Part shown: positions 1-64,000 of the stretch, one piece after another
Layout: each line of letters starts with the position of its first letter
How positions within the stretch are numbered: the first letter of the stretch is position 1
NCBI RefSeq assembly: GCF_000506985.1
Contig: NZ_KI650979.1
Coordinates: 806,001 to 870,000, forward strand
Source: Advenella kashmirensis W13003
Lineage (GTDB): Bacteria; Pseudomonadota; Gammaproteobacteria; Burkholderiales; Burkholderiaceae_B
Length of the DNA: 64,000 nucleotides
Direction of reading: 5' to 3'
The notes under the pieces: model-generated
The model's database searches: none
Told to the model about the DNA's origin: nothing
What the model saw: the letters and a program-made list of their open reading frames with translations, nothing else
Position numbers and translations under genes: made by a program

Positions 1-626
1 CCCGTCATCATGCCCGGCAGGCTGACCAGACCGATCACCATCATGCTATTGATCGTCGGCATCATCCCTGCCCGCACCGCGTTCTGTGCCGGCTCGCGAT
101 AGGCTTCCCATCCGCTGGCTCCAAGCGAGAGCATCATTTCCACATGGTCCCGTTTCTGGGTCAATTCGTTTGTAATACGATCCAGCCCCAGCGACACTCC
201 TGTCAGGGTGTTGCCCATAATCATGCCAAGCACGGGGATCACATACTGCGGCGAATACCAGGGTTCAATACGCAGAATCAGCACCAGCCCGATGCCCATG
301 GTCAACCACGAAGGAATCCAGATCGCAAACAGTGCATCGAACGGCATGCCCTGATAGCGTATGCGACTGCGATTGCGGGCCGCCAACCCTGCAATGACCG
401 TCATGACCGCCATAATGGCAAGCACGATATACCATTTATCGGCGGCAAAAACCCACTTGAGTATCAGGCCGATGGCAAACAGCTGCACAACCATGCGAAT
501 GGAGGCAATCAACAGCTGCTTTTCCAGTTTGAGCTTCAGAAAGACCGAGATCAGGCCATTGGCCAGAATCAGCAGCGCGGCCAGTCCGATCTCGCCAACC
601 GATATTTCCATGTAGTCAGGATTCAT
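1..626 (-). CDS. fetB: FetB-like ABC transporter permease, partial
   Basis: Membrane permease of the YbbM/FetB (UPF0014) family. In E. coli it works with FetA and is implicated in iron efflux and peroxide tolerance. I translated the minus strand from the ATG at 624-626, and the frame stays open to base 1 (about 208 residues), so the C-terminus lies outside the window. The product starts MNPDYMEISVGEIGLAALLI, is dominated by hydrophobic helices, and carries the family-like stretches VPVLGMIMGNTLTG-type (here IPVLGMIMGNTLTG) and MMLSLGASGWEA. The ATG overlaps the TGA of the upstream ATPase gene (ATGA), so the two are translationally coupled. The metal specificity is inferred from the family. 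Confidence 0.85.
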   Translation of the reverse strand, partial: MNPDYMEISVGEIGLAALLILANGLISVFLKLKLEKQLLIASIRMVVQLFAIGLILKWVFAADKWYIVLAIMAVMTVIAGLAARNRSRIRYQGMPFDALFAIWIPSWLTMGIGLVLILRIEPWYSPQYVIPVLGMIMGNTLTGVSLGLDRITNELTQKRDHVEMMLSLGASGWEAYREPAQNAVRAGMMPTINSMMVIGLVSLPGMMT

Positions 627-1342
627 GCATGCGCTCCTTCGCTATCGTCGGTGCTCAAATGGCCGTTTTCCATCAACCATATACGCTCGCCCACACGTGC
701 TTTCTGCTGTTCATCATGGCTGATCCACAAGGTCGCGGTTTCATGACGGTTCACGGTCATCCAGTGGTCAATCAGTTTTTCCACGAGCTGCGCCGTGGCT
801 TCATCCAGCGCCGAGGTGGGTTCATCCAGGAGCAAAAGACAGGGATCCAGTTGCAACACGCGCAAAAGACAGACCAGTTGCATTTCCCCGCCCGACAGAG
901 CTCCAGACGCCTTGTCAAGAAATGACGAGGGACGGTCAATGGCCTGCAGAAATCGTTCTATTTTCTGCCGGTCATATTTTTTATCACGATTGACGGCCAG
1001 CCCGAAAGGAAATGTCAGATTGCCCTCAACGCTGGCATGCAGCAGCACCGGGCGCTGCCGGATATATGCCACCTGCGCACGATAGCGACTGCTGTCAGAC
1101 TGGCTGACCGTACGGCCACGCAGCGCCAGCTCGCCGGAATCGGGTTTATCAAGCAGGGCCAGCGTGCGCATGAACACGCTCTTTCCCGAGCCGGATGCGC
1201 CCGACAGGACGACACGATCGCCGTGCCGGATGATGCACGAGGCCGGATAAAGCAGCACATGATCACTGAGCGGATCTTTGCGAGTGAGATGGGTTGCCTG
1301 CAATAGTGCTGGCCGGGAGGAGGTCGAATGAACGCTTGCCAC
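623..1342 (-). CDS. fetA: FetA-like ABC transporter ATP-binding protein
   Basis: ATPase partner of the FetB-like permease, predicted to drive metal export. It shows a Walker A GASGSGKS, the signature LSGGE and a Walker B with [12 protein letters not shown]. The frame is open up to a GTG at 1483, but the first 47 codons read like non-coding sequence. Starting at the GTG at 1340-1342 gives 239 residues with Walker A near residue 50, close to the usual FetA size (about 225). No strong Shine-Dalgarno sequence precedes either start, so the start is uncertain. The stop overlaps the fetB start by 4 bases. Confidence 0.8.
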   Translation of the reverse strand: MASVHSTSSRPALLQATHLTRKDPLSDHVLLYPASCIIRHGDRVVLSGASGSGKSVFMRTLALLDKPDSGELALRGRTVSQSDSSRYRAQVAYIRQRPVLLHASVEGNLTFPFGLAVNRDKKYDRQKIERFLQAIDRPSSFLDKASGALSGGEMQLVCLLRVLQLDPCLLLLDEPTSALDEATAQLVEKLIDHWMTVNRHETATLWISHDEQQKARVGERIWLMENGHLSTDDSEGAHA

Positions 1343-1535
1343 AACTGTTTCATGCCAATGTTGATAGCGACGCCACCCGCATAGCCGCCAAAAAAAAGCG
1401 GCCGCAGGGCGCGTGACTGAGCCAGGGAAACGGCCGGAAGAAAAATGAATTTTTTCCCCGGACGAACTGCGCACAATATACACTGAAAGCGTGGCCAGGA
1501 CATGTCAAACGCCCTGCGAGGGAACGCGAGACCGG

Positions 1536-3260
1536 TTAAGTGTCCGCCAGCAACTGCGGAATACGCAGGATTACGTCCCGATCCTTTTGTTTTTCCGGTT
1601 CAGGCAACATGTCCCACGCCACCATGGAGGGATGGCAACGACGCAAATCATCCCGCTGGACGCCATAGCGCCAGCCGGCAAGATAACGCTGCGCGACCCA
1701 GCGCGCATGTTCTACCTGCGCCAGCCGCTCCACTTCCTGCGCAGTGAACGAGATGGGACGCGGGTCTCCTGCTATCTGTGCATCGGCCCCTGTCAGCTTG
1801 CCGCACATGGCCAGCTTGTAGGGAATATGATCGGCCTGTGCCCGGTTGGCGTCTTTCGCCGGCTCATTCAAGGCATCCCAGGATTGCTTATAGGCTTCAC
1901 TTTCACTGAGTGCACCACCATCCGGGGCCAGTTGCTGCAGGTAATCCTCGTGAATGGCACGCGCGATGGTGTCCAGCCGTTCCTTCGTGATCAGTTCCAC
2001 CTGACACACCGACTCCAGACTGCCGAAAAACCGCAGCCGATTAAGCCGGTTCTGCTTTGTTCTGAGTAGCGCATTTAGGCCATCGTTATGGTAATTCAAT
2101 GCAAATACGCGAAAAGTAGAGACCGGCGTGGCGTGCAGCATTTCCAGCGACATTTTCAGATTGGCCGAATCCTGCTCGAATGCAGCAATCACAACCGGAA
2201 TAACGTGTTCTGGCGGGTCAATCACCAACTCATTCAGGATTTGGTCGTAAGCACCATCGAATTCGACATATTTAATGGAAGAGACCATACCGGCGCCAGG
2301 ATATTCAGCAACCAGCTGCCTGCCGGCCATGTCGGCCCCGGCGCCACACACAATGATCTCGGGCGAGGCCGGATTCGCCGTGTGCAGAACCTGCAATGCC
2401 TGCACCAGCAGCGATTTGGCGGTATCGCCTGTGCCAAATATCACCAGGCGGAAAACCGTCTCCTCATCGCGCAGCGCCTCGGCATATTCATAAGGGAAAC
2501 GGGCGAAGAACTGGCGGGCGATCATCTGATGATGATTGAAGAACCGCAAATCAATGCCATTTTGCTTTTCATCTTCAAAATAATCGGATTGCTGCAGCAT
2601 GGCGCTGACACGCGCGTTCGCGATATGCAGAAAGCACCGCACCTGATATTTTCCCGGATTCTTTTCTGTGATCTGATGCAAGGCACGCACCACATTGATG
2701 GTGGTCTGTTCATCATTCAAAAAGCAAATGAGATAGCGGGCAGTACGAATCCCCGCGTCCTGCAACACCATGCTTTGCGTACCATCGCCAAATAGCACCA
2801 GGTGTCCCTCACGGCGCAGCGCCCGGGCGTGCTTGTGCTCCGCATCCAGCTCAATGGCCACCCCTGTCATATGGTGCGATTGAGCCAGATCGTTCAGCAA
2901 GGCCTTGCCCTTTTGATTGATGCCAAGCACCAGCACCTGGTTACGCCTGAACAGCAGCCTGAACTGCGTGTAATAATCAACAAAAAGCTTTTGTGCAATT
3001 CTGACCATCCCGGCCAGCAGCGCCAGGGTCACGACAATCTTGACGAACGTGAGTTGCCACGGCAAATTCTCCGGCGGCAATGAAGATGAAACAGGATCGG
3101 ATCCCATCAGGGTGCGTAGCGTACGATACAGCTTTTCAGGCAGATAGAGCCATTCATTGATTTGTGGATAGTGCTTGCCCAGTCCCGTCCAGGTCAACAC
3201 AATCACTGCAAGCCCACCCACCAGAACCAGAATGCTTTTTGCGCGATGAGACAGTTTCAT
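1536..3260 (-). CDS. Membrane-anchored tandem Rossmann protein with C-terminal RyR domain
   Basis: 574 residues. Two hydrophobic segments (about 8-26 and 70-88) come first, then a TrkA-N/RCK-like Rossmann fold (VLVLGINQKGKALL, about 109-122) and a second Rossmann-like stretch (LVIFGTGDTAKSLL, about 270). The C-terminus (about 500-565) matches the bacterial RyR domain: VEHARW, then AGWRYG, then HPSMVAWDMLPE and EKQKDRD. RyR domains are known from ryanodine receptors and from prokaryotic proteins, where a nucleotide-ligand role has been proposed. The start ATG directly follows the TAA of the TIR gene (TAAATG), so the pair is almost certainly one operon. By inference this is the membrane effector or ligand sensor for the TIR product. 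It could instead be a K+ uptake regulator, but no channel gene is nearby. Confidence 0.85.
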   Translation of the reverse strand: MKLSHRAKSILVLVGGLAVIVLTWTGLGKHYPQINEWLYLPEKLYRTLRTLMGSDPVSSSLPPENLPWQLTFVKIVVTLALLAGMVRIAQKLFVDYYTQFRLLFRRNQVLVLGINQKGKALLNDLAQSHHMTGVAIELDAEHKHARALRREGHLVLFGDGTQSMVLQDAGIRTARYLICFLNDEQTTINVVRALHQITEKNPGKYQVRCFLHIANARVSAMLQQSDYFEDEKQNGIDLRFFNHHQMIARQFFARFPYEYAEALRDEETVFRLVIFGTGDTAKSLLVQALQVLHTANPASPEIIVCGAGADMAGRQLVAEYPGAGMVSSIKYVEFDGAYDQILNELVIDPPEHVIPVVIAAFEQDSANLKMSLEMLHATPVSTFRVFALNYHNDGLNALLRTKQNRLNRLRFFGSLESVCQVELITKERLDTIARAIHEDYLQQLAPDGGALSESEAYKQSWDALNEPAKDANRAQADHIPYKLAMCGKLTGADAQIAGDPRPISFTAQEVERLAQVEHARWVAQRYLAGWRYGVQRDDLRRCHPSMVAWDMLPEPEKQKDRDVILRIPQLLADT

Positions 3261-6200
3261 TTATGGATGCTCCTGCAAATTGTCGTGTACCTGCCGCAAC
3301 AGCGCCAGGGTTTTTTCCTTCACACTGAGGTCCTGAACTCTGTGAAGTTGCAGACGGACCATCTGTTCCAGGCGACGGGCAACGAATCCGGTCTCCCTGT
3401 TCTGACTGAAATAAACCGCCATTGCAGCGCGGGCCATCGGATGAAAACGCCAGTAACTGTCGAGCAATTGCAACTGTGACGCATCGCGTATGGGTATGTA
3501 TTTTTCAATGTAAGCAGTCAATGAAACAGTGGAACCGGGCACAGGCGGGCGGACATACGGGTCCTGGAAAAACCAGGAATCGGGGCGCTGCGCCGCGCGA
3601 GGAGCATCAACAACGGCTGCGGCATCATTGTCGTATTGCTTGCCGAAATAAATCTCGGTCTGATCGGCCAGATCGCGCGCAGGGGCAAGCAGCGCATCAG
3701 GCACCGCCCATACATTCAGAATGGACTCGCCGGCCCGCGCGTCAAGGGTCAAGATATCCTTGCCGTTGCGCAGTAACACCACGTCATTGATACGACTGAT
3801 CCCAAACGGCATGACAACCGGCATTCCTGTGGTCGTGTCATACATGGCAATGCCCTTATTGCCACCCACGCCCAAGGAGTCTGAAGCGAACAGAATCTGA
3901 CCGTCTGCAGAAAACTTCAAGTATCCATTAGTGGCATCGTTACTGATTTTCTGCCCGATCGGGCGCATTTTTTCCAGGCTCCACAAGCGGATATATTTGT
4001 TATCTTCAGCCATGGCAATCAGCTTGCCGTCTGGGCTGAGTTCGGCCTTGGGTGAGTCACCTGCAGTGGGAAGCGTCAGGCGGCTGACAAAATCCGTCAG
4101 ATCATATAACTGTGCATTGTCATTGAAAAACGCCAGCAGATATTTATTATCGGGTGTGAAATAGGCCCCCTTGATCCGCGTGCTCTCCTGATGCAAGACC
4201 TTGCCCGTGGCGACGTCAACAACGCGCCAGTTGCTCTCTTCGTCCAGAGCGAGGATTGTCGACAAATCCGCCGACAACTTATATTTTTCGCCCTGCTTGA
4301 GGGTAAACGTGCGCGCAAGTTCACCGGACGCGATATCCCAAATGCCCAGTTTTTTTTCATCGAGTCTGGACGAAACCTGCCTGCCATCGCGACTGAACGA
4401 GATCATGCCTTTGACAGACACCGGCTTGCCGATTGGCTTTCCGGTACCGGCACGATAGAACAGCAGCTGGCTTCGATCGTTTTCCGGTGTTGAAATCACA
4501 TAGATGAAATCATGTTCTTCATCTACGCCGAAGCGATCAATGGTGAACGGAGTTTCGATGTACTTTTTGGCGCCATCTTTTGCTTCCAGGGAAAGATACT
4601 CCAGCGCGCGACCATTCTTTTTAAGTATCAGCACACCCTTGCTATCGGGCATGGCACGGAACGATACCAGTTTTTCGCCCAGGCTATGCTGCGACCGAAG
4701 CAATGCCGGCGCCAGGTCCGTCACCAGGTAAAACGACCCCTCCTGAAGCTCAACCCGTTGCGTCATATCAGGAGACACGCTCGACGAATCATCATATAAA
4801 AGTCGAACAAGGTTGAGCGACGTTTCGCCAGCAGACACGGCCTGGTCGGTATTGATATCATGTACCGTATAGTTGCCCTGCCACAGCGTGGTATAGGTTT
4901 TCCCATCATTGAAATAAACATCTTCGGGCACCAGCTGACCCGGCACTCTGGCCACCTCGCGATTATTTTTCCGCAAATCAATGTGATACATGCCATTGAC
5001 CGCCCGGACAAACACGTGCTGCGCGTCCGGGCTGAATTTGAGCCTCATGATTCTGGCCGGCACCTGATAGTCGCGTGCCTCAAGCAGTTGACCGTCGGCG
5101 CTCACGGGATAGATGCGAATACGATTGTCATTATCCTCATTTTCATGAAAAACAATGAGCCGCCCTTGCGGCTCAATCTCAATCTGGTCGGTCGCGGCGC
5201 TCGAACGGCGACGGGTGGGCACCTGATCAACGGCAAGCTGATGCGTGCGCATGTTAAATAGTTGTGATTTGATATATTCCAGCTTGCCGTCAACAACGTG
5301 CCACCCCTGTATGACAAGCCAGCGACCGGTTGCATCCGGTACCAGGGAAGCAATACGCATATCGGCAGGCGCCTCATAAACAATACTGATGGGCTTGCCT
5401 TCCTGCCATGTCGCTATTTTGTTATCGGCAGTCGTGAAGTACAGAATACCTCTGGCATCAAACAGCATTTTTGTAAACGAATTGGCATTGGCATCGTTCA
5501 AGGTCGTGTGCAATGTCTGTTTGTACGCATCCCATATCTGTATGCCGCGTTGCGCATTGGTGGTGGCATTGATTGCAGCAAGCCAGTGACCATCGGGGCT
5601 GAACACGGGCGTCGAGTCCAGTCTTGGCATCAGCGTCATGCCGTTCTGACGCATCAGCATTGACTGCACATACAACGCGGTTCGTTCATTGCCATAGCGT
5701 GTCGCGGCAGCCATGTAGGCCGCGCCCTCGGCCACTTCTTTCTGGTCAATTTTATTCAGTCCGGAAAGAAACAGGGAACGCGAGAGCATGGATTGGGCAG
5801 AGTTTCTTTCAGTCCAGGCGTATACGCCCATGCCCATCGCCATGACCGCCAGCACACCAATGACGATTGCAATACGCTTGATAATCTTCGTGCGCTGCCT
5901 GGCTTTGACCAATTGATAGGCCTGATCGCGCTGGGTCAGGTCGCCAAGGGGCACATCCAGCACACCGGCAATGACCTTGAGGCGGGCCAGATCAAGACGA
6001 TCCCTGTAGGCCTGTACCCTGCGCTCCACCTCCCTGCGTGACAACTTGCGATCCTGCTGCAACTGCCGCCGATACGCCTCCGGCGTGGTGAAACCCTGCT
6101 CCTGCGTCCCTGGAATGCGGGCGTCAGCGGCGATGGGCTCTTCGCTTACATTGGTGTCAATCGCGCCGGTCTCATCTACCCTGAAACGCAATACCTCCGG

Positions 6201-6629
6201 AAAACATTGCTGTTCGGTAGACTCTTTGCCATATTCAGGCTCCCCGGCAAGAATCAGGGCAATCATGCGATCACTTTTGCCTGTCTGCTTGAAATGGCGC
6301 AGCTCCTGGCTTACATATACTGAGCGGGCCGATTGCGGCGAACTCAGATAAATCAGACAGGCCGAGGCATCCAGCGCCGTGGTCAGCGCCGAGGACAGGT
6401 TGGAACTGGCCGACAGCTCCTTTTCATCCTGAAAGACAGGATAGATTTGCGCGGGAATAGGCCTGCCGGCACGATTGGACTTGCCGACCAGGTCAGCCGG
6501 CACCTCGTAGGTTTCCAGCTCATGATGCAGCCAGTCGGCCCATTTACGCCCTTCTTCCCGGTTATCAGCGTGGCTGTAACTGATGAATGCCGCATAGGTC
6601 AGCCGACTCTCTGCCGTTTCTTCGTTCAT
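3261..6629 (-). CDS. TIR-transmembrane-WD40 repeat protein
   Basis: 1122 residues. The N-terminal TIR domain (about 10-135) starts AAFISYSHAD and carries the PVFQDEKEL loop. It also has the helix SARSVYVSQELRHFK, whose E109 sits at the catalytic glutamate position of NAD-cleaving TIR domains. A basic linker leads to one transmembrane helix (about 250-271). A long beta-propeller follows (about 300-970) with repeats such as FSPDGHWLA, LSPDGKLIAMA and blade ends like IRLWSLE and LGIWDIA. A helical tail ends the protein. TIR domains in bacterial immunity hydrolyse or cyclise NAD. The propeller is probably a sensor or scaffold, and the topology suggests the TIR is cytosolic with the propeller across the membrane. 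The gene is coupled to the RyR gene. NADase activity is inference. Confidence 0.88.
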   Translation of the reverse strand: MNEETAESRLTYAAFISYSHADNREEGRKWADWLHHELETYEVPADLVGKSNRAGRPIPAQIYPVFQDEKELSASSNLSSALTTALDASACLIYLSSPQSARSVYVSQELRHFKQTGKSDRMIALILAGEPEYGKESTEQQCFPEVLRFRVDETGAIDTNVSEEPIAADARIPGTQEQGFTTPEAYRRQLQQDRKLSRREVERRVQAYRDRLDLARLKVIAGVLDVPLGDLTQRDQAYQLVKARQRTKIIKRIAIVIGVLAVMAMGMGVYAWTERNSAQSMLSRSLFLSGLNKIDQKEVAEGAAYMAAATRYGNERTALYVQSMLMRQNGMTLMPRLDSTPVFSPDGHWLAAINATTNAQRGIQIWDAYKQTLHTTLNDANANSFTKMLFDARGILYFTTADNKIATWQEGKPISIVYEAPADMRIASLVPDATGRWLVIQGWHVVDGKLEYIKSQLFNMRTHQLAVDQVPTRRRSSAATDQIEIEPQGRLIVFHENEDNDNRIRIYPVSADGQLLEARDYQVPARIMRLKFSPDAQHVFVRAVNGMYHIDLRKNNREVARVPGQLVPEDVYFNDGKTYTTLWQGNYTVHDINTDQAVSAGETSLNLVRLLYDDSSSVSPDMTQRVELQEGSFYLVTDLAPALLRSQHSLGEKLVSFRAMPDSKGVLILKKNGRALEYLSLEAKDGAKKYIETPFTIDRFGVDEEHDFIYVISTPENDRSQLLFYRAGTGKPIGKPVSVKGMISFSRDGRQVSSRLDEKKLGIWDIASGELARTFTLKQGEKYKLSADLSTILALDEESNWRVVDVATGKVLHQESTRIKGAYFTPDNKYLLAFFNDNAQLYDLTDFVSRLTLPTAGDSPKAELSPDGKLIAMAEDNKYIRLWSLEKMRPIGQKISNDATNGYLKFSADGQILFASDSLGVGGNKGIAMYDTTTGMPVVMPFGISRINDVVLLRNGKDILTLDARAGESILNVWAVPDALLAPARDLADQTEIYFGKQYDNDAAAVVDAPRAAQRPDSWFFQDPYVRPPVPGSTVSLTAYIEKYIPIRDASQLQLLDSYWRFHPMARAAMAVYFSQNRETGFVARRLEQMVRLQLHRVQDLSVKEKTLALLRQVHDNLQEHP

Positions 6630-6750
6630 ATTTATCTATGCAGACAGGTTCCCAGAGCCATCCGTTTTACCCGAGAACCGTTACCCAGACAATATGTGCA
6701 GCCTCATTTCAACAGGAAATGATGTATCGGATTGTGAAATATGTTGAACA

Positions 6751-7179
6751 TTATGACGCCACCCACGGATCATAACTGGTGAAATTCCACACATTGCCTT
6801 CCAGGTCTTTGGCGTCGTATGAGCGCCCAGGATAGCCCTGGTTATCATAAGGCGGCTTGATGATGTTGGCGCCGTGCTTGCCCGCATGCGCCGCGTGGGC
6901 ATCGGGATCATCGACATGCATGCAGATGCACATGGTAATACCGCGCGCTTCGTCCGGGGTCAGCCATTGGTACAAGTCCTTGGCCTCCGATTCCCGGTCG
7001 CTGCCGAGCATGATCATGTTGTTGCCGATGACCAACTGGGCATGGTGAATAATTCCGGGATCTTTTTCATCGGCGTAAACCGCGTGGCGGGTAAATCCAA
7101 AGGCTTCGCATAGAAATCGGACGGCGGACGGCGCGTCCTTGTACCGAAGACAGGGAATAATTGCACTTTTCTCCGACAT
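6751..7179 (-). CDS. VOC (glyoxalase/bleomycin resistance) family protein
   Basis: 142 residues forming one VOC-type module of the PhnB/glyoxalase-like group. It starts MSEKSAIIPCLRYKDAPSAV and ends with the typical GNVWNF strand. The substrate cannot be predicted; such proteins range from metal-dependent enzymes to antibiotic-binding proteins. A strong Shine-Dalgarno sequence (AAGGAGGTT) stands just upstream of the ATG. It lies between maeB and the TIR gene on the same strand, but gaps of about 120 and 160 bases suggest independent transcription. Confidence 0.8.
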   Translation of the reverse strand: MSEKSAIIPCLRYKDAPSAVRFLCEAFGFTRHAVYADEKDPGIIHHAQLVIGNNMIMLGSDRESEAKDLYQWLTPDEARGITMCICMHVDDPDAHAAHAGKHGANIIKPPYDNQGYPGRSYDAKDLEGNVWNFTSYDPWVAS

Positions 7180-7342
7180 GATGAACCTCCTTATCCATTC
7201 AGAAGGAAAGAGAATCCAGCATATTCCTTTGTGAATAAAGTTGCAATCTGCCTGCCCAAAACATCGTTCAGCGGTACCCGCCGGCTATGGGCGAGTACAC
7301 AGATGTCATATTGCACAAACGGCCAGCAGCAGCCTGCGTGCC

Positions 7343-9634
7343 TTAGCTCTCGACGCGATTCGCATCCAGCACCGTGAGCGCTGCCATATTCACAATCCGC
7401 CGTACAGTGGAACTGGAAGTCAGGATATGCACCGGCGCATTTGCACCCAGCAGGAACGGACCGACTGCCACGTTGCCACCGGCGACGGTTTTCAGCAGGT
7501 TATAGGCGATATTGCCTGAATCGACATTGGGGCAGACCAGCAGATTGGCCGACCCTTTAAGGGTAGACGACGGCAGAATGCGCTCGCGCAATACCTCGTT
7601 CAGGGCACAATCGCCGTGCATTTCACCGTCGATTTCCAGATCCGGATTCTGCTCGCGGATCAGTTCCAGCGCACGACGCATTTTTTCGCCTGAAGCCGAA
7701 CTGCCCGAGCCAAAATTGGATCGCGACAGCAATGCGACTTTGGGTTCCACGTCCATCTGCGAGAGCACCTGCGCAGCCGCCAGCGTATATTCCGCAATCT
7801 GTTCTGCAGTGGGATCATCATTGACGTGGGTATCAACCAGCGCCACCATGCGTTGATCCAGCAGCAGGATGTTCATGGCCGCATAAGAACACGCCCCCGG
7901 TTTTTTACCGATCATCTGGTCAACAAAACGCAGGTGCTCGTGATAAGAGCCAACGGTGCCGCAAATCATCCCGTCGGCATCGCCAAGATGAACCATCATC
8001 GCGCCGATCAGCGTCAGACGGCGACGCATTTCCACACGTGCCATTTCCTTTGTGATTCCCTGACGACACATATGTTCCCAATACGTGGTCCAGTATTGAT
8101 GGAAGCGGGAGTCAAACTCGGGATTGGTGACTTCGACGTCTTCACCCAGTTTCAGGCGCAAGCCGAATTTCTCGATGCGGGCCAATAGCACAGACGGGCG
8201 ACCGACCAGGATCGGACGGGCGAGTTTCTCATCGACCACCACCTGCACGGCACGCAAGACCCGTTCGTCCTCACCTTCGGTAAAGACAATACGCGCCTTG
8301 CCGCCATCGCGAACGATCTGTTTGGCCGAGGCAAACAAGGGCTTCATGAATGCGCCGGAGTGGTACACGAACTGTTGCATACGGGCTGCGTACGCTTCGA
8401 GATCGTCAATCGGTCTTGTTGCCACACCACTATCCATGGCAGCCTTGGCCACTGCCGGTGCCACGCGCACAATCAGGCGTGGGTCGAACGGCTTGGGAAT
8501 CAGGTATTCAGGTCCGAAAGACAGGTCGTAACCACCGTAGGCCGTGGCTACCACGTCGTTGATTTCCTCTTTAGCCAGGCCCGCAATGGCGTAGACTGCA
8601 GCTTTTTCCATTTCACGTGTAATTGTGGTTGCGCCTACATCAAGCGCCCCACGGAAAATATACGGGAAGCACAATACGTTATTGACCTGATTGGGAAAGT
8701 CAGACCGGCCGGTCGCCATCACCACGTCGTCACGCACCGCCTTGGCCACGTCGGGCATGATTTCGGGATTCGGATTGGCCAATGCCAGGATCAGGGGACG
8801 CGTTGCCATGGTCTTGACCATTTCGGGCTTCAGCACCCCGCCGGCAGACAAGCCCAGGAACACGTCGGCACCGTCGATAACCTGGGCCAGCGTACGAGCA
8901 TCGGTCTTCTGGGCAAAACGCAGCATTTCCGGCCCCATAGGCGTATTGCGCCCTTCGTAGACCACGCCATCAATGTCGGTCACAAATACATTTTCCAGCG
9001 GCAGGCCCAGATCGACCATCAGGTCCAGACAGGCCAGTGCGGCGGCGCCTGCGCCCGACGACACCACTTTGACCTGTTTAATATCCTTGCCGACTACCGC
9101 CAGGCCGTTGATAAACGCAGCAGCTACGGTAATTGCAGTGCCATGCTGATCGTCGTGAAAGACGGGAATGCTCATGCGTTCACGCAATTTGCGCTCGACT
9201 TCAAAGCATTCCGGGGCCTTGATGTCTTCCAGGTTGATGCCGCCAAAGGTGGCTTCCAGTCCGGCAATAATTTCCACCAGTTTGTCCGGATCGGTTTCAT
9301 TGATTTCAATATCGAATACATCCAGGCCGGCAAATTTCTTGAAGAGGACGGCTTTCCCCTCCATGACCGGCTTGGAAGCCAGTGCGCCGATGTTGCCAAG
9401 GCCCAGTACGGCTGTTCCGTTACTGATGACCCCGACCAAGTTACCCCTGGCGGTATAGCGGAAGGCGTTGAGCGGATCGCTCACGATTTCCTCACAGGCG
9501 GCGGCTACGCCCGGCGTATAGGCCAGGCCCAGATCGCGTTGCGTGACCAGCGGCTTGGTCGCCGTCACCGCGATTTTGCCGGGAACGGGAAACTCGTGAT
9601 AATTCAGCGCTGATTGACGATCAATGGTACTCAT
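7343..9634 (-). CDS. maeB: NADP-dependent malic enzyme with phosphotransacetylase-like C-terminus
   Basis: 763 residues. Oxidative decarboxylation of malate to pyruvate with NADP. The N-terminal malic domain contains [16 protein letters not shown], and the NAD(P)-binding domain follows ([27 protein letters not shown]). The C-terminal third is the phosphotransacetylase-like domain typical of MaeB ([27 protein letters not shown]), usually regulatory in this family. The frame is open 17 codons further upstream, but the ATG at 9632-9634 is preceded by AGGAGG and begins the conserved [15 protein letters not shown], so I place the start there. A LysR gene is divergent, separated by 110 bases with a strong inverted repeat. 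Confidence 0.95.
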
Positions 9635-9711
9635 GGCGGGAGCCTCCTGAAAAATTGATTTTGCAATAGTGTAGGTCCTTACCATAAGTAAATTATTTTC
9701 AATTATGATAT

Positions 9712-9735
9712 AGATATAAGAAATAACTTATATCT
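9712..9735. promoter_or_regulatory. Perfect inverted repeat, candidate operator
   Basis: Nine-base arms AGATATAAG (9712-9720) and CTTATATCT (9727-9735) are separated by 6 bases in the AT-rich gap between maeB and the divergent LysR gene. It lies just upstream of the TTG start proposed at 9745. It is probably the LysR regulator's own operator. It could also act as a hairpin in the 5' leader. Confidence 0.5.
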
Positions 9736-9744
9736 GATCGAAAA

Positions 9745-10731
9745 TTGAACATCCCGACCGCCGATACGCTTGAACACAGACTATCCGGCCGCCTCAAAAT
9801 GCGGCACCTGACCCTGTTGCTGCAAATAGACGAACTGGGCGCGCTGACCCGCGTCGCCCAGCAAATGGGCACCAGCCAGCCGGCCGTCACACACGCGCTG
9901 GCCGAACTGGAAGATATGTTTGGTGTTCCCCTGTTCGAGCGCACGGGGCGAGGCATGACAGCAACGGCTGCCGGGGAGGTGCTGCTGGCTCGCGCCCGCC
10001 GCATGCTGCACGACGTGGGCGCGTTGTCACGCGAGATGGCGGCGGTCAATGCGGGCCGGGTTGCTCATTTGCACGTGGGCGCCATTCCGTTCATTCCCGG
10101 CCAAATGCTGTCGGCCGCGCTCGAAAGTACACTGCCTGAAGGCCAGCGCATGACCGTGACCATCCATGATGGCACCAGCCGCAGCCTGATGACCATGCTC
10201 AGGGACCATGCGCTGGACTTTGTGATCGGACGGGCCTCGGCATCGCTGGATATGACCGGGTTGCAGCAGCAAGTCCTTTATTATCAGTCTCCGCGCCTGA
10301 TTACCAATCGCGAGCTGGCGGCGCGACTGGGCCAGCGCCGGCTGGACTGGCATCATCTGGCTGAACTGGACTGGATTCTGGAACCGGCCCCCGCCCCCCT
10401 GCGGGATCAGGTCGCCGATATGTTTCTGAGCGCCGGAGTGGTCCCTCCGCAACCGCTGATTGAAAGCCTTTCAGCCAAACTCACCGGTGAAATTATTGCG
10501 GCCCGCCATCGCGTGGTGTCCATCGTGCCCAGTGATATTGCAGAAGAACTGGTTCGTATCGCCGGTGTCGCGGTGGTTCCCTGGTCGCTGCAATGGACGC
10601 TCTCCCCCATTGCCCTGTTCAGCCTGAAGGAGCGACAAAAACGGGACGTCGATGAACGTTTTATCAATTCGCTCAAAGCCTATTGCGAGAAACATCGAAC
10701 CGCCTATCCGCCAAACCGGTATCAGTATTGA
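9745..10731 (+). CDS. LysR-family transcriptional regulator (GbpR/PcaQ-like)
   Basis: 328 residues. The N-terminal winged helix-turn-helix is GALTRVAQQMGTSQPAVTHA followed by LEDMFGVPLFERTGRGM. The C-terminal substrate-binding domain contains VGAIPFIPGQML and DFVIGRAS. The RLKMRHL opening resembles the GbpR/PcaQ branch of LysR proteins. The start is a TTG at 9745; the first in-frame ATG (9799) falls too close to the DNA-binding domain. It is divergent from maeB, which may be a target. The ligand is unknown. Confidence 0.85.
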   Translation: MNIPTADTLEHRLSGRLKMRHLTLLLQIDELGALTRVAQQMGTSQPAVTHALAELEDMFGVPLFERTGRGMTATAAGEVLLARARRMLHDVGALSREMAAVNAGRVAHLHVGAIPFIPGQMLSAALESTLPEGQRMTVTIHDGTSRSLMTMLRDHALDFVIGRASASLDMTGLQQQVLYYQSPRLITNRELAARLGQRRLDWHHLAELDWILEPAPAPLRDQVADMFLSAGVVPPQPLIESLSAKLTGEIIAARHRVVSIVPSDIAEELVRIAGVAVVPWSLQWTLSPIALFSLKERQKRDVDERFINSLKAYCEKHRTAYPPNRYQY

Positions 10732-10771
10732 CGGCTGCCCTGCGCGCCGGTCTTATTAGATACAAAGTGCT

Positions 10772-11104
10772 TTATTTGAGCGGAGGCCGGCTGCTGTGTT
10801 TGGGTCGCAGTCCGAGCAACTCAGATTCCAGCGCGTCAACCCGACGCAGCAGATTGAGTACCAGTGCCACCCCGTCGGCATTCAGCTCAAAATCATCGCG
10901 AAGCCTGCGTGCCTTGCGCGCGACCACAATGCATTCGGTATAGAACATGCTGGATGTGGACTCGCCACTGACCGGTGCAAGTACGCCGGTTTCCACCAGA
11001 TCCATGACATCGGCTTCACTCAGGCCCGAGACGGCCGCCACGTGCTGCAGCGAGCACACTTCGTCATTGTTCAGCCAGATGGTTTCCGTTATCTGCACAC
11101 TCAT
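10772..11104 (-). CDS. cbpM: Chaperone modulator CbpM
   Basis: 110 residues resembling CbpM, the MerR-like small protein that binds the J-domain of CbpA and inhibits it. Visible features are the opening [19 protein letters not shown], the [15 protein letters not shown] helix and a C-terminal helical [16 protein letters not shown]. The start ATG overlaps the cbpA stop by 4 bases (ATGA), which is the standard cbpA-cbpM arrangement. Confidence 0.85.
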
Positions 11105-12051
11105 GATTGGCCTCCTGCAAAACGCTGCCTGCGAGGATCAAACCCCGCCGATGCGGCAGCAAGGTCGGTGTATAGCGTTTTCTCGCGCTCGGTCACCGAT
11201 TTGGGTACTTCAATTGTAATAATGGCGTAAAGATCGCCCTGCACATTGCCGCTGCCCGGCAGGCCGCGCTTGGCCAGGCGCATCTTGCGTCCGGCAACAG
11301 TTCCAGGCGGAATGGTCAGCGCCACCTCCCCGCCCAGCGTCGGAATTTCCACCGTGGCGCCCAGCACGGCCTCCCATGGAGCCAGCGGCACCTCGATTGT
11401 CAGATCATTGCCGTCGACCTGATAAAGCCGATGCGGCTGCACTTTCATGGTCACGAACAGATCACCAGGCTGACCGCCATTCATGCCCTGGCCGCCCTTG
11501 CCGGCAAGCCGCAGTCGCTGGCCGTCCGCCGCCCCCTTCGGAACGCGAATACGAAAGGTCTTGGGTACGCGATGCAACAACCCCTGGCTGTCATAGTCCG
11601 GAACCGCCACCGAAATCTCGGTTTCCGCGCCGTTATAGATTTGCTCAAGGGTGATCGGCATGGTGAATTCAAATGTTTCGCCATGACGGGGTCGGCGTGC
11701 GTAATTGGCCGCTCCTTCCCGCTGCGCTTCGGCAAAAGCCTTGAGCAGGTCAGACAGATCCACATCTGAAAAATCCGCCGATGATTCGTTAAAGTTCTGC
11801 TGCCACTGATTAGGCGGAACAAAATCATCACCGGGCTGATGTCGACCAAGGTTGTCATAAGCCTCGCGCTTTTCAGGATCTTTTAATGTGGCATAAGCCT
11901 CGGCCACTTCTTTGAATTTGTTTTCTGCGTCGGGTTCCTTGGATACATCTGGATGATACTTATGCGCCAGGCCACGATATGCCTTCTTGATATCGGCCTC
12001 GGTCGCGTTTCGCTCCAGCCCGAGAACCTTGTAATAATCTACGTATTTCAT
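11101..12051 (-). CDS. cbpA: DnaJ-like co-chaperone CbpA
   Basis: 316 residues. Co-chaperone for DnaK and curved-DNA binding protein. The N-terminal J-domain carries HPD at about 33-35 ([12 protein letters not shown]). There is a short linker without the cysteine zinc finger of DnaJ, then two C-terminal beta domains ([37 protein letters not shown]). The frame also allows a GTG two codons upstream, but the ATG at 12049-12051 has a TAGGTG ribosome site. It overlaps cbpM. Confidence 0.92.
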
Positions 12052-12159
12052 TTGCACCTACCGGTTTCAATGTCATGACGGGATCGATCAAATTGATTTT
12101 ACCAAGTATTTAGTATCGCAGCGCTATACATAATGGCAAGGCCCTGCTGCAAACTTCAA

Positions 12160-13092
12160 TCATAAGAATGCGTCCCGCCTGAATGCCGCCTTCAGATAAT
12201 CAACCAGCAGTCGAATAATGCCGGGCACATGAGGGCTATACGGCCGCAGGGCGTAAATCTGATCACCAAATACGCCCACTGACTGCCACTGCGGCAGCAA
12301 CTGCACCAGCGTGCCCTTTTCAAGTTCCTGTGCTGCCGAAAAATCAGGCACCAGCGCGATGCCCTGGTGGGCCAGGACCATCTCCCGCAGCGTTTCGCTG
12401 TTATTGGCGGCGAATGAGCCGTTGACCTGCACACTCACACGCCGCGAAGATGAGCGTCGACTCTCGAAATGCCAGTCCGGCTGCGCGCCAAAGCGTAAAT
12501 AGGTAAGACAATTGTGATTGACCAGATCCTGGGGCTGGATCGGTGCAGGGTGTTTCTTCAGATACTGCGGAGTCGCAAGCAGCAGCGTTCGCGTCGCGCA
12601 TAGCTTCCAGGCGACATAGGTGTCGGGCACGCTCGATGCATGGCGGATCGCCAGGTCGAATCCCTCCTGGGCCAGCGGACTGATGTGGTCGGACAGTTCG
12701 ATCTCGACACGAATATCGGGATACTGGCGCATGAAGGCGGGCAGACGGGGAATGATTTGCTGTCGGGCAAGCGCCACCGGCGCGGTCAGACGGATAATGC
12801 CCTGCGGCGTGTCTGCCAGTTCCCGCACCCGGGCGCACCCGGTTTCAATATGGCTGAAGGCCGGGCGGGTCTGTGCCACCAGTTCGCGTCCCGCCTCGGT
12901 GAGCCGGACGCTGCGCGTGGTGCGCTGAACCAGGGCAATACCCAGCGCGCTCTCCAGCTCCTGAATGCGCTGGCTCATGGCCGCCTTGCTGACGCCGAGC
13001 TTGCGCGCCGCCGCAGTGTAGCTGCCGGCCACATCCAGCACACCCAGCCAGTATATGTGTGACCACAGAGGTTCGATTTTTGTGTTTTTCAT
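12160..13092 (-). CDS. LysR-family transcriptional regulator
   Basis: 310 residues from the ATG at 13090-13092. An ATG at 13105-13107 and a frame opening at 13119 are alternatives. The helix-turn-helix AARKLGVSKAAMSQRIQELE is followed by ALVQRTTRSVRLTEAG, typical of the CrgA/PtxR-like subgroup. The effector domain contains LRFGAQPDWHFE. It is divergent from mmsA with about 100 bases between the starts, so it is a likely regulator of the dehydrogenase. The effector is unknown. Confidence 0.85.
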   Translation of the reverse strand: MKNTKIEPLWSHIYWLGVLDVAGSYTAAARKLGVSKAAMSQRIQELESALGIALVQRTTRSVRLTEAGRELVAQTRPAFSHIETGCARVRELADTPQGIIRLTAPVALARQQIIPRLPAFMRQYPDIRVEIELSDHISPLAQEGFDLAIRHASSVPDTYVAWKLCATRTLLLATPQYLKKHPAPIQPQDLVNHNCLTYLRFGAQPDWHFESRRSSSRRVSVQVNGSFAANNSETLREMVLAHQGIALVPDFSAAQELEKGTLVQLLPQWQSVGVFGDQIYALRPYSPHVPGIIRLLVDYLKAAFRRDAFL

Positions 13093-13098
13093 GCCTAT

Positions 13099-13120
13099 AT
13101 TGTCCATTATTCTGAACAAT
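13099..13120. promoter_or_regulatory. Short inverted repeat between LysR and mmsA
   Basis: Arms ATTGT (13099-13103) and ACAAT (13116-13120) are separated by 12 bases in the divergent promoter region. Size and position fit a LysR recognition site. If so, the LysR start lies at 13092 rather than further upstream. The short arms make this weak evidence. Confidence 0.3.
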
Positions 13121-13195
13121 TAATCCACCAACCGCGTATTGATCCGGAACGCCCCGGGTGTCTATACTGGAGCCACTATTGAAAAGGAGCCCGAT

Positions 13196-14722
13196 ATGAC
13201 CACCCCTTCCACTGCGGCCTATACCGACACTGCCGATGTCGTCAACTATATCAACGGCAAGATCGTCACCCCAGACACAGCTGAAAAACAGGCGGTCTTC
13301 AATCCGTCTACCGGACAGACGGCCCGTCATGTCGTCCTCTCCGGGGCAAAAGAAGTGGATGAGGCTGTCAGCGCTGCCAAGGCTGCGGCTTCCGGCTGGG
13401 CGGATGTCCCGCCCATTCGCCGGGCACGCATTATGAACCGTTTTCTCGGACTGATGCACGAGCATGCCGATGCACTGGCAGCCATTATTACGGCGGAACA
13501 TGGCAAGGTCTTTTCTGATGCCCAGGGTGAAGTTGCACGCGGCATCGACGTGATCGAATTTGCCTGCGGCATTCCCCAGTTGCTCAAGGGGGACTTCACC
13601 GACCAGGTCTCTACGAACATTGATAACTGGACGCTGCGTCAACCGCTGGGCGTGGTGGCAGGTATTACCCCTTTCAATTTCCCCTGCATGGTGCCATGCT
13701 GGATGTTCCCGGTCGCCATCGCCGCAGGCAACACATTTGTCCTCAAGCCCAGTGAACGCGATCCCAGTGCCTCCCTGTTCATGGCAAAGCTGTTCAAGGA
13801 AGCCGGCCTGCCCGACGGCGTATTCAATGTTGTGCAGGGCGGCAAGCCTGCGGTGGACGCGATTCTGGCGCATCCCGATGTGTCTGCAGTCAGCTTTGTG
13901 GGCTCCACGCCCATCGCACACTACATCAGCGAGCAGGCCGCGCATTTCGGCAAACGTGTCCAGGCACTGGGCGGCGCCAAGAACCACATGGTCGTCATGC
14001 CCGATGCCGACGTCGACCGCACCGTTGACGCATTGATCGGGGCCGCCTATGGTTCGGCAGGCGAGCGCTGCATGGCGATTTCAGTGGCCGTGCTGGTCGG
14101 CGATATTGCCGATACGATTGTGGAGCGTGTCGCGGAACGCGCCAAACAGCTGGTTATCACAGACGGCATGAATCCCAAGGCGGAAATGGGCCCGATCGTG
14201 ACGCGCCAGTCGCTTGAAAAAATCGAATCCTATATTGAATTGGGTGAAAAGGAAGGTGCAACACTGGTCGTCGACGGACGCGGCCTGAAAGTGCCCGGCC
14301 ATGAAAAGGGTTTTTTCACGGGCGGCACCCTGTTCGATCATGTCACATCGGATATGCGCATTTACAAGGAAGAAATTTTCGGCCCGGTCCTGGCATGCAT
14401 CCGGGTCAAAGACCTCGGTGAGGCGATTCAGTTGATCAACGATCACGAATTCGGCAATGGCGTATCGTGCTTTACCAGCGACGGACACACGGCGCGGGAG
14501 TTTTCACGGCGCATTCTGGTCGGCATGGTCGGCATCAACGTACCGATTCCCGTTCCCATGGCCTGGCATGGTTTCGGCGGCTGGAAGAAAAGCCTGTTCG
14601 GCGATATGCATGCCTATGGCGAAGAAGGCGTACGCTTCTACACACGACAAAAATCCATCATGCAACGCTGGCCTGAAAGTATAGACAAAGGCGCCGAGTT
14701 TGCCATGCCGACGGCAAAATAA
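13196..14722 (+). CDS. mmsA: CoA-acylating methylmalonate-semialdehyde dehydrogenase
   Basis: 508 residues of the aldehyde dehydrogenase superfamily, MmsA type. It oxidises methylmalonate or malonate semialdehyde to propionyl-CoA or acetyl-CoA in valine, beta-alanine or inositol catabolism. Visible motifs are [14 protein letters not shown] (Asn about 161), [11 protein letters not shown] and the catalytic Cys about 292 in [14 protein letters not shown]. The [12 protein letters not shown] signature distinguishes MmsA from other ALDHs. The frame opens at 13139, but the ATG at 13196 follows AAGGAG. No mmsB or other valine genes are adjacent. Confidence 0.93.
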
Positions 14723-14758
14723 GGCCGGACAGAGCCCGGGACCGGTACACTGGCGTTT

Positions 14759-15505
14759 ATGCATACGCCCAGCCAGCCCGGCATCCCCCGCTTTTTGCAG
14801 GATGGTGTTCTCTATGAGGAATACCATCCTGATAATGCTTTCAGAAAGCAGGTGTATTGCTTTTGGCGATTGCGCACGCAATATCGGCTGGATATGGACT
14901 GTCACTATCTGGTTCTGCCCGATGCGTGCATTGACCTGATCTTCGACGTATCGGATCACGCCGACGGTGCTGCGCTGGTCATGACCCCCGGCCTGCAGGC
15001 GATCGAACTGAACTTGGGGCGCTCCTTCTCCTATACAGGGATTCGGTTCCATCCAGGAGTCTGGCGCCAATCGCAACACGTCGTCGCACAATCACAGATG
15101 TATTCTTCTCTAGGTGTTATGGATATGGCGGCGGTGGCGCGCAAACTGAAAGACGACATCCATGTTGAACACCAACAAACACGCCTGCAAGACCTGGTCA
15201 AGCATCTGACGGAACACAAGGTCATCAACGAAACGGCCTGGCTGCTACAACTGCTCGCGCAGCCCAATCCGCCCAAATCGGTAGATGAGCTCGTCCAGAA
15301 ATCCGGTTACAGTCGAAGGCAACTGCAGCGACTTTTTCGGAGCAAGACTGGCTTTTCTGCGCATGACTTTCTGAAAATTCTGCGTTTTCACCAGGCGCTT
15401 GCCGGCCAGAACATGGATGGCTATACCGATCAGTCCCATTACATTCGTGAATTCAAGCGCATAACCGGCATTACACCCGTGGCGTTCCGCGGGCTGTACC
15501 GCTGA
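14759..15505 (+). CDS. AraC-family transcriptional regulator
   Basis: 248 residues. The N-terminal sensor (FWRLRTQYRLDMDCHYLVLPDACIDLIFD) resembles the small DUF6597-type domain found in many AraC proteins. The C-terminal DNA-binding part contains SVDELVQKSGYSRRQLQRLF and YTDQSHYIREFKRITGITP, the classic second AraC helix-turn-helix. It lies 36 bases after mmsA on the same strand. The targets are unknown; mmsA or the following VOC gene are possibilities. Confidence 0.88.
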   Translation: MHTPSQPGIPRFLQDGVLYEEYHPDNAFRKQVYCFWRLRTQYRLDMDCHYLVLPDACIDLIFDVSDHADGAALVMTPGLQAIELNLGRSFSYTGIRFHPGVWRQSQHVVAQSQMYSSLGVMDMAAVARKLKDDIHVEHQQTRLQDLVKHLTEHKVINETAWLLQLLAQPNPPKSVDELVQKSGYSRRQLQRLFRSKTGFSAHDFLKILRFHQALAGQNMDGYTDQSHYIREFKRITGITPVAFRGLYR

Positions 15506-15622
15506 CGCGCGACACAAACACTCCCCTTACGGAAATCATGTTCGCCGTGGCCGATGGCCGAAATATACAATACACGGCGCACGCGCCCGCCTATGATAAA
15601 GGCTCTCAATCAGGAGCGATTT

Positions 15623-16006
15623 ATGAAAAAAGCCTATTCAATTGTGATTACCGGCCAGCTGCAGTCCTGCGCCGATTTCTATACCCGTCATTTTCAGTTT
15701 GACATTGTGTTTCAGGAAGACTGGTACGTTCATCTTCTGCATGCAGCCAGCGGCGCGGAACTGGCGTTTTTGGCACCCGATACCCCCAGCCAGCCGGCTG
15801 AGTTGCACGCGCCGTATTCGGGCACTGGTGTGGTGCTCAGCCTCGAAGTCGAAGATGCCGAACTCGAATACCGGCGTCTCGCCGATAAGAAAGATTGCGA
15901 CATTTTCCTGCCACTGAAGGATGAACCGTGGGGGCAGCGTCATTTCATGCTGCGCGATCCGGCTGGTGTGTGTATAGACGTGGTGGAACAGCGCGATGAG
16001 TCCTGA
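15623..16006 (+). CDS. VOC family protein
   Basis: 127 residues with a single VOC domain (YSIVITGQLQSCADFYTRHF at the start, LRDPAGVCIDVVE at the end). The frame is open from 15554, but CAGGAG precedes the ATG at 15623, which begins the conserved first strand. It follows the AraC gene, whose product may regulate it. No substrate can be assigned. Confidence 0.8.
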   Translation: MKKAYSIVITGQLQSCADFYTRHFQFDIVFQEDWYVHLLHAASGAELAFLAPDTPSQPAELHAPYSGTGVVLSLEVEDAELEYRRLADKKDCDIFLPLKDEPWGQRHFMLRDPAGVCIDVVEQRDES

Positions 16007-16088
16007 TCGGTACTCCTTTATTTTGCACCGGGCTATTCGATTGCCGGGCTCCGCGATTGCCGGCTTCTCTGAATGCAGGCTTCTCTAT

Positions 16089-16538
16089 TTACGGAGCTGA
16101 TTTCGACGATTCAGGCAACACGACAATCGTTCCCTGTGCGGTCGCACACAGTTTTTCTTCCCCTTCCTTGATGACGAACACATCGCAGCGCGTCACCGCC
16201 TGGGTCCGCCCCTTATAAACCAGCTGGCCGCGGGCAATCAGCATCTCTCCGATGACAGGTCTAAGAAAATTAATCTTGTATTCAGAAGTGATCACCGGTA
16301 CGCCATAGGAAATCCCGGCCGAAAAAGTGAGCGCCGTATCGGCAGCATATCCCAGCACGCCGCCATGCACCGTACCCATATGCTGCATCAGATTTTCGCT
16401 TATGCGAATACGAAATTCACAACGGCCATCAGCAGATGCACGCGTAACCTCGGTTTTTAAAAGTGCGCTGAACGGCTGATTTGCCAGAACGCGCTGCGCG
16501 ATCGCCAACACTTCATCGTTATCGATAGTCTGGTTCAT
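16089..16538 (-). CDS. PaaI-family hotdog thioesterase
   Basis: 149 residues with a hotdog fold. The motif MGTVHGGVLGYAADTALTF is the PaaI-type active-site region: the HGG loop and an aspartate on the central helix. Members hydrolyse aryl- or acyl-CoA esters. The ATG at 16536-16538 follows GAGGT at good distance; a TTG two codons upstream is also possible. It lies 16 bases downstream of the MATE gene on the same strand. Confidence 0.85.
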   Translation of the reverse strand: MNQTIDNDEVLAIAQRVLANQPFSALLKTEVTRASADGRCEFRIRISENLMQHMGTVHGGVLGYAADTALTFSAGISYGVPVITSEYKINFLRPVIGEMLIARGQLVYKGRTQAVTRCDVFVIKEGEEKLCATAQGTIVVLPESSKSAP

Positions 16539-16554
16539 AGTCAATTACCTCAGG

Positions 16555-17946
16555 TTATCCTGTCTTTTTCATTTCACCCACATAATAGTAAAACCGTCGC
16601 CACAGAAGCAGCGCCGTGGCGCTCAGACCGACAAAGAATCCAAGCCAGACGCCGTTCACGCCCCAGTGAAAGACATAAGTAAACACCAGCACCACCGGTA
16701 CGCCGATCAGCCAGTATCCCACCATCGTCAGCACGAATGTATCCCGCGCCTTCAGAATACCGCGCATAGCGCCCACGGCCAGATTTTGCTGGCAATCTGC
16801 GAACTGCAGCAAAGCGGCCAGTGCCAGCAGGGGGACGGCGATCTGACGGACCAGTCCTACGTCAGCCGTCTTGTCATCCAGAAACAAGCCGATCAGAATA
16901 TCGGGGAACGTCACATAAATGATCGCCACCACGCCCATCCCCACGAACCCCATCCGGATAATCGCCCGGGCAAGCGCGCGCAGGCGCTCGGTGTCACGCT
17001 GCGGCAAGGCATGGCTCATGTGGATAGATACGGCATGAGACAATCCGATCGAAACCATAAATGCAATATTGACGAACTGAAAAGCCAGCGTATGAGCCGC
17101 CAGGCTGGCTGCGCCCAGGGTGCCGGCAACCAGCGTCAGAACCGATACAAAGCCGGCTTCGCTGGCATACGCCGCGCCGGTCGGCATACCCAGCTTGAGC
17201 ATATCGCGAATGAAAAGGCGTGACCGGGTCGAACGCAGCGACACGCTGCGGGAGATGGGCAGCCTCAGGACCGGCGATAGCAGTGCATCGCGGCGTGCCA
17301 GTGCATAAAAACCCACGGCCATCAGAGTTTGGGTAAACAACGTGGCCAGACCCACACCGGGCAGTCCCATCCCGGACCAGTTGCCCACCCCGAAAACAAA
17401 CAACAGGTTCAGACCAATATTGACCAGCACGGCAAACAGCGTGATCAACAGCAATGGCCCCGGACGCTTGAGCGCGACGGCCGCGTTGCGCAGGACCTGC
17501 AGCCACAGCAGCGGGATCAGGCTGGGGGCAAGAAAGAGCAGCAGCGAATAACCCAGCGCCAGCAGTTCCGGATCCTGTCCCAGGTATCGTAAAAGGGGAA
17601 AAACGAGCAGCATCAGCGCGACCATGAAGGCGCCGCACAGCGTGGCCAGCAACAGACTTAAACGTACCTGCGAGGCCAGACGCGCCCTGACGCTGAACCC
17701 GCCACGCGCCCAGCCCTGGGCCAATAAATTGGCAACCGGCGTGACCAGCCCGACGCTGGAGGTTCGGAGCAGTCCGAAAATCGTAATGGCAATGCCGCCA
17801 GCGGCGATCTCGGTGGGACCAAGCATGCCCATCATGATCAGGTCGGTTGTGGTGAGCGCGATAGAGGCCAGCTGCATCAGAATCAGCGGCCATGCCAGAA
17901 AGGCAATTTCTTTAACTGTCGTACCAGCTTTCACAACGCACCACAC
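16555..17946 (-). CDS. MATE-family multidrug efflux protein
   Basis: 463 residues with about 12 hydrophobic segments and the duplicated MATE layout (NorM-like). The N-terminal half holds TTTDLIMMGMLGPTEIAAGG and the second half PTGAAYASEAGFVSVLTLVAG. It is predicted to export cationic drugs or metabolites in exchange for Na+ or H+. The start is ambiguous between two GTG codons (17944-17946 and 17932-17934). It is probably co-transcribed with the PaaI thioesterase gene. Confidence 0.9.
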   Translation of the reverse strand: MWCVVKAGTTVKEIAFLAWPLILMQLASIALTTTDLIMMGMLGPTEIAAGGIAITIFGLLRTSSVGLVTPVANLLAQGWARGGFSVRARLASQVRLSLLLATLCGAFMVALMLLVFPLLRYLGQDPELLALGYSLLLFLAPSLIPLLWLQVLRNAAVALKRPGPLLLITLFAVLVNIGLNLLFVFGVGNWSGMGLPGVGLATLFTQTLMAVGFYALARRDALLSPVLRLPISRSVSLRSTRSRLFIRDMLKLGMPTGAAYASEAGFVSVLTLVAGTLGAASLAAHTLAFQFVNIAFMVSIGLSHAVSIHMSHALPQRDTERLRALARAIIRMGFVGMGVVAIIYVTFPDILIGLFLDDKTADVGLVRQIAVPLLALAALLQFADCQQNLAVGAMRGILKARDTFVLTMVGYWLIGVPVVLVFTYVFHWGVNGVWLGFFVGLSATALLLWRRFYYYVGEMKKTG

Positions 17947-18038
17947 GCGAGCAACGCAAAAATTTGAATCCGTATATGATATCTCAAATTATTTTTATGT
18001 GACACGCAGACAAGACTGATTCAGTCGGCCATCTCCTC

Positions 18039-18899
18039 TTATCTGTCAACGTATTCGAACTGGGCTCGCAGCATTTCATAAATATTGAGCGTCAACGGAC
18101 TGATTGTGTCCTTCCGGGTAAGCAATTTATAAGTGACAAACGGAAGCTGCGGGAGCCCCTCGGCCTCGCCGAGTACCCGCATATCCGGCCCCAGAAACTC
18201 AACACTTCTGGCAGTAACACCCAGCCCGGCCCGGACGGCAGCTTTGATTCCGACAAGCGATGGCGCAAGATAATTGATGTGCCACTTGATTTGCGTATGC
18301 TCCAGCGCAGACAAAGCCAGACGGCGAAAAATGCTCGGTTCGTCAGCCAAGATCAAGGGCAATGGTGCACGCCGGTTATAAGGAAAATCTGCAGCGCATA
18401 CCCAGACGGTAGGCGACGTGCGCAGCACAAACGCATTCAGGGCGGCATCATCACGAGTAGAAATCGTCAGATCGATATCGCCCGCTTCCAGCGAGACCAT
18501 CAGGGACGGGCTTCGATCGACCTGGATCTCCAGCTTGACCCGCGGCGCTTGTCTGGCAATGTGGGTCAACATCAGCGGCAAAATCGTATCTGCCACATCC
18601 AGTGTTGCTCCCAGCCGTATCTGCCCTTCCATCTGCTGCTGGCCGACCGTTCGAAGAACCTCGTCATTGATCGCTAACAGTCTTCTGCCATATTCGGCCA
18701 ATTGCTTGCCCTGCATCGTCAAAACGACCCGTCGGCCTTTTTTCTGAAATAGCGGATACCCCATCTGTTTTTCAAGGCGTTGCATCTGCTGGCTTATCGC
18801 AGACTGCGTTTTGAAAAGAGTCTCTGCGGCTGCGGAGAACGTATTAGTTTTCTCTACAGTTACCAAAGTACGCAGCAGACCAAGATCCAGATTGTTCAT
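18039..18899 (-). CDS. LysR-family regulator of the sulfur amino acid cluster
   Basis: 286 residues. The helix-turn-helix is AAETLFKTQSAISQQMQRLE followed by YPLFQKKGRRVVLTMQGKQL. The ATG at 18897-18899 has AAGGGTATTCCCT upstream; the open frame extends ten codons further. It is divergent from the thiol dioxygenase gene across a 142-base gap that carries repeated motifs, so it is a good candidate for control of the seven-gene cluster. The effector is probably a sulfur compound, by inference. Confidence 0.87.
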   Translation of the reverse strand: MNNLDLGLLRTLVTVEKTNTFSAAAETLFKTQSAISQQMQRLEKQMGYPLFQKKGRRVVLTMQGKQLAEYGRRLLAINDEVLRTVGQQQMEGQIRLGATLDVADTILPLMLTHIARQAPRVKLEIQVDRSPSLMVSLEAGDIDLTISTRDDAALNAFVLRTSPTVWVCAADFPYNRRAPLPLILADEPSIFRRLALSALEHTQIKWHINYLAPSLVGIKAAVRAGLGVTARSVEFLGPDMRVLGEAEGLPQLPFVTYKLLTRKDTISPLTLNIYEMLRAQFEYVDR

Positions 18900-18932
18900 A
18901 GGGAATACCCTTGATTGAAAGAGATGCAAAAG

Positions 18933-18996
18933 AGACTTTTCATAGTAAACATATTAGCACTCCTTATACATTTTCAATAAAGTCTAATTAGTAAAC
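18933..18996. promoter_or_regulatory. Repeat elements in LysR/dioxygenase promoter gap
   Basis: The octamer TAGTAAAC occurs twice in direct orientation (18943-18950 and 18989-18996). An inverted pair AGACTTT (18933-18939) and AAAGTCT (18979-18985) brackets the first copy. The spacing of about four helical turns would suit two LysR dimers bound across the divergent promoter. Functional meaning is inference. Confidence 0.35.
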
Positions 18997-19041
18997 GCAG
19001 CGCGATCTATCTATACTTTTGAAAAATCACAGGAGAAATAA

Positions 19042-19632
19042 ATGACACCTACGAACGACAAACAGGCTGCTATAGAAAAATTTATCGAGATCGCCAAAGA
19101 GGCGACCGCAGGCGAAACGACCAGGGAAACGCTCGCAACAGTGCGCGACGCCCTTATTGATATCGCAGCACACAAGGAATGGTGGGCCCAGTCAGATTAC
19201 CCCGCGCCTACAGGCGACGAGCTGCAGGCGCGATATCTGATTCACGCTGAGCCAAATGACACCTATGCTTTGTATTTGAATGTGATGAAGCCGGGTAAAA
19301 AAATTGTTCCGCATAATCACACGACATGGGCCTGTATCGCTGCAGTCGAGGGCGTCGAGAGCAACTACCTGTATGAACGCACGGACGACAAAAGCGTGCC
19401 CGGGCATGCCACTGTTGTACAGACTGGCATGCAGCCGGTACAACCGGGCCAGGGCATCGCCCTGCTGCCGGATGACATCCATGCCGTTCGTATCGAAGAT
19501 GACAACATCCGGCATCTGCATATGTATGGCCGCTCACTGGAAACACTGACAGAGCGTCTGGCCTTCGATACCGCTGATAACACATACAAAATCATGGACG
19601 TCGGCGTCAAAACAAAGCGGAGCCAGAGTTGA
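19042..19632 (+). CDS. Cupin thiol dioxygenase (cysteine dioxygenase family)
   Basis: 196 residues. Cytosolic non-haem iron enzyme predicted to oxidise a thiol such as cysteine or 3-mercaptopropionate to a sulfinate. The family motif PHNHTTWACIAAVEG gives H91 and H93; the third ligand is H147 in LPDDIHAV. An AGGAG site precedes the ATG. The stop overlaps the TTG start of the next gene (TTGA). It is the first gene of a cluster with a C-S lyase, a rhodanese and an amino-acid importer, so the substrate is probably an imported sulfur amino acid or a thiol released from it. Confidence 0.82.
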   Translation: MTPTNDKQAAIEKFIEIAKEATAGETTRETLATVRDALIDIAAHKEWWAQSDYPAPTGDELQARYLIHAEPNDTYALYLNVMKPGKKIVPHNHTTWACIAAVEGVESNYLYERTDDKSVPGHATVVQTGMQPVQPGQGIALLPDDIHAVRIEDDNIRHLHMYGRSLETLTERLAFDTADNTYKIMDVGVKTKRSQS

Positions 19633-20792
19633 ACTCTTCCAGGGCCCGTGCAACACAGCTCGCTTCACTGGGCCGGCCCTCGTCCGGCTGGGCGAACACC
19701 CCCATCGTGAAAGGCAGTACCTATCTTTTCGACAATCTGGATCAATGGCGCAACGCAAGACAAAAGCGGGAAACAGAGCGCGTTCTCTCCTATGGCGCAC
19801 GCGGCAATGAAACCGTACATGCGCTTGAAGACGCTGTCACTGCAATCGAACACGGCTATCGGAGCCAGTTGTTTCCTACCGGGCTGGCTGCCATTGCCAC
19901 GACACTGCTCGCCTATCTGAAAGCGGGCGACCACGTACTTGTTTCGGAAGGCGTATATGATCCCGTACGTCGCTTATGCGAGACCCAATTGTCGGGCTAT
20001 GACATCACGCACAGTTATTTCAAACCGCAAGATCCCGATTGGCACCTGCAACTGCGGCCGGAAACACGCCTGGTCTATGTAGAATCTCCGGCGTCGTTGC
20101 TTTACGACATGTTCGACTTACCGGCAATTTCAACTGTATGCAGGGACCGAAACATACTTCTGTGCGCAGACAATACCTGGGGGGCTGGAATCTGCTATCA
20201 GCCACTCACCCTCGGTTGCGATATCTCGGTAACAGCAGCCACAAAATACCTTGGCGGACATTCCGATGTGGTGATGGGATCGGTCACGACCAATAAAGCC
20301 TGCTTTTCCGGGATCGAACAGGCCAGCATCAATCTAGGTCAGACTGTTTCAGCCGAAGATGCCTTCCTGGTGCTTCGAGGTATTCGCACACTGGATTTGC
20401 GGATGCAACGGCATGCCGGCAGCGCCCTGGATATCGCAAAGTGGCTCACATCTGTCAGGGCTGTGCATCGGGTGTTCCATCCGGCCCTGGAAGGAGATTC
20501 AAGCCACGATTTATGGAAGCGCGACGCCAGCGGGTCAAATGGACTATTAACCATCGAGTTCGATCCGTCACTGAGCACGCAGAAAATCGAAAACGCCATA
20601 GACAGCCTGCAACTGTTTGGTATTGGTTCCTCCTGGGGAGGATACGAGAGTCTCGTTCTTCCTGTTGATCCAGGGCGAACCCGTCTTCGGGACAGCAAAC
20701 GCGTTGGATACCTTCTGCGCCTGCATATTGGCCTGGAAGATCCGGACGATCTTATGCACGACCTGGCCACCATGTTCGACCAGTTGGTCTGA
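19629..20792 (+). CDS. PLP-dependent cystathionine beta-lyase-like C-S lyase
   Basis: 387 residues of the Cys/Met metabolism PLP family (MetC-like). The Schiff-base lysine is K206 in TAATKYLGGHSD. Upstream come YGARGNETVHALEDAV and LCADNTWGAGICYQP. It would cleave the C-S bond of cystathionine, cystine or a related compound to pyruvate, ammonia and a thiol or persulfide. The start is a TTG overlapping the dioxygenase stop, with GGAG about 8 bases upstream. The coupling suggests the two enzymes act on one substrate. Confidence 0.85.
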   Translation: MNSSRARATQLASLGRPSSGWANTPIVKGSTYLFDNLDQWRNARQKRETERVLSYGARGNETVHALEDAVTAIEHGYRSQLFPTGLAAIATTLLAYLKAGDHVLVSEGVYDPVRRLCETQLSGYDITHSYFKPQDPDWHLQLRPETRLVYVESPASLLYDMFDLPAISTVCRDRNILLCADNTWGAGICYQPLTLGCDISVTAATKYLGGHSDVVMGSVTTNKACFSGIEQASINLGQTVSAEDAFLVLRGIRTLDLRMQRHAGSALDIAKWLTSVRAVHRVFHPALEGDSSHDLWKRDASGSNGLLTIEFDPSLSTQKIENAIDSLQLFGIGSSWGGYESLVLPVDPGRTRLRDSKRVGYLLRLHIGLEDPDDLMHDLATMFDQLV

Positions 20793-20851
20793 TCTGCCGC
20801 CACCGCACGAGCGGCACACCACACTTCACAATTGCATAGCAAGGCGACACA

Positions 20852-22480
20852 TTGAAAACCGAATATATCGATGCACACGCATTAAAACAGCAGATCCATG
20901 ACGCAGAAGAAATAGCCATTCTGGATGTACGGGAACATGGCCAATATGGCGAGAATCACCTTTTTTTCGCCGTCTCTTTGCCTTACAGCGTGCTGGAACT
21001 GGAAATTGAAAGACTCATTCCCAGAAAAAGTACGCGCGTTGTTCTTTACGGTAACCGGCACGAAAGCGAAGTCATAACATCGGCCTGCATGGCAGCGTCC
21101 AGGATGGGCTATACAAATCTGAGTATCCTTCAGGACGGCATACAGGGCTGGCAGACCGAGGGCTACGCCACCTTCGCAGGGGTAAACCTGCCAAGCAAAA
21201 CATTCGGTGAGCTTGCCGAGCACGCCTACGACACGCCAAGAGTCACGGCGCTGGAACTGCACCAATGGCTAAATGACGATAGTCATAAAATCGTCGTGCT
21301 GGACGGGCGGCCCGTACCTGAGTACAAAAAAATGAATATTCCGGGATCCGTATGCTGCCCGAACGGCGAACTGGCCTTGCGCGCCGGTCAGTTGGCGCCC
21401 GATCCTGAAACCACAATTGTCATTAACTGTGCGGGCCGCACACGTAGTATTGTCGGGGCCCAGACGCTCATCAATCTGGGAATCCCCAACACCGTCTACG
21501 CTTTGGAAAACGGGACCCAGGGATGGTATCTGGCAGACCTGCAACTGGAACACCAGTCGGACCGGCTCTATCCTGGAGAGGTCAAAGACGAAGATCTGCC
21601 GATGTTGCGCGCACGCTCGGCCGCTGTCGCCAGACGCCACAACATCGGCACAGTGGACGCACCTCAGGTCTCGGAGTGGCTGTCTCAGGGTAATCGCTCT
21701 ACATTTCTGTGTGATATCCGCACGCCGGAAGAATATGCTCGGGACAAGCTGCCGACCATCGTGCAGCATACACCCGGCGGCCAGCTCATTCAGGCAACGG
21801 ATGAATATATCGGCGTACGGAAATCAAGACTTGTTCTGCTGGATTTCGACGGCATTCGGGCTCCAGTGACGGCAAGCTGGCTCAAGCAACAAGGCTGGGA
21901 AGTGTATTTGCTAAAAAATCCCGCCGCGCTTGAAGTGACACCTCGCCCCGGCAATCACAAGCCAGTCCTGCAACACACAACAACATTGACTCCGGCCGAT
22001 GTCTCCCGGTTTATCACCAATAACCCTGATGCAAAAATAATCGATACGCGCGCCAGTATGCAGTTTCGAAAATTACGGCTGAAAAACAGCGATTGGGCAA
22101 TACGCCCGACACTCGGCGCAGCGGCTCCTCAGAACAAGACAACAGCAGTCTTATTGATCGGGGAGAGCCAGGACAAACTTCAATTGCTCGCTGGTGATCT
22201 TGAACGCGCAGGACATACTGATATTTATCTCATATGTATGGACGCACTCTCCATCAGTCGCTGCGGCCTGCCTGTAAGCGATGAAGACGATGCCCTTGAA
22301 GACCACGCATGTATTGACTTCCTGTTTTTTGTGCACGACCGTCACCAGGGGAATAAGGAAGCCGCCAGAAAATATCTCGAATGGGAAACCAACCTCATTT
22401 CGCAGATTGATGAACAGGAACGCCAGACGTTTTCATTTGATGCAAACTTTACCGGAGCCAATAATGAAGAAACGAAATAG
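20852..22480 (+). CDS. Four-module rhodanese-like protein
   Basis: 542 residues made of four rhodanese modules (about 1-110, 125-235, 260-370 and 385-470) plus a C-terminal tail. Only module 2 has an active-site loop with cysteine: C193 in INCAGRTRS. The matching loops of the others read YGNRHESE, LDFDGIRA and LIGESQD, with no cysteine. It would accept persulfide sulfur in one module while the others are structural or regulatory. The start is a TTG at 20852 after AAGG. The tail overlaps the next gene by 17 bases. A role in handling sulfane sulfur released by the C-S lyase fits the context. Confidence 0.8.
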   Translation: MKTEYIDAHALKQQIHDAEEIAILDVREHGQYGENHLFFAVSLPYSVLELEIERLIPRKSTRVVLYGNRHESEVITSACMAASRMGYTNLSILQDGIQGWQTEGYATFAGVNLPSKTFGELAEHAYDTPRVTALELHQWLNDDSHKIVVLDGRPVPEYKKMNIPGSVCCPNGELALRAGQLAPDPETTIVINCAGRTRSIVGAQTLINLGIPNTVYALENGTQGWYLADLQLEHQSDRLYPGEVKDEDLPMLRARSAAVARRHNIGTVDAPQVSEWLSQGNRSTFLCDIRTPEEYARDKLPTIVQHTPGGQLIQATDEYIGVRKSRLVLLDFDGIRAPVTASWLKQQGWEVYLLKNPAALEVTPRPGNHKPVLQHTTTLTPADVSRFITNNPDAKIIDTRASMQFRKLRLKNSDWAIRPTLGAAAPQNKTTAVLLIGESQDKLQLLAGDLERAGHTDIYLICMDALSISRCGLPVSDEDDALEDHACIDFLFFVHDRHQGNKEAARKYLEWETNLISQIDEQERQTFSFDANFTGANNEETK

Positions 22481-23345
22481 CAACACGCTGCCAACCCGTT
22501 CTGCAAGCGCAAGCGCCGCGCTGCTCATAATTTCCATACTGGGTGCTACATGGAGCAGCTCAGCATATGCCAATCGCCTTGAGGATATCAAAAGCCGCGG
22601 AACGTTGATCTGCGCAACGCAGAATGCCAGTTCGCCCTATGGCTATCAGGATCCAAAAGAACGAAAATACGTGGGTTACGATGTCGATATCTGTCAGGCG
22701 ATCGCAAGCCACTTGGGCGTAAAGCTGCAACACAAACCCGTTTCGACGGAAGCGCGCATTCCGGAAGTAAAAATGGGCCGCGTGGATATTGTTGCAGGAT
22801 CAGTAGCATGGTTACCCAAAAGAGCACAGGAAGTGGATTTCAGCCTTCAGTATCTGCAGGGGAATATTAAAGTGCTGGTTAAAAAAGATTCAGGTATCAA
22901 AACACTGGCAGACCTGAAAGGCAAAAAAGTCTGCGCATCATCGGGATCCAGCTCCGCTGCTATCGCCCAAAAAGCGATCCCCGGAGCGGATATTCTCACG
23001 TACCAGAATATTTCACAGTGCTATTTGGGCCTGCAGAACGACAAGGTGCAAGCGATGAGCGCCGGAGAACTGGTGCTACTGCGCTTTTCGAACGACTCGC
23101 AAAAAACCGGTTCCCCTGCGGTATTGCTTGAACAGCCCACAGCAACAGAGCATATCGGCGTCATCATGAATAAAGGAGAGCCCGAGCTAAAAGGGGCAGT
23201 CAACGAGGCGCTCCAGGCAATGGATCAATCCGGTGAATTGGACAAGATATTCAATAAGTGGCTGGGTGCCGATTCAATTTATAAATTGACCCGTGAATTC
23301 AAAGTGGAGCCTGTTACCCAGACAGATAACGCGACAGCTCAATAG
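22464..23345 (+). CDS. Amino-acid ABC transporter substrate-binding protein
   Basis: 293 residues. The Sec signal peptide has a hydrophobic core at about 18-32 and a likely cleavage after SSSAYA. The SBP family 3 fold follows: LEDIKSRGTLICAT, GYDVDICQAIASHLG and LADLKGKKVCASSGSS. It captures a polar or sulfur-containing amino acid in the periplasm. I chose the ATG at 22464 because it begins the signal peptide after CCGGAG; the longer open frame overlaps the rhodanese gene. Permeases and ATPase follow. Confidence 0.9.
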   Translation: MKKRNSNTLPTRSASASAALLIISILGATWSSSAYANRLEDIKSRGTLICATQNASSPYGYQDPKERKYVGYDVDICQAIASHLGVKLQHKPVSTEARIPEVKMGRVDIVAGSVAWLPKRAQEVDFSLQYLQGNIKVLVKKDSGIKTLADLKGKKVCASSGSSSAAIAQKAIPGADILTYQNISQCYLGLQNDKVQAMSAGELVLLRFSNDSQKTGSPAVLLEQPTATEHIGVIMNKGEPELKGAVNEALQAMDQSGELDKIFNKWLGADSIYKLTREFKVEPVTQTDNATAQ

Positions 23346-23444
23346 CGCCCCCTTTCTTTTAATGGGTCAACAAACGCGTGCCAGCATCGCACGCATGCGA
23401 TCCCGCATACAGGAGATCCGGGGAACGTCGTTCCCCAGCTTGCC

Positions 23445-24140
23445 ATGAATTTCTCGCTTTCCTTGCTATCCGATCCCGAAACCGTTCATCTGCTTTTAAC
23501 CGGTATTTCAGTCACGTTGCGCCTTTTTATCGGGGCCCTTGCGTGCGGATTTGTGATCGCCCTGCTGTTGACGGCTGCCAATCTCATTCCATTCCGTCTG
23601 GTGCGAGCGCTTATCAGCCTGTATGTGGAGTATCACAGAAATGTGCCGACCGTTGTGCAGATCATGGTTTGGTACTTCGGTATGCCGGAAATCCTGCCAA
23701 AGGCACTCAAATTATGGATCAACCAGGGCAATTCCGAATTTTCCTTTGCCCTGATCGCACTATCACTGAATGTCAGTGCCTATTATTACGAAGATATCCG
23801 CTCCGGTATCAAAGCAATCGCAGGCACCCAACTGGAGGCGGCAAGAGCGGTGGGCCTCAGTTCGATGCAGGCGCTGCGCTGTGTCGTGCTCCCACAGGCC
23901 GTACGCATCGCCGTTCCGCCGATTATCAATCGCTCCCTGATTCTGTTCAAAGACACCAGTCTGGCCATGGTGATCGGGGTGACCGAATTGACCTATCAAG
24001 TCAAGCGTATCGAGAACATTACCTTCCAGACGTTCCAGATCTTCATGATATCGACCTTTCTGTATCTCGTGATATCGCTGATGATTGCGCTGCTGGGTGC
24101 ACAGGTGGCCCGTCGCTACCCCGCAAACTTCAAAAGATAG
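23445..24140 (+). CDS. Amino-acid ABC transporter permease 1
   Basis: 231 residues of the His/Glu/Gln permease family with several transmembrane helices. The cytoplasmic EAA loop that contacts the ATPase reads LEAARAVGLSSMQALRCVVL PQA (split for length). N-terminal helices include TGISVTLRLFIGALACGFVI. It is paired with the second permease gene 12 bases downstream. A 310-codon frame overlapping it is a shadow. Confidence 0.9.
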   Translation: MNFSLSLLSDPETVHLLLTGISVTLRLFIGALACGFVIALLLTAANLIPFRLVRALISLYVEYHRNVPTVVQIMVWYFGMPEILPKALKLWINQGNSEFSFALIALSLNVSAYYYEDIRSGIKAIAGTQLEAARAVGLSSMQALRCVVLPQAVRIAVPPIINRSLILFKDTSLAMVIGVTELTYQVKRIENITFQTFQIFMISTFLYLVISLMIALLGAQVARRYPANFKR

Positions 24141-24152
24141 AAGGACATCAAC

Positions 24153-24848
24153 ATGTACGACTTCATCTCAACCTACGGCATGATGTTTCTGGTCGGCTCA
24201 TGGCCCGGCGGCCCCATTGGCGGGTTTGCAGGCACACTGATCCTTGCGGCGCTCAGCCTGACAGCGGCCTTCCCGATCGCCATGCTCATTGGTACAGGCA
24301 GAACCAGTGAAATAGGCACTATCCGGCATCTTTCCACCATCTGGGTGTATGTGTTTCGCTCCATCCCTCTCATCATGATCATCTTCTGGGCCTATTTCCT
24401 GTTGCCCACGATTATGAAAACGGAAATACCGCCGTTCTGGACAGCAGTCGCTGCAATTGTGATTTATGAATCGGCTTTTCTGGCAGAAATCATACGGGGC
24501 GGCCTGCAGTCATTGCCTGCCGGACAGGTGGAAGCAGCGCGTGCCATGGGGTTAGGGTATTTCCAGACCCTGTTCACTATCCAGTTGCCGCAAGCGCTGA
24601 GCAATATGATTCCGTCTCTGCTGAATCAATTTGTGTCAACGATCAAAGCCACTTCCATCGTCTACATTATTGGCGTCAACGAAGCGGCATTCTCGGCGCA
24701 ACAGATCAACAGCATCGAATTGACAGGAACCTTACGCACGTATCTCGTGCTGGCGATGTTCTATTTTTTCATATGTGCACTCCTGTCCAGATTGGCAAAA
24801 ATACTGGAAGCACATCTGACCGCAAAACGCATGGGCCAAGCGGCCTGA
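24153..24848 (+). CDS. Amino-acid ABC transporter permease 2
   Basis: 231 residues, second transmembrane subunit of the importer. The EAA loop is VEAARAMGLGYFQTLFTIQL and the C-terminal helix is TYLVLAMFYFFICALLSRL. It would form the heterodimeric channel with permease 1. An AGAAGGACA ribosome site precedes the ATG. Confidence 0.9.
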   Translation: MYDFISTYGMMFLVGSWPGGPIGGFAGTLILAALSLTAAFPIAMLIGTGRTSEIGTIRHLSTIWVYVFRSIPLIMIIFWAYFLLPTIMKTEIPPFWTAVAAIVIYESAFLAEIIRGGLQSLPAGQVEAARAMGLGYFQTLFTIQLPQALSNMIPSLLNQFVSTIKATSIVYIIGVNEAAFSAQQINSIELTGTLRTYLVLAMFYFFICALLSRLAKILEAHLTAKRMGQAA

Positions 24849-24872
24849 CGCCAACATCATAAGGAGACGACA

Positions 24873-25598
24873 ATGATCAAATTTGAAAACGTGAACAAAT
24901 GGTATAAAACCTACCATGCCTTGAGAGATATCAATGGTGAAGTGAGCACCGGGGAGGTCGTGGTGGTTTGTGGCCCGTCAGGATCCGGCAAGTCCACCAT
25001 GATCCGGACCATCAACAAACTTGAAGATATCGCCAGCGGCACCATACGCGTGCAAGGCCAGTGCATCAACGACAAGCATGTCAATATTAATCAATTGCGT
25101 GCCGGAATCGGCTTTGTATTCCAGCATTTCAATCTTTTCCCGCATTTATCGGTGAAAGACAATGTCGCATTATCTCCCATCAAAGTCGCCGGGCAATCAA
25201 AAGCACAAGCCTATGAAATGGCAGACGAACTATTAGAGAAAGTCGGTCTTTATGCAAAAAAAGACGACATGCCCGCTAATCTTTCCGGCGGACAGCAGCA
25301 ACGCGTAGCGATTGCCCGCGCTCTCGCGCAACAGCCTCCCGTCATTCTTTTTGACGAACCGACCAGCGCGCTTGATCCGGAAATGGTGGGCGAGGTGCTG
25401 AACGTGATGAAAAAGCTGGCCGCCGACGGCATGACGATGATTTGCGTGACTCATGAGATGAATTTCGCCCGTGAAGTTGCTGATCGTATCTGGTTCATGG
25501 ATCAGGGGAAACTACTGGAAGACACCACTTCAAATGCCTTCTTTACGCAAGCCACGCATGAGCGTGCCCGAAAATTTCTGGCCGACATTATTCACTGA
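24873..25598 (+). CDS. Amino-acid ABC transporter ATP-binding protein
   Basis: 241 residues of the GlnQ/HisP type. Walker [10 protein letters not shown] (about 34-42), signature [15 protein letters not shown] and Walker [16 protein letters not shown], with the switch histidine in CVTHEMNFA. It powers the importer encoded by the three preceding genes. The start follows AAGGAGACGACA. It is the last gene of the sulfur cluster and faces a convergent LysR gene. Confidence 0.95.
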
Positions 25599-25638
25599 AG
25601 CCAAGAACCGACGCTACCGCCATGCATCAGTGAAGGCG

Positions 25639-25670
25639 GGCTCCAGCTATTCCCCTGCAAAGCTGGAGCC
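25639..25670. terminator. Hairpin between convergent genes
   Basis: Perfect 9-base arms GGCTCCAGC (25639-25647) and GCTGGAGCC (25662-25670) lie between the ABC ATPase gene and the convergent LysR gene, overlapping the last LysR codons. No run of T follows on either strand, so intrinsic termination is uncertain. Confidence 0.4.
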
Positions 25671-26582
25671 GTAACTGCGCACCAGCAACTCCTGGCTCTC
25701 GTTGATGGTCTTTTTCAATTCCTCTACAAAATCATTTGCAACCAGGGAACGCGAGGCGCCCGCCGGGCGGATAAGCAGCGTCTTCAGACTGATGTATGGC
25801 CGCAGCGGTCTGGCGACAAGACCGGGAAAAGTAAGCGATGTCAATAGAAACGGCTCCACCAGCGCAATGCCCGCGCCGTAGTACGACATCATGATACCGG
25901 TTAGCGACAGGCTGACCTGCACCGCCACGACGGGCGCCACCCCGGCATCGGCCAACGCCCTGTCCACATACCCGCGAAGCACGGCCTGGGGCAAATAGGT
26001 AATGATCGGATACGGCGCCAGATCCTTTAAATCGATTTCGTCATATTTGGCCAGCGGATGCGATTCCGGCAGCACGCAGGCGATAGCCGAATCGACCAGA
26101 ACTTCGGCTTCAACGGCCTTGCTCAGCGACTCAAAATTGTAGGCCAGACCCAGCTCCGCTTCCCCGTACGCAACACGCTCCGCCACCTGAGGCGATGTCA
26201 ATGACTGCAACGCGACCTGCACTGAAGGGCGGGTCGCAAGAAACGTCGCCACCGCCTTGGTCAGGTAGCCATTCGCAATGGGAAAGGCTGCGGCAAGGGA
26301 AAGATTTCCCAGCCGCCCTCCTGCAAGATCCTGCACCTGCCTGTCGATTGCGTCCAGGCGCCCAAACACAGAAGCAACATCCGGGAACAACGCTTTGGCC
26401 TCGGGCGTTGGCGTCAAGCGGCCGCCGGTTCTTTCAAACAGCTGGATTTTCATCCGTGATTCCGCCTGTTTGAGCATCTCGCTGACCGCGGGTTGCGAAA
26501 TATGCAGTGACCGCGCGGCAGCCGTGATCGAGCCGGAACGCATAATGGCATGAAACACTTCAAGGTATCGAAGATTGATCAT
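25647..26582 (-). CDS. LysR-family transcriptional regulator
   Basis: 311 residues from the ATG at 26580-26582 (MINLRYLEVFHAIMRSG). The frame is open 14 codons further. The helix-turn-helix AARSLHISQPAVSEMLKQAE is followed by IQLFERTGGRLTPTPEA. The effector domain contains LSLAAAFPIANGYL. It is divergent from the Bug, dehydrogenase and aldolase operon, which it probably controls; a T-N11-A type box lies in the gap. The ligand is probably the transported acid, by inference. Confidence 0.87.
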   Translation of the reverse strand: MINLRYLEVFHAIMRSGSITAAARSLHISQPAVSEMLKQAESRMKIQLFERTGGRLTPTPEAKALFPDVASVFGRLDAIDRQVQDLAGGRLGNLSLAAAFPIANGYLTKAVATFLATRPSVQVALQSLTSPQVAERVAYGEAELGLAYNFESLSKAVEAEVLVDSAIACVLPESHPLAKYDEIDLKDLAPYPIITYLPQAVLRGYVDRALADAGVAPVVAVQVSLSLTGIMMSYYGAGIALVEPFLLTSLTFPGLVARPLRPYISLKTLLIRPAGASRSLVANDFVEELKKTINESQELLVRSYGSSFAGE

Positions 26583-26621
26583 AAAAAGGTCTCTGTACGA
26601 TCCAGGCGCCGACGCCGAAGC

Positions 26622-26638
26622 CATAAGTATAGGTTATG
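26622..26638. promoter_or_regulatory. LysR-type T-N11-A box
   Basis: CATAA (26622-26626) and TTATG (26634-26638) form an inverted repeat with 7 bases between. It contains T-N11-A, the LysR recognition pattern. It lies between the divergent LysR gene (start 26582) and the Bug gene (start 26747). Confidence 0.45.
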
Positions 26639-26746
26639 TCGCAGCCCCAAAAAACGATTTGATCCCTATTACCCCGACATCCATAATGCAGTCAACAAAC
26701 AATCATCGTCATGCATGACGCAAAACAAGATGGAACAGGAGACAAC

Positions 26747-27754
26747 ATGAACCCATCGCACGCAGCCGCATGGCTGCGCACCAGCATCGCCTGCATCGCC
26801 GGCCTTGCCGCTACCTTCGCCATCGCCGGCAGCCAGGCCCATGCAAACCCCGATTCGTATCCCGAAAGGCCGGTAAGAATCATTGTCGGATATGGCCCCG
26901 GCGGGACCGGTGATCTGACAATCCGCATCATCGCGCAAAAGCTGACAGAATCACTGGGACAGCCGTTCGTAGTTGAAAACAAGCCGGGCGCGGGCGGCAT
27001 CGTGGCATCGCAAACCGCGCAACAGGCCAAGCCAGACGGGTATACGCTCAATTTTATAGCGGCGGGCAACTTCGCCATGACGCCGTCTCTTTTCCGTTCG
27101 CTACCCTTTGATCCGATCAAAGACTTCGACATGGTTTCGCTGATCGGAAACTTTGGCTTTGCGTTGATCGTCAATGGCAAATCCGACATGCGGACGCTTG
27201 CAGACATCATCGGACAGGCAAAGAAAAAACAGAAAGATTTTTTTGTTGCAACCGTCTCTGTAGGCAGCGCCCAATACCTGTCCGCCCAAATATTCAAATC
27301 CATGACCGGTGTCAACATGAATGTTGTTCCCTACAAATCGTCCGCCGACGTCATCAGGGCTGTGCGTGCCGGTGACGTGGACGCGGCCTTCGAAACCATC
27401 GCCCCTGTGCTGCCTCATGTGACCTCTGGAGAACTCAGGGCTGTCGCGGTGTCCGAAGCAACCCGCTTCGCGGGACTCCCGAACGTGCCGACCCTCAAAG
27501 AAGCCGGTCTGCAGGACTATGCCGTATCTGCATGGAACGGCCTGGCTGCCCCTCACGGCACGGACCCGGCAATCATCGCCAAATTGAATGCGGCAATCGG
27601 CAAGGCAGTTGCAATGGAAGATACCAAAGCAAAATTCCAGGCGCTCGGCGTCACGGCCAAAGCGAACACACCCGACGAGATGACCGCGCTCCTGAAAAAG
27701 GACACTGCATGGTGGAAAACCGTCATCGAACAAGCCGGCATTCAAAAACAGTAA
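26747..27754 (+). CDS. TTT-family periplasmic receptor (Bug/TctC)
   Basis: 335 residues. The signal peptide ends near SQAHA, and the mature protein opens NPDSYPERPVRIIVGYGPGG. Other Bug signatures are VVENKPGAGG and KPDGYTL. It binds a carboxylate in the periplasm for a TctAB-type carrier, which is not encoded in the window. AGGAGACAAC precedes the ATG. It is the first gene of an operon with a hydroxyacid dehydrogenase, an aldolase and a lactonase, so the ligand is probably a hydroxy or oxo acid. Confidence 0.9.
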   Translation: MNPSHAAAWLRTSIACIAGLAATFAIAGSQAHANPDSYPERPVRIIVGYGPGGTGDLTIRIIAQKLTESLGQPFVVENKPGAGGIVASQTAQQAKPDGYTLNFIAAGNFAMTPSLFRSLPFDPIKDFDMVSLIGNFGFALIVNGKSDMRTLADIIGQAKKKQKDFFVATVSVGSAQYLSAQIFKSMTGVNMNVVPYKSSADVIRAVRAGDVDAAFETIAPVLPHVTSGELRAVAVSEATRFAGLPNVPTLKEAGLQDYAVSAWNGLAAPHGTDPAIIAKLNAAIGKAVAMEDTKAKFQALGVTAKANTPDEMTALLKKDTAWWKTVIEQAGIQKQ

Positions 27755-27782
27755 TTCAACACCTTCCCAACCGATATTGCAT

Positions 27783-28718
27783 ATGAAAAAAATCTACATA
27801 CTCGACGCCTTCCACGAAGCCGGCGTCAATCTTGCCAAAGAACATGCGCAGGTCGTCTGCTGGCCGGACCCGGCGATCGCCAGCTGGCCGGACGATGCCG
27901 ATGGCGTCATGGTCCGCATGACACCCATTACCGGGCAGGACCTTGCCCGGGCAAAAAAGGTCAAAGTGATTTGCAAACAAGGTGTGGGCGTCGACACGAT
28001 CGATCTGGAAGCGGCACGACTGCACGCTATTCCGGTTTGCCGGACCCCCGGTGTCAATAGCGAGGCCGTGGCGGAACTGGCTTTTTCACTGGCACTGAGC
28101 GTGACTCGACGCATATGCCGCTTCGACCGAATGCTGCGGGCCGGCCAAGAGATCGTGCGCCCCCAGCACCTGGGCCTGGAGATGGCAGGCAAGACCGTAG
28201 GGCTGATCGGCATGGGCAATATCAGCACCCGCGTTGCCCGCAAATGGATAGGGGCATTTGACGCAAAGATTATTTGCCATGACCCCTATGCCCCTGAAAA
28301 CGCCTGGCAGGACATCCCGCATCAACGCGTTGACTCTCTGGACGCGGTACTGACGCAGGCGGATGTCGTCTCCCTGCATCTGCCCCTGACAACGGAAAGT
28401 CGCCACATGATCGGCCGCAAGCAGTTGGAAAGCATGAAACCCGACGCGGTGATTGTGAACACTTCGCGAGGCGGCATCATCGATGAACAGGCGCTCTACG
28501 AAGTCATGCGCGCCGGCCATCTGTTCGGCGCAGGGCTGGACGTGTTCGAGCAGGAGCCGCCGCCCGCCGATCACCCCCTGCTTTCGCTCCCAAATGTCGT
28601 CGCTACGCCGCACGCGGCAGGCGGCACCCGGGAAACACAGCAGAAGAGCGCATTGCAGGTTGCCCAGCAGGTCATTGATGTGCTGGCCGGGCACCCGCCT
28701 GCCAACCAGGTCAACTGA
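27783..28718 (+). CDS. D-isomer-specific 2-hydroxyacid dehydrogenase
   Basis: 311 residues. The NAD-binding motif is LIGMGNISTR (about 141-150), with serine in place of the usual last glycine. The catalytic triad is R229 (TSRGG), E258 (FEQEPP) and H277 (TPHAAG). It interconverts a 2-hydroxy acid and a 2-oxo acid. It sits between the Bug receptor and the aldolase, so it may make the oxo-acid substrate for the aldolase. The start is the ATG at 27783; a TTG lies two codons upstream. Confidence 0.88.
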   Translation: MKKIYILDAFHEAGVNLAKEHAQVVCWPDPAIASWPDDADGVMVRMTPITGQDLARAKKVKVICKQGVGVDTIDLEAARLHAIPVCRTPGVNSEAVAELAFSLALSVTRRICRFDRMLRAGQEIVRPQHLGLEMAGKTVGLIGMGNISTRVARKWIGAFDAKIICHDPYAPENAWQDIPHQRVDSLDAVLTQADVVSLHLPLTTESRHMIGRKQLESMKPDAVIVNTSRGGIIDEQALYEVMRAGHLFGAGLDVFEQEPPPADHPLLSLPNVVATPHAAGGTRETQQKSALQVAQQVIDVLAGHPPANQVN

Positions 28719-28758
28719 CATAACGTTTCGACAATCCCCTTAAGCATCAGGAAACACA

Positions 28759-29565
28759 ATGAATCTGAAAGCCAGCGATATATTGAAAAACAACGTGCGT
28801 GAAAAACTCGATAACGACGAAGTGGTGTCTTCCATGACCGTCAGGTTGGTACGAGGTATTGAAATCGCGCAAATAGCCAAAACCGCCGGTTTTGACTCGA
28901 TCTACATCGATATGGAACATAGCAGCCTGTCAATGGACATGACCGGCCAGATATGCATGTCGGCGCTGGCGCTGGGCATTGCGCCTTTTGTGCGTGTGCC
29001 GGCCAAAACCCCGGAATGGATTTCACGCGTCCTGGACGCGGGTGCGCTGGGTATTATTGCACCACATATTACGTCTGCGGAAGAAGCGCGCGAAGTGGTT
29101 TCCTACGCCAAGTTCCAGCCATTGGGCGAGCGTTCCGCCGCTGGCGGTTTGCCACATTTGCAATACCGCGCCTTCCCTGCCTCCCAGGCCTACCCGGTTC
29201 TCAATCAGGCCACGATGGTGATTGTCCAGTTCGAGACCGCCGCCTCGCTGGAACAGGCAGATGAAATACTGGCGGTAGACGGTGTCGATATGGTGCTGAT
29301 CGGCACCAACGATCTGACCGCCGACATGGGCATCGCCGGACAATACGATCATCCCCTGGTAGAGAAAGCATTCACCGATACGATCGCAGCCTGCCGCAAG
29401 GCAGGCAAGCATTGCGGCGTGGGCGGACTGTCTTCACGCCCGGACCTGGCCGAAAAATTCGTCAGGATGGGCGCCCGGTACGTGTCAACCGGGACCGATA
29501 TCGCCTTTCTACTGTCAGCCTGCACGGCCAAGGCCAAACAGGTGACCGACATTACCTATCGCTAA
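28759..29565 (+). CDS. HpcH/HpaI-family aldolase
   Basis: 268 residues of the metal-dependent class II pyruvate aldolase family. Family marks are FDSIYIDMEHSSLS near the start, PFVRVPAKTPEWISRVLDAG, the metal-ligand glutamate in IVQFETAAS and IGTNDLTADMG. It would cleave a 4-hydroxy-2-oxo acid to pyruvate or oxaloacetate plus an aldehyde. It lies in the same operon as the dehydrogenase and the LigI-like hydrolase. Confidence 0.88.
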   Translation: MNLKASDILKNNVREKLDNDEVVSSMTVRLVRGIEIAQIAKTAGFDSIYIDMEHSSLSMDMTGQICMSALALGIAPFVRVPAKTPEWISRVLDAGALGIIAPHITSAEEAREVVSYAKFQPLGERSAAGGLPHLQYRAFPASQAYPVLNQATMVIVQFETAASLEQADEILAVDGVDMVLIGTNDLTADMGIAGQYDHPLVEKAFTDTIAACRKAGKHCGVGGLSSRPDLAEKFVRMGARYVSTGTDIAFLLSACTAKAKQVTDITYR

Positions 29566-29588
29566 CGACACAGGGAGATCGCAACGCC

Positions 29589-30494
29589 ATGTCAAATGAA
29601 ATGCAGCAGGAGACGCTTAGCTTTGCCATGCCGCCGGAGGCTTGTGACTGTCACACGCATGTATTCGGCAACAGCGCGCAATACCCGTTTTCCCCGGAAC
29701 GTACCTATACGCCTGGCGACGCACCCCTGGCTGCCTTGTTACTCCATTTGAAACGGTGCCATCTTGAACGGGTCGTACTTGTGCAACCCTCCCCATACGG
29801 CTCAGACAACACCTGCCTGCTCGATGCATTGCAAACGATACCGGCGATCGGACGGGGGGTTGCCGTCATTGACAGAACCATTGCAGATGACACGCTATCC
29901 AGGATGCACGACGCCGGGGTCAGGGGCGTGCGTGTCAATCTGCAAACGCACGGGATCGACGATCCCGCAGTCGCGGCCCGGGAGCTGACATGGACGGCCA
30001 ACCGGGTGGCGGATCTCGGCTGGCATGTACAAATGTTTACCAACCTGCATGTTCTCACGCAACTGCACAAGACGCTGCTGGCCCTGCCGACCAACGTTGT
30101 CATTGACCACTTCGCGCATGCCCGGGCGTGCGACGGAACCCAGCAGGAAGGGTTTGACATCCTGCTGGACATGCTCGCTTGCGGCAAGGCCTGGATCAAG
30201 GCATCTGCGGTCCAGCGCATTTCATCGGCCGGCGGCTTTGCCGATGTACAGCCGATCCTCAAGGCCTTGATAGAAGCTAACGACACACATGTGATATGGG
30301 GGAGTGACTGGCCCCATCCTGGTGCCCGCCCGGGGATACCCCGCAACAAGGATGAAATCGAACCGTTCAATGACGTCGACGACATTCAGGCGCTCAACCG
30401 CCTGGCCGAATGGGTTGGGTCAAATGAAATATTAAAAAAAATATTAGTGGATAATCCCGGCCGACTGTATGACTTCGACCGGACAGCAACTTAA
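29589..30494 (+). CDS. Amidohydrolase-family lactonase (LigI/PDC hydrolase-like)
   Basis: 301 residues of the amidohydrolase-2 group that includes 2-pyrone-4,6-dicarboxylate hydrolase. It shows ACDCHTHVFG at the N-terminus, VIDHFAHARACD in the middle and the terminal aspartate in VIWGSDWPHPG. It would hydrolyse a lactone or pyrone. A longer frame opens at 29412 inside the aldolase gene. I start at the ATG at 29589, where the conserved sequence begins after GGGAG. Confidence 0.85.
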   Translation: MSNEMQQETLSFAMPPEACDCHTHVFGNSAQYPFSPERTYTPGDAPLAALLLHLKRCHLERVVLVQPSPYGSDNTCLLDALQTIPAIGRGVAVIDRTIADDTLSRMHDAGVRGVRVNLQTHGIDDPAVAARELTWTANRVADLGWHVQMFTNLHVLTQLHKTLLALPTNVVIDHFAHARACDGTQQEGFDILLDMLACGKAWIKASAVQRISSAGGFADVQPILKALIEANDTHVIWGSDWPHPGARPGIPRNKDEIEPFNDVDDIQALNRLAEWVGSNEILKKILVDNPGRLYDFDRTAT

Positions 30495-30518
30495 CCAAGG
30501 AAAGACAGGAGACAAACA

Positions 30519-31508
30519 ATGAAACCCAAAAATATTATCCGGCGCAGCATAGGTATCTGTATATTCAGCCTGTGCTCCCTGCTGGCAACCGCGCCCGCTC
30601 TGACCGCCGCTGAAACGACATCACGACCGCTGCAAATTGTCGTGCCCTTTGCGCCCGGCGGCAGCAACGACATTGTAGGACGTGCGGTGGCCAATCTGCT
30701 GACGACGCGATTGCACCGCAGCGTGATTATCGAAAACAAACCCGGCGCCGGCGGCACCATCGGCTCGGAAAAAGTGGCCCGCGCTGCGTCTGACGGCAAT
30801 ACCCTGCTATTGATCTCGTCCACCTTCACCATGAACCCGTCAGTGATGAAACTCAACTACGACCCGGTGGATTCGTTCATCCCCGTTGCCCTTCTGGGCC
30901 AGGGGCCCAGCGTGATTGCCGTCAATGCCTCGTTGCCGGTCAACTCGGTCAGGGAACTGATCGAATACACAAGGAAGAATCCGGGCAAAGTGAATTTCGG
31001 CTCGTCGGGCGTGGCCAGTTTCCAGCACTTTGCGGTGGAATTGTTCAAACTGAAAACAGGCGCGGATCTGACGATCGTTCATTATAAAGGCGGCGCACCT
31101 GCGCTGGTCGATCTGGCATCGGGCAATGTTCAGGTTGCGCTGGGCAGCCTTATCCAAATGCAGCCTTACGTCAATTCCGGAAAAGTCAAAATCCTGTCGG
31201 TCGCCGGTCCCGAACGCGTCGCACTCATTCCCGATATTCCCACTCTTAAAGAAGAAGGAATCGACGTGGACGCCACCAACTGGTGGGGCATCATGGCCCC
31301 CAAAGGCACGCCCGGTGACATTGTCGAGGCCTTGCATAGGGACATTAACGCAGTTCTGTCCAATCCCAAACTGAAAGACAGCCTGGCCAGCGAAGGCGCC
31401 CAGATCACAAGCGCAACCCGCGAGCAGTTCGATCAGCGCATCGCAGAGGAAACCAAAAAGTGGGCCGCTGTAGCACAGCAAACCGGACTGGACCATTCAC
31501 AGAAATAA
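30519..31508 (+). CDS. TTT-family periplasmic receptor (Bug/TctC)
   Basis: 329 residues. The signal peptide core is CIFSLCSLLATAPALTAA. The mature part has LQIVVPFAPGGSNDI and IIENKPGAGGTIG. It is the second Bug gene of the same operon, 24 bases after the lactonase gene with AGGAG before the ATG. Two receptors in one operon suggest two related ligands, for example an acid and its lactone; this is inference. Confidence 0.9.
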   Translation: MKPKNIIRRSIGICIFSLCSLLATAPALTAAETTSRPLQIVVPFAPGGSNDIVGRAVANLLTTRLHRSVIIENKPGAGGTIGSEKVARAASDGNTLLLISSTFTMNPSVMKLNYDPVDSFIPVALLGQGPSVIAVNASLPVNSVRELIEYTRKNPGKVNFGSSGVASFQHFAVELFKLKTGADLTIVHYKGGAPALVDLASGNVQVALGSLIQMQPYVNSGKVKILSVAGPERVALIPDIPTLKEEGIDVDATNWWGIMAPKGTPGDIVEALHRDINAVLSNPKLKDSLASEGAQITSATREQFDQRIAEETKKWAAVAQQTGLDHSQK

Positions 31509-31523
31509 ACAGGAGACATCGAA

Positions 31524-32375
31524 ATGGCATTGCAAGTATTACCTATCAACAGCATATTCGGTGCTGAAATATCGAATATCGACCTTGCGCAACCCGCGAC
31601 TGCAGAAACAAGGGAACAGCTCAACAAGCTGTTTGCCGAACACGCCGTGCTGGTGTTTCGCAACCAGTATCTTGAACCGGCACAATTTGTTGAAACGGGC
31701 AGGATTTTCGGTGAATTAATGGAGCAGCAGGTCAAGCAGTTCATTCTTCCCGATCATCCACTGGTGGGCATTAATTCAACCCGCGATTTACCCCGCAAAA
31801 ACGGCAAACTGCAAGTCCGGGGAGAGAATTACCACACAGATCATTCCAATTACCTGGAGCCGCCCAAGGCGACCAGCCTTCTGGCGGTCGAAATTCCCTC
31901 TTACGGCGGCGACACGCAGTTTGTCGATGTGCGCAAGGCGTATGACGATTTGTCCGACAATATGAAAAAGAAAATTGCCACGCTGCGCTCGAAACACATC
32001 TACGAAAGCAGCCGCAGCCCCAGAAGCTTCGCCAAGCTGACAGCCGAAGAACATGCTGCCATTCCCAACGTTATTCAGCCGATCGTTATCAAGCACCCGA
32101 TCAGCGCCCGGCCGGCACTTTACATGAATACCGGAAGGATGGAAGGCATCGAAGGCATGGAGCCGGAAGACGGCTTCGCACTGATTGATCAACTGTATAA
32201 ACACGCGACACAGTCAAAATACGAATACCGCCACCAATGGCGGGTCGGCGATCTTGTCATCTGGGACAACCGTAGCGTCATGCACCAGGCCAATGCCGAT
32301 TATGATCCGGAAGAATATCGCTATTTGTATCGAATCATGCTCAAGGGACAGCAACTGGAACCGGCGTTCACATAG
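31524..32375 (+). CDS. TauD/TfdA-type 2-oxoglutarate-dependent dioxygenase
   Basis: 283 residues. The iron ligands are H104 and D106 in ENYHTDHSNY and H254 in WDNRSVMHQAN; the 2-oxoglutarate-binding arginine is probably R270. Family members hydroxylate taurine, 2,4-D, sulfonates or carboxylates and often release the side group. It is the last gene of the operon after a Bug gene (AGGAG site). The substrate is unknown; a carboxylate ether or sulfonate imported by the Bug system is plausible. Confidence 0.88.
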   Translation: MALQVLPINSIFGAEISNIDLAQPATAETREQLNKLFAEHAVLVFRNQYLEPAQFVETGRIFGELMEQQVKQFILPDHPLVGINSTRDLPRKNGKLQVRGENYHTDHSNYLEPPKATSLLAVEIPSYGGDTQFVDVRKAYDDLSDNMKKKIATLRSKHIYESSRSPRSFAKLTAEEHAAIPNVIQPIVIKHPISARPALYMNTGRMEGIEGMEPEDGFALIDQLYKHATQSKYEYRHQWRVGDLVIWDNRSVMHQANADYDPEEYRYLYRIMLKGQQLEPAFT

Positions 32376-32381
32376 CGTTAT

Positions 32382-33263
32382 CTACCGATTCAGCGACCTG
32401 TACGCCGCTACTGCCGCCTCACAAAACGCGCGCACCAGTCGGATACGTGCCGATTTGCGTGACCAGACCAGGCCGAAGCGGCGCGGCGCACTCACTTCCG
32501 GCAGAGGAATTTTGATAATTTTCAGATCACGCTTGTACAAATTGGCCGAGTCGGGAATGATCGCAACACCCAGATTCTGATTGACCATCAGCGCAATGGA
32601 TTCGATCGCGTTCAGTTCAAAACGCTCAATGGGCGTGATGGCCACCGCGCGCAAATACTGCTCGATCAGCTTGCCGCTCCAACTGTTGTGGTCATACCGG
32701 ATGAACGGTTCGGTGCGCAACAGCTGGTCTGGCGGCCTGCCGCGATGCATTTCCGAGGCCAGCAACACAAACGGTTCTTCGCGAAGCAGCACCCACTCCT
32801 GGGATTTGGGCAAAGCGTAGGGCGGTTCTATGGCAATCGCCGCATCCAGGTCGCCATTTTCGATATCACGATAAAAATCCGGTGACACGCCTGGCTGCAC
32901 AACGACATGCACATCAGGATAGCGACGGACCAACAGACTCAGAATATCGGGCAGCACACTGTTAAGTGCGCTGTTCCCGGCGCCGATCCGCAGCTCGCCG
33001 CGAATTTCATTTGAATTGGCCAGTCCGGGCAGCGCATCCACTTCATTGACAATCAGCATGAAGCGGTCCAGCAGGCGCAGCCCCGCCTCGGTCACATGCA
33101 CCGTTTTACCGGCGCGTGCCACCAGCGCGACTCCGATCTCTTTTTCCAGGGCCGCGATTTGCTGGGCCACGGTGCCGTGGGTCACATTCAGTTTTCTGGC
33201 GGCCTGCGCCATGGAGCCCAGTTGGTGGACCAATAAAAAAGTGCGAATGAAATGGGTGTTCAT
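32382..33263 (-). CDS. LysR-family transcriptional regulator
   Basis: 293 residues from the ATG at 33261-33263 (MNTHFIRTFLLVHQLGSMAQ). The helix-turn-helix is AARKLNVTHGTVAQQIAALE. The effector domain has IGAGNSALNSVLPDIL and DAAIAIEPPYAL. It converges on the dioxygenase gene with only 6 bases between the stops. The target is not evident from position; the preceding operon is one possibility. Confidence 0.86.
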   Translation of the reverse strand: MNTHFIRTFLLVHQLGSMAQAARKLNVTHGTVAQQIAALEKEIGVALVARAGKTVHVTEAGLRLLDRFMLIVNEVDALPGLANSNEIRGELRIGAGNSALNSVLPDILSLLVRRYPDVHVVVQPGVSPDFYRDIENGDLDAAIAIEPPYALPKSQEWVLLREEPFVLLASEMHRGRPPDQLLRTEPFIRYDHNSWSGKLIEQYLRAVAITPIERFELNAIESIALMVNQNLGVAIIPDSANLYKRDLKIIKIPLPEVSAPRRFGLVWSRKSARIRLVRAFCEAAVAAYRSLNR

Positions 33264-33320
33264 AATACGAGCACGGCCGCTGATTGTTGTCCTCAAGCCG
33301 CTATTATGAACGTAATTGCC

Positions 33321-33734
33321 CTATTTCTTGCGCTTTTCGTAATCGGCAATCCATTCGTCAAACTGGGCGATTTCCTTTTTCTGGGCTTCGATGATCTCTT
33401 TTGCCATGGCCTGCAATTTTGGGTCTTTTCCCTTGTCCAACTCCATCTGCGCCATATCAACCGCCCCCTGATGATGGATTCTCATCATGACGGCAAAGTC
33501 GTAGTCAGTATCGCCAGAAGCCTTGACCGCCGCCATATCATGCTGCATGCCGGTCATTGATCCGTGCATATCCATCGGCGCGTTCGTCGTCGCTGCCGTA
33601 TGCCCTGCGGCGTGACCCGTCGTCTGAGCCATGGCAGGCATTGTCATCGCAAAGCCGCTTAACGCCAGTACGGCGATAGACAGACCACGGCGAGCTACGC
33701 CGCCTGCAAAACCAGATTGTGTATATTCAGACAT
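33321..33734 (-). CDS. DUF305 periplasmic protein
   Basis: 137 residues. The signal peptide has the core LSIAVLALSGFAMTMPAMA. The mature part is rich in His and Met (AHGHxAGH-like stretch, MDMHGSMTGMQHDM), followed by the DUF305 core VMMRIHHQGAVDMAQMELDK. Such proteins often occur with copper-resistance genes, which fits the HMA gene just upstream. AAAGGAA precedes the ATG; the open frame extends 27 codons further without support. Confidence 0.87.
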   Translation of the reverse strand: MSEYTQSGFAGGVARRGLSIAVLALSGFAMTMPAMAQTTGHAAGHTAATTNAPMDMHGSMTGMQHDMAAVKASGDTDYDFAVMMRIHHQGAVDMAQMELDKGKDPKLQAMAKEIIEAQKKEIAQFDEWIADYEKRKK

Positions 33735-33815
33735 AATATTTCCTTTGAAATAAAAAATCCCCCCCCGCTGCGACACCAGCCACAGCTGTCGCCGCCTGAC
33801 TGATTGAAGTTTCAA

Positions 33816-34013
33816 TCATCGTCCCTGGCTGGGAGGATAGCCTGCCCCTTCCAGGGCAGCCACGATCTGCGCCTCTGGCGCGGTCGAACTGACTCGCACC
33901 TGGCGCCCCGCCACATCTGCATCTACCACCGCATCAGGATCCACTGACTGTACAGCTTTGGTAACCCGACGTACGCAACCACCACAAGTCATATCTTCGA
34001 TTCGAAATTGCAT
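33816..34013 (-). CDS. Heavy-metal-associated (HMA) domain protein, CopZ-like
   Basis: 65 residues. The metal-binding motif MTCGGC (about 8-13) is that of copper chaperones and P1B-ATPase HMA domains (usual form MxCxxC). It would carry Cu(I) in the cytosol. A GAGGTGAT site precedes the ATG, and a MerR/CueR-like promoter lies just upstream. It precedes the DUF305 gene, but no copper ATPase is in the window. Confidence 0.9.
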   Translation of the reverse strand: MQFRIEDMTCGGCVRRVTKAVQSVDPDAVVDADVAGRQVRVSSTAPEAQIVAALEGAGYPPSQGR

Positions 34014-34044
34014 ATCATCACCTCATCTGTTCATTACAGATTGC

Positions 34045-34075
34045 AGAATAAAGGTTACAACAGTGGGAAGGTCAA
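34045..34075 (-). promoter_or_regulatory. CueR/MerR-type promoter for the HMA-DUF305 genes
   Basis: On the minus strand a -35 TTGACC (34070-34075) and a -10 TATTCT (34045-34050) are separated by 19 bases, the long spacer typical of MerR-family promoters. The spacer starts TTCCCACTGTTG, close to the CueR site pattern CTTGACCTTCCC; the right dyad arm (TAACCTT) is less well conserved. It stands directly upstream of the copper chaperone gene. Confidence 0.6.
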
Positions 34076-34276
34076 GGATTATTTCATTACGAATGCCATT
34101 TCTCTCATGGCAACGGCTAAGCCACATGGCGTTCGGCCTTCGCGACCGGAACAGCGAGGCAAGCCAGCTATTCAGTCCGCCCAATAAGACATATTTACTA
34201 TCGTTTTAAGATAAAAATACCCACACTTTTTCTATCTTTTATGCCTTATGATCCGTCGTTGTAAAAGGAGGAAAAA

Positions 34277-35143
34277 ATGAAAAGCAAACTATTCGTTCCG
34301 GCATCGCGACCTGAACTATTCGAAAAAGCACTCAACAGCCCGGCAGATGCACTGTCTTTTGATTTGGAAGACGCCGTACTGGAGCAACATAAAGAACAGG
34401 CGCGCCGGCAATTGGCCGATTTCCTGCAAACGCTGGAGCGCGGCACGCAGCCCAAAACCATTATTGTGCGTATCAACGACATGAGCACCTCCTGGTTCAG
34501 CGACGACCTGCAGGCGTGCATGCTTGAATCGGTCGATCTGATCAATATCCCCAAGATTGAGTCCGCCGAACAAATGCAGGATTTCTTCGTGGCGTTCGAC
34601 AAGGCGGCAAGCGCAATCGACAAGCCGCCCGCCATCCTGGTCAATATCGAAACACCGCTGGCGCTGGTCAACGCTGCAGGCATTGCTGCGGCTGACAGAA
34701 GAATCGCAGGTCTGCAACTGGGACTGGGTGATCTGTTTGAGCCACAGGGTATTCATCGCTATGAGCCGGCCAATGTACACCATGTGATGATGCAATTGCG
34801 TCTGGCGGCGGGCAGTGCCGGCGTGTATGCCTATGACACTGCCTATGCCGATATTCGCAATATGGACGGGTACAGGCAGGAAGCGCAACTGGCCCGGTCG
34901 CTGGGTTTCCTGGGTAAAACATGTATCCATCCTTCACAGGTGGCGATTGCAAATGAAATATTCACGCCAAGCCAGGAAGAAATCGAATGGGCGCAAAAAA
35001 TCGTCGAATCGGCTGGCAACACCGCACATGGCGCTTATGTCCTGGACGGTCAGATGATTGATGTCCCTTTTATCAATAAAGCAAAAATGATTCTTCGCCA
35101 GACGGCCAAGACTTCCATCCATCCAGGAGACAACATTGAATAG
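34277..35143 (+). CDS. CitE-like HpcH/HpaI lyase (CoA ester lyase)
   Basis: 288 residues of the CitE/malyl-CoA lyase group. Family marks are LFVPASRPELFEKALNSPAD, ALSFDLEDAVLEQHK, ILVNIETPLAL (metal-ligand Glu) and LGKTCIHPSQVAI. It would cleave a hydroxyacyl-CoA to acetyl-CoA or another CoA ester plus an oxo acid. It heads a run with a Bug gene, a class III CoA-transferase and a cyclase-type hydrolase. Together these fit activation of a dicarboxylic acid by CoA transfer, then cleavage. Confidence 0.85.
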   Translation: MKSKLFVPASRPELFEKALNSPADALSFDLEDAVLEQHKEQARRQLADFLQTLERGTQPKTIIVRINDMSTSWFSDDLQACMLESVDLINIPKIESAEQMQDFFVAFDKAASAIDKPPAILVNIETPLALVNAAGIAAADRRIAGLQLGLGDLFEPQGIHRYEPANVHHVMMQLRLAAGSAGVYAYDTAYADIRNMDGYRQEAQLARSLGFLGKTCIHPSQVAIANEIFTPSQEEIEWAQKIVESAGNTAHGAYVLDGQMIDVPFINKAKMILRQTAKTSIHPGDNIE

Positions 35144-36143
35144 AAAACAGACGCACAACAAGTCCTTTGTACACACCGCCGCAGCCGCATTGCTTTTGAC
35201 TGTGCTGGCGCAGCCCATCATCGCTGTAGCGGCAGATGCTGCAGATTTCCCGGGCGACCGGCCCATTACCCTGGTCGTGCCTTATCCGCCGGGCGGCTCC
35301 AATGATACGTTTGCCCGCGCGGTTGGCATGAAACTGGGCACACTCCTTAAAACTACCGTTGTCATTGAGAACAAGGGTGGTGCCGGCGGCTCCATCGGCA
35401 CCATGCAAGTGGCACGCGCCAAACCTGATGGCTACACCCTGGCGGCGGTCTCGTCCAGCTTTACCACCAACGCAGCCATCCAGCCAACACTGCCCTTTGA
35501 TCCCATCAAAGACCTGCGCGGAGTCGGTCTGATGGCCGAAGGCCCTTTTATTCTCGCCGCGCGCAAATCTTTAGGCATCACCAAGGTTGCCGATCTGATC
35601 GATTATGCCAAGACGCATCCCGGCCAGTTGAATTACTCCTCCTCCGGCCCTGGCAGCAGTAATCAGTTTGCGACTGAAATGATGAACTCGCTGGCAAAAA
35701 TCAAGATGACTCATGTGCCCTTTAAGGGAATGGGCCCGGCAACCAATGCGCTGATCGGCGATCAGGTGGATGTGTTAATTGCCAGTGGTCCGTCACTGCT
35801 GCCCGCTGTCGGCACAGGCAAAGCCATAGCACTGGGCGTAACCAGCAGCGAGAAAAGCCAGGTCGCGCCTGATCTGCCGACAATTGCTACCGATGTACCC
35901 GGTTATAACTTCAAAATTTGGTGGGGCATTCTTGCGCCCAGGGGAACTCCCGACGCTATCGTCAACAAACTCAACGACGCCCTCAAGCAAGTCACCGCCG
36001 AGGAGGAACTGAAAAAATTCTTCCTGAAAGAAGGCGCCGAAGCGGCCTATATGACGGCCAAAGACTTCGACAAGGAAATCAGCGACAACATCGCACTCTG
36101 GAAAAAGGTCGCCAAAGACAGCGATATTCACGTACAGAAATAA
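35136..36143 (+). CDS. TTT-family periplasmic receptor (Bug/TctC)
   Basis: 335 residues. The start is a TTG at 35136 within the end of the lyase gene (TTGAATAG) with CAGGAGACAACA before it. Signal peptide core AAAALLLTVLAQPIIAVAA; mature part ITLVVPYPPGGSNDTF and VIENKGGAGGSIG. The overlap ties the receptor to the CitE-like lyase, so the imported acid is probably that pathway's substrate. Confidence 0.9.
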   Translation: MNRKQTHNKSFVHTAAAALLLTVLAQPIIAVAADAADFPGDRPITLVVPYPPGGSNDTFARAVGMKLGTLLKTTVVIENKGGAGGSIGTMQVARAKPDGYTLAAVSSSFTTNAAIQPTLPFDPIKDLRGVGLMAEGPFILAARKSLGITKVADLIDYAKTHPGQLNYSSSGPGSSNQFATEMMNSLAKIKMTHVPFKGMGPATNALIGDQVDVLIASGPSLLPAVGTGKAIALGVTSSEKSQVAPDLPTIATDVPGYNFKIWWGILAPRGTPDAIVNKLNDALKQVTAEEELKKFFLKEGAEAAYMTAKDFDKEISDNIALWKKVAKDSDIHVQK

Positions 36144-36158
36144 ACACGGATCAGCTTT

Positions 36159-37355
36159 ATGACATCAACCTTTTCAGAAAACAATGACTTACCCCTGTCC
36201 GGCATTCGCGTGCTGGATCTGAGCGCCTATATTGCCGGGCCTTACGGCTGCACCCTGCTGTCCGATCTGGGCGCTGAAGTAATCAAGATCGAACCGCCCG
36301 AAGGTGACAATCTGCGCAAATACCCCTCTACCCTGGCAGATGAAAGCCGGGCGTTTATAGGCGTTAACCGGGGCAAACGCGGTATCAGCATTGATCTTAA
36401 AACCGCCGAGGGGTATGCCATTTTTCTGAAACTGGTGCAGCAGGCTGATGTCGTGGTCCATAACTTTCGCCCCAAGGTGCCTGCCCGTCTGAAAATCGAT
36501 TATCCGACATTATCACAAGTGAATCCGACACTGGTGTACTGCGCCATGACCGGCTATGGCTCGGCCGGTCCCATGGCCGACAATGCGGGTTATGATCAGG
36601 TACTGCAGGCCATGTCGGGCATTTGCGATTCGCAGGGAATGGGCAAGGCCGAGCCGGAAATTGTGTACGGATCTGTGGTGGACTTTTACGCCAGCGCCAT
36701 GATTGCCAACAGCGTGAATGCTGCGCTATTCAAGCGTGAACGCACAGGCAGGGGCTCATATGTAGAGGTCTCGCTGCTGGCCAGCGCCCTCACCATGCAG
36801 TCCACCCGCCTGGTGTGGGCTGAAGGCGAGCCCAAACGGATCGAGCGCGACATGCGCTCGGGTGGCATCACCGGGATTCACCCGACCAAAGAAGGATTCA
36901 TCTACCTTTCCGCCAACACCCCGCATTTCTGGGAAGCGCTATGCAAACTGACAGGTCTCGCATCGCTGGCGGCCGACGTTCGCTATGACACCGTACGCAA
37001 GCGCGCGGAACAGGCCAGTGTGATTGTGCCCATCATCCGCCAGGCGCTGCAACAACGCAGCGCAGCCGACTGGGAAGCGCATTTCGGGACGCAGGTTCCC
37101 TGCTCTATGGTTCGGCCTGTCGATGATATGTTCGAGCATCCACAGGTGCAGGCAGAAGGCATGATTCGGGAATTCTCGCATCGCAAGATTGGCAAATATA
37201 AAAGCATCACCGGTCTGATCAAAATGAATCAGACCGCATGCGCGACCGATCTGCCGGCACCGGACTTTGGCGAACATACCAGCGAACTGCTTGCCGAATA
37301 TGGTTATGCCGATCGCGATATCGATGATCTCAGGCAACGCGGTATTGTGCGCTGA
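36159..37355 (+). CDS. CaiB/BaiF class III CoA-transferase
   Basis: 398 residues. Family III CoA-transferase: IRVLDLSAYIAGPYGCTLLS, AEVIKIEPPEGD, VNRGKRGISIDL and the catalytic aspartate D175 in GSVVDFYASA. It moves CoA between carboxylic acids. It follows a Bug gene by 15 bases and precedes a cyclase-family gene. The acceptor is unknown; a succinyl-CoA donor would be usual. Confidence 0.9.
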   Translation: MTSTFSENNDLPLSGIRVLDLSAYIAGPYGCTLLSDLGAEVIKIEPPEGDNLRKYPSTLADESRAFIGVNRGKRGISIDLKTAEGYAIFLKLVQQADVVVHNFRPKVPARLKIDYPTLSQVNPTLVYCAMTGYGSAGPMADNAGYDQVLQAMSGICDSQGMGKAEPEIVYGSVVDFYASAMIANSVNAALFKRERTGRGSYVEVSLLASALTMQSTRLVWAEGEPKRIERDMRSGGITGIHPTKEGFIYLSANTPHFWEALCKLTGLASLAADVRYDTVRKRAEQASVIVPIIRQALQQRSAADWEAHFGTQVPCSMVRPVDDMFEHPQVQAEGMIREFSHRKIGKYKSITGLIKMNQTACATDLPAPDFGEHTSELLAEYGYADRDIDDLRQRGIVR

Positions 37356-37370
37356 CAAGGAAACCCAATT

Positions 37371-38381
37371 ATGACAACACAATGGAAACAACGCCCCGAC
37401 GGGGCCAACTGGGGAGACTTCGGCGCAGAGGATCAATTGGGACGCCTGAACTGGATCGATGCCCGTGCGCGCGTAGCGGCCGCCCGGGAGATTGTGACCG
37501 GTCAGAGCTTTTCACTGAGTCTGCCGCTTGATGTTCCCCGACAGCCCGTTCTCAACCCCCGTCGCGCGGGTCCTGTCATACAGGCTTCCAGAAAGAATGG
37601 CGTACCGATCTTCAATTTCCCGCTGGGTGGCGATACGCCCGGCGCGACCGATGTGGTCAGCGACGATGTGGTCACGCTGTCACCTCAGTACTCCACTCAA
37701 TGGGATGCATTCGGACATGTGTGCAGTTGCTTTGACGCCGATGGGAACGGAACGGCAGCGCCGGTTGGCTACAACGGCTTTCGCGTGGTCCCACACGCTC
37801 AAGCGGCCGACAACCCATTTACAGGCGCGGCCGCCCTGTCCATCGATCCCATGGCCCGCCATGGTATTCAGGGACGCGGTGTGCTGATCGATCTGCGTCA
37901 TCATTTTGGTGACGAAGCCAGACTGGTGAGTTTTGCCGATATTGAATACGTGATCAAAGCAGACGACATCGATATACGCAAGGGCGACATCGTTTGTTTC
38001 CATACCGGGCTGGCCGATATTGCCCTGAACCTGAAGGCAAACGATGATCACGAGATTCTGAAAACCGCCTGCTGCGCGCTGGATGGCAACGACCCGGCGC
38101 TGCGCGACTGGGTCACGCAATCAAAGGTATCAGCTCTGGCTGCAGACAACCATGCTGTGGAAAAACGCAATTACACACTGACCGCAAAACGAGGGCCGCT
38201 GCTGCCGCTACACGAACACTGTCTGGTCAAACTGGGGATTCCGCTGGGTGAATTATGGCATCTGTCAGTGCTGGCCCAATGGCTGCGCAATCACAAACGT
38301 CATGCATTCTTCCTGACTGCCCCGCCTATCTACCTGCCCGGGATGGTCGGCGCACCGGTCAATCCAGTGGCCACCGTATAA
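37371..38381 (+). CDS. Cyclase-family metal-dependent hydrolase
   Basis: 336 residues of the cyclase/kynurenine formamidase-like family (PF04199 type). The metal-site motif QWDAFGHV stands at about 109-116 in place of the shorter GTHxDxPxH form, and LPLHEHCLVKLGI lies near the C-terminus. Such long-form enzymes hydrolyse amides, esters or lactones, or catalyse cyclisation. AAGGA precedes the ATG. Operon position suggests it prepares the acid acted on by the CoA-transferase and lyase. Confidence 0.85.
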   Translation: MTTQWKQRPDGANWGDFGAEDQLGRLNWIDARARVAAAREIVTGQSFSLSLPLDVPRQPVLNPRRAGPVIQASRKNGVPIFNFPLGGDTPGATDVVSDDVVTLSPQYSTQWDAFGHVCSCFDADGNGTAAPVGYNGFRVVPHAQAADNPFTGAAALSIDPMARHGIQGRGVLIDLRHHFGDEARLVSFADIEYVIKADDIDIRKGDIVCFHTGLADIALNLKANDDHEILKTACCALDGNDPALRDWVTQSKVSALAADNHAVEKRNYTLTAKRGPLLPLHEHCLVKLGIPLGELWHLSVLAQWLRNHKRHAFFLTAPPIYLPGMVGAPVNPVATV

Positions 38382-38453
38382 CGCAGACCGAATGCTAAAC
38401 CGCGTACCGGTTCGCGCATATTCCATTCATACACTCACGGAGACACGATAATC

Positions 38454-39419
38454 ATGTCACTGAATCAAACTGCTCTTTCTCTGGCCCTGGCGGGCAGCCT
38501 GCTCGCCAGCGGCGCGGCGATGGCTGCCGACTACCCTGTCAAGGCCATTCGCATGATCGTTCCCTACTCTGCCGGCGGCGGCGCCGACAATGCAGCGCGC
38601 ATTATTGCCAAATCGCTGGGCGACACACTCAAACAGCCGATCGTCATCGAAAACAAGGCCGGTGCCAGCGGCTCCATTGGCGCCACACAGGTGGCACGCG
38701 CCACTGCCGACGGTTATACGCTGCTATATGATGCCTCGTCCTTTTCCATTAATCCTGTTCTGCGTAAACTGCCCTACGAGCCGCTGAAAGACTTCGTACC
38801 CGTGTCCAAAGTGGTCAGTTCGCCCTATCTGATGGTGGTGCCCGAGAATTCGCCGTACAACAGCGTCCAGTCGTATGTGGATGCCGCCAAGGCCGCCCCC
38901 GGCAAACTGACTTTCGCCTCTTACGGCATTGGCAGCCCGGTTCATATCGTGGGTGAACTGCTCAAACAGGAAACCGGCATCAACATCGTACACGTTCCAT
39001 ACAAGGGTGGTGCACCGGCGCTGGTAGACGTGATGAGCGGTGTTGTTGATACTTACTTTGCCAACGCCGCATCGGCCATGTCGTACATCCGTGGCAAAAA
39101 ACTGAAAGCGCTGGCCAGCACCGCCGCCAAACGCGGCGACGATCTGCCGGACGTGCCGACCATGGCCGAACAGGGTGTGAAAATGGATGTCAGCGAATGG
39201 AACGGTATTTTCGCGCCGGCGGGTACGCCCGAACCGGTTATCAAAAAACTGTCCGAGGCCATCGCCACCGCGCTGAAAGACCCGCAAACCATCCAGCAAT
39301 TGAATAACCTGGGCATGCAGGTGGAAGGCACCTCGCCCGAGGCGTTCCGCACATTTATTTCAAATGAACTGACACGCTGGGGCGATGTCGCCCAAAAGAA
39401 CAATATCAAACTCGACTAG
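38454..39419 (+). CDS. TTT-family periplasmic receptor (Bug/TctC)
   Basis: 321 residues. Signal peptide core ALSLALAGSLLASGAAMA; mature start ADYPVKAIRMIVPYSAGG and later VIENKAGASGSIGATQVARA. It lies 72 bases after the cyclase gene with ACGGAGACACG before the ATG. It is the second receptor of this plus-strand run. Confidence 0.9.
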   Translation: MSLNQTALSLALAGSLLASGAAMAADYPVKAIRMIVPYSAGGGADNAARIIAKSLGDTLKQPIVIENKAGASGSIGATQVARATADGYTLLYDASSFSINPVLRKLPYEPLKDFVPVSKVVSSPYLMVVPENSPYNSVQSYVDAAKAAPGKLTFASYGIGSPVHIVGELLKQETGINIVHVPYKGGAPALVDVMSGVVDTYFANAASAMSYIRGKKLKALASTAAKRGDDLPDVPTMAEQGVKMDVSEWNGIFAPAGTPEPVIKKLSEAIATALKDPQTIQQLNNLGMQVEGTSPEAFRTFISNELTRWGDVAQKNNIKLD

Positions 39420-39424
39420 AACAG

Positions 39425-39455
39425 CATACGGGCCCACCACAATCGGGTCCGTATG
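39425..39455. terminator. Strong hairpin between convergent Bug genes
   Basis: Arms CATACGGGCCC (39425-39435) and GGGTCCGTATG (39445-39455) pair over 11 bases with one G-U pair and a 9-base loop. It lies just after the stop of one Bug gene and before the stop of the convergent one. No clear T-run follows, so Rho-independent function is probable but not certain. Confidence 0.5.
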
Positions 39456-39507
39456 TCGGCATGCCTGGTATGCTCGTCCCTTCTTATGCCGGGCGCCTTA
39501 CCCTGGC

Positions 39508-40503
39508 TTAGTCAACCCGTATGTTGGCGTCTTTGGCCAGCGCCTTCCAGGCCGGGATCTCTTTTTTCACCACGGCATCCAGCTCTTCGGGCGTGCCGCC
39601 GACCACAACGGCACCCTGTGCGAGAAACGCATCCTGTACCTTTTTATCCGCTGCGCTGGCTGCCAGTATTTTCTGGATTTTGTCTATAATGGGCCGAGGC
39701 GTGCCTGCAGGCGCAAACATGGCGTACCATGAATCGACGTTAAAGCCCGACACTGTTTCGGCAACAGACGGCACATCAGGCAGGACTGGTGTTCGATCCT
39801 TTGTGGATACGGCAAGCGCTTTGAGCTTTCCATTGCGAATGTATTGCGTGACCGAAGGCAGCGACACCCATAGCAATGGAATCTGTCCGCCCAGGACATC
39901 CACGGTGGCCGGGCCACCGCCCCGATAGGGCACATGAGTCAGCTTGACATTTGCCAGTTTCTTGAACAATTCACCTGCAATATGGCTGGGCGAACCCACC
40001 CCAGCCGAGCCGTAGATGACCGGCTTATCCGCCGCCTTTGCAAATTCAATCAGTTCCGGAATAGTTGAAGGTTTGAATGCCGGGTTCGCCACCAGCACTT
40101 GCGGTGCCGAAGCGACCATGGACACAGGCGCCAGATCTTTTTCCGTATCAAACGGCAATGCCGCATAAATGGCGGGGTTGATGGTGTGCGATGACAGCGT
40201 CAGCAATAGCGTATACCCATCGGGCGCAGCATTCACCACCTGCGCGGTTCCGATGGTGCCACCCGCACCGCCTTTGTTCTCAATCACCACACTCTGCTTC
40301 AGGCCCTTGCTCAACGGTTCCTGAAGAATGCGAGCGGCAACATCGACGCTACCGCCGGCGGGATAAGACACAATCAATCTGATCGGCTTATCGGGATAGG
40401 TGTTCGCAGATGTTGCGGCAATCGCTATGCCCGCAACCGCAGCGCAGGCCACCACAGGAATGGTACACAACCATTTGACGAATTTTTTTCTATTGAAGGG
40501 CAT
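39508..40503 (-). CDS. TTT-family periplasmic receptor (Bug/TctC)
   Basis: 331 residues. Signal peptide core IPVVACAAVAGIAIAATSA; mature part TYPDKPIRLIVSYPAGGSVD and VVIENKGGAGGTIG. It is on the minus strand behind another Bug gene (gap 127 bases), away from the enzymes. Both may be orphan receptors or belong to the IclR regulon. Confidence 0.9.
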   Translation of the reverse strand: MPFNRKKFVKWLCTIPVVACAAVAGIAIAATSANTYPDKPIRLIVSYPAGGSVDVAARILQEPLSKGLKQSVVIENKGGAGGTIGTAQVVNAAPDGYTLLLTLSSHTINPAIYAALPFDTEKDLAPVSMVASAPQVLVANPAFKPSTIPELIEFAKAADKPVIYGSAGVGSPSHIAGELFKKLANVKLTHVPYRGGGPATVDVLGGQIPLLWVSLPSVTQYIRNGKLKALAVSTKDRTPVLPDVPSVAETVSGFNVDSWYAMFAPAGTPRPIIDKIQKILAASAADKKVQDAFLAQGAVVVGGTPEELDAVVKKEIPAWKALAKDANIRVD

Positions 40504-40630
40504 GACAGTCTCTCTACTTGGGAATTATGGTTATACAGAAAAACGGCAAGTTAACGAAATAGCTTTTCGTACTATTCTTATTGCTCACAACGCTTCATGG
40601 CAAATGTGATTCATGGAATGCTTGCTCCAC

Positions 40631-41596
40631 TCATTCAACCTTGGCACGCGTAGCGACATCGGACCACTTTTTCACTTCATCCAGCAGCAGCTGATCCGTT
40701 TCTTCCGGCGTTGTTGCATACGCCTGAGCGCCGGAGTCGACCAGTTTTTTCTGCACATCCGGTCTCGCGGCTATTTCCTGCATGGCCTTTGACATCTTCC
40801 GGACAATGTCTTTGGGCGTTCCTGCCGGCGCCAGCAACCCATAGTTGGTCGTCAGCACATAATCCTTCACATTCAGTTCCTTCAGCGTGGGTACATCCGG
40901 AATAGTCTTGACCCGATCAGCCGTGCTGACAGCGATGAACTTGATTTTGCCGCTGTTCGCCTGAGGCAGCAGCGTTGTCAGCGTATCAATCACCATGTCG
41001 ATCTGCCCGCCCAACAAATCGGTCACTGCCGGACCGCTTCCCTTATATGGCACATGCAATAATCTGGTATTGGTTGCCAGCTGGAATTTTTCAACGGCCA
41101 TATGCTGTGAAGAACCGACCCCTGCCGACCCGTAAGAAATTTTGCCCGGATTCTCCTGCGCCTTGCGCACGAGTTCATCCAGAGTATTGACGCCCAGGCC
41201 ACTGCGCACCGCCAGAACCAATGGCACTGCTGTACCGAAAGAGATGCCTTCAAATGCATCCGGAAATTTATATGTCTTGGGCTTGGAAGGCAGCACCGAG
41301 TTGATAGCATGACTGCCCATTGCGCCAAAAAGCATGGTGTAGCCGTCGGGCGCGGCACGCGACACCGCCTCTGCGCCAATCTCACCCCCCGCCCCTGCCC
41401 GATTTTCGACCACCACTGTGGCGCCGATGAGGTCGGGAAGATATTGCGCATACACCCGCGCGGAAAAATCCGTCGCGCCGCCCGGTGGATAGGGCACGAC
41501 CATTGTGATGGGCTTGGCAGGCCAGTCTGCAGCACTAACGACCGTAGACGACACCGCCAGAAAGCATGCCAGCGCCGCACGAACACATAAATTCAT
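40631..41596 (-). CDS. TTT-family periplasmic receptor (Bug/TctC)
   Basis: 321 residues from the ATG at 41594-41596, preceded by AAAAGGAGTGAGACA. Signal peptide core RAALACFLAVSSTVVSAA; mature part WPAKPITMVVPYPPGGATD and VVENRAGAGGEIGAEAV. It is divergent from the IclR gene across a gap with an 18-base palindrome. It is therefore probably the uptake receptor for the ligand of the IclR-controlled CoA pathway. Confidence 0.9.
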   Translation of the reverse strand: MNLCVRAALACFLAVSSTVVSAADWPAKPITMVVPYPPGGATDFSARVYAQYLPDLIGATVVVENRAGAGGEIGAEAVSRAAPDGYTMLFGAMGSHAINSVLPSKPKTYKFPDAFEGISFGTAVPLVLAVRSGLGVNTLDELVRKAQENPGKISYGSAGVGSSQHMAVEKFQLATNTRLLHVPYKGSGPAVTDLLGGQIDMVIDTLTTLLPQANSGKIKFIAVSTADRVKTIPDVPTLKELNVKDYVLTTNYGLLAPAGTPKDIVRKMSKAMQEIAARPDVQKKLVDSGAQAYATTPEETDQLLLDEVKKWSDVATRAKVE

Positions 41597-41626
41597 TGTC
41601 TCACTCCTTTTTATTTTTCCTAACAT

Positions 41627-41644
41627 ATAGAATATATATTCTAT
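41627..41644. promoter_or_regulatory. 18-bp perfect palindrome, candidate IclR operator
   Basis: ATAGAATAT followed by its exact complement ATATTCTAT in the AT-rich gap between a Bug gene and the divergent iclR-type gene. Further half sites ATAGAAT (41659-41665) and TTCTAT (41702-41707) lie nearby. IclR proteins bind short palindromes in such divergent gaps. Confidence 0.5.
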
Positions 41645-41756
41645 TTATTGAATAAAAAATAGAATCGCATATAATAAATAGCAGGTCAACGAATTATTGG
41701 TTCTATACTAACTATCTTAAAATATAGGACTTTTTGTATCATCATTTGAGATTTAT

Positions 41757-42527
41757 ATGGATAAAACTTTGCTGAAAGGCTTGCGGCTGTTTGAGATCAT
41801 CTGCGCCCAGGAAGATCAGCCCAACACAATAGACTGTCTGGCAGTCGCGGCCGGCCTGACAAAAAGCAATACGCACCGAACATTGCAAACGCTTATCCAG
41901 GCCGGTTACGTCGAAAAGAGCGGCCACACCGGTGGCTACAAGCCAACGCTGAAAGTGTTCGAACTGGCCGCCCAGCGCCTGGCGCGCCTGGACGTACGTA
42001 AAATCGCCGCGCCACTCATGCGCCGTGTCGCGCTTGAAACACAAGAGACGGTGCATCTTTCGGTGCTTGACGGGCTGGATGTCATTTACATCGATAAAAT
42101 CGACAGTCCCAATCCGGTCAGAGCCTATTCCATTATCGGCGGACGCGCGCCTGCCTATGCGGTCGCCACAGGCAAGGCCCTGCTTGCGTTCCAGAACAGC
42201 GACTATCTGGACCATCAACCCGCGGACCTGATCCGTCATACCGAAAATACGATCACAACTCTGGCCAGCCTGAAGGAAGAACTGGCGACCATTGCCCGCG
42301 TCGGCTACGCCATCAACCGGGGCGAATGGCGCAACAACGTGGGGGGTATCGCCGCGCCCGTTTTCGACGGACACAATAAGGCCGTTGCCGCCCTGGGCAT
42401 TTCGGGCCCGCTGGAACGCCTGACCATGGACAATATGAAACGCTGGTCTTCCGTGGTCCTGGACGCAGCAAGCGAAATATCCCGCGAATCAGGCTATCGC
42501 CGTGGCTATTTTGGTGAATCAAACTAA
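41757..42527 (+). CDS. IclR-family transcriptional regulator
   Basis: 256 residues. The N-terminal winged helix contains GLRLFEIICAQ and TIDCLAVAAGLTKSNTHRTL. The C-terminal effector domain has ETVHLSVLDGLDVIYIDKI, PAYAVATGKALLAF and GIAAPVFDGHNKAVAALGIS. It probably controls the six-gene CoA pathway that follows and the divergent Bug gene. IclR effectors are often aromatic or small carboxylic acids. Confidence 0.92.
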   Translation: MDKTLLKGLRLFEIICAQEDQPNTIDCLAVAAGLTKSNTHRTLQTLIQAGYVEKSGHTGGYKPTLKVFELAAQRLARLDVRKIAAPLMRRVALETQETVHLSVLDGLDVIYIDKIDSPNPVRAYSIIGGRAPAYAVATGKALLAFQNSDYLDHQPADLIRHTENTITTLASLKEELATIARVGYAINRGEWRNNVGGIAAPVFDGHNKAVAALGISGPLERLTMDNMKRWSSVVLDAASEISRESGYRRGYFGESN

Positions 42528-42554
42528 TACGAACCACTCTGTGAGCACATCAAT

Positions 42555-43715
42555 ATGAAGCAAGAATCAACGCTGCAAGGCGTCAAAGTCATTGAAATAT
42601 GTAACGTCGCTGCGGGCCCGTTCTGCAGTATGCTGCTGGCGGATATGGGCGCGGATGTCATCAAGATCGAAAACCCCAACGGCGGCGACACGCTCCGAAG
42701 CTGGCCACCCATCAGCGAAGGCTACAGCGAAAATTTCGCATCGTTGAACCGGAACAAAAAATCGGTCACACTGGACCTTAAAAATCCAACTGATCTTCAG
42801 GCCGCCCAGGCGCTCATGCGCAACGCCGATATTGTTCTGGAAAACAATCGTCCCGGCGTGATGGACAGGCTTGGCCTGGGCTATGCAGATATCAAAACAC
42901 TTAATCCGCAAATCGTCTACTGCTCCATCTCCGCCTATGGACAGAGCGGGCCGCGAAGCCAGGAAGGCGGATTCGATCTGACCGTACAGGCCATGAGCGG
43001 CCTGATGAGTGTCACGGGAGAAGCCGACGGTGCACCCGTCAAATGCGGTGTGCCTGTATGCGATTTCTCGGCCGGCCTGTATGCGGCCTTTTCCATTGTG
43101 TCCGCGCTCAGAGTCGCAGAAAAAACCGGCGAAGGCACGCATATCGATATCTCCATGCTGGGCGCCACCCTCGGCATCGCGGCGCTGCAGACATCGGAAT
43201 ATTTTGGCAGCGGCAACAACCCCCGGAAAATGGGCTCGGCTCATCCGCGCAACGCCCCGTATCAGGTCTTCCGATGCAAAGATGGGTATTTCGGCATGGC
43301 TGCAGGTAACAATTCGCTTTGGAAATCTGTGTGCGAAGTTGTTCAGCGCCCTGAACTGTTCGACGATGAGCGTTTCGCGACCACGTCGCTGCGTGCCCAG
43401 CACCAATACGCATTATTGGAAATCATGGAGTCTATTTTTGCCGGTGCAGATGCACACTTCTGGCTTGAGCAATTCCGGGCTGCCGGTGTGCCCTGCGCAC
43501 CTATCAATCCGTACTCCGACATTCTCGCAGATGAACAGGTCAAACATATGAACTGGGTCCAGAACATCCCCTTGCCCAATGGGCTGACGGCCAGAACATT
43601 TGCCTCACCCATCCGCTTTGACGGGCATACCAGCCAGATCACCGTTGGCCCGCCGGCACTGGGCGAACATAACGATATTCTTGACACATTTGCATTAAGG
43701 GGAGAAGACGCATGA
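42555..43715 (+). CDS. CaiB/BaiF class III CoA-transferase
   Basis: 386 residues. VKVIEICNVAAGPFCSMLLA, ADVIKIENPNGGDTLRSW and the likely catalytic aspartate D170 in VPVCDFSAGLYA. It lies 27 bases after the iclR gene. Its end overlaps the crotonase start (ATGAG), so translation is coupled. It would load CoA on the carboxylic acid imported for this pathway, in parallel with the acyl-CoA ligase at the end of the operon. Confidence 0.9.
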   Translation: MKQESTLQGVKVIEICNVAAGPFCSMLLADMGADVIKIENPNGGDTLRSWPPISEGYSENFASLNRNKKSVTLDLKNPTDLQAAQALMRNADIVLENNRPGVMDRLGLGYADIKTLNPQIVYCSISAYGQSGPRSQEGGFDLTVQAMSGLMSVTGEADGAPVKCGVPVCDFSAGLYAAFSIVSALRVAEKTGEGTHIDISMLGATLGIAALQTSEYFGSGNNPRKMGSAHPRNAPYQVFRCKDGYFGMAAGNNSLWKSVCEVVQRPELFDDERFATTSLRAQHQYALLEIMESIFAGADAHFWLEQFRAAGVPCAPINPYSDILADEQVKHMNWVQNIPLPNGLTARTFASPIRFDGHTSQITVGPPALGEHNDILDTFALRGEDA

Positions 43716-44437
43716 GTGATCCCCTGATCATTGAACGCAACGATGACGCCTGGGTTTTCATACTGAACCGCCCCGAGAAGATGAATGCCCTGTCGCCGGC
43801 GCTGGTGCAGGCATTGACCGCCGGCATACAGAACGCGCATGCGCAAGCGGTTCCGCTTTTGATTTTCAAGGGAAATGGTAAAAACTTCTGTGCCGGTTTC
43901 GATTTCTCCGATTTGGACACTGCCAGCGAAGGCGATCTGCTGCAACGGGTAGTGCAAATCGAATTAATGCTGGACCTGCTGGCAACCTCGCCAGCCATGA
44001 CCGTCGCACTATGCCACGGAAGAAATTTCGGCGCGGGCGCCGACATCATTGCCTGCTGCAAGCGTCGCGTTGCCGAGCCGGGCACAACATTCCGTTTTCC
44101 TGGCATCAAGTTCGGACTGATTCTGGGCACTCGCCGCTTTCAGAACCTTGTCGGCACACAGACTGCACTGGACATTCTGTCCAGTACCCGAACCTTTGAC
44201 GCCAGTGAAGCATTGAACATCGGTTTCATGCAAGAACTGCAGGCGCAGGAACACTGGTCGACTGTCATCGAAGCGGCCCGCAACAATAATGCCGTTTTGT
44301 CTGATGTCACGCGCCAGAATCTGTACAAGGTCCTGTATTCAAACGCTGAATCAGACCAGAATCTGGCTGCGCTGGTTCGCTCGGCCGCGGCGCCCGGCCT
44401 CAAGGACCGGATCCGGGCCTATCTGAAACCCAATTAA
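43712..44437 (+). CDS. Crotonase-family protein lacking the hydratase glutamates
   Basis: 241 residues. The crotonase fold is shown by LNRPEKMNALSPAL and the oxyanion-hole motif FKGNGKNFCAGFDFSDL. At the two catalytic glutamate positions of enoyl-CoA hydratase I read D111 (FGAGAD) and G131 (FRFPGIKFGL), so simple hydration is unlikely. Crotonases with altered residues act as isomerases, decarboxylases or C-C hydrolases. Followed directly by an A/B CoA-transferase-like pair, it resembles EchA20, which opens a ring in steroid catabolism; that comparison rests on order, size and residues only. Confidence 0.82.
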   Translation: MSDPLIIERNDDAWVFILNRPEKMNALSPALVQALTAGIQNAHAQAVPLLIFKGNGKNFCAGFDFSDLDTASEGDLLQRVVQIELMLDLLATSPAMTVALCHGRNFGAGADIIACCKRRVAEPGTTFRFPGIKFGLILGTRRFQNLVGTQTALDILSSTRTFDASEALNIGFMQELQAQEHWSTVIEAARNNNAVLSDVTRQNLYKVLYSNAESDQNLAALVRSAAAPGLKDRIRAYLKPN

Positions 44438-44454
44438 TTATCTGGAGACACCCC

Positions 44455-45285
44455 ATGACATCAGGATTCAACCAGACCGATAAATGCGTATCCCTGCAGG
44501 CGCTGGTCAATCGTATTCCCAACGGCGCATCTCTGGCGCTGGGCGGCAGCTTTCTGCATCGCGGGCCGTTTGCCTTTGTCCGCGAACTCATCCGTCAGAA
44601 TAAGCAGGACCTTGAAATCATCAAGCAATCGCCGGGGTACGACATCGACATCCTGTGTCGCGCCGGTGTGGCCTCCAAAGCACGTGCCGGCATTGTCGCG
44701 ATGGAAGGCAACTTTGGCCTGGCTCAGTACTATCGCAAGGCTGTGGAGCAAAACCGCCTGGCTCTGGAAGAACATGCTTGCGCCACCCTGACGGCAGGTC
44801 TGCGTGCAGCCGCGTTTGGCATCCCCTTCCAGCCCTGCGGCGGCATTGAAGGCAGCGACCTGGCGCAACTGAACAACTGGGTCAAAATTGCCGACCCGTA
44901 CGGATCCGGAAAAGAGGTCTGGGTCATTCCCGCCATCACCCCCGACTATGCAGTGATTCACGCCAACGAAGTCGATCGCAAAGGCAACGTTCGCGTACTG
45001 GGTACCTATCATTGGGACCGGATCATGTCGCGCTCCGCCAAAAGCGTGCTGGTTGTTGCAGAAAACCTGGTCGACGACACCGTCTTCACCGACAGCCCTG
45101 AAACCACGCTCATCCCCTACTTCATGGTAGAAGCTTTTTCCATTGTGAAAAACGGCGCCTGGCCCGGCTCTTGCTGGCCTGATTACGAAATTGATTATCC
45201 CGCTGTCGAAGCCTACCGGGATCCGGACGAAGCGCGCTTCCAGGCGCATATGAACGCCGCCCCCGAATTACTGGAAAACGCATAA
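44455..45285 (+). CDS. CoA-transferase-like subunit A (GctA/IpdA family)
   Basis: 276 residues of the class I CoA-transferase alpha group. Marks are IPNGASLALGGSFLHRGPFA, AGIVAMEGNFGLAQYYRKAV and LTAGLRAAAFGIPFQPCGG. Adjacent glutamates E105 and E106 (LALEEHA) lie about where the essential glutamate of the hydrolase IpdAB is reported. The stop TAA shares its last base with the ATG of subunit B. It may be a true CoA-transferase or an IpdAB-like ring-opening hydrolase. Confidence 0.82.
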   Translation: MTSGFNQTDKCVSLQALVNRIPNGASLALGGSFLHRGPFAFVRELIRQNKQDLEIIKQSPGYDIDILCRAGVASKARAGIVAMEGNFGLAQYYRKAVEQNRLALEEHACATLTAGLRAAAFGIPFQPCGGIEGSDLAQLNNWVKIADPYGSGKEVWVIPAITPDYAVIHANEVDRKGNVRVLGTYHWDRIMSRSAKSVLVVAENLVDDTVFTDSPETTLIPYFMVEAFSIVKNGAWPGSCWPDYEIDYPAVEAYRDPDEARFQAHMNAAPELLENA

Positions 45286-46019
45286 TGGAAAACAACTGGT
45301 CACCCTTCTCCTACATCGTCACCAATCTTGCCCGCTTCATCCGGCCCAATGAGATCACGTTCAGCGGCGTCAATTCCACCATGCCCATGCTGGCCTGCCT
45401 GATGGCAAAAAAAGCCTACGAATGGGATTTCATTTATATCAATGTGGCCGGGGGCGTTGACCCGCACCCGACCAGCATTCCGCTTTCAAGCTCGGACCCG
45501 GTGCTGGCCCAGCAATCGGCATCCATCTTTGCCAACGAAGACTTCTATGATCTCTGTACCCGCGGCAAAATGGATCTCACCTTCCTGGGCGCCGCGCAGA
45601 TTGACGGCGAAGGCAACGCCAACAATTCATGTATTGGCGACTGGCACTCGCCCAAAGTGCGCCTGCCTGGCGGCGGTGGCGGCGCAGTCATGCTGCCCAC
45701 CGCCAAACGCGCCTGCACATGGCGTACAGAACACTCCACTCGTACCTTCGTCGACAAGCTCGACTTTCGTACCTCCTGGGGTGGCTTTCACGGCGTCGTC
45801 ACGCCCATCGCCGTCTTCCTGAAAAAAGACAACAGACTGGCGCTGCATTCGTTTCATCCGGATTCCTCCATTGAAGAGGTCATCAGCCGTACTGGTTTCA
45901 CATTCGACCATGCGGATGCCAAACCGACCGCGATGCCCACCGACGCCGAAAGGGACGCTTTGCGCGCACTGGATCCACAAGGACAATTTGAAAAAGACGC
46001 TGGCGTCAAACTGCGTTAG
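45285..46019 (+). CDS. CoA-transferase-like subunit B (GctB/IpdB family)
   Basis: 244 residues, partner of subunit A. Marks are FSGVNSTMPMLACLMAKKAY, MDLTFLGAAQIDGEGNANNS and LPGGGGGAVMLPTAKRA. Around residue 53, where class I CoA-transferases have the catalytic glutamate (Glu54 in GctB), the sequence reads YINVAGGVDP with no glutamate. That absence is the hallmark of IpdB-like proteins. The alignment is by eye. Confidence 0.82.
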   Translation: MENNWSPFSYIVTNLARFIRPNEITFSGVNSTMPMLACLMAKKAYEWDFIYINVAGGVDPHPTSIPLSSSDPVLAQQSASIFANEDFYDLCTRGKMDLTFLGAAQIDGEGNANNSCIGDWHSPKVRLPGGGGGAVMLPTAKRACTWRTEHSTRTFVDKLDFRTSWGGFHGVVTPIAVFLKKDNRLALHSFHPDSSIEEVISRTGFTFDHADAKPTAMPTDAERDALRALDPQGQFEKDAGVKLR

Positions 46020-46029
46020 GAGAACGGTC

Positions 46030-47523
46030 ATGACGGCTACCCCAACCATTCTGGCAGACTGGCGTCTTGCCTGGCAGGATCCCAGGAACAGGCAGCGCAT
46101 CGCCCTGCGCGATGCGCAAACAGACATCTGCTATGGCGCACTGTACGAATCGGTCTGCGGCCTGGCCGGGCGCCTGCGAGCCGCCGGCCTGCGCGATGAA
46201 GTACGTGTGGCCATTGCAATGGAACGCGGGCTGGATGCCGTTATTACCCTTCTGGCCGTCATGGTTGCCGGCGCCTGTCCATGCCCGCTGGAGCCCGGAT
46301 TATCCGAAGCCGAATTAGCGGATCGCCTGCAGGCCGGCGGATTAAGCTGGTTACTATCAGACAAGCCGGAAACGCTACCCGCCCTGAACCAGGTCACAAC
46401 CATCAACCCCGCAACATTACCTGTTGCTGCCCCATACTGGGCAACAGACATCGCGCCCGCACAACCGGCCCTGATGCTGTTTACCTCGGGCAGTACGGGC
46501 AGACCCAAGGGCGTACTGGAAAGCCATCGAGGCGTGCTCAACAATGCCCGCGGGGTGATTGCCATGAGCGAATTGACAGCACACGATGTGTTGCTGCATG
46601 TCATGCCCATTTATCACACCAACGGGCTGAATAACCAGCTTTTCAGCCCTCTGGCAGCAGGCGCAACCGTTTATTTCGCCCCCCGCTTCTCGGCGCGCAC
46701 CATGTCCAACCTGATGGAAACAGTACAGCCAAGTATTATTACCGGCGTACCCACCATGTATTCACGCATGCTGGCTCATCCACTCTCGCAACAAGCTGTT
46801 CAGAACCTGAGACTTGCCCGCTGCGGTTCAGCGCCCATCACAACTGAATTGCACAAAAAAATTGAAAGCCATCTGGGACAGCCGCTGATCATTTCATACG
46901 GCCTGTCAGAGGCGACCTGCACATCCACCATGAATCCGCCGAACAACAGGAAAATCGGCTCCATCGGCAAGGTACTGGACAATCAGGATGTCTTCCTGCT
47001 TTCCGCGACGGGTGAACGTATAACTGCGCCAAACACAAACGGCGAAATCTGCATCAGCGGAGACAGCCTGATGCTGGGATATGTCGGTGTATCATCCACC
47101 GGCACACTCGATCCGCAAGGCGATCCATTACATACCGGCGACATCGGCTACTTCGATGAAGAGCAATTTCTATATATCACCGGTCGTATCAAGGATGTCA
47201 TTATTCGTGGAGGTGAAAACATTTCGCCTTCGCAAATTGAACATGTCATTGCCATGCATCCGGATGTCGAAAACTGTTGTGTGATTGGGCGTCCCGATGA
47301 AGACCTCGGGGAAATTCCGGTCGCTTTCATAACAGCAAGAACAGGCAAACAGCTGGACGTTGGGCAAGTGCAGAAACTGCTAAAAACTAATCTGTCGCGT
47401 ATCTATCAGCCGGCGTCCCTTATTGTCGTGGATGCACTGCCTGAAAACGGCGTGGGCAAAGTTGATCGCAAGGCGCTCGCCAGGCGGCTGCAAGCCGTGC
47501 CTGAAGCGGCAGATCGGGCTTAA
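46030..47523 (+). CDS. AMP-dependent acyl-CoA synthetase
   Basis: 497 residues. The ATP/AMP motif is LFTSGSTGRPKGVLESHRG; further motifs are ISYGLSEATCTS, HTGDIGYFDEEQFLYITGR and KDVIIRGGENISPSQIE. The catalytic lysine near the C-terminus is in NGVGKVDRKAL. It makes an acyl-CoA from a carboxylic acid, probably the entry step of this operon. TAGGAGAACGGTC precedes the ATG at 46030; the frame opens further upstream inside subunit B without support. Confidence 0.9.
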   Translation: MTATPTILADWRLAWQDPRNRQRIALRDAQTDICYGALYESVCGLAGRLRAAGLRDEVRVAIAMERGLDAVITLLAVMVAGACPCPLEPGLSEAELADRLQAGGLSWLLSDKPETLPALNQVTTINPATLPVAAPYWATDIAPAQPALMLFTSGSTGRPKGVLESHRGVLNNARGVIAMSELTAHDVLLHVMPIYHTNGLNNQLFSPLAAGATVYFAPRFSARTMSNLMETVQPSIITGVPTMYSRMLAHPLSQQAVQNLRLARCGSAPITTELHKKIESHLGQPLIISYGLSEATCTSTMNPPNNRKIGSIGKVLDNQDVFLLSATGERITAPNTNGEICISGDSLMLGYVGVSSTGTLDPQGDPLHTGDIGYFDEEQFLYITGRIKDVIIRGGENISPSQIEHVIAMHPDVENCCVIGRPDEDLGEIPVAFITARTGKQLDVGQVQKLLKTNLSRIYQPASLIVVDALPENGVGKVDRKALARRLQAVPEAADRA

Positions 47524-47852
47524 ACTGCAGACAAAAAAATGCCCCGACTCTTGCGAGACGGGGCCAAATGTACGTTGGATAGGTGAATATCAATCGTACG
47601 AGCGGCATTTTATAACAATGCGTGCCCCTCGTCCTAAACCTGAAACACCTATTTTGTGAGCTTTGTAAGTAATTTTTCTAAATAGCCATTTATTTTCCCT
47701 AACTGCCCCCTTATGATGCGATTCGCTACTATTCACAGCAAAAAAATTGCGCAGCGTTGCTATTACGACGTAAGGACGCAACAGGGCTGTCATGAATTTT
47801 AAATTTTCTCAAAAACCGGGAATAGACAAAAGGCGACCCACAACAGCAAGCA
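47524..47852. other. Intergenic region of 329 bases
   Basis: It lies between the convergent acyl-CoA synthetase and GntR-type genes. It holds one terminator hairpin (47534-47564) and AT-rich sequence after about 47640. I see no convincing reading frame with a ribosome site and no RNA gene. Confidence 0.6.
47534..47564 (-). terminator. Intrinsic terminator
   Basis: The stem GCCCCGACTC (47541-47550) with GAGACGGGGC (47555-47564) has one mismatch and a 4-base loop. On the minus strand it is followed by a run of seven T after one A. It would stop transcripts from the GntR side and may also slow plus-strand readthrough from the synthetase gene. Confidence 0.65.
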
Positions 47853-48584
47853 TCACTCTTTTGCGATGTACTCGTATTTGCTGGTATTGACGCGCGTCTG
47901 CCGCCATTCAACCGGCCTGTCCTGATATGTGTAAGCCATGCGATCAATCAACAACAGCGGCATGGCCTGAGCAATATCCAGCCATTTGGCTACGGCGCTG
48001 TCAGCCTCACACACACTGAGTTTTTCCCTGGTCTCGACGATATTGATGCCGAAATTATTCTGATAAAAATTATAGAGTGTGCTTGAACGCTCGCTCAGGT
48101 TCTGCTCGGTCAACGAGGCGAACAACATTTCCGGCACCTGGATTTCATCGACCATCACCAAATCATCATTCAGACTTAGCAGATTGAAAAAGTGAAAAAC
48201 ATTTGCGTCTTTAGGCAACTGCAACCGTTCACTTGCTTCGCGCGTGGCCTTTTTGCGGCGGAACTTCAACAGGCGAGTGACCGGGTAAGACTTCAGGCCA
48301 TCGCGTCGTTGAATCCGGAAGAATTTAAAAAAATGCTGGTCGCTTTCATGCGTGGCGACAAACGTGCCGCGCCCCTGATGACGGATCAGGATATGTTCGC
48401 TAACCAGCTCGTCTACCGCTTTTCTCAAGGTGCCGATGGAGACGCCGAATTTTTCAGCCAATTGATTTTCGGGGGGAATGGCCTGACCGCGCACCCACTC
48501 GCCACTAGCCAATGCGGCCAGCAGCGACTGCTTGATCGCAAAATAAAGAGGGGTGCCCGGCAGAAAAAACTTTTTGTGATTCAT
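47853..48584 (-). CDS. GntR-family regulator, HutC/UTRA type
   Basis: 243 residues. The winged helix has ALASGEWVRGQAIPPENQLA and EKFGVSIGTLRKAVDELVSE. It is followed by the linker HQGRGTFVATHE and a UTRA effector domain (FFNLLSLNDDLVMVDEIQVP). It is divergent from the suyAB-like operon and probably its regulator, with sulfolactate or a related compound as effector by inference. Confidence 0.9.
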   Translation of the reverse strand: MNHKKFFLPGTPLYFAIKQSLLAALASGEWVRGQAIPPENQLAEKFGVSIGTLRKAVDELVSEHILIRHQGRGTFVATHESDQHFFKFFRIQRRDGLKSYPVTRLLKFRRKKATREASERLQLPKDANVFHFFNLLSLNDDLVMVDEIQVPEMLFASLTEQNLSERSSTLYNFYQNNFGINIVETREKLSVCEADSAVAKWLDIAQAMPLLLIDRMAYTYQDRPVEWRQTRVNTSKYEYIAKE

Positions 48585-48670
48585 AGGAAGCTGATTGTAA
48601 TTGACCTATACGCATAATGCCACGGCTTGCGCTCGCAACGCCAGCATAAAAATGGAAATATCATTACCCC

Positions 48671-48693
48671 CTAGATTCATATAGATGATCTAG
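48671..48693. promoter_or_regulatory. Inverted repeat, candidate GntR operator
   Basis: CTAGAT (48671-48676) and ATCTAG (48688-48693) with 11 bases between, touching the -35 box of the predicted suy promoter. Position fits a repressor site for the divergent GntR-type gene. Confidence 0.45.
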
Positions 48694-48722
48694 TTGACTT
48701 GTATCAACATTATCACTATGAT
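48694..48722 (+). promoter_or_regulatory. Sigma-70 promoter of the suy operon
   Basis: The -35 TTGACT (48694-48699) and the -10 TATGAT (48717-48722) are separated by 17 bases, close to consensus. It lies about 56 bases upstream of the suyA start. Confidence 0.6.
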
Positions 48723-48777
48723 GATGCAAATATCCTGATCAAAACCCGACCCCATCTGTCAATCAAAGGAGAAAACG

Positions 48778-49059
48778 ATGATCCATGCCGTACTGCATGA
48801 TTCAAAGGATACCGTTGCCGTTGCCGTCGTCGAAGGCATCACGGCCGGAATGGAACTGAGCTGCTGGAATATGGAAGAAGACAAAATTATTACAGTCAAG
48901 GCCACGCAGGATATTCCCATTGGCCACAAGGTTGCATTGGTGAACATGAACGACGGCGATACCGTCTTCAAATACAGCGTTGATATCGGCAAGGTCGTGG
49001 CGCCCATTCATGCCGGCGACCACGCCCATGTGCACAACATCAAAACCAAGCGCTGGTAA
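48778..49059 (+). CDS. suyA: (2R)-sulfolactate sulfo-lyase small subunit (SAF/UxaA-N type)
   Basis: 93 residues. SAF-like domain homologous to the N-terminal part of altronate dehydratase: VVEGITAGMELSCWNMEEDK, IPIGHKVALVNMNDGDTVFK, HVHNIKTKRW. With SuyB it would split sulfolactate into pyruvate and sulfite. AAAGGAG precedes the ATG. Sequence alone cannot exclude a sugar-acid dehydratase, but the neighbouring SlcC-like dehydrogenase supports sulfolactate. Confidence 0.75.
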   Translation: MIHAVLHDSKDTVAVAVVEGITAGMELSCWNMEEDKIITVKATQDIPIGHKVALVNMNDGDTVFKYSVDIGKVVAPIHAGDHAHVHNIKTKRW

Positions 49060-49162
49060 CAACATACCCGGCACCTGCGCCCTTATCGGCACGTCCGCCA
49101 TCGCTGTTATTTACAGACACCGGCACTGAACGCCCCAAGACTTCAAAGCAAGGATTTTCCCC

Positions 49163-50338
49163 ATGGCCATTATTGATTCAAACACCACCTTTCGCGGATA
49201 CAGAAGAGACAACGGACGCGTCGGCATACGCAACCACGTTGTGATCCTGCCTGTTGACGATATTTCCAATGCCGCAGTCGAAGCGGTTGCCAATAACATC
49301 AAAGGCACCATCGGCATTCCCCATCCCTATGGTCGCCTGCAATTCGGTGCCGACCTGGACCTGCACTTTCGCACGCTGATTGGTACCGGCTGTAACCCCA
49401 ACGTCGCCGCCGTTATCGTCATCGGCATTGAGGAAGGCTGGACCAAAAAAATCGTGGATGCCATCGCCGAGACGGGCAAGCCCGTTGCCGGCTTCAGCAT
49501 CGAGCTGCATGGCGATCACGACACCATCATGCGCGCCTCCAAGAAAGCCAAGGAATTCGTGCATTACGCCACCGCACTGGAACGCGAAGAATGCCCGATC
49601 GCCGATCTGTGGGTCTCGACCAAATGCGGTGAATCGGACACGACATCCGGCTGCGGCGCCAACCCCACCGTGGGCGACGCCTTCGACAAGCTATATGCCA
49701 CGGGTAACACACTTGTGTTTGGCGAAACATCGGAACTGACCGGTGGCGAGCAAATCGTAGCGGCGCGCTGTGCCAATGACAAGGTGCGCGAGGACTTCAT
49801 GTTCATGTTCAACCGCTACCAGGACATGATCAACCGCTGGAAAACCTCCGATCTGTCTGAATCCCAGCCCACCAAGGGAAATATCGCGGGCGGGCTGACC
49901 ACCATTGAAGAAAAAGCGCTGGGCAATATCCAGAAGATCGGTAAAAAATGCATGGTGGATGGCGTGCTGGACAAGGCGGAAATACCGACAGGCAAAGGCC
50001 TGTGGTTTATGGACTCCTCATCGGCTGCTGCCGAAATGGTGACCTTGTGCGCGGCCTCCGGCTATGCCGTGCATTTTTTCCCCACTGGCCAGGGTAATGT
50101 GATCGGCAATCCGATCCTGCCTGTCATCAAAATCTGCGCCAACCCGCGTACCGTCAGAACAATGGCCGAGCATGTGGATGTCGATACCTCTGGCCTGCTG
50201 CAACGGGAAATCAACCTGGATCAGGCCGGCGACAAACTACTTGAGTGCATGCTGGCCACCGCCAACGGCCGCTGGACGGCGGCTGAAACCCTGGGCCATC
50301 GCGAATTTGTCCTGACCCGACTGTTCGAAAGCGCCTGA
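49163..50338 (+). CDS. suyB: (2R)-sulfolactate sulfo-lyase large subunit (UxaA-C type)
   Basis: 391 residues of the altronate dehydratase/galactarate dehydratase C-terminal family. It shows [20 protein letters not shown] at the N-terminus and cysteines suited to an Fe-S or metal site in [25 protein letters not shown]. SuyB is the stand-alone form of this domain at about 390 residues. It follows suyA by 103 bases. Products would be pyruvate and sulfite. Confidence 0.75.
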
Positions 50339-50405
50339 CCCCCAAACGGCCGGCACATAAAAAACCCCGCCCGGCCGTCTATCACAATCGTGGAGGAGAC
50401 ACCCC

Positions 50406-51404
50406 ATGAAGCATCGTCACATCGCAACAAAACGCAGCATACTCAAACTCGGACTGTTGTCAATATTAGGTGCCTGTGCCACGATTGTGGTTCCGGCCGC
50501 CCAGGCCGACTGGAAGCCGGACCAGTATATTACCTACATTGTGCCCTTCGCACCCGGCGGGCTGACCGATGTCGCCGCCCGCATGATCGCCAAAGGCGTC
50601 GGTGATAAAACCGGCTGGAATATCGTCGTCAACAACAAGGCAGGGGCCAATGCCAACCTGGGCGCGACCGAAGCGGCGCGCGCCAAGCCGGACGGCAATA
50701 CCTGGCTGGCCATTACCATGACGCACGCCGTCAATAAAACCCTGTTCGGCAAAAGCGCTGGCTATGATATCGAATCCGACTTCGTACCCATTGCCAAAAT
50801 CGCCTCCTCGGCTATTATGGTGGTCGTGCCGCAGAACAGCCCCATCAAAACCCTGCAGGACCTGATCGACACAGCCAAAAAGAAAACACTGAACGTTGGC
50901 AGCAGCGGCACCGGCACGCCGCCACACATTGCCATGGCCCTGTTCCAGGACCTGACCAAAACCAAAATGACCCACGTGCCTTATAAAGGCGGCGCGCCCT
51001 CTATGGTGGATCTGATAGGGGGGCAGTTGGATGTCGTATTCTCCAATTACCCGGAATCGCTCCCTTATGTACAACAAGGCAAACTGCGGGCCCTGGCAAT
51101 TACGTCCGACAAACGAGCCGCGGCCGTGCCGGACGTGCCCACGACGGCAGAAGCTGGCTTGCCCGGCCTGATGGTGGATAACTTCACCGGCTTGCTGGCA
51201 CCCAAAGGCACAGACCCGGCACTGGTCAAGGAAATCAGTGAGAAAGTGACCGGTGTTGTTGGAGAAAAAGCCATGGGCGAACAACTGGTCAAACTGGGCT
51301 TTATTCCCGATCCCATGGGATCGGATGAGTTCAAAACCTATCTGCATGAACAGATCGGGAAACTGGCCAAAGTCATCAAAGACGCCAATATCAAAGTCAA
51401 CTGA
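50406..51404 (+). CDS. TTT-family periplasmic receptor (Bug/TctC), probable sulfolactate receptor
   Basis: 332 residues. Signal peptide core LLSILGACATIVVPAAQA; mature part YITYIVPFAPGGLTDVAARM and VVNNKAGANANLGATEA. The usual ENKPGAGG loop is changed to NNKAGANA, which may alter ligand choice. GGAGGAGACACCCC precedes the ATG. In other bacteria a TTT transporter (SlcHFG) accompanies sulfolactate genes; here only the receptor is present. Confidence 0.88.
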   Translation: MKHRHIATKRSILKLGLLSILGACATIVVPAAQADWKPDQYITYIVPFAPGGLTDVAARMIAKGVGDKTGWNIVVNNKAGANANLGATEAARAKPDGNTWLAITMTHAVNKTLFGKSAGYDIESDFVPIAKIASSAIMVVVPQNSPIKTLQDLIDTAKKKTLNVGSSGTGTPPHIAMALFQDLTKTKMTHVPYKGGAPSMVDLIGGQLDVVFSNYPESLPYVQQGKLRALAITSDKRAAAVPDVPTTAEAGLPGLMVDNFTGLLAPKGTDPALVKEISEKVTGVVGEKAMGEQLVKLGFIPDPMGSDEFKTYLHEQIGKLAKVIKDANIKVN

Positions 51405-51418
51405 GCATCGCATTTAAC

Positions 51419-52357
51419 ATGACCCACACAATTGTCATTTCCGAGTTTATGGATGAACCTGCGGTAGAACGCCTGCGCCAGGTGGCGCAGGTGGATTATC
51501 GGCCAGATCTGGTTGATGCTCGCGAGCAGCTGGGGCACGCCCTGTCACAGGCTACAGCACTTATTGTTCGCAATCGCACCCAGGTCAACCAGGAATTGCT
51601 GGCACAGGCACCGCAACTGAAAGTGGTGGGCAGGCTGGGCGTAGGTCTGGATAATATTGATATGGCGCTTTGCAAGGAAAAAGGCATTACCGTGTATCCG
51701 GCCACCGGCGCCAACGCCCAGGCGGTGGCCGAATATGTGATTGCAACGATGTTTGTTTTGCTGCGCGGTGCTTACCAGGCGAGTGCGCAGATTATCGCCG
51801 GCCAATGGCCACGCAATGCATTGGGCAACGGCCTGGAGGTATCAGGACGCACCCTGGGACTGGTCGGATTTGGCGGTATCGGCCAGCTCACTGCCAGCCT
51901 GGCCCGTGGCCTGGGAATGAAGATTGTGGCGCACGACCCCATGATCGCGCCGGATAATCCGGTATGGGGTGACAGCAAAGCAACTCCGATGTCGTTGGGC
52001 TCGTTGCTGCAGGAAAGCGACGTGGTCAGTTTGCATGTGCCGCTGACTGATGATACCCGTCACTTGATCGATGCCGAACGCGTTGCATTGATGAAACCAC
52101 AAGGCATATTGATTAATACTGCGCGGGGTGGCATTGTGGATGAACATGCGGTGGTGGCTGCGTTGCAAGGCGGGAAATTGCGAGGCGCAGCGCTGGATGT
52201 GTTTGAAGATGAACCGGTGAAGGCGGGAAACAGCTTGCCGGATATACCGAATCTGATATTGACGCCGCATATTGCGGGGCTCACCGAGGAAGCGAATAAG
52301 AGGGTTTCAGGGGTCATTGCGGAGAAAGTGGCGACGCATTTAATGGGACTAGCCTGA
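51419..52357 (+). CDS. slcC: D-isomer-specific hydroxyacid dehydrogenase, SlcC-like
   Basis: 312 residues. The NAD-binding motif is VGFGGIGQLTA (about 149-159). The catalytic residues are R236 (TARGG), E265 (VFEDEP) and H284 (TPHIAG). The opening TIVISEFMDE and the stretch GRLGVGLDNIDM match what I recall of SlcC, (S)-sulfolactate dehydrogenase, which forms 3-sulfopyruvate. ComC, which would return sulfopyruvate to (R)-sulfolactate for SuyAB, is not visible in the window. The symbol is an informed guess. Confidence 0.72.
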   Translation: MTHTIVISEFMDEPAVERLRQVAQVDYRPDLVDAREQLGHALSQATALIVRNRTQVNQELLAQAPQLKVVGRLGVGLDNIDMALCKEKGITVYPATGANAQAVAEYVIATMFVLLRGAYQASAQIIAGQWPRNALGNGLEVSGRTLGLVGFGGIGQLTASLARGLGMKIVAHDPMIAPDNPVWGDSKATPMSLGSLLQESDVVSLHVPLTDDTRHLIDAERVALMKPQGILINTARGGIVDEHAVVAALQGGKLRGAALDVFEDEPVKAGNSLPDIPNLILTPHIAGLTEEANKRVSGVIAEKVATHLMGLA

Positions 52358-52493
52358 GATATTAAGGTCGGTTTCCCATATGAGACGCATTATCAGGCAC
52401 TTACAGTTACCCATAGAAATCCGTCAGGTATACAAATCAGCCGTTATAATGGTCAGAAATATTACAAATAAAATAGACGTTAACGGAGGCAAT

Positions 52494-52715
52494 ATGAAGA
52501 TGTTTTCCATTTACTCAGGTGACAAAGCCGATGAATTGGATGTTCCCCACACCAATGTCCTTGTTTGTAACGAATGCGCCGCAACAGAAATGGACGCCTT
52601 TGAAAATGCCGATGAGATGATCGAAATTTCCTGCGATCCCAGTTATGAAGATCGGTGCAAGCTTTGCGGGAAAACGTTTGCCCAGGAAATTGAAGAGCAA
52701 TCAACCGCAAGATAA
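52494..52715 (+). CDS. Small Cys4 (zinc-ribbon-like) protein
   Basis: 73 residues with two CxxC pairs, CNEC and CKLC, about 37 residues apart. They could hold zinc or another metal. The middle is acidic (MDAFENADEMIE). A strong ACGGAGG site precedes the ATG at 52494; the longer frame from 52380 lacks support. It stands alone between the dehydrogenase and the convergent KpsC-like gene. I do not recognise the family. Confidence 0.65.
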   Translation: MKMFSIYSGDKADELDVPHTNVLVCNECAATEMDAFENADEMIEISCDPSYEDRCKLCGKTFAQEIEEQSTAR

Positions 52716-52757
52716 GATTGTCGGTTTGCGCTTGAGGGAAAAGCTGTACCTGGCCCC

Positions 52758-54782
52758 TCAGCGCTTTCCACGCAATCCCGCAATCGCTCCCAACAGTGGC
52801 CGCAAATATTTGCGCCAAAGTGGCATATGACTGACACCGGCTGCTTTCCAGCTTAACAATTCATCCAAGGCATTTTCTGGTGTCGTATAGCGACCGGAGC
52901 GGCGGCTCACATAAGTAGGATACAGAATCAGCACGCCGGCTACCAGTTCGTCCAGAGATAAGGCGCGCCGACGACGGGCAACCGGATACAAATCTGTGGT
53001 CAACCCCCACCCAGCGTAGAAAGGCTGCCCAAAGGTGATCACCTTACACCCCCTTAACAACGCTTCAAAACCAGCCAGTGAAGTCAATACATGAACCTCG
53101 TCAACCGAAGCGAACAACTCGCCAATCGGCAAATCTATAATGACTTCGTCACACCACTGCAAGGCATCCTGCTCATTCTGGCCGGCATTACGCAGACCGG
53201 CGACCACATCAGGGTGCGGCTTGTAGACAACATATGCATCGGGATTCGCTTGTCGTACGGCGCGCAGCAAATCCATATTTCGCTGCACAGCAGGCGAGCC
53301 AAAGCGAATAGACGCATCCGATTCGACCTGCCCCGGCACCAGAATCACGCGTGCCGCTGTTGCCGGCCGACTCCAGCGCCCTGTACCCACATTATATTTT
53401 GTCAAATTCTCCGCAACGATTCGCTTGCGCAATTGGCAGGCACGAGAGCGCAAAGCGTCGTCAAACATTGAGGTTTGCAGGATATGCTCAAGGTCTGACT
53501 CCTGAGCAGAATCATAATAAATACCCCGGCGATCCATAACCCAGGATGAGGGGCGGATCAGATCCGCGCCCAGGCCGACCGAGCGCAGGAATCCATCCTC
53601 AAGATAGACGGTATCCTGGGGGGAAGCAGGCGACTTTTGCGAGCGTCCCCATAAGGCAAGTTGGCCACTGCCCGGGTAGTCGCTCGCCTTATCGATGAAC
53701 CGGACTTCACTGCCCTGGAAAAACCCCTTGACGATTGGCTTTTTCCAGCGTGAGAAATTCGGTGCATAAACCGGAGAGGCAAACCGCGCGCGCATGGTTC
53801 TTTGCAGTCCCATCCATGCAATCAGGCGTTCAGCCGTTGTGAGCTGATTCGTCTCGGGATCCAGATAACGCGGATAGCGCAGGAGCGCCGCAAAAACCAG
53901 TTGCGCCAACGTTACCGGCCGGCGTCTCGCCGGCGCGGTGATGGCATCTGTCGTGAGGCCGTACCCGGCATAAAACGGCATTCCGAAAGTAAAAACCGGC
54001 TTGCCCCAGATTAACGCCTCAAATCCCATTTGCGATGTGGCCACATACACAGCCCGGGCGTGCTCAATCAGGCGCACCGGGTGCACATCTTCAGCCAATA
54101 CACGGACACGCGGCATGGCTTGCAGCGCCGCCACGTCAAAATGACCTTTTTTGCGGCCGGCAAATACATCAGGATGGATCTTGACCAGCACTTCCGAGTT
54201 TGGATGAGCACTCAGTGCCGCTTGCAGCATATTCTGAAACGTCTGAGGAGAAGCCTTGCCATACCTCAGAGACGCATCGCCCAAGGTTTGATCAGCCAGC
54301 AGGACGTAGTTCGCCCGCAACTCGCCGGCATATTCCGGTAGATGATTGTATTTGGACACCCGATGCTGGCGCCACAGCGCAATCAAGGCATCCGCACGCT
54401 CCAGTTCACCAGCCTCCAAAGGCTGCATAATCTGCGCTTCGAGCGTCGATGCGGAGTTGCAATCGTAATAAATCCCCGCATGGTCGAATACCAGGGACAA
54501 GGGCGGGTCTTCCCTGCCCAGCCCGACCGAACGCAAAAAACCGTCCTCCAGCAGACAAAATGGACTATTTTGTGCCGTCGCAATTCGTACCGCCCGCAAG
54601 CCGCTCTTTTTTCGCCCCCAGCCCAGCCGGACATCTTCGGGCCCTGCACCAAACCAGCGGACACGCAGCGGTCCGGACAAATATGCGCCTAAATGACGAT
54701 TTCGCCACAACCCGATATCCAGCGGGCTGACGGCATAACGCTCGTTCTCTGCCAGTTCAGCTTCAATACCGCCCGTCTTCAT
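52758..54782 (-). CDS. kpsC: KpsC-like capsule beta-Kdo transferase
   Basis: 674 residues, the usual KpsC length. Two similar halves each carry an FLRSVGLG motif and a GIYYD motif: GLGREDPPLSLVFDHAGIYY in the first, FLRSVGLGADLIRPSSWVMD in the second. Both have a DxxxxR-GS-type segment (TLGDASLRYG, VESDASIRFG). KpsC builds the Kdo linker on lipid for group 2 capsules. No kpsS, kpsD, kpsE, kpsM or kpsT gene is nearby. The start overlaps the stop of the upstream glycosyltransferase (ATGA), so the two are coupled. Confidence 0.85.
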   Translation of the reverse strand: MKTGGIEAELAENERYAVSPLDIGLWRNRHLGAYLSGPLRVRWFGAGPEDVRLGWGRKKSGLRAVRIATAQNSPFCLLEDGFLRSVGLGREDPPLSLVFDHAGIYYDCNSASTLEAQIMQPLEAGELERADALIALWRQHRVSKYNHLPEYAGELRANYVLLADQTLGDASLRYGKASPQTFQNMLQAALSAHPNSEVLVKIHPDVFAGRKKGHFDVAALQAMPRVRVLAEDVHPVRLIEHARAVYVATSQMGFEALIWGKPVFTFGMPFYAGYGLTTDAITAPARRRPVTLAQLVFAALLRYPRYLDPETNQLTTAERLIAWMGLQRTMRARFASPVYAPNFSRWKKPIVKGFFQGSEVRFIDKASDYPGSGQLALWGRSQKSPASPQDTVYLEDGFLRSVGLGADLIRPSSWVMDRRGIYYDSAQESDLEHILQTSMFDDALRSRACQLRKRIVAENLTKYNVGTGRWSRPATAARVILVPGQVESDASIRFGSPAVQRNMDLLRAVRQANPDAYVVYKPHPDVVAGLRNAGQNEQDALQWCDEVIIDLPIGELFASVDEVHVLTSLAGFEALLRGCKVITFGQPFYAGWGLTTDLYPVARRRRALSLDELVAGVLILYPTYVSRRSGRYTTPENALDELLSWKAAGVSHMPLWRKYLRPLLGAIAGLRGKR

Positions 54783-55843
54783 GCCGTCAATCTCAAGGCT
54801 TCAACCACCTGCCTGATGCGGTCCTGCCAGGTATGATGTAACAGCACGAATTCGGCTCCGGCTCGTGCGCGCTCAAGGTCCTGGCCAGACGGACCGTGTT
54901 TAAGCCGCTCAAACAGCGACATCATTTCCTCGCGCGAGGTCACGATATGACAAAAGCCACTGAACATGCGCTCTACCGCCAGGCTGGGATTGGTGACAAT
55001 AATCGCTCCACAAGCCAGCGCCTCAATCAGGCGGCGGGAATACATGCTGGGCGAATCAACTATCGTGTTGACATTTAACGTCACAAGATTGTCTTTATAG
55101 ACCAAACCCGTCATAGCGTGTTGAATGGCGTGACGAATTTGCATGGACGGTAAGGCAGGATAACGATAATGCGGATTCTTACGATCTGAATTGCGATCAT
55201 AGACTATCAGGCCAAGACCCGAGTCCGAACAGGTCCGGAAAGCAATGTCCTGCCAAATCCGGCGCGAATCGTGCAAATGCTTGCTGTAACTGCCCACAAA
55301 ATTGGCCGTGTGATACTTGAAATTGAACCCGGTAAAGCGATGAAACAAGGGTTGCACCGGAAACATGAGAGTTTCGACCGAGGCATGCGGCCCCACATGT
55401 TCGCGATATTTTGGAACACAGGTTTCATCTACCGTAAAAATATGGTCGAACAATCGCGCCGAATCGATGAATCGATCAAAATGAACGCCGTCTTCCTTAT
55501 TCCAGAACACAGCCGGAATATTCAATTCCCGCGCATAGTTGACCAATTTCTTAAGTGACTTATTGGTTCGCTCGGGATGATCCGGATAACTGGCAATGCG
55601 AAATTTCCAGGCGTCGTCAATTCCCTTCCAGGCAGATTCAACAAAAAGCACATCGGGCTTCCAGAACCGGAGAATGTGCATGTAATTGAGTGGCGTCAGG
55701 TTCTTGACCCAGGCGCTTTGACTCAGGCAGGCTCGTGTCAGCTCGTCTGATACCAAGGCGATTCTAAGATGTGAAAACTCCCCCTCAGGGTGTACTTGCA
55801 CGCCACCCCACGGTGATTTGAATGAGCTCAGAAAACTTCTCAC
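54779..55843 (-). CDS. CgeB-like glycosyltransferase
   Basis: 354 residues with a GT-B fold as in the CgeB/Glyco_trans_1_2 group. N-terminal LRIALVSDELTRACLSQSAW and MHILRFWKPDVLFVESAWKG; C-terminal VDSPSMYSRRLIEALACGAI IVTN (split for length), the donor-binding signature. The start is a GTG at 55841-55843. It is coupled to the KpsC-like gene and lies downstream of the Hint-protein gene. It probably acts in surface glycan assembly or protein glycosylation; the sugar is unknown. Confidence 0.8.
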   Translation of the reverse strand: MRSFLSSFKSPWGGVQVHPEGEFSHLRIALVSDELTRACLSQSAWVKNLTPLNYMHILRFWKPDVLFVESAWKGIDDAWKFRIASYPDHPERTNKSLKKLVNYARELNIPAVFWNKEDGVHFDRFIDSARLFDHIFTVDETCVPKYREHVGPHASVETLMFPVQPLFHRFTGFNFKYHTANFVGSYSKHLHDSRRIWQDIAFRTCSDSGLGLIVYDRNSDRKNPHYRYPALPSMQIRHAIQHAMTGLVYKDNLVTLNVNTIVDSPSMYSRRLIEALACGAIIVTNPSLAVERMFSGFCHIVTSREEMMSLFERLKHGPSGQDLERARAGAEFVLLHHTWQDRIRQVVEALRLTA

Positions 55844-56010
55844 GGTTGCCTATAATCTTGAAGAAAGACAGCTATAACAACATTAAATCTATTTACTTTT
55901 TGTTTCATTTAAGATGATAGAACAAAATTGCGCCTGTCACGAACACGTATTGTAAAGAATTTGCAACCGGGTTGGGATGAGGACAAACCGCAGTAGCATT
56001 TATTATAGAA

Positions 56011-56054
56011 AGAATAAAAAAGGCAGGTTGCAAGTAAAGTACCTGCAGCCTGCC
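56011..56054 (-). terminator. Intrinsic terminator of the Hint-protein gene
   Basis: On the minus strand a 15-base stem (GGCAGG arms at 56022-56027 and 56049-56054 with inner pairing) is followed by a run of T. It lies about 60 bases after the Hint-gene stop and separates it from the glycosyltransferase genes. Confidence 0.75.
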
Positions 56055-56115
56055 TTTGTGTACACCGGGCGCGGTCAGAAGCGCCGTACAACGACTGTAT
56101 TTTCAACTAACCAAA

Positions 56116-57744
56116 TTATGCCACTTTGGACAGTTTCTGAGCAACACCATCAACCCAGTATGTGTAAGTACGCAGTACAGTCAGTTCCAGCGTTGCTTTG
56201 CCGGAGGCCTGGATTGTACCGGCTGGAACAACAGTGTTGCCTGTCGTCCAGCGCATTTGCGTACCTTTCACGTCCTGAGGTTTGTTCAGACCGGTAATGG
56301 ATGCATCAGCCAGATCCAGCTCGCGACGACCATTCTGATCGAGAATAGCCAGGCCGGAAACACCCACGCCAATCTGACGAATATCGCGACGAGCCAGAGG
56401 CGTCACATCACGAACAATGGCAGAGCGGGACAGGATGCGAACGTCGCCTGCGTTGACAGGCAGTTCGAACCGATACACGCCTTCTTTCACAAACTCCGGA
56501 GAAGCCTGAACGATTTGACCGTTGACTTCGATGCACAGCGCTGCATCGGTTGTGCGGCTTGCACCCGTCAACATCTCGGCACGTGCCAGCAACTGCTTGC
56601 GAATGGCTTCAACCACAGCACCTTCGCGAGCAACAGTGATACCGGCCATTTCAGGACGGCCCTCTGCAGGACCGAAGTCCGGATTCATTGCCACTTCAGC
56701 CGAGTTCTGGAACATGGAGCGGTTACCCGTATCCACATACGATTCAGCAGGCACGCCTTCGGCCAGCACGATGTCGAACTGCTCCAGCTCAACGTGGAAG
56801 TACTGGAATGTACGTGTGTTGAATTGCTGAACAATTGTCTGACCGTTCACCAGCATCATGGCTGGAACCAGGGTGCCGTCGAACGACAGATGGTGACCAG
56901 GAGAGACTGTCAGATCAGCGTGGGGCACGTTGTCTGCGATCGCATCTTTCTTGATCAGGATAGGGAAAGCACGGACCGCGTCCTTGGCAGGAATACGGCT
57001 CTTCTGCAGCGTGCGATGGCCCAGCCATTTGACGGTTGCAACACCACCAGAAGCGGTCAGGACTTTGTCGCCAGCTTGCAGCGTTTCAACTTTTACTTCA
57101 CCTTCGGGAGTTGCGATATGCGTGCCTTTCAGGAAGCAAGCGTAGGTCATTGAACCGCCCTCAAAACGGACATTGGCAGGGTCCAGACCGTCGGCATTGA
57201 AACGACCAACGATAATGTTATTGGAGTCACGGAAAATCAGATCGCCATTGACGTATTCGCCGCTAGTAGCATTAGCTACATTGATCTGGTCACCTTCGGA
57301 AATATTAGTAATGTTGGGGAAAGCAGAAAGATCCAGATTCACGCCCGTAGAATCGTATGTAAATGTAGACGTTCCTGAATCGCCCATATCAATATTGACG
57401 GTGTTCAATGCACCGATATTGACTGTGGCGGGATTCATTGTGAAGGAGGAATTCGCGCTCAGGTTGTAGTTGAACGTATTACCAACATTCACACCAGCAA
57501 GACCGCCTTGGATCAGATCGACATTTTCACCGATGTTGATGTTCTGTGTGCTCAGCAAACCCGCAGCGACCGTTTGGTTCAAAGTCAAGGGACCTTCAAC
57601 GTCGTCTACGTTGGTGATGTTCACATTCTTGGTGCCTACTGCACCAACCCCGATGTTTACGTTCAGTACTGAATCATCGGGATTCTGACCTTGATCATAG
57701 CTTTGGGTGCTCGTACCCAGGGCCGTAAAGTTAATAGTAGCCAT
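56116..57744 (-). CDS. Beta-repeat protein with Hint (hedgehog/intein) domain
   Basis: 542 residues. Residues 1-200 are rich in N, T, G and V with imperfect repeats such as KNVNITN, QNINIGEN and ATVNIGALNTVNIDMG, suggesting a beta-helix-like surface region. A Hint domain starts at C203 (TYACFLKGTHIATPEGEVKV). It has the block B histidine in LTVSPGHHLSF (T279, H284). The C-terminal 190 residues are beta-rich and end in YTYWVDGVAQKLSKVA. No Sec signal is visible, so type I or another export route is possible. Hint domains cleave themselves or join to a nucleophile; activity here is inference. Confidence 0.85.
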   Translation of the reverse strand: MATINFTALGTSTQSYDQGQNPDDSVLNVNIGVGAVGTKNVNITNVDDVEGPLTLNQTVAAGLLSTQNINIGENVDLIQGGLAGVNVGNTFNYNLSANSSFTMNPATVNIGALNTVNIDMGDSGTSTFTYDSTGVNLDLSAFPNITNISEGDQINVANATSGEYVNGDLIFRDSNNIIVGRFNADGLDPANVRFEGGSMTYACFLKGTHIATPEGEVKVETLQAGDKVLTASGGVATVKWLGHRTLQKSRIPAKDAVRAFPILIKKDAIADNVPHADLTVSPGHHLSFDGTLVPAMMLVNGQTIVQQFNTRTFQYFHVELEQFDIVLAEGVPAESYVDTGNRSMFQNSAEVAMNPDFGPAEGRPEMAGITVAREGAVVEAIRKQLLARAEMLTGASRTTDAALCIEVNGQIVQASPEFVKEGVYRFELPVNAGDVRILSRSAIVRDVTPLARRDIRQIGVGVSGLAILDQNGRRELDLADASITGLNKPQDVKGTQMRWTTGNTVVPAGTIQASGKATLELTVLRTYTYWVDGVAQKLSKVA

Positions 57745-58078
57745 TATTCACCTATCCATAAAAGTTGAATTTGTTGTTACACCGTAGTGCACAACGTTTT
57801 TTTAATCGCATTTTATTTAGACTGCGACCGGATGGCGTTCTTAATGACGACCATTCCGGGGAGAACGCAGCGACGATGGGCTTCCCATCACGCCAAAGAA
57901 GTAGATCAAACTATGTTTGAAATATTTCGTATGTGATTATTACATGCGAAATGGAATGAAACAATGGGTAAAAAATAATAAATGTTATAACTAAGGGTAA
58001 ACACCTAATTATTGTCATATAATTGGGCTTATGATGACTTTTATCTCGAAAATAACAATCAACTAATTACCAATAAAA
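57745..58078. other. AT-rich intergenic region of 334 bases
   Basis: It lies between the pilus operon end and the Hint-protein gene, both on the minus strand. It should hold the Hint promoter (GGATAGGTGAATA ribosome site at its left edge). A small perfect hairpin GATGGG-CTT-CCCATC stands at 57875-57889. I see no gene and no recognisable riboswitch. Confidence 0.6.
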
Positions 58079-59059
58079 TCAATAGGTAATCGTTACTGTG
58101 ACGGTATCTTTGTAATCTGCCGCACGCAGTCCGCTCTGCGGACTCACCTGCCCATAAACCGTCGCATTCTGTGAACTTCCCGTCGCCTGTCCAGTTACGG
58201 TTTCCGGCGTATTGAGTGCCATTCCCCAGCGCTGAGTTCGTCCCGCGTTTTTATACAGCTCATAATTAATGTATTGTCCGTTTGCGGAACGCATGCGCCT
58301 CTGATTACCGGACGCGTATAGCCCATTGTTGAGTCCGATCTGGTAAGCCGTGCCTTTGGTGCAGGATGAATTGATTTGCGAAGTAGACTGTACTGCCGAA
58401 GAAAAATTGCTTGGCTGGCGGCCAAAGTCCAGCGGACTGGCTGTGATTTGACAGGCGCTCAGCATTTGCGCCGTTACCGGCATCGGCACCACTGCGGGGT
58501 TTGAGTCCACGCAAGGCAGAAGATCAATCAAGCTGATAACGGCCATCCGTACCGTGACCGTGAGTGAGGTATTGTATGGTCCCACGCTGCGTTGCATGAA
58601 GGGATTGCTGGCAGCAATGCGCCCATAGATGGTCTGGGTTCCCTTTGCCGTCGCCAGCAAAGTTACCGCATACGGCCCGTGCTGGAGAATAACCGGCGGA
58701 CTCGCGGAGCCGTATACATTCCCAATGACCGTGTTCCTGGCGGCGCTGGAATAAACGTTATATGCCAACCGATCGGATGTCACCGAGGCGTGCGGCAGAT
58801 AACGGTTATTGACGTCCGTATCGCTGGCCCCCGGGCCGATTTCGATACATACTTTGATATAACTGAGAAGCGAAATAATGGACGAACACGAATAGTCCAC
58901 AGTCGCATTCACATCGACTGCACCGGCCGTTACCGGGTTGATGCTCCCAAAATTCAATGCAGTCACTGTGGCAGTACATCTGGCCTGGACCGGTTGAGTC
59001 GCAAACAGCCCACAGAGAACAATTAATAGCGATAAACACCCGTAAGCAAATCGATTCAT
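58079..59059 (-). CDS. Spore coat U domain pilus subunit (CsuE-like tip protein)
   Basis: 326 residues. The signal peptide core LSLLIVLCGLFATQPVQA is followed by two spore-coat-U (SCPU) domains. Each has a cysteine pattern (RCTATVTALNFGSINP, CQITASPLDFGRQPS), and the protein ends in DTVTVTITY. Double-domain SCPU proteins form the adhesive tip of Csu-type archaic chaperone-usher pili. It is the last gene of the four-gene operon, 4 bases after the usher gene. Confidence 0.87.
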   Translation of the reverse strand: MNRFAYGCLSLLIVLCGLFATQPVQARCTATVTALNFGSINPVTAGAVDVNATVDYSCSSIISLLSYIKVCIEIGPGASDTDVNNRYLPHASVTSDRLAYNVYSSAARNTVIGNVYGSASPPVILQHGPYAVTLLATAKGTQTIYGRIAASNPFMQRSVGPYNTSLTVTVRMAVISLIDLLPCVDSNPAVVPMPVTAQMLSACQITASPLDFGRQPSNFSSAVQSTSQINSSCTKGTAYQIGLNNGLYASGNQRRMRSANGQYINYELYKNAGRTQRWGMALNTPETVTGQATGSSQNATVYGQVSPQSGLRAADYKDTVTVTITY

Positions 59060-59063
59060 GGGT

Positions 59064-61415
59064 TTAGTCCTTGCATGTCAACGGTCCGATGCGTGGAATG
59101 GTCTCCTGCCCGTCCTGATAACTGAATGTGATCCGGCACACTGAGCCTGGCAATTCAACATCCAGGTGATTTCCCGGCTGCAGTTTTTCCAAATAGACAA
59201 TACCATCGTAACCTACGAACGCGTCGTTATCGCCATTGAGCACGACTCGCGTACCCAATGGCAACGTCTGCCCATGCATATCCTGCAAAACCACGGTGGC
59301 AGCACGCACTGGCGCAACCTTGAATAGCACGCGCGTACCGGCCCGGCTTTCTGTTGCCACGGTCGTTTCAACTTTATCAATCATGACATTGGCGGGTAGC
59401 GCGGAGGGATCAATCGAAATCCGATTGCGCTGATAAGCGCTCAACGGCGTAACGATCATCAGGCCGCTGCTGTCGGTTGTGCCATACTTGCGGTTCTCCA
59501 GCTGAACCGGCACGTCTTTCACCCCGTTTGTGGACACGACTGCAAAACCATCATTAATCTGGCGGCTGGCGAACACACCACCCGACATCAGCACCAGCGC
59601 GCCCGTAGTATTCACATACGCCGAACTGCTGCCCTTGTCCGCCTGTATTCCTGCCGAATACTCGCCATAGCGTCCGCGATAACTGGCGCTCGCATAGAGC
59701 GCTGTGGAGCGCTCGTCATATTGAGACTGCAACGACCAGGACAACCCTTCTTCTCCCTCGGCACGACGGTATACGCTTGCGCCATAGCGATTTCTGTCAC
59801 CGAGCGCCGTTGCCGACAAATAGGCTGAATAGCGATTATCCAGACTGAACGAAACACCAAGATAAAGTGTCTGATTGCCTCTATTGCCCAGATCCTTGTT
59901 GTAATTCAACGCCAGGCTGGTGGAGTCAGTCAGTTGCTTGCTCCAATACACGTTCAAATATCGGCTTGCAGGCTGCCCAACATACTTCAGATTGATCCAG
60001 CTGGCTCCGATTTGCCCCCAATGACCCATATTGAAACCGGTAGAGATGATCTGATTTGTCTGCGCAACATCCGAGCCATATAACGATGCCACGTCCCTGT
60101 AGGTTTTCTGCGCCTTCTTCAAATTGGCGCTCACGTGAAAACGACCACCCTGCCATTGATAGCCAGCGCCTACCATGCGACCCGACATACCATCGTGCCG
60201 GCTGGTTGAATAGGAGCCGGACACGATGCCCAACTGCCCCAATCGGACGGTAACGCCGGCGCCATAGTTTGTGAGGCGCCGGGTCATCTCGGCATGGGCC
60301 TCAGCGGTCAGATTATTACTGATACCATAGCGAATTGAACCCGAATAAACCGGATCATGACCGTAATCAAACGACTTTAAACCGTAAGAACGGCGCACGT
60401 ATCCTGCTTCGACAGACCAGTCCGCCAGTCCTTTTTTCAATAGCAGCGTACTGCTGTAAAACGGCAATTGCACGGTACGCTGCTTGCCCATCGTATCGGT
60501 CAGTACCAGCGTGGCGTTGCCGGCGCCGCTGATATACGGCATGGTCTGGATTTCGAAGGGTCCGGCGGGCACCTGATTTTCAAACTGCCGGATGCCGTTC
60601 ACAAAAAGCTCTGCCGTCGAAGGAATGTCTGCCGCGCCCAGAAATGAAGGCAGCGGCGCCGTTGAAAAATACGGCTGCAATGCAAAATTGCGACTCAGCT
60701 GGATACCCCCGATGCGCGTCGCACGCGACCATGACAAAGCGGCCGTTTGCGTATCGCCCAGGCGCAAGCTGATAGCGCTGCCTGGCCAGGAGGTTTCCCA
60801 TTGGGTATCCAGGCGTACCGATTTGCGATCCCAAGGATTTTGCTGCACACCGGTAGCAGTCCTGAAGAGCCCTGTGCTGCTGAGCACGCCCAGTGGGCTG
60901 AAAAACCGTAGTTCAGAAAAGGCGCTGGCCGAGCGGTAACGTTCGCTGGAGTACCAGGCATACAGATCATAATTTAGCAGCAGGCCGGTCCCCGTGGAGA
61001 CCTGGATATCGCGCGAATTCTCGTTGGTAAACTGCGATCTTTCCAGATCCAGACTGTCGATGGGCGCCGACATCGATACCCGCTGAATATCCTGGCGATA
61101 TTCGTAACGCAACCCATCAATGTCATCCAGAGCCACCGTCGGCGTATCTGCCACGCGAAAACCCAGACTTCGCAGTACCTCTGGCGCAGCAAAAAGCCTG
61201 CCGTTGCGGACCTGAAAAGGCTTGAGCTCTGCTATCTCGTTACCATTGAGCACGGTTTCCAGATAAACCGTATTATCTTTGATTGCATACTCGCCCAGAG
61301 CGCTGGCGTCGCGCGCACTCACCGGCGGGGGGATACCTTGAGCGTACAATCTCGCTGCCAGCCCCCACAATGCCAATATGCAAACGACTCGATATCCTCT
61401 GGGCCATTCAACCAT
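59064..61415 (-). CDS. Csu-type outer-membrane usher
   Basis: 783 residues, normal for a fimbrial usher. The signal peptide has the core VVCILALWGLAARLYAQG. An N-terminal periplasmic domain (YLETVLNGNEIAEL) precedes the beta-barrel with plug (AELFVNGIRQFENQVPAGPF). The C-terminal domains contain VGYDGIVYLEKLQPG. It secretes and assembles the SCPU subunits delivered by the chaperone. Confidence 0.93.
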   Translation of the reverse strand: MVEWPRGYRVVCILALWGLAARLYAQGIPPPVSARDASALGEYAIKDNTVYLETVLNGNEIAELKPFQVRNGRLFAAPEVLRSLGFRVADTPTVALDDIDGLRYEYRQDIQRVSMSAPIDSLDLERSQFTNENSRDIQVSTGTGLLLNYDLYAWYSSERYRSASAFSELRFFSPLGVLSSTGLFRTATGVQQNPWDRKSVRLDTQWETSWPGSAISLRLGDTQTAALSWSRATRIGGIQLSRNFALQPYFSTAPLPSFLGAADIPSTAELFVNGIRQFENQVPAGPFEIQTMPYISGAGNATLVLTDTMGKQRTVQLPFYSSTLLLKKGLADWSVEAGYVRRSYGLKSFDYGHDPVYSGSIRYGISNNLTAEAHAEMTRRLTNYGAGVTVRLGQLGIVSGSYSTSRHDGMSGRMVGAGYQWQGGRFHVSANLKKAQKTYRDVASLYGSDVAQTNQIISTGFNMGHWGQIGASWINLKYVGQPASRYLNVYWSKQLTDSTSLALNYNKDLGNRGNQTLYLGVSFSLDNRYSAYLSATALGDRNRYGASVYRRAEGEEGLSWSLQSQYDERSTALYASASYRGRYGEYSAGIQADKGSSSAYVNTTGALVLMSGGVFASRQINDGFAVVSTNGVKDVPVQLENRKYGTTDSSGLMIVTPLSAYQRNRISIDPSALPANVMIDKVETTVATESRAGTRVLFKVAPVRAATVVLQDMHGQTLPLGTRVVLNGDNDAFVGYDGIVYLEKLQPGNHLDVELPGSVCRITFSYQDGQETIPRIGPLTCKD

Positions 61416-61459
61416 TGCCCGCCACTACTTTGCGATACCCGGAACGTATCTCACGGCGC

Positions 61460-61987
61460 TCAGAAAGTGACGGTCGCTGTGACGGTATCCTGGTAGTCGC
61501 CCACCGTGTAGTTCGTGCTCGGCACCTGACCATAAATCACATGCGTTTGGACCGCGCCGGTGCCTGTGCTCTGCAAGGTATTGGTATCGATTGTATTGCC
61601 CCAGACGTCCGAACGGGCTGAGTCCTGATACAACTGATACGGCACATAATCGGATTGGTTGTCAGGCGTGGTGCTGATTCCCTGCATGCGTCGCGTGTTC
61701 ACATCATCAGGCGTGCTGGCATGCTGGCCGGCATCCAGACCAAGATCATAGTCTGCCCCATTCGTGCAGGTGACAGTCAGATTGGTCTGACCCGCAACGT
61801 TTGTCTGAAACGAATCGTGCGATCCAAATGCCAGTGTAGAAACCCCATTATCACCAGTGCTGATATTACATGACGGCTCGATTGAGATTGTCACGTCAAA
61901 TTGCGTGGTATCTGTTGCCGCATGGGCCTGCATTGGACTGACGGCTACAATCAGGCCAGCAAAAAGGATTGCTACTTTTGCTCTCAT
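61460..61987 (-). CDS. Spore coat U domain pilus subunit (major pilin-like)
   Basis: 175 residues with a single SCPU domain. Signal peptide core VAILFAGLIVAVSPMQAHA; mature start ATDTTQFDVTISIEPSCNIS; end GDYQDTVTATVTF. Size and composition match CsuA/B-like rod subunits. The ATG at 61985-61987 follows a GGGG ribosome site; the frame opens eight codons further. It lies between the chaperone and usher genes. Confidence 0.87.
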   Translation of the reverse strand: MRAKVAILFAGLIVAVSPMQAHAATDTTQFDVTISIEPSCNISTGDNGVSTLAFGSHDSFQTNVAGQTNLTVTCTNGADYDLGLDAGQHASTPDDVNTRRMQGISTTPDNQSDYVPYQLYQDSARSDVWGNTIDTNTLQSTGTGAVQTHVIYGQVPSTNYTVGDYQDTVTATVTF

Positions 61988-62140
61988 TATTATCCCCCGT
62001 ACACGAAACAAGTAATGAATTCTTCCGAATATTGCGTTTGCAATATGAAGTCATAGTACGTTCAAATAATAAAATAAGCAAATATGATATTAATTGTAAC
62101 ATTGGGATCGTATTGGATAAAAACAACAGAACAGAAAGGC

Positions 62141-62863
62141 CTATCGAAATCCCGCAAATGGAACGTTAAGATTTTTTCCGTTCATGGTGATCTCAAAATG
62201 CCCGCCTGCTGCAAACACCTTTGCGTTTTTAGATATAGTCCATTGCCTACTACTGTTCGCCAAAGCATAGCCGAACAGGCCTTTATTGATCATGACAGAC
62301 CGACCGTTTTTGCTGACGAATTTCACAGCGCTGAGTTTTGCACGCGTGGGGCCTGAATTGGTGACGGCCAAAAGCACGTCTCCGCCAACCCCGCGCCTGA
62401 GCTCCCACGCCAGCGATGGGGTCGCTGTAGCAACACTGCCTTGAATAAATACGGGAATGGAATAACGCAAGGCGAATGTCAATCCCTTGGTGGTTGCGCG
62501 TTCGAGCGGCAGTTCATCAACCACAATACGATAAGCGCGCTCACCAGTTGCCGGCTTCTGACCTACCCGCACCAGGCGGACAAACTGTTTCTGGCCGCTG
62601 GGAATTTTAACCAGTGGCGGGCTGGCGACGAACTCTGGTGTGGGGTTCAGTACGTCGGTCTCGTTTTGTTGAAGCCATTCGAATACCCGGACCTGTACAT
62701 CCATGGGCTGGCTAGATGTGTTGGTCAGCCATAGGCCGTCTGATTTCTGTGTTTGCTGGATGTTCAGGACGATGGGGGTGACCTGGAGGCCAGCTGCGTG
62801 AGCACCCGCTCCAGTCATCAATGTCAATAGGATGTAAAGCCATGTGCGACACAACAGCTGCAT
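62141..62863 (-). CDS. Pilus assembly periplasmic chaperone (CsuC-like)
   Basis: 240 residues. Signal peptide core LYILLTLMTGAGAHA; PapD-like first domain (VTPIVLNIQQTQKSDGLWLT, QKQFVRLVRVGQKP) and second domain (VLLAVTNSGPTRAKLSAVKF). It caps SCPU subunits in the periplasm and brings them to the usher. It is the first gene of the pilus operon; a 153-base gap separates it from the rod subunit gene. Confidence 0.9.
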   Translation of the reverse strand: MQLLCRTWLYILLTLMTGAGAHAAGLQVTPIVLNIQQTQKSDGLWLTNTSSQPMDVQVRVFEWLQQNETDVLNPTPEFVASPPLVKIPSGQKQFVRLVRVGQKPATGERAYRIVVDELPLERATTKGLTFALRYSIPVFIQGSVATATPSLAWELRRGVGGDVLLAVTNSGPTRAKLSAVKFVSKNGRSVMINKGLFGYALANSSRQWTISKNAKVFAAGGHFEITMNGKNLNVPFAGFR

Positions 62864-62962
62864 AAACAAACCCCATGATTACTAATTATTAACCCGTCCA
62901 AGGCCATTCTATCATCGTCAATCTCACTGACGAGGCTTGTTTTCATTTAAACTTTGCCACAG

Positions 62963-64000
62963 TTATTCAACGATGGTGCTTCTGCCATATGCATCGTCAT
63001 ATCTGACTATATCATCCTCTGAGAGGATTTCCCCTGCCTGCACCTCAATCACTTCTAGGAAATCGTCGCCGATGTTCTCCAAACGATGCCGGGTCCCTAG
63101 AGGAATATAAATGCTTTCATTCGCCACTAGCCGTTGTTCCGTATTGCCCTTGATGACCTTAGCCGTACCCGCCACAACGACCCAGTGTTCCGAGCGGTGT
63201 ATGTGCATTTGCATGCTTAAAGCGGCACCTGGATTGACACGCAGTTTCTTCACAATAAACTTTTCACCGCGGGTTATCAACTCAAAACTGCCCCAGGGCC
63301 GGTATGTCTTGCGGTTGGTCGTTGCCTCTTCGAATCCGCGTTGTCTGATATCGCCAACCACTTGCTTAAGTTCCTGGGCCCTACTCTGATCTGCTACCAA
63401 GAGAGCGTCTACGGTATTAACAACGATGATATTTTCAAGTCCAACAGCAACGACCAGCCTGCTATCAGAAATTGCCAAAGTATTCGTACAGTCTTTCGCC
63501 AGAACCGACTCCGATAGCACATTATTGTTCTTATCGGCGGGAAGAATGCAGCGTAACGCATCCCAGGACCCTATATCGCACCACCCCGCTGCGATTTCAA
63601 AAACAACTGCGTTATCCGTTTTCTCCATCACGGCCACATCAATTGATATCGATGGACTGGACAAAAATGCCTTTTTTTCAAGTCGAACAAAGTCCAGATC
63701 CCGCGACGAACACTCAACCGCGCGGTCACAAGCCGACAGGACATCCGGCGCGTGCTGTTCCAATTGGCCCAGATATTGGCTAGCCTTGAACATAAATATT
63801 CCACAGTTCCATAAATAGTCACCGCTATTCACATATCGCTGGGCGAGTTCCAAAGAGGGCTTTTCTACGAAGTGCTCGATTTGCTTGAGCTCTGACGTAC
63901 TCTTATATCGGATATACCCGAAACCCGTTTCGGGCCGCGTAGGCACCACACCAAATGTGACCAATTTTCCCGACTTGGCCACGTGGTAGGCACTATCAAC
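62963..64000 (-). CDS. manC: Mannose-1-phosphate guanylyltransferase / mannose-6-phosphate isomerase, partial
   Basis: The frame is open to the right edge (codons before the GTG at 63980-63982 read VDSAYH), so the N-terminal nucleotidyl part is cut off. The visible part has GKLVTFGVVPTRPETGFGYI, FVEKPSLELAQRYV and GWCDIGSWDAL. The C-terminal cupin isomerase domain has SMQMHIHRSEHWVVVAG and PLGTRHRLENIGDDFLEV. It makes GDP-mannose from mannose-1-phosphate for surface polysaccharide, which fits the capsule and pilus neighbours. The AlgA/XanB/ManC types cannot be told apart here. Confidence 0.92.
   Translation of the reverse strand, partial: VDSAYHVAKSGKLVTFGVVPTRPETGFGYIRYKSTSELKQIEHFVEKPSLELAQRYVNSGDYLWNCGIFMFKASQYLGQLEQHAPDVLSACDRAVECSSRDLDFVRLEKKAFLSSPSISIDVAVMEKTDNAVVFEIAAGWCDIGSWDALRCILPADKNNNVLSESVLAKDCTNTLAISDSRLVVAVGLENIIVVNTVDALLVADQSRAQELKQVVGDIRQRGFEEATTNRKTYRPWGSFELITRGEKFIVKKLRVNPGAALSMQMHIHRSEHWVVVAGTAKVIKGNTEQRLVANESIYIPLGTRHRLENIGDDFLEVIEVQAGEILSEDDIVRYDDAYGRSTIVE

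Follow-up and report, generated by a model that had tools for sequence, protein, structure and literature searches.

We identified two adjoining genes in the window (the whole 64,000-nucleotide stretch of Advenella kashmirensis W13003 under analysis), one coding for a TIR-propeller protein and the other for a membrane protein that ends in a RyR domain. Their pairing is non-random. From sequence and predicted structure, we consider it somewhat probable that they form a two-gene inner-membrane module, in which the RyR-RCK membrane protein would be gated by a messenger of the ADP-ribose type that an envelope-facing receptor makes. The features of the pair are the following:

3261..6629, minus strand: TIR-TM-double propeller gene (1122 aa), upstream member of the pair (ORF, Pfam)
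6195..6602, minus strand: TIR domain, residues 10-145, with E109 at 6303-6305 (TIR_2 Pfam match, conservation)
5811..5882, minus strand: single membrane helix, residues 250-273 (most hydrophobic window, from residue 253)
3690..5639, minus strand: double beta-propeller, residues 331-980, predicted periplasmic (AlphaFold, Foldseek, Cys count)
3258..3263, minus strand: TAAATG junction, TIR gene stop and RyR gene start (sequence)
1536..3260, minus strand: TM-RCK-RCK-RyR gene (574 aa), downstream member of the pair (ORF, Pfam, AlphaFold)
2982..3236, minus strand: TM1-short helix-loop (invariant G53, D55, P56)-TM2, residues 9-93 (AlphaFold, conservation, hydrophobicity)
2490..2945, minus strand: first RCK/TrkA_N Rossmann domain, residues 106-257 (Pfam, VIA-align)
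1977..2465, minus strand: second RCK-type Rossmann domain, residues 266-428 (structure only, no Pfam match)
1548..1745, minus strand: RyR (Repeat12-type) domain, residues 506-571 (Pfam, PDB alignment, conservation)

Both open reading frames were found as described in the first-pass annotation, and the minus-strand sequence at the TIR/RyR gene junction (ccaTAAATGaaa) confirms that the genes abut. The intergenic gap ranges from -4 to +27 bp among the 16 main-clade pairs that are intact, and it is +3 in Fusobacterium; scanning for promoters and terminators yielded no usable signal. The main clade, which is supported for the RyR protein, includes Advenella, Brachymonas, Diaphorobacter, Cardiobacteriaceae and Sphingobacterium. 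Here a propeller gene lies directly upstream of the RyR gene in 21/21 loci, and its TIR domain was detected in 19 (in the other two the contig ends first). TIR and RyR genes are also neighbours in Fusobacterium, Runella, Verrucomicrobia and one contig classed as viral. Because the two are adjacent in all six Advenella genomes possessing the RyR protein and in other genera as well, the pairing cannot be put down to chance. The annotation had named the lack of a conserved neighbourhood as evidence against its reading, and we found the pairing kept across phyla. The mirror-tree correlation between TIR and RyR proteins (0.92-0.97) is confounded by common descent.

The occurrence of the pair is patchy. 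The RyR protein is present in 6/10 genomes of the Advenella genus, and contamination as the source of the Sphingobacterium copy was rejected, with a PF02026 match and shared flanks in 11/93 species. No full-length RyR-protein match outside the genus was found in a sample of 250 genomes of the Advenella order, nor beyond the genus in a PF02026 scan of 268 family genomes, although these samples missed Diaphorobacter and Brachymonas, which a later scan recovered. In the order sample the RyR protein matched 112 genomes, most of them only through the TrkA_N of other proteins, and these were left uncounted. RyR-only matches occur in three genomes of the Advenella order (L002-L004; larger stretches L042-L044), and plasmids and phages searched with the RyR protein yielded partial, distant matches only. 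In four genus genomes lacking the pair (G291, G292, G295, G299) no point of insertion or loss is readable, because the ABC/UPF0014 genes stand in a different context.

A TIR domain with the glutamate E109 had been claimed for the upstream protein, and this holds: TIR_2 matches residues 15-128 (1.8e-9, above the curated Pfam cut-off) and E109 is identical in 17/17 aligned paired TIR proteins. From the pattern of the TIR family, E109 is presumably the catalytic position. The ThsB_TIR model scored 18.9 bits, under its 21.2 cut-off, and a PDB search with the TIR part returned no match. The single membrane helix of the annotation was likewise recovered as one strong hydrophobic segment starting at residue 253. 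Its long WD40 propeller had to be revised: the AlphaFold model (mean pLDDT 75.8) does contain propeller-typical strands at about 331-975, but they build a double propeller, and propeller/WD40 Pfam models match mostly 742-978 and weakly 334-408, every match being below its own cut-off. The best PDB matches of the model (Foldseek) are tandem-propeller proteins and Apaf-1. Since AlphaFold confidence is moderate in the TIR part (blocks of about 52-80) and below 50 for most of residues 237-297, the geometry of these parts was not used for any claim.

The propeller probably lies outside the cytoplasm, in the periplasm, because cysteine nearly vanishes past the membrane helix and lysine and arginine are more frequent on its TIR side. 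From residue 291 onward, the 17 TIR-propeller homologues have 3 cysteines among 14,028 residues, compared with 73 in 7,926 residues of the RyR partners from residue 106 onward; a 318-aa protein of the window, used as a cytosolic control, has zero, so low cysteine alone is no proof of export. Basic residues number 5-7 in the 25 residues before the helix and 1-4 in the 25 after it (17 proteins). Identity to four other main-clade proteins is 65-70% in the TIR domain and 21-24% in the propeller.

For the 574-aa partner, the two membrane helices and two Rossmann regions of the first-pass annotation were both seen, and the latter can now be read more specifically: in the AlphaFold model (mean pLDDT 84.3) they form a gating ring of the tandem-RCK type. 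Hydrophobic segments start at residues 10 and 70, TrkA_N matches residues 109-199 (2.9e-14, above the curated Pfam cut-off), and the solved structures nearest to the Rossmann region are CASTOR, DMI1, GsuK and TrkA (Foldseek, VIA-align; predicted model). Two membrane helices followed by a tandem RCK ring are predicted, as in RCK-gated channels. The loop between TM1 and TM2 carries MG-x-DP or FG-x-DP in 16 main-clade pairs (alignment on window columns), and no GYG occurs there in any of 17 aligned RyR proteins. The predicted topology is channel-like, though without TVGYG, and because this canonical K+ filter is absent, the identity as a channel is not certain. In one further RCK-RyR protein (L176) a hydrophobicity scan found no membrane segment.

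The C-terminal RyR domain is confirmed by a PF02026 match at residues 510-564 (1.2e-10; 41.9 bits against a cut-off of 27.4). Its ligand-type residues are H518, W521, R525, R536, H543 and D560. RyR domains of phages bind or cleave 2'cADPR/3'cADPR, as described in a 2026 preprint (PMC13232231), which gives substance to the earlier idea of RyR as a nucleotide-ligand module. One of them, RyDEP, is a glycosidase, and 6/8 phage homologues tested bind the signal (PMC13232231). The four RyDEP ligand residues (H, W, H, D) are all present here as H518, W521, H543 and D560, with an identical spacing of 3/25/17, and its catalytic pair H75 and D117 corresponds to H518 and D560. These ligand residues are stated to be conserved in animal RyRs (PMC13232231). 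In RyR2 first-repeat alignments, the D560 column holds N (PDB alignment), so the complete H518/D560 pair is not simply the animal-channel state.

Outside the main clade, 4/18 RCK-RyR loci have a TIR match within the fetched stretch (L104, L105, L110, L116), and 14/18 have none. With an expectation of 0.008 per 20 kb (90 TIR_2 matches across 60 genomes totalling 224.5 Mb) the binomial P is ~1e-5, a rough value given a Pseudomonadota-only background, our own profile set against Pfam and unequal stretch lengths. The count leaves out loci in which RyR is carried by a non-RCK protein (L042, L043, L044, L047, L060, L065, L165), two reached from the TIR side after the count (L051, L176) and two duplicates (L061 = L110, L066 = L106). 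Because RyR-RCK proteins are also found beside other genes where TIR is missing, TIR is not always their source of ligand. Seen from the TIR side, 10/11 loci of TIR relatives (6 places and 5/48 plasmid records, picked by TIR match or annotation) lack RyR, the exception being L051; one has a SLOG-like membrane gene instead (L127) and another matches the general TIR profile only (L052).

Regarding defence, Cas9 lies near the pair of Diaphorobacter caeni. The loci of Advenella (maeB - glyoxalase-like - pair - ABC/UPF0014) and Sphingobacterium, each at a fixed chromosomal place, have neighbours that do not resemble defence genes, with no evident defence island. PADLOC-DB 2.0.0 holds no model for the pair: the window RyR protein had 0 matches, as did the RyR proteins of L102, L051, L116 and L105, and against SAVED_TIR the window TIR protein reached 14.7 bits, which is not a strong score, and those of L102 and L051 18-19 bits.

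How could such a pair work? We infer a chain of biochemical steps in which the double propeller, probably periplasmic, would sense an envelope or extracellular event. Given its family and its conserved glutamate, the cytosolic TIR domain, once switched on, would turn NAD+ into a messenger of the ADP-ribose type, with 2'cADPR or 3'cADPR as the most plausible products. The conserved pocket residues, together with the ligand known for RyR domains of phages, suggest that the partner's C-terminal RyR domain would bind this messenger. Binding might then, judging from the fold, shift the tandem-RCK ring and alter the two-helix pore or pore-like assembly, and with it ion flow or membrane integrity. 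Stress or phage defence would be its likely use, which is the weakest step of the chain. The annotation's order of sensor, TIR and RyR effector is partly supported, by the pairing, the glutamate and the RyR ligand precedent; it is modified by a propeller that is probably extracytoplasmic and a partner that resembles an RCK channel. Animal Toll-like receptors combine an outer leucine-rich-repeat sensor, one membrane helix and a TIR domain inside. We tentatively propose a bacterial counterpart, in which a periplasmic propeller would signal to the cytosolic TIR and a cyclic ADP-ribose messenger would open the neighbouring RyR-domain ion channel. The predicted topology would be alike, but a propeller replaces the leucine-rich repeats, the domain order is reversed and homology is claimed for TIR only.

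Alternatively, the RyR protein may be a brake that cleaves or sequesters the TIR messenger at the membrane and prevents self-harm, the effector being an unlinked protein. The glycosidase activity of RyDEP, the signal binding of its homologues and the complete H518/D560 pair favour this, as do two small RyR-only genes that adjoin TIR genes elsewhere in the Advenella order (L042, L043). Yet a sponge or hydrolase needs neither a membrane part nor a tandem-RCK ring, both of which are conserved, and other phage homologues are enzymatically inactive despite high sequence conservation with RyDEP (PMC13232231); we regard a brake as unlikely.

Signalling could also run in the reverse order, with RCK-RyR as a membrane sensor of NAD(H), nucleotide or ion state and TIR as the NAD-consuming killer. 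Elsewhere RCK-RyR is constant and its neighbouring enzymes vary (TIR, caspase, patatin-like), and NAD(H), ADP and ATP are common ligands of RCK domains (GsuK-NAD, GsuK-ADP and TrkA-ATP-analogue entries are among the structural matches). However, it is the TIR protein that carries the fast-diverging, sensor-like part, with its propeller apparently extracytoplasmic, and that therefore resembles the input side; we consider this order slightly less likely than a brake. Finally, the fixed chromosomal place in two genera and the resemblance of TrkA_N/RCK to systems for K+ uptake and efflux would suit a housekeeping unit for ion homeostasis or envelope stress, namely an RCK channel under a TIR-propeller scaffold without nucleotide signalling. 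Against it stand the patchy occurrence, the conserved RyR pocket and TIR glutamate, the nearby Cas9 and the related pair on the contig classed as viral, and we consider it the least probable of the three.

Compared with known systems, the pair resembles Thoeris in that a TIR gene (ThsB there) adjoins an effector-like gene and would be expected to make an ADP-ribose-type messenger. Thoeris effectors are of SIR2/SLOG, Macro-TM or similar types. Here the TIR protein is a putative receptor with a membrane helix and a double propeller, and the partner has RyR and RCK, with SIR2, SLOG and Macro not detected by Pfam; no ThsA-type effector lies next door, the partner holding TrkA_N and RyR only and the flanks ABC, UPF0014 and glyoxalase-like genes (Pfam). 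GsuK, MthK and CASTOR/DMI1 share the two membrane helices with a short helix between them and the RCK domains that follow, but the predicted model here lacks the TVGYG filter and has an extra C-terminal RyR. The domain is homologous to the animal ryanodine receptor Repeat12 (E 1e-19 for RyR2, 2e-18 for RyR1, 2e-19 for RyR3) and keeps the adenine-side Trp and basic residues, with one RyR unit per chain and an unrelated membrane part, unlike the animal receptors. The role of RyR in conflict systems was reportedly first raised by Burroughs and colleagues in 2015 and by Burroughs and Aravind in 2020, who may mention RyR with TrkA or TIR. RyDEP has the same equally spaced H-x2-W, H and D in its RyR/R12 domain, but it is a phage-encoded homodimer, (PMC13232231), whereas here the domain is bacterial, belongs to a membrane protein with a gating ring and is paired with a TIR. 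No earlier description of a TIR-RyR pair was found in the open-access literature searched, and a term search of two open-access papers on related conflict systems gave no mention of RyR (PMC9503650, PMC7159879).

If our reading is true, this would be, within the open-access literature searched, the first TIR pathway in which the host itself encodes a receptor with a RyR domain, and the first case outside animals of a channel-like RyR-domain receptor whose messenger-making neighbour is identified. It would demonstrate a transmembrane TIR receptor in bacteria and make it easier to understand why sponges and enzymes with RyR domains occur in phages. The pair would also offer a tractable two-gene model for the old question of a direct action of cADPR on the R12 region in ryanodine receptors. 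A prokaryotic TIR-cADPR-RyR channel pathway would link the cADPR gating of animal RyRs with the TIR immunity of plants and animals.

The arrangement described by the first-pass annotation is borne out by the sequence analysis: two open frames lie at the proposed positions and are joined by TAAATG, and the Pfam matches (TIR_2 in the longer frame, TrkA_N and RyR in the shorter) are all above cut-off.

1536-3260, minus strand: RyR gene, 574 aa
3261-6629, minus strand: TIR-propeller gene, 1122 aa
Upstream flank of the pair: glyoxalase-like gene (Pfam)
Downstream flank of the pair: ABC ATPase and UPF0014 protein (Pfam)

The same 4.85-Mb genome holds a second TIR_2 match outside the window (G000:C1:341673-342077), in a 992-aa open frame. 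Within the family, PF02026 is matched in 6/268 genomes and is confined to one of 43 genera, Advenella (six of the ten listed genomes), where the RyR frame lies directly downstream of the propeller gene in all six. The five complete Advenella stretches share the neighbours maeB, ABC and UPF0014 within the stretch limits, four of them with a glyoxalase-like match as well; the contig of genome G298 begins within the TIR-propeller gene. Among these relatives, identity to the window proteins is 77-79% for the RyR protein and 70-71% for the TIR-propeller protein.

Beyond Advenella, an RyR-domain alignment was scanned against one genome per species (84,980 species), a pattern-based search that detects part of the family and gave 20 loci. 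TIR and RyR profiles were built for this analysis, and Pfam was applied to selected proteins.

Main-clade loci in other genera (own profiles and Pfam, except L100)
L101, Sphingobacterium endophyticum: TIR-TM-propeller gene directly upstream of RyR
L102, Diaphorobacter caeni: TIR-TM-propeller gene directly upstream of RyR
L111, D. aerolatus: TIR-TM-propeller gene directly upstream; RyR split over two frames
L103, Cardiobacteriaceae MAG: TIR-TM-propeller gene directly upstream of RyR
L100, Brachymonas MAG: contig begins within the propeller gene

PF02026 is matched in 11/93 Sphingobacterium species, each time with TIR-propeller sequence upstream, and both frames are open throughout at nine of these loci. 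At L163 the start of the TIR falls outside the open frame, and at L155 (3123-8152) both genes are fragmented into several frames, which suggests that the pair decayed as one unit. The main clade comprises 21 loci (6 Advenella, 1 Brachymonas, 2 Diaphorobacter, 1 Cardiobacteriaceae, 11 Sphingobacterium), each preceded by the propeller gene; 19 have TIR sequence, and at the other two its expected position lies past the contig end. In a 25-sequence tree, nine main-clade RyR proteins form one supported group (100/99); they cover all groups except D. aerolatus, the remaining members being placed by similarity and neighbours. The intergenic gap ranges from -4 to +27 bp across 16 intact pairs. When flanks were compared over six groups, the pair alone recurred in all; other matches were a transporter-type gene (322/332 aa, 36% identical) that lies upstream in A. 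incenata as well as in D. caeni, an ABC-type ATPase family dispersed over three loci, and antisense frames. The family to which D. caeni belongs has PF02026 matches in 4/299 genomes, three above cut-off; the four are the two Diaphorobacter, one whose RCK-RyR gene lacks a TIR partner (L164) and one with a short RyR frame (L165).

Neighbouring TIR and RCK-RyR genes also occur outside this clade. In a 2.1-Mb Fusobacterium vincentii record catalogued as a plasmid (L051, found starting from the TIR), a TIR-TM-propeller gene is followed after 3 bp by an RCK-RyR relative (hhalign probability 98.2%, E 3.8e-14, 519 columns) in which Pfam matched neither RyR nor TrkA_N. In Runella (L116) a TIR-Sel1 gene precedes a relative recognised by our own profile (hhalign 99.9%), for which TrkA_N, below cut-off, is the only Pfam match. 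In the tree both RyR proteins place outside the main clade; their branches are long and weakly supported (74/39). The IMG/VR contig L176 carries a TIR gene and, after 33 bp, an RCK-RyR gene (RyR above, TrkA_N below cut-off) in whose product no membrane segment above the scan threshold was found; its viral status is the collection's classification, since two of six neighbours match phage families (DNA methyltransferase, esterase) and four match none. A Verrucomicrobia locus (L105:284-7279) holds RCK-RyR in two overlapping frames, TIR-NB-ARC-TPR and then LSDAT/SLOG-RyR, three ADP-ribose-linked domain types in one place. In Planctomycetota (L104) and Magnetococcales (L110) the TIR lies near RCK-RyR but is not co-directional.

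The two genes occur together at every sampled locus of the main clade. A TIR match is absent at 14/18 RCK-RyR loci outside that clade and RyR at 10/11 loci approached from the TIR side, so pairing is not obligate for either family overall.

Other neighbours of RCK-RyR genes, frequent outside the main clade
L063:8251-13627, L064:3327-8742, L106:6395-11822: repeated set with patatin-like and SLOG-like membrane genes (both named by our sequence reading; two SLOG-like proteins without Pfam match)
L110: caspase (Pfam)
L107: RelA/SpoT-RyR and propeller genes (Pfam)
L046, Arcobacter plasmid: DUF4062 adjoining a split RCK + RyR pair (record annotation)

L107 has three closely spaced RyR genes adjoining the propeller gene, and RelA/SpoT-domain proteins ending in a C-terminal RyR occur at L107:2618-10399 and L060:7541-10063. 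At L127:6347-10565 a SLOG-like membrane gene adjoins a relative of the TIR protein and takes the place of the RyR protein, a possible receptor swap.

The RyR pocket can be compared with two described ligand sites. A May 2026 preprint describes phage RyDEP as an RyR-domain glycosidase of 2'/3'cADPR with ligand residues H75, W78, H100 and D117; six of eight tested homologues bind the signals, and of those tested RyDEP alone cleaves them (PMC13232231). The window protein has H518, W521, H543 and D560 at the same spacing (3, 25, 17), also kept on L176, and all four are identical in 17/17 pairs, D560 of Fusobacterium by the MAFFT alignment only, as the hhalign alignment ends before it. Across 20 rows of the wider RCK-RyR family, of which the main clade supplies seven, every row retains H518 and W521; 15 retain H543 and 16 retain D560. 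In RyR3, W880 stacks on the adenine, and the phosphate is bound by K884 and R895 (PMC12627627); judged by the match ranges (16-65 to 870-919 of a RyR3 chain), W521, R525 and R536 would fall on these residues. RyR2 alignments have Trp, Lys and Arg in the W521, R525 and R536 columns, His in those of H518 and H543, and Asn in that of D560.

From residue 291 onwards the 17 TIR-propeller proteins together contain 3 cysteines (14,028 residues), whereas cysteine makes up 0.47% on the TIR side of the membrane helix and 73 of 7,926 residues in the partners (from residue 106). Such scarcity is a usual mark of exported domains. Of five control proteins from the window, a 318-aa protein lacks cysteine and a 328-aa protein has a single one, so that the argument draws its weight from the 17 proteins jointly. 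Across 17 proteins, Lys/Arg number 5-7 in the 25-residue stretch preceding the helix, on the TIR side, and 1-4 in the 25 residues after it. The propeller is thus most likely periplasmic, which would make the TIR protein a transmembrane receptor rather than a cytosolic sensor.

A TIR-to-RyR messenger pathway gating the membrane part is the best explanation of the pair. The propeller would receive the trigger, the TIR would then produce an ADP-ribose-type messenger, the RyR domain would bind it, and the RCK ring would move the membrane part. A rival reading makes the RyR protein a brake, acting as hydrolase or sponge; stand-alone RyR genes of 102-103 aa next to TIR genes that also match TPR and, weakly, ATPase models (L042:4594-8237 and L043:4591-7943, convergent in one, divergent in the other) are candidate antidotes or sponges. 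Another reverses the roles, with the RCK-RyR protein as sensor and the TIR as killer, and a third assigns the pair to ion homeostasis.

A defence role is likely but not established. In its favour we count the occurrence of TIR, SLOG, NB-ARC and caspase domains in the vicinity of RCK-RyR genes, the patchy presence and the one contig classed as viral; against it, the pair is matched by no PADLOC model and the flanks look ordinary in Advenella and Sphingobacterium, the two best-represented genera. Also in its favour, in D. caeni PADLOC places a type II CRISPR-Cas system (Cas9, Cas1) about 3 kb from the pair (L102:13615-20325), with a repeat array visible in translations, and similar Cas-type genes, judged by sequence, occur in D. 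aerolatus.

In the open-access library searched we found no description of such a TIR-RyR pair; for RyR function in bacteria or viruses, the RyDEP preprint was what emerged (PMC13232231). Two key earlier surveys from Burroughs and co-workers reportedly cover RyR domains in nucleotide-linked conflict systems, so the broad concept has precedent. The apparently novel elements are this particular pair and how widely it occurs, the recognition of a gating ring, the predicted topology and the agreement of the pocket residues.

Conservation is uneven along both proteins. Between the window and four other main-clade TIR proteins, the TIR is 65-70% and the propeller 21-24% identical; for four other RyR proteins the values are 55-58% for the RyR domain, 48-53% for the preceding stretch, 37-40% for the membrane part and 29-36% for the RCK domains. 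The maker-type and reader-type domains thus stay constant and the presumed sensor diverges quickly, a pattern that we read as a fixed small-molecule link whose trigger varies.
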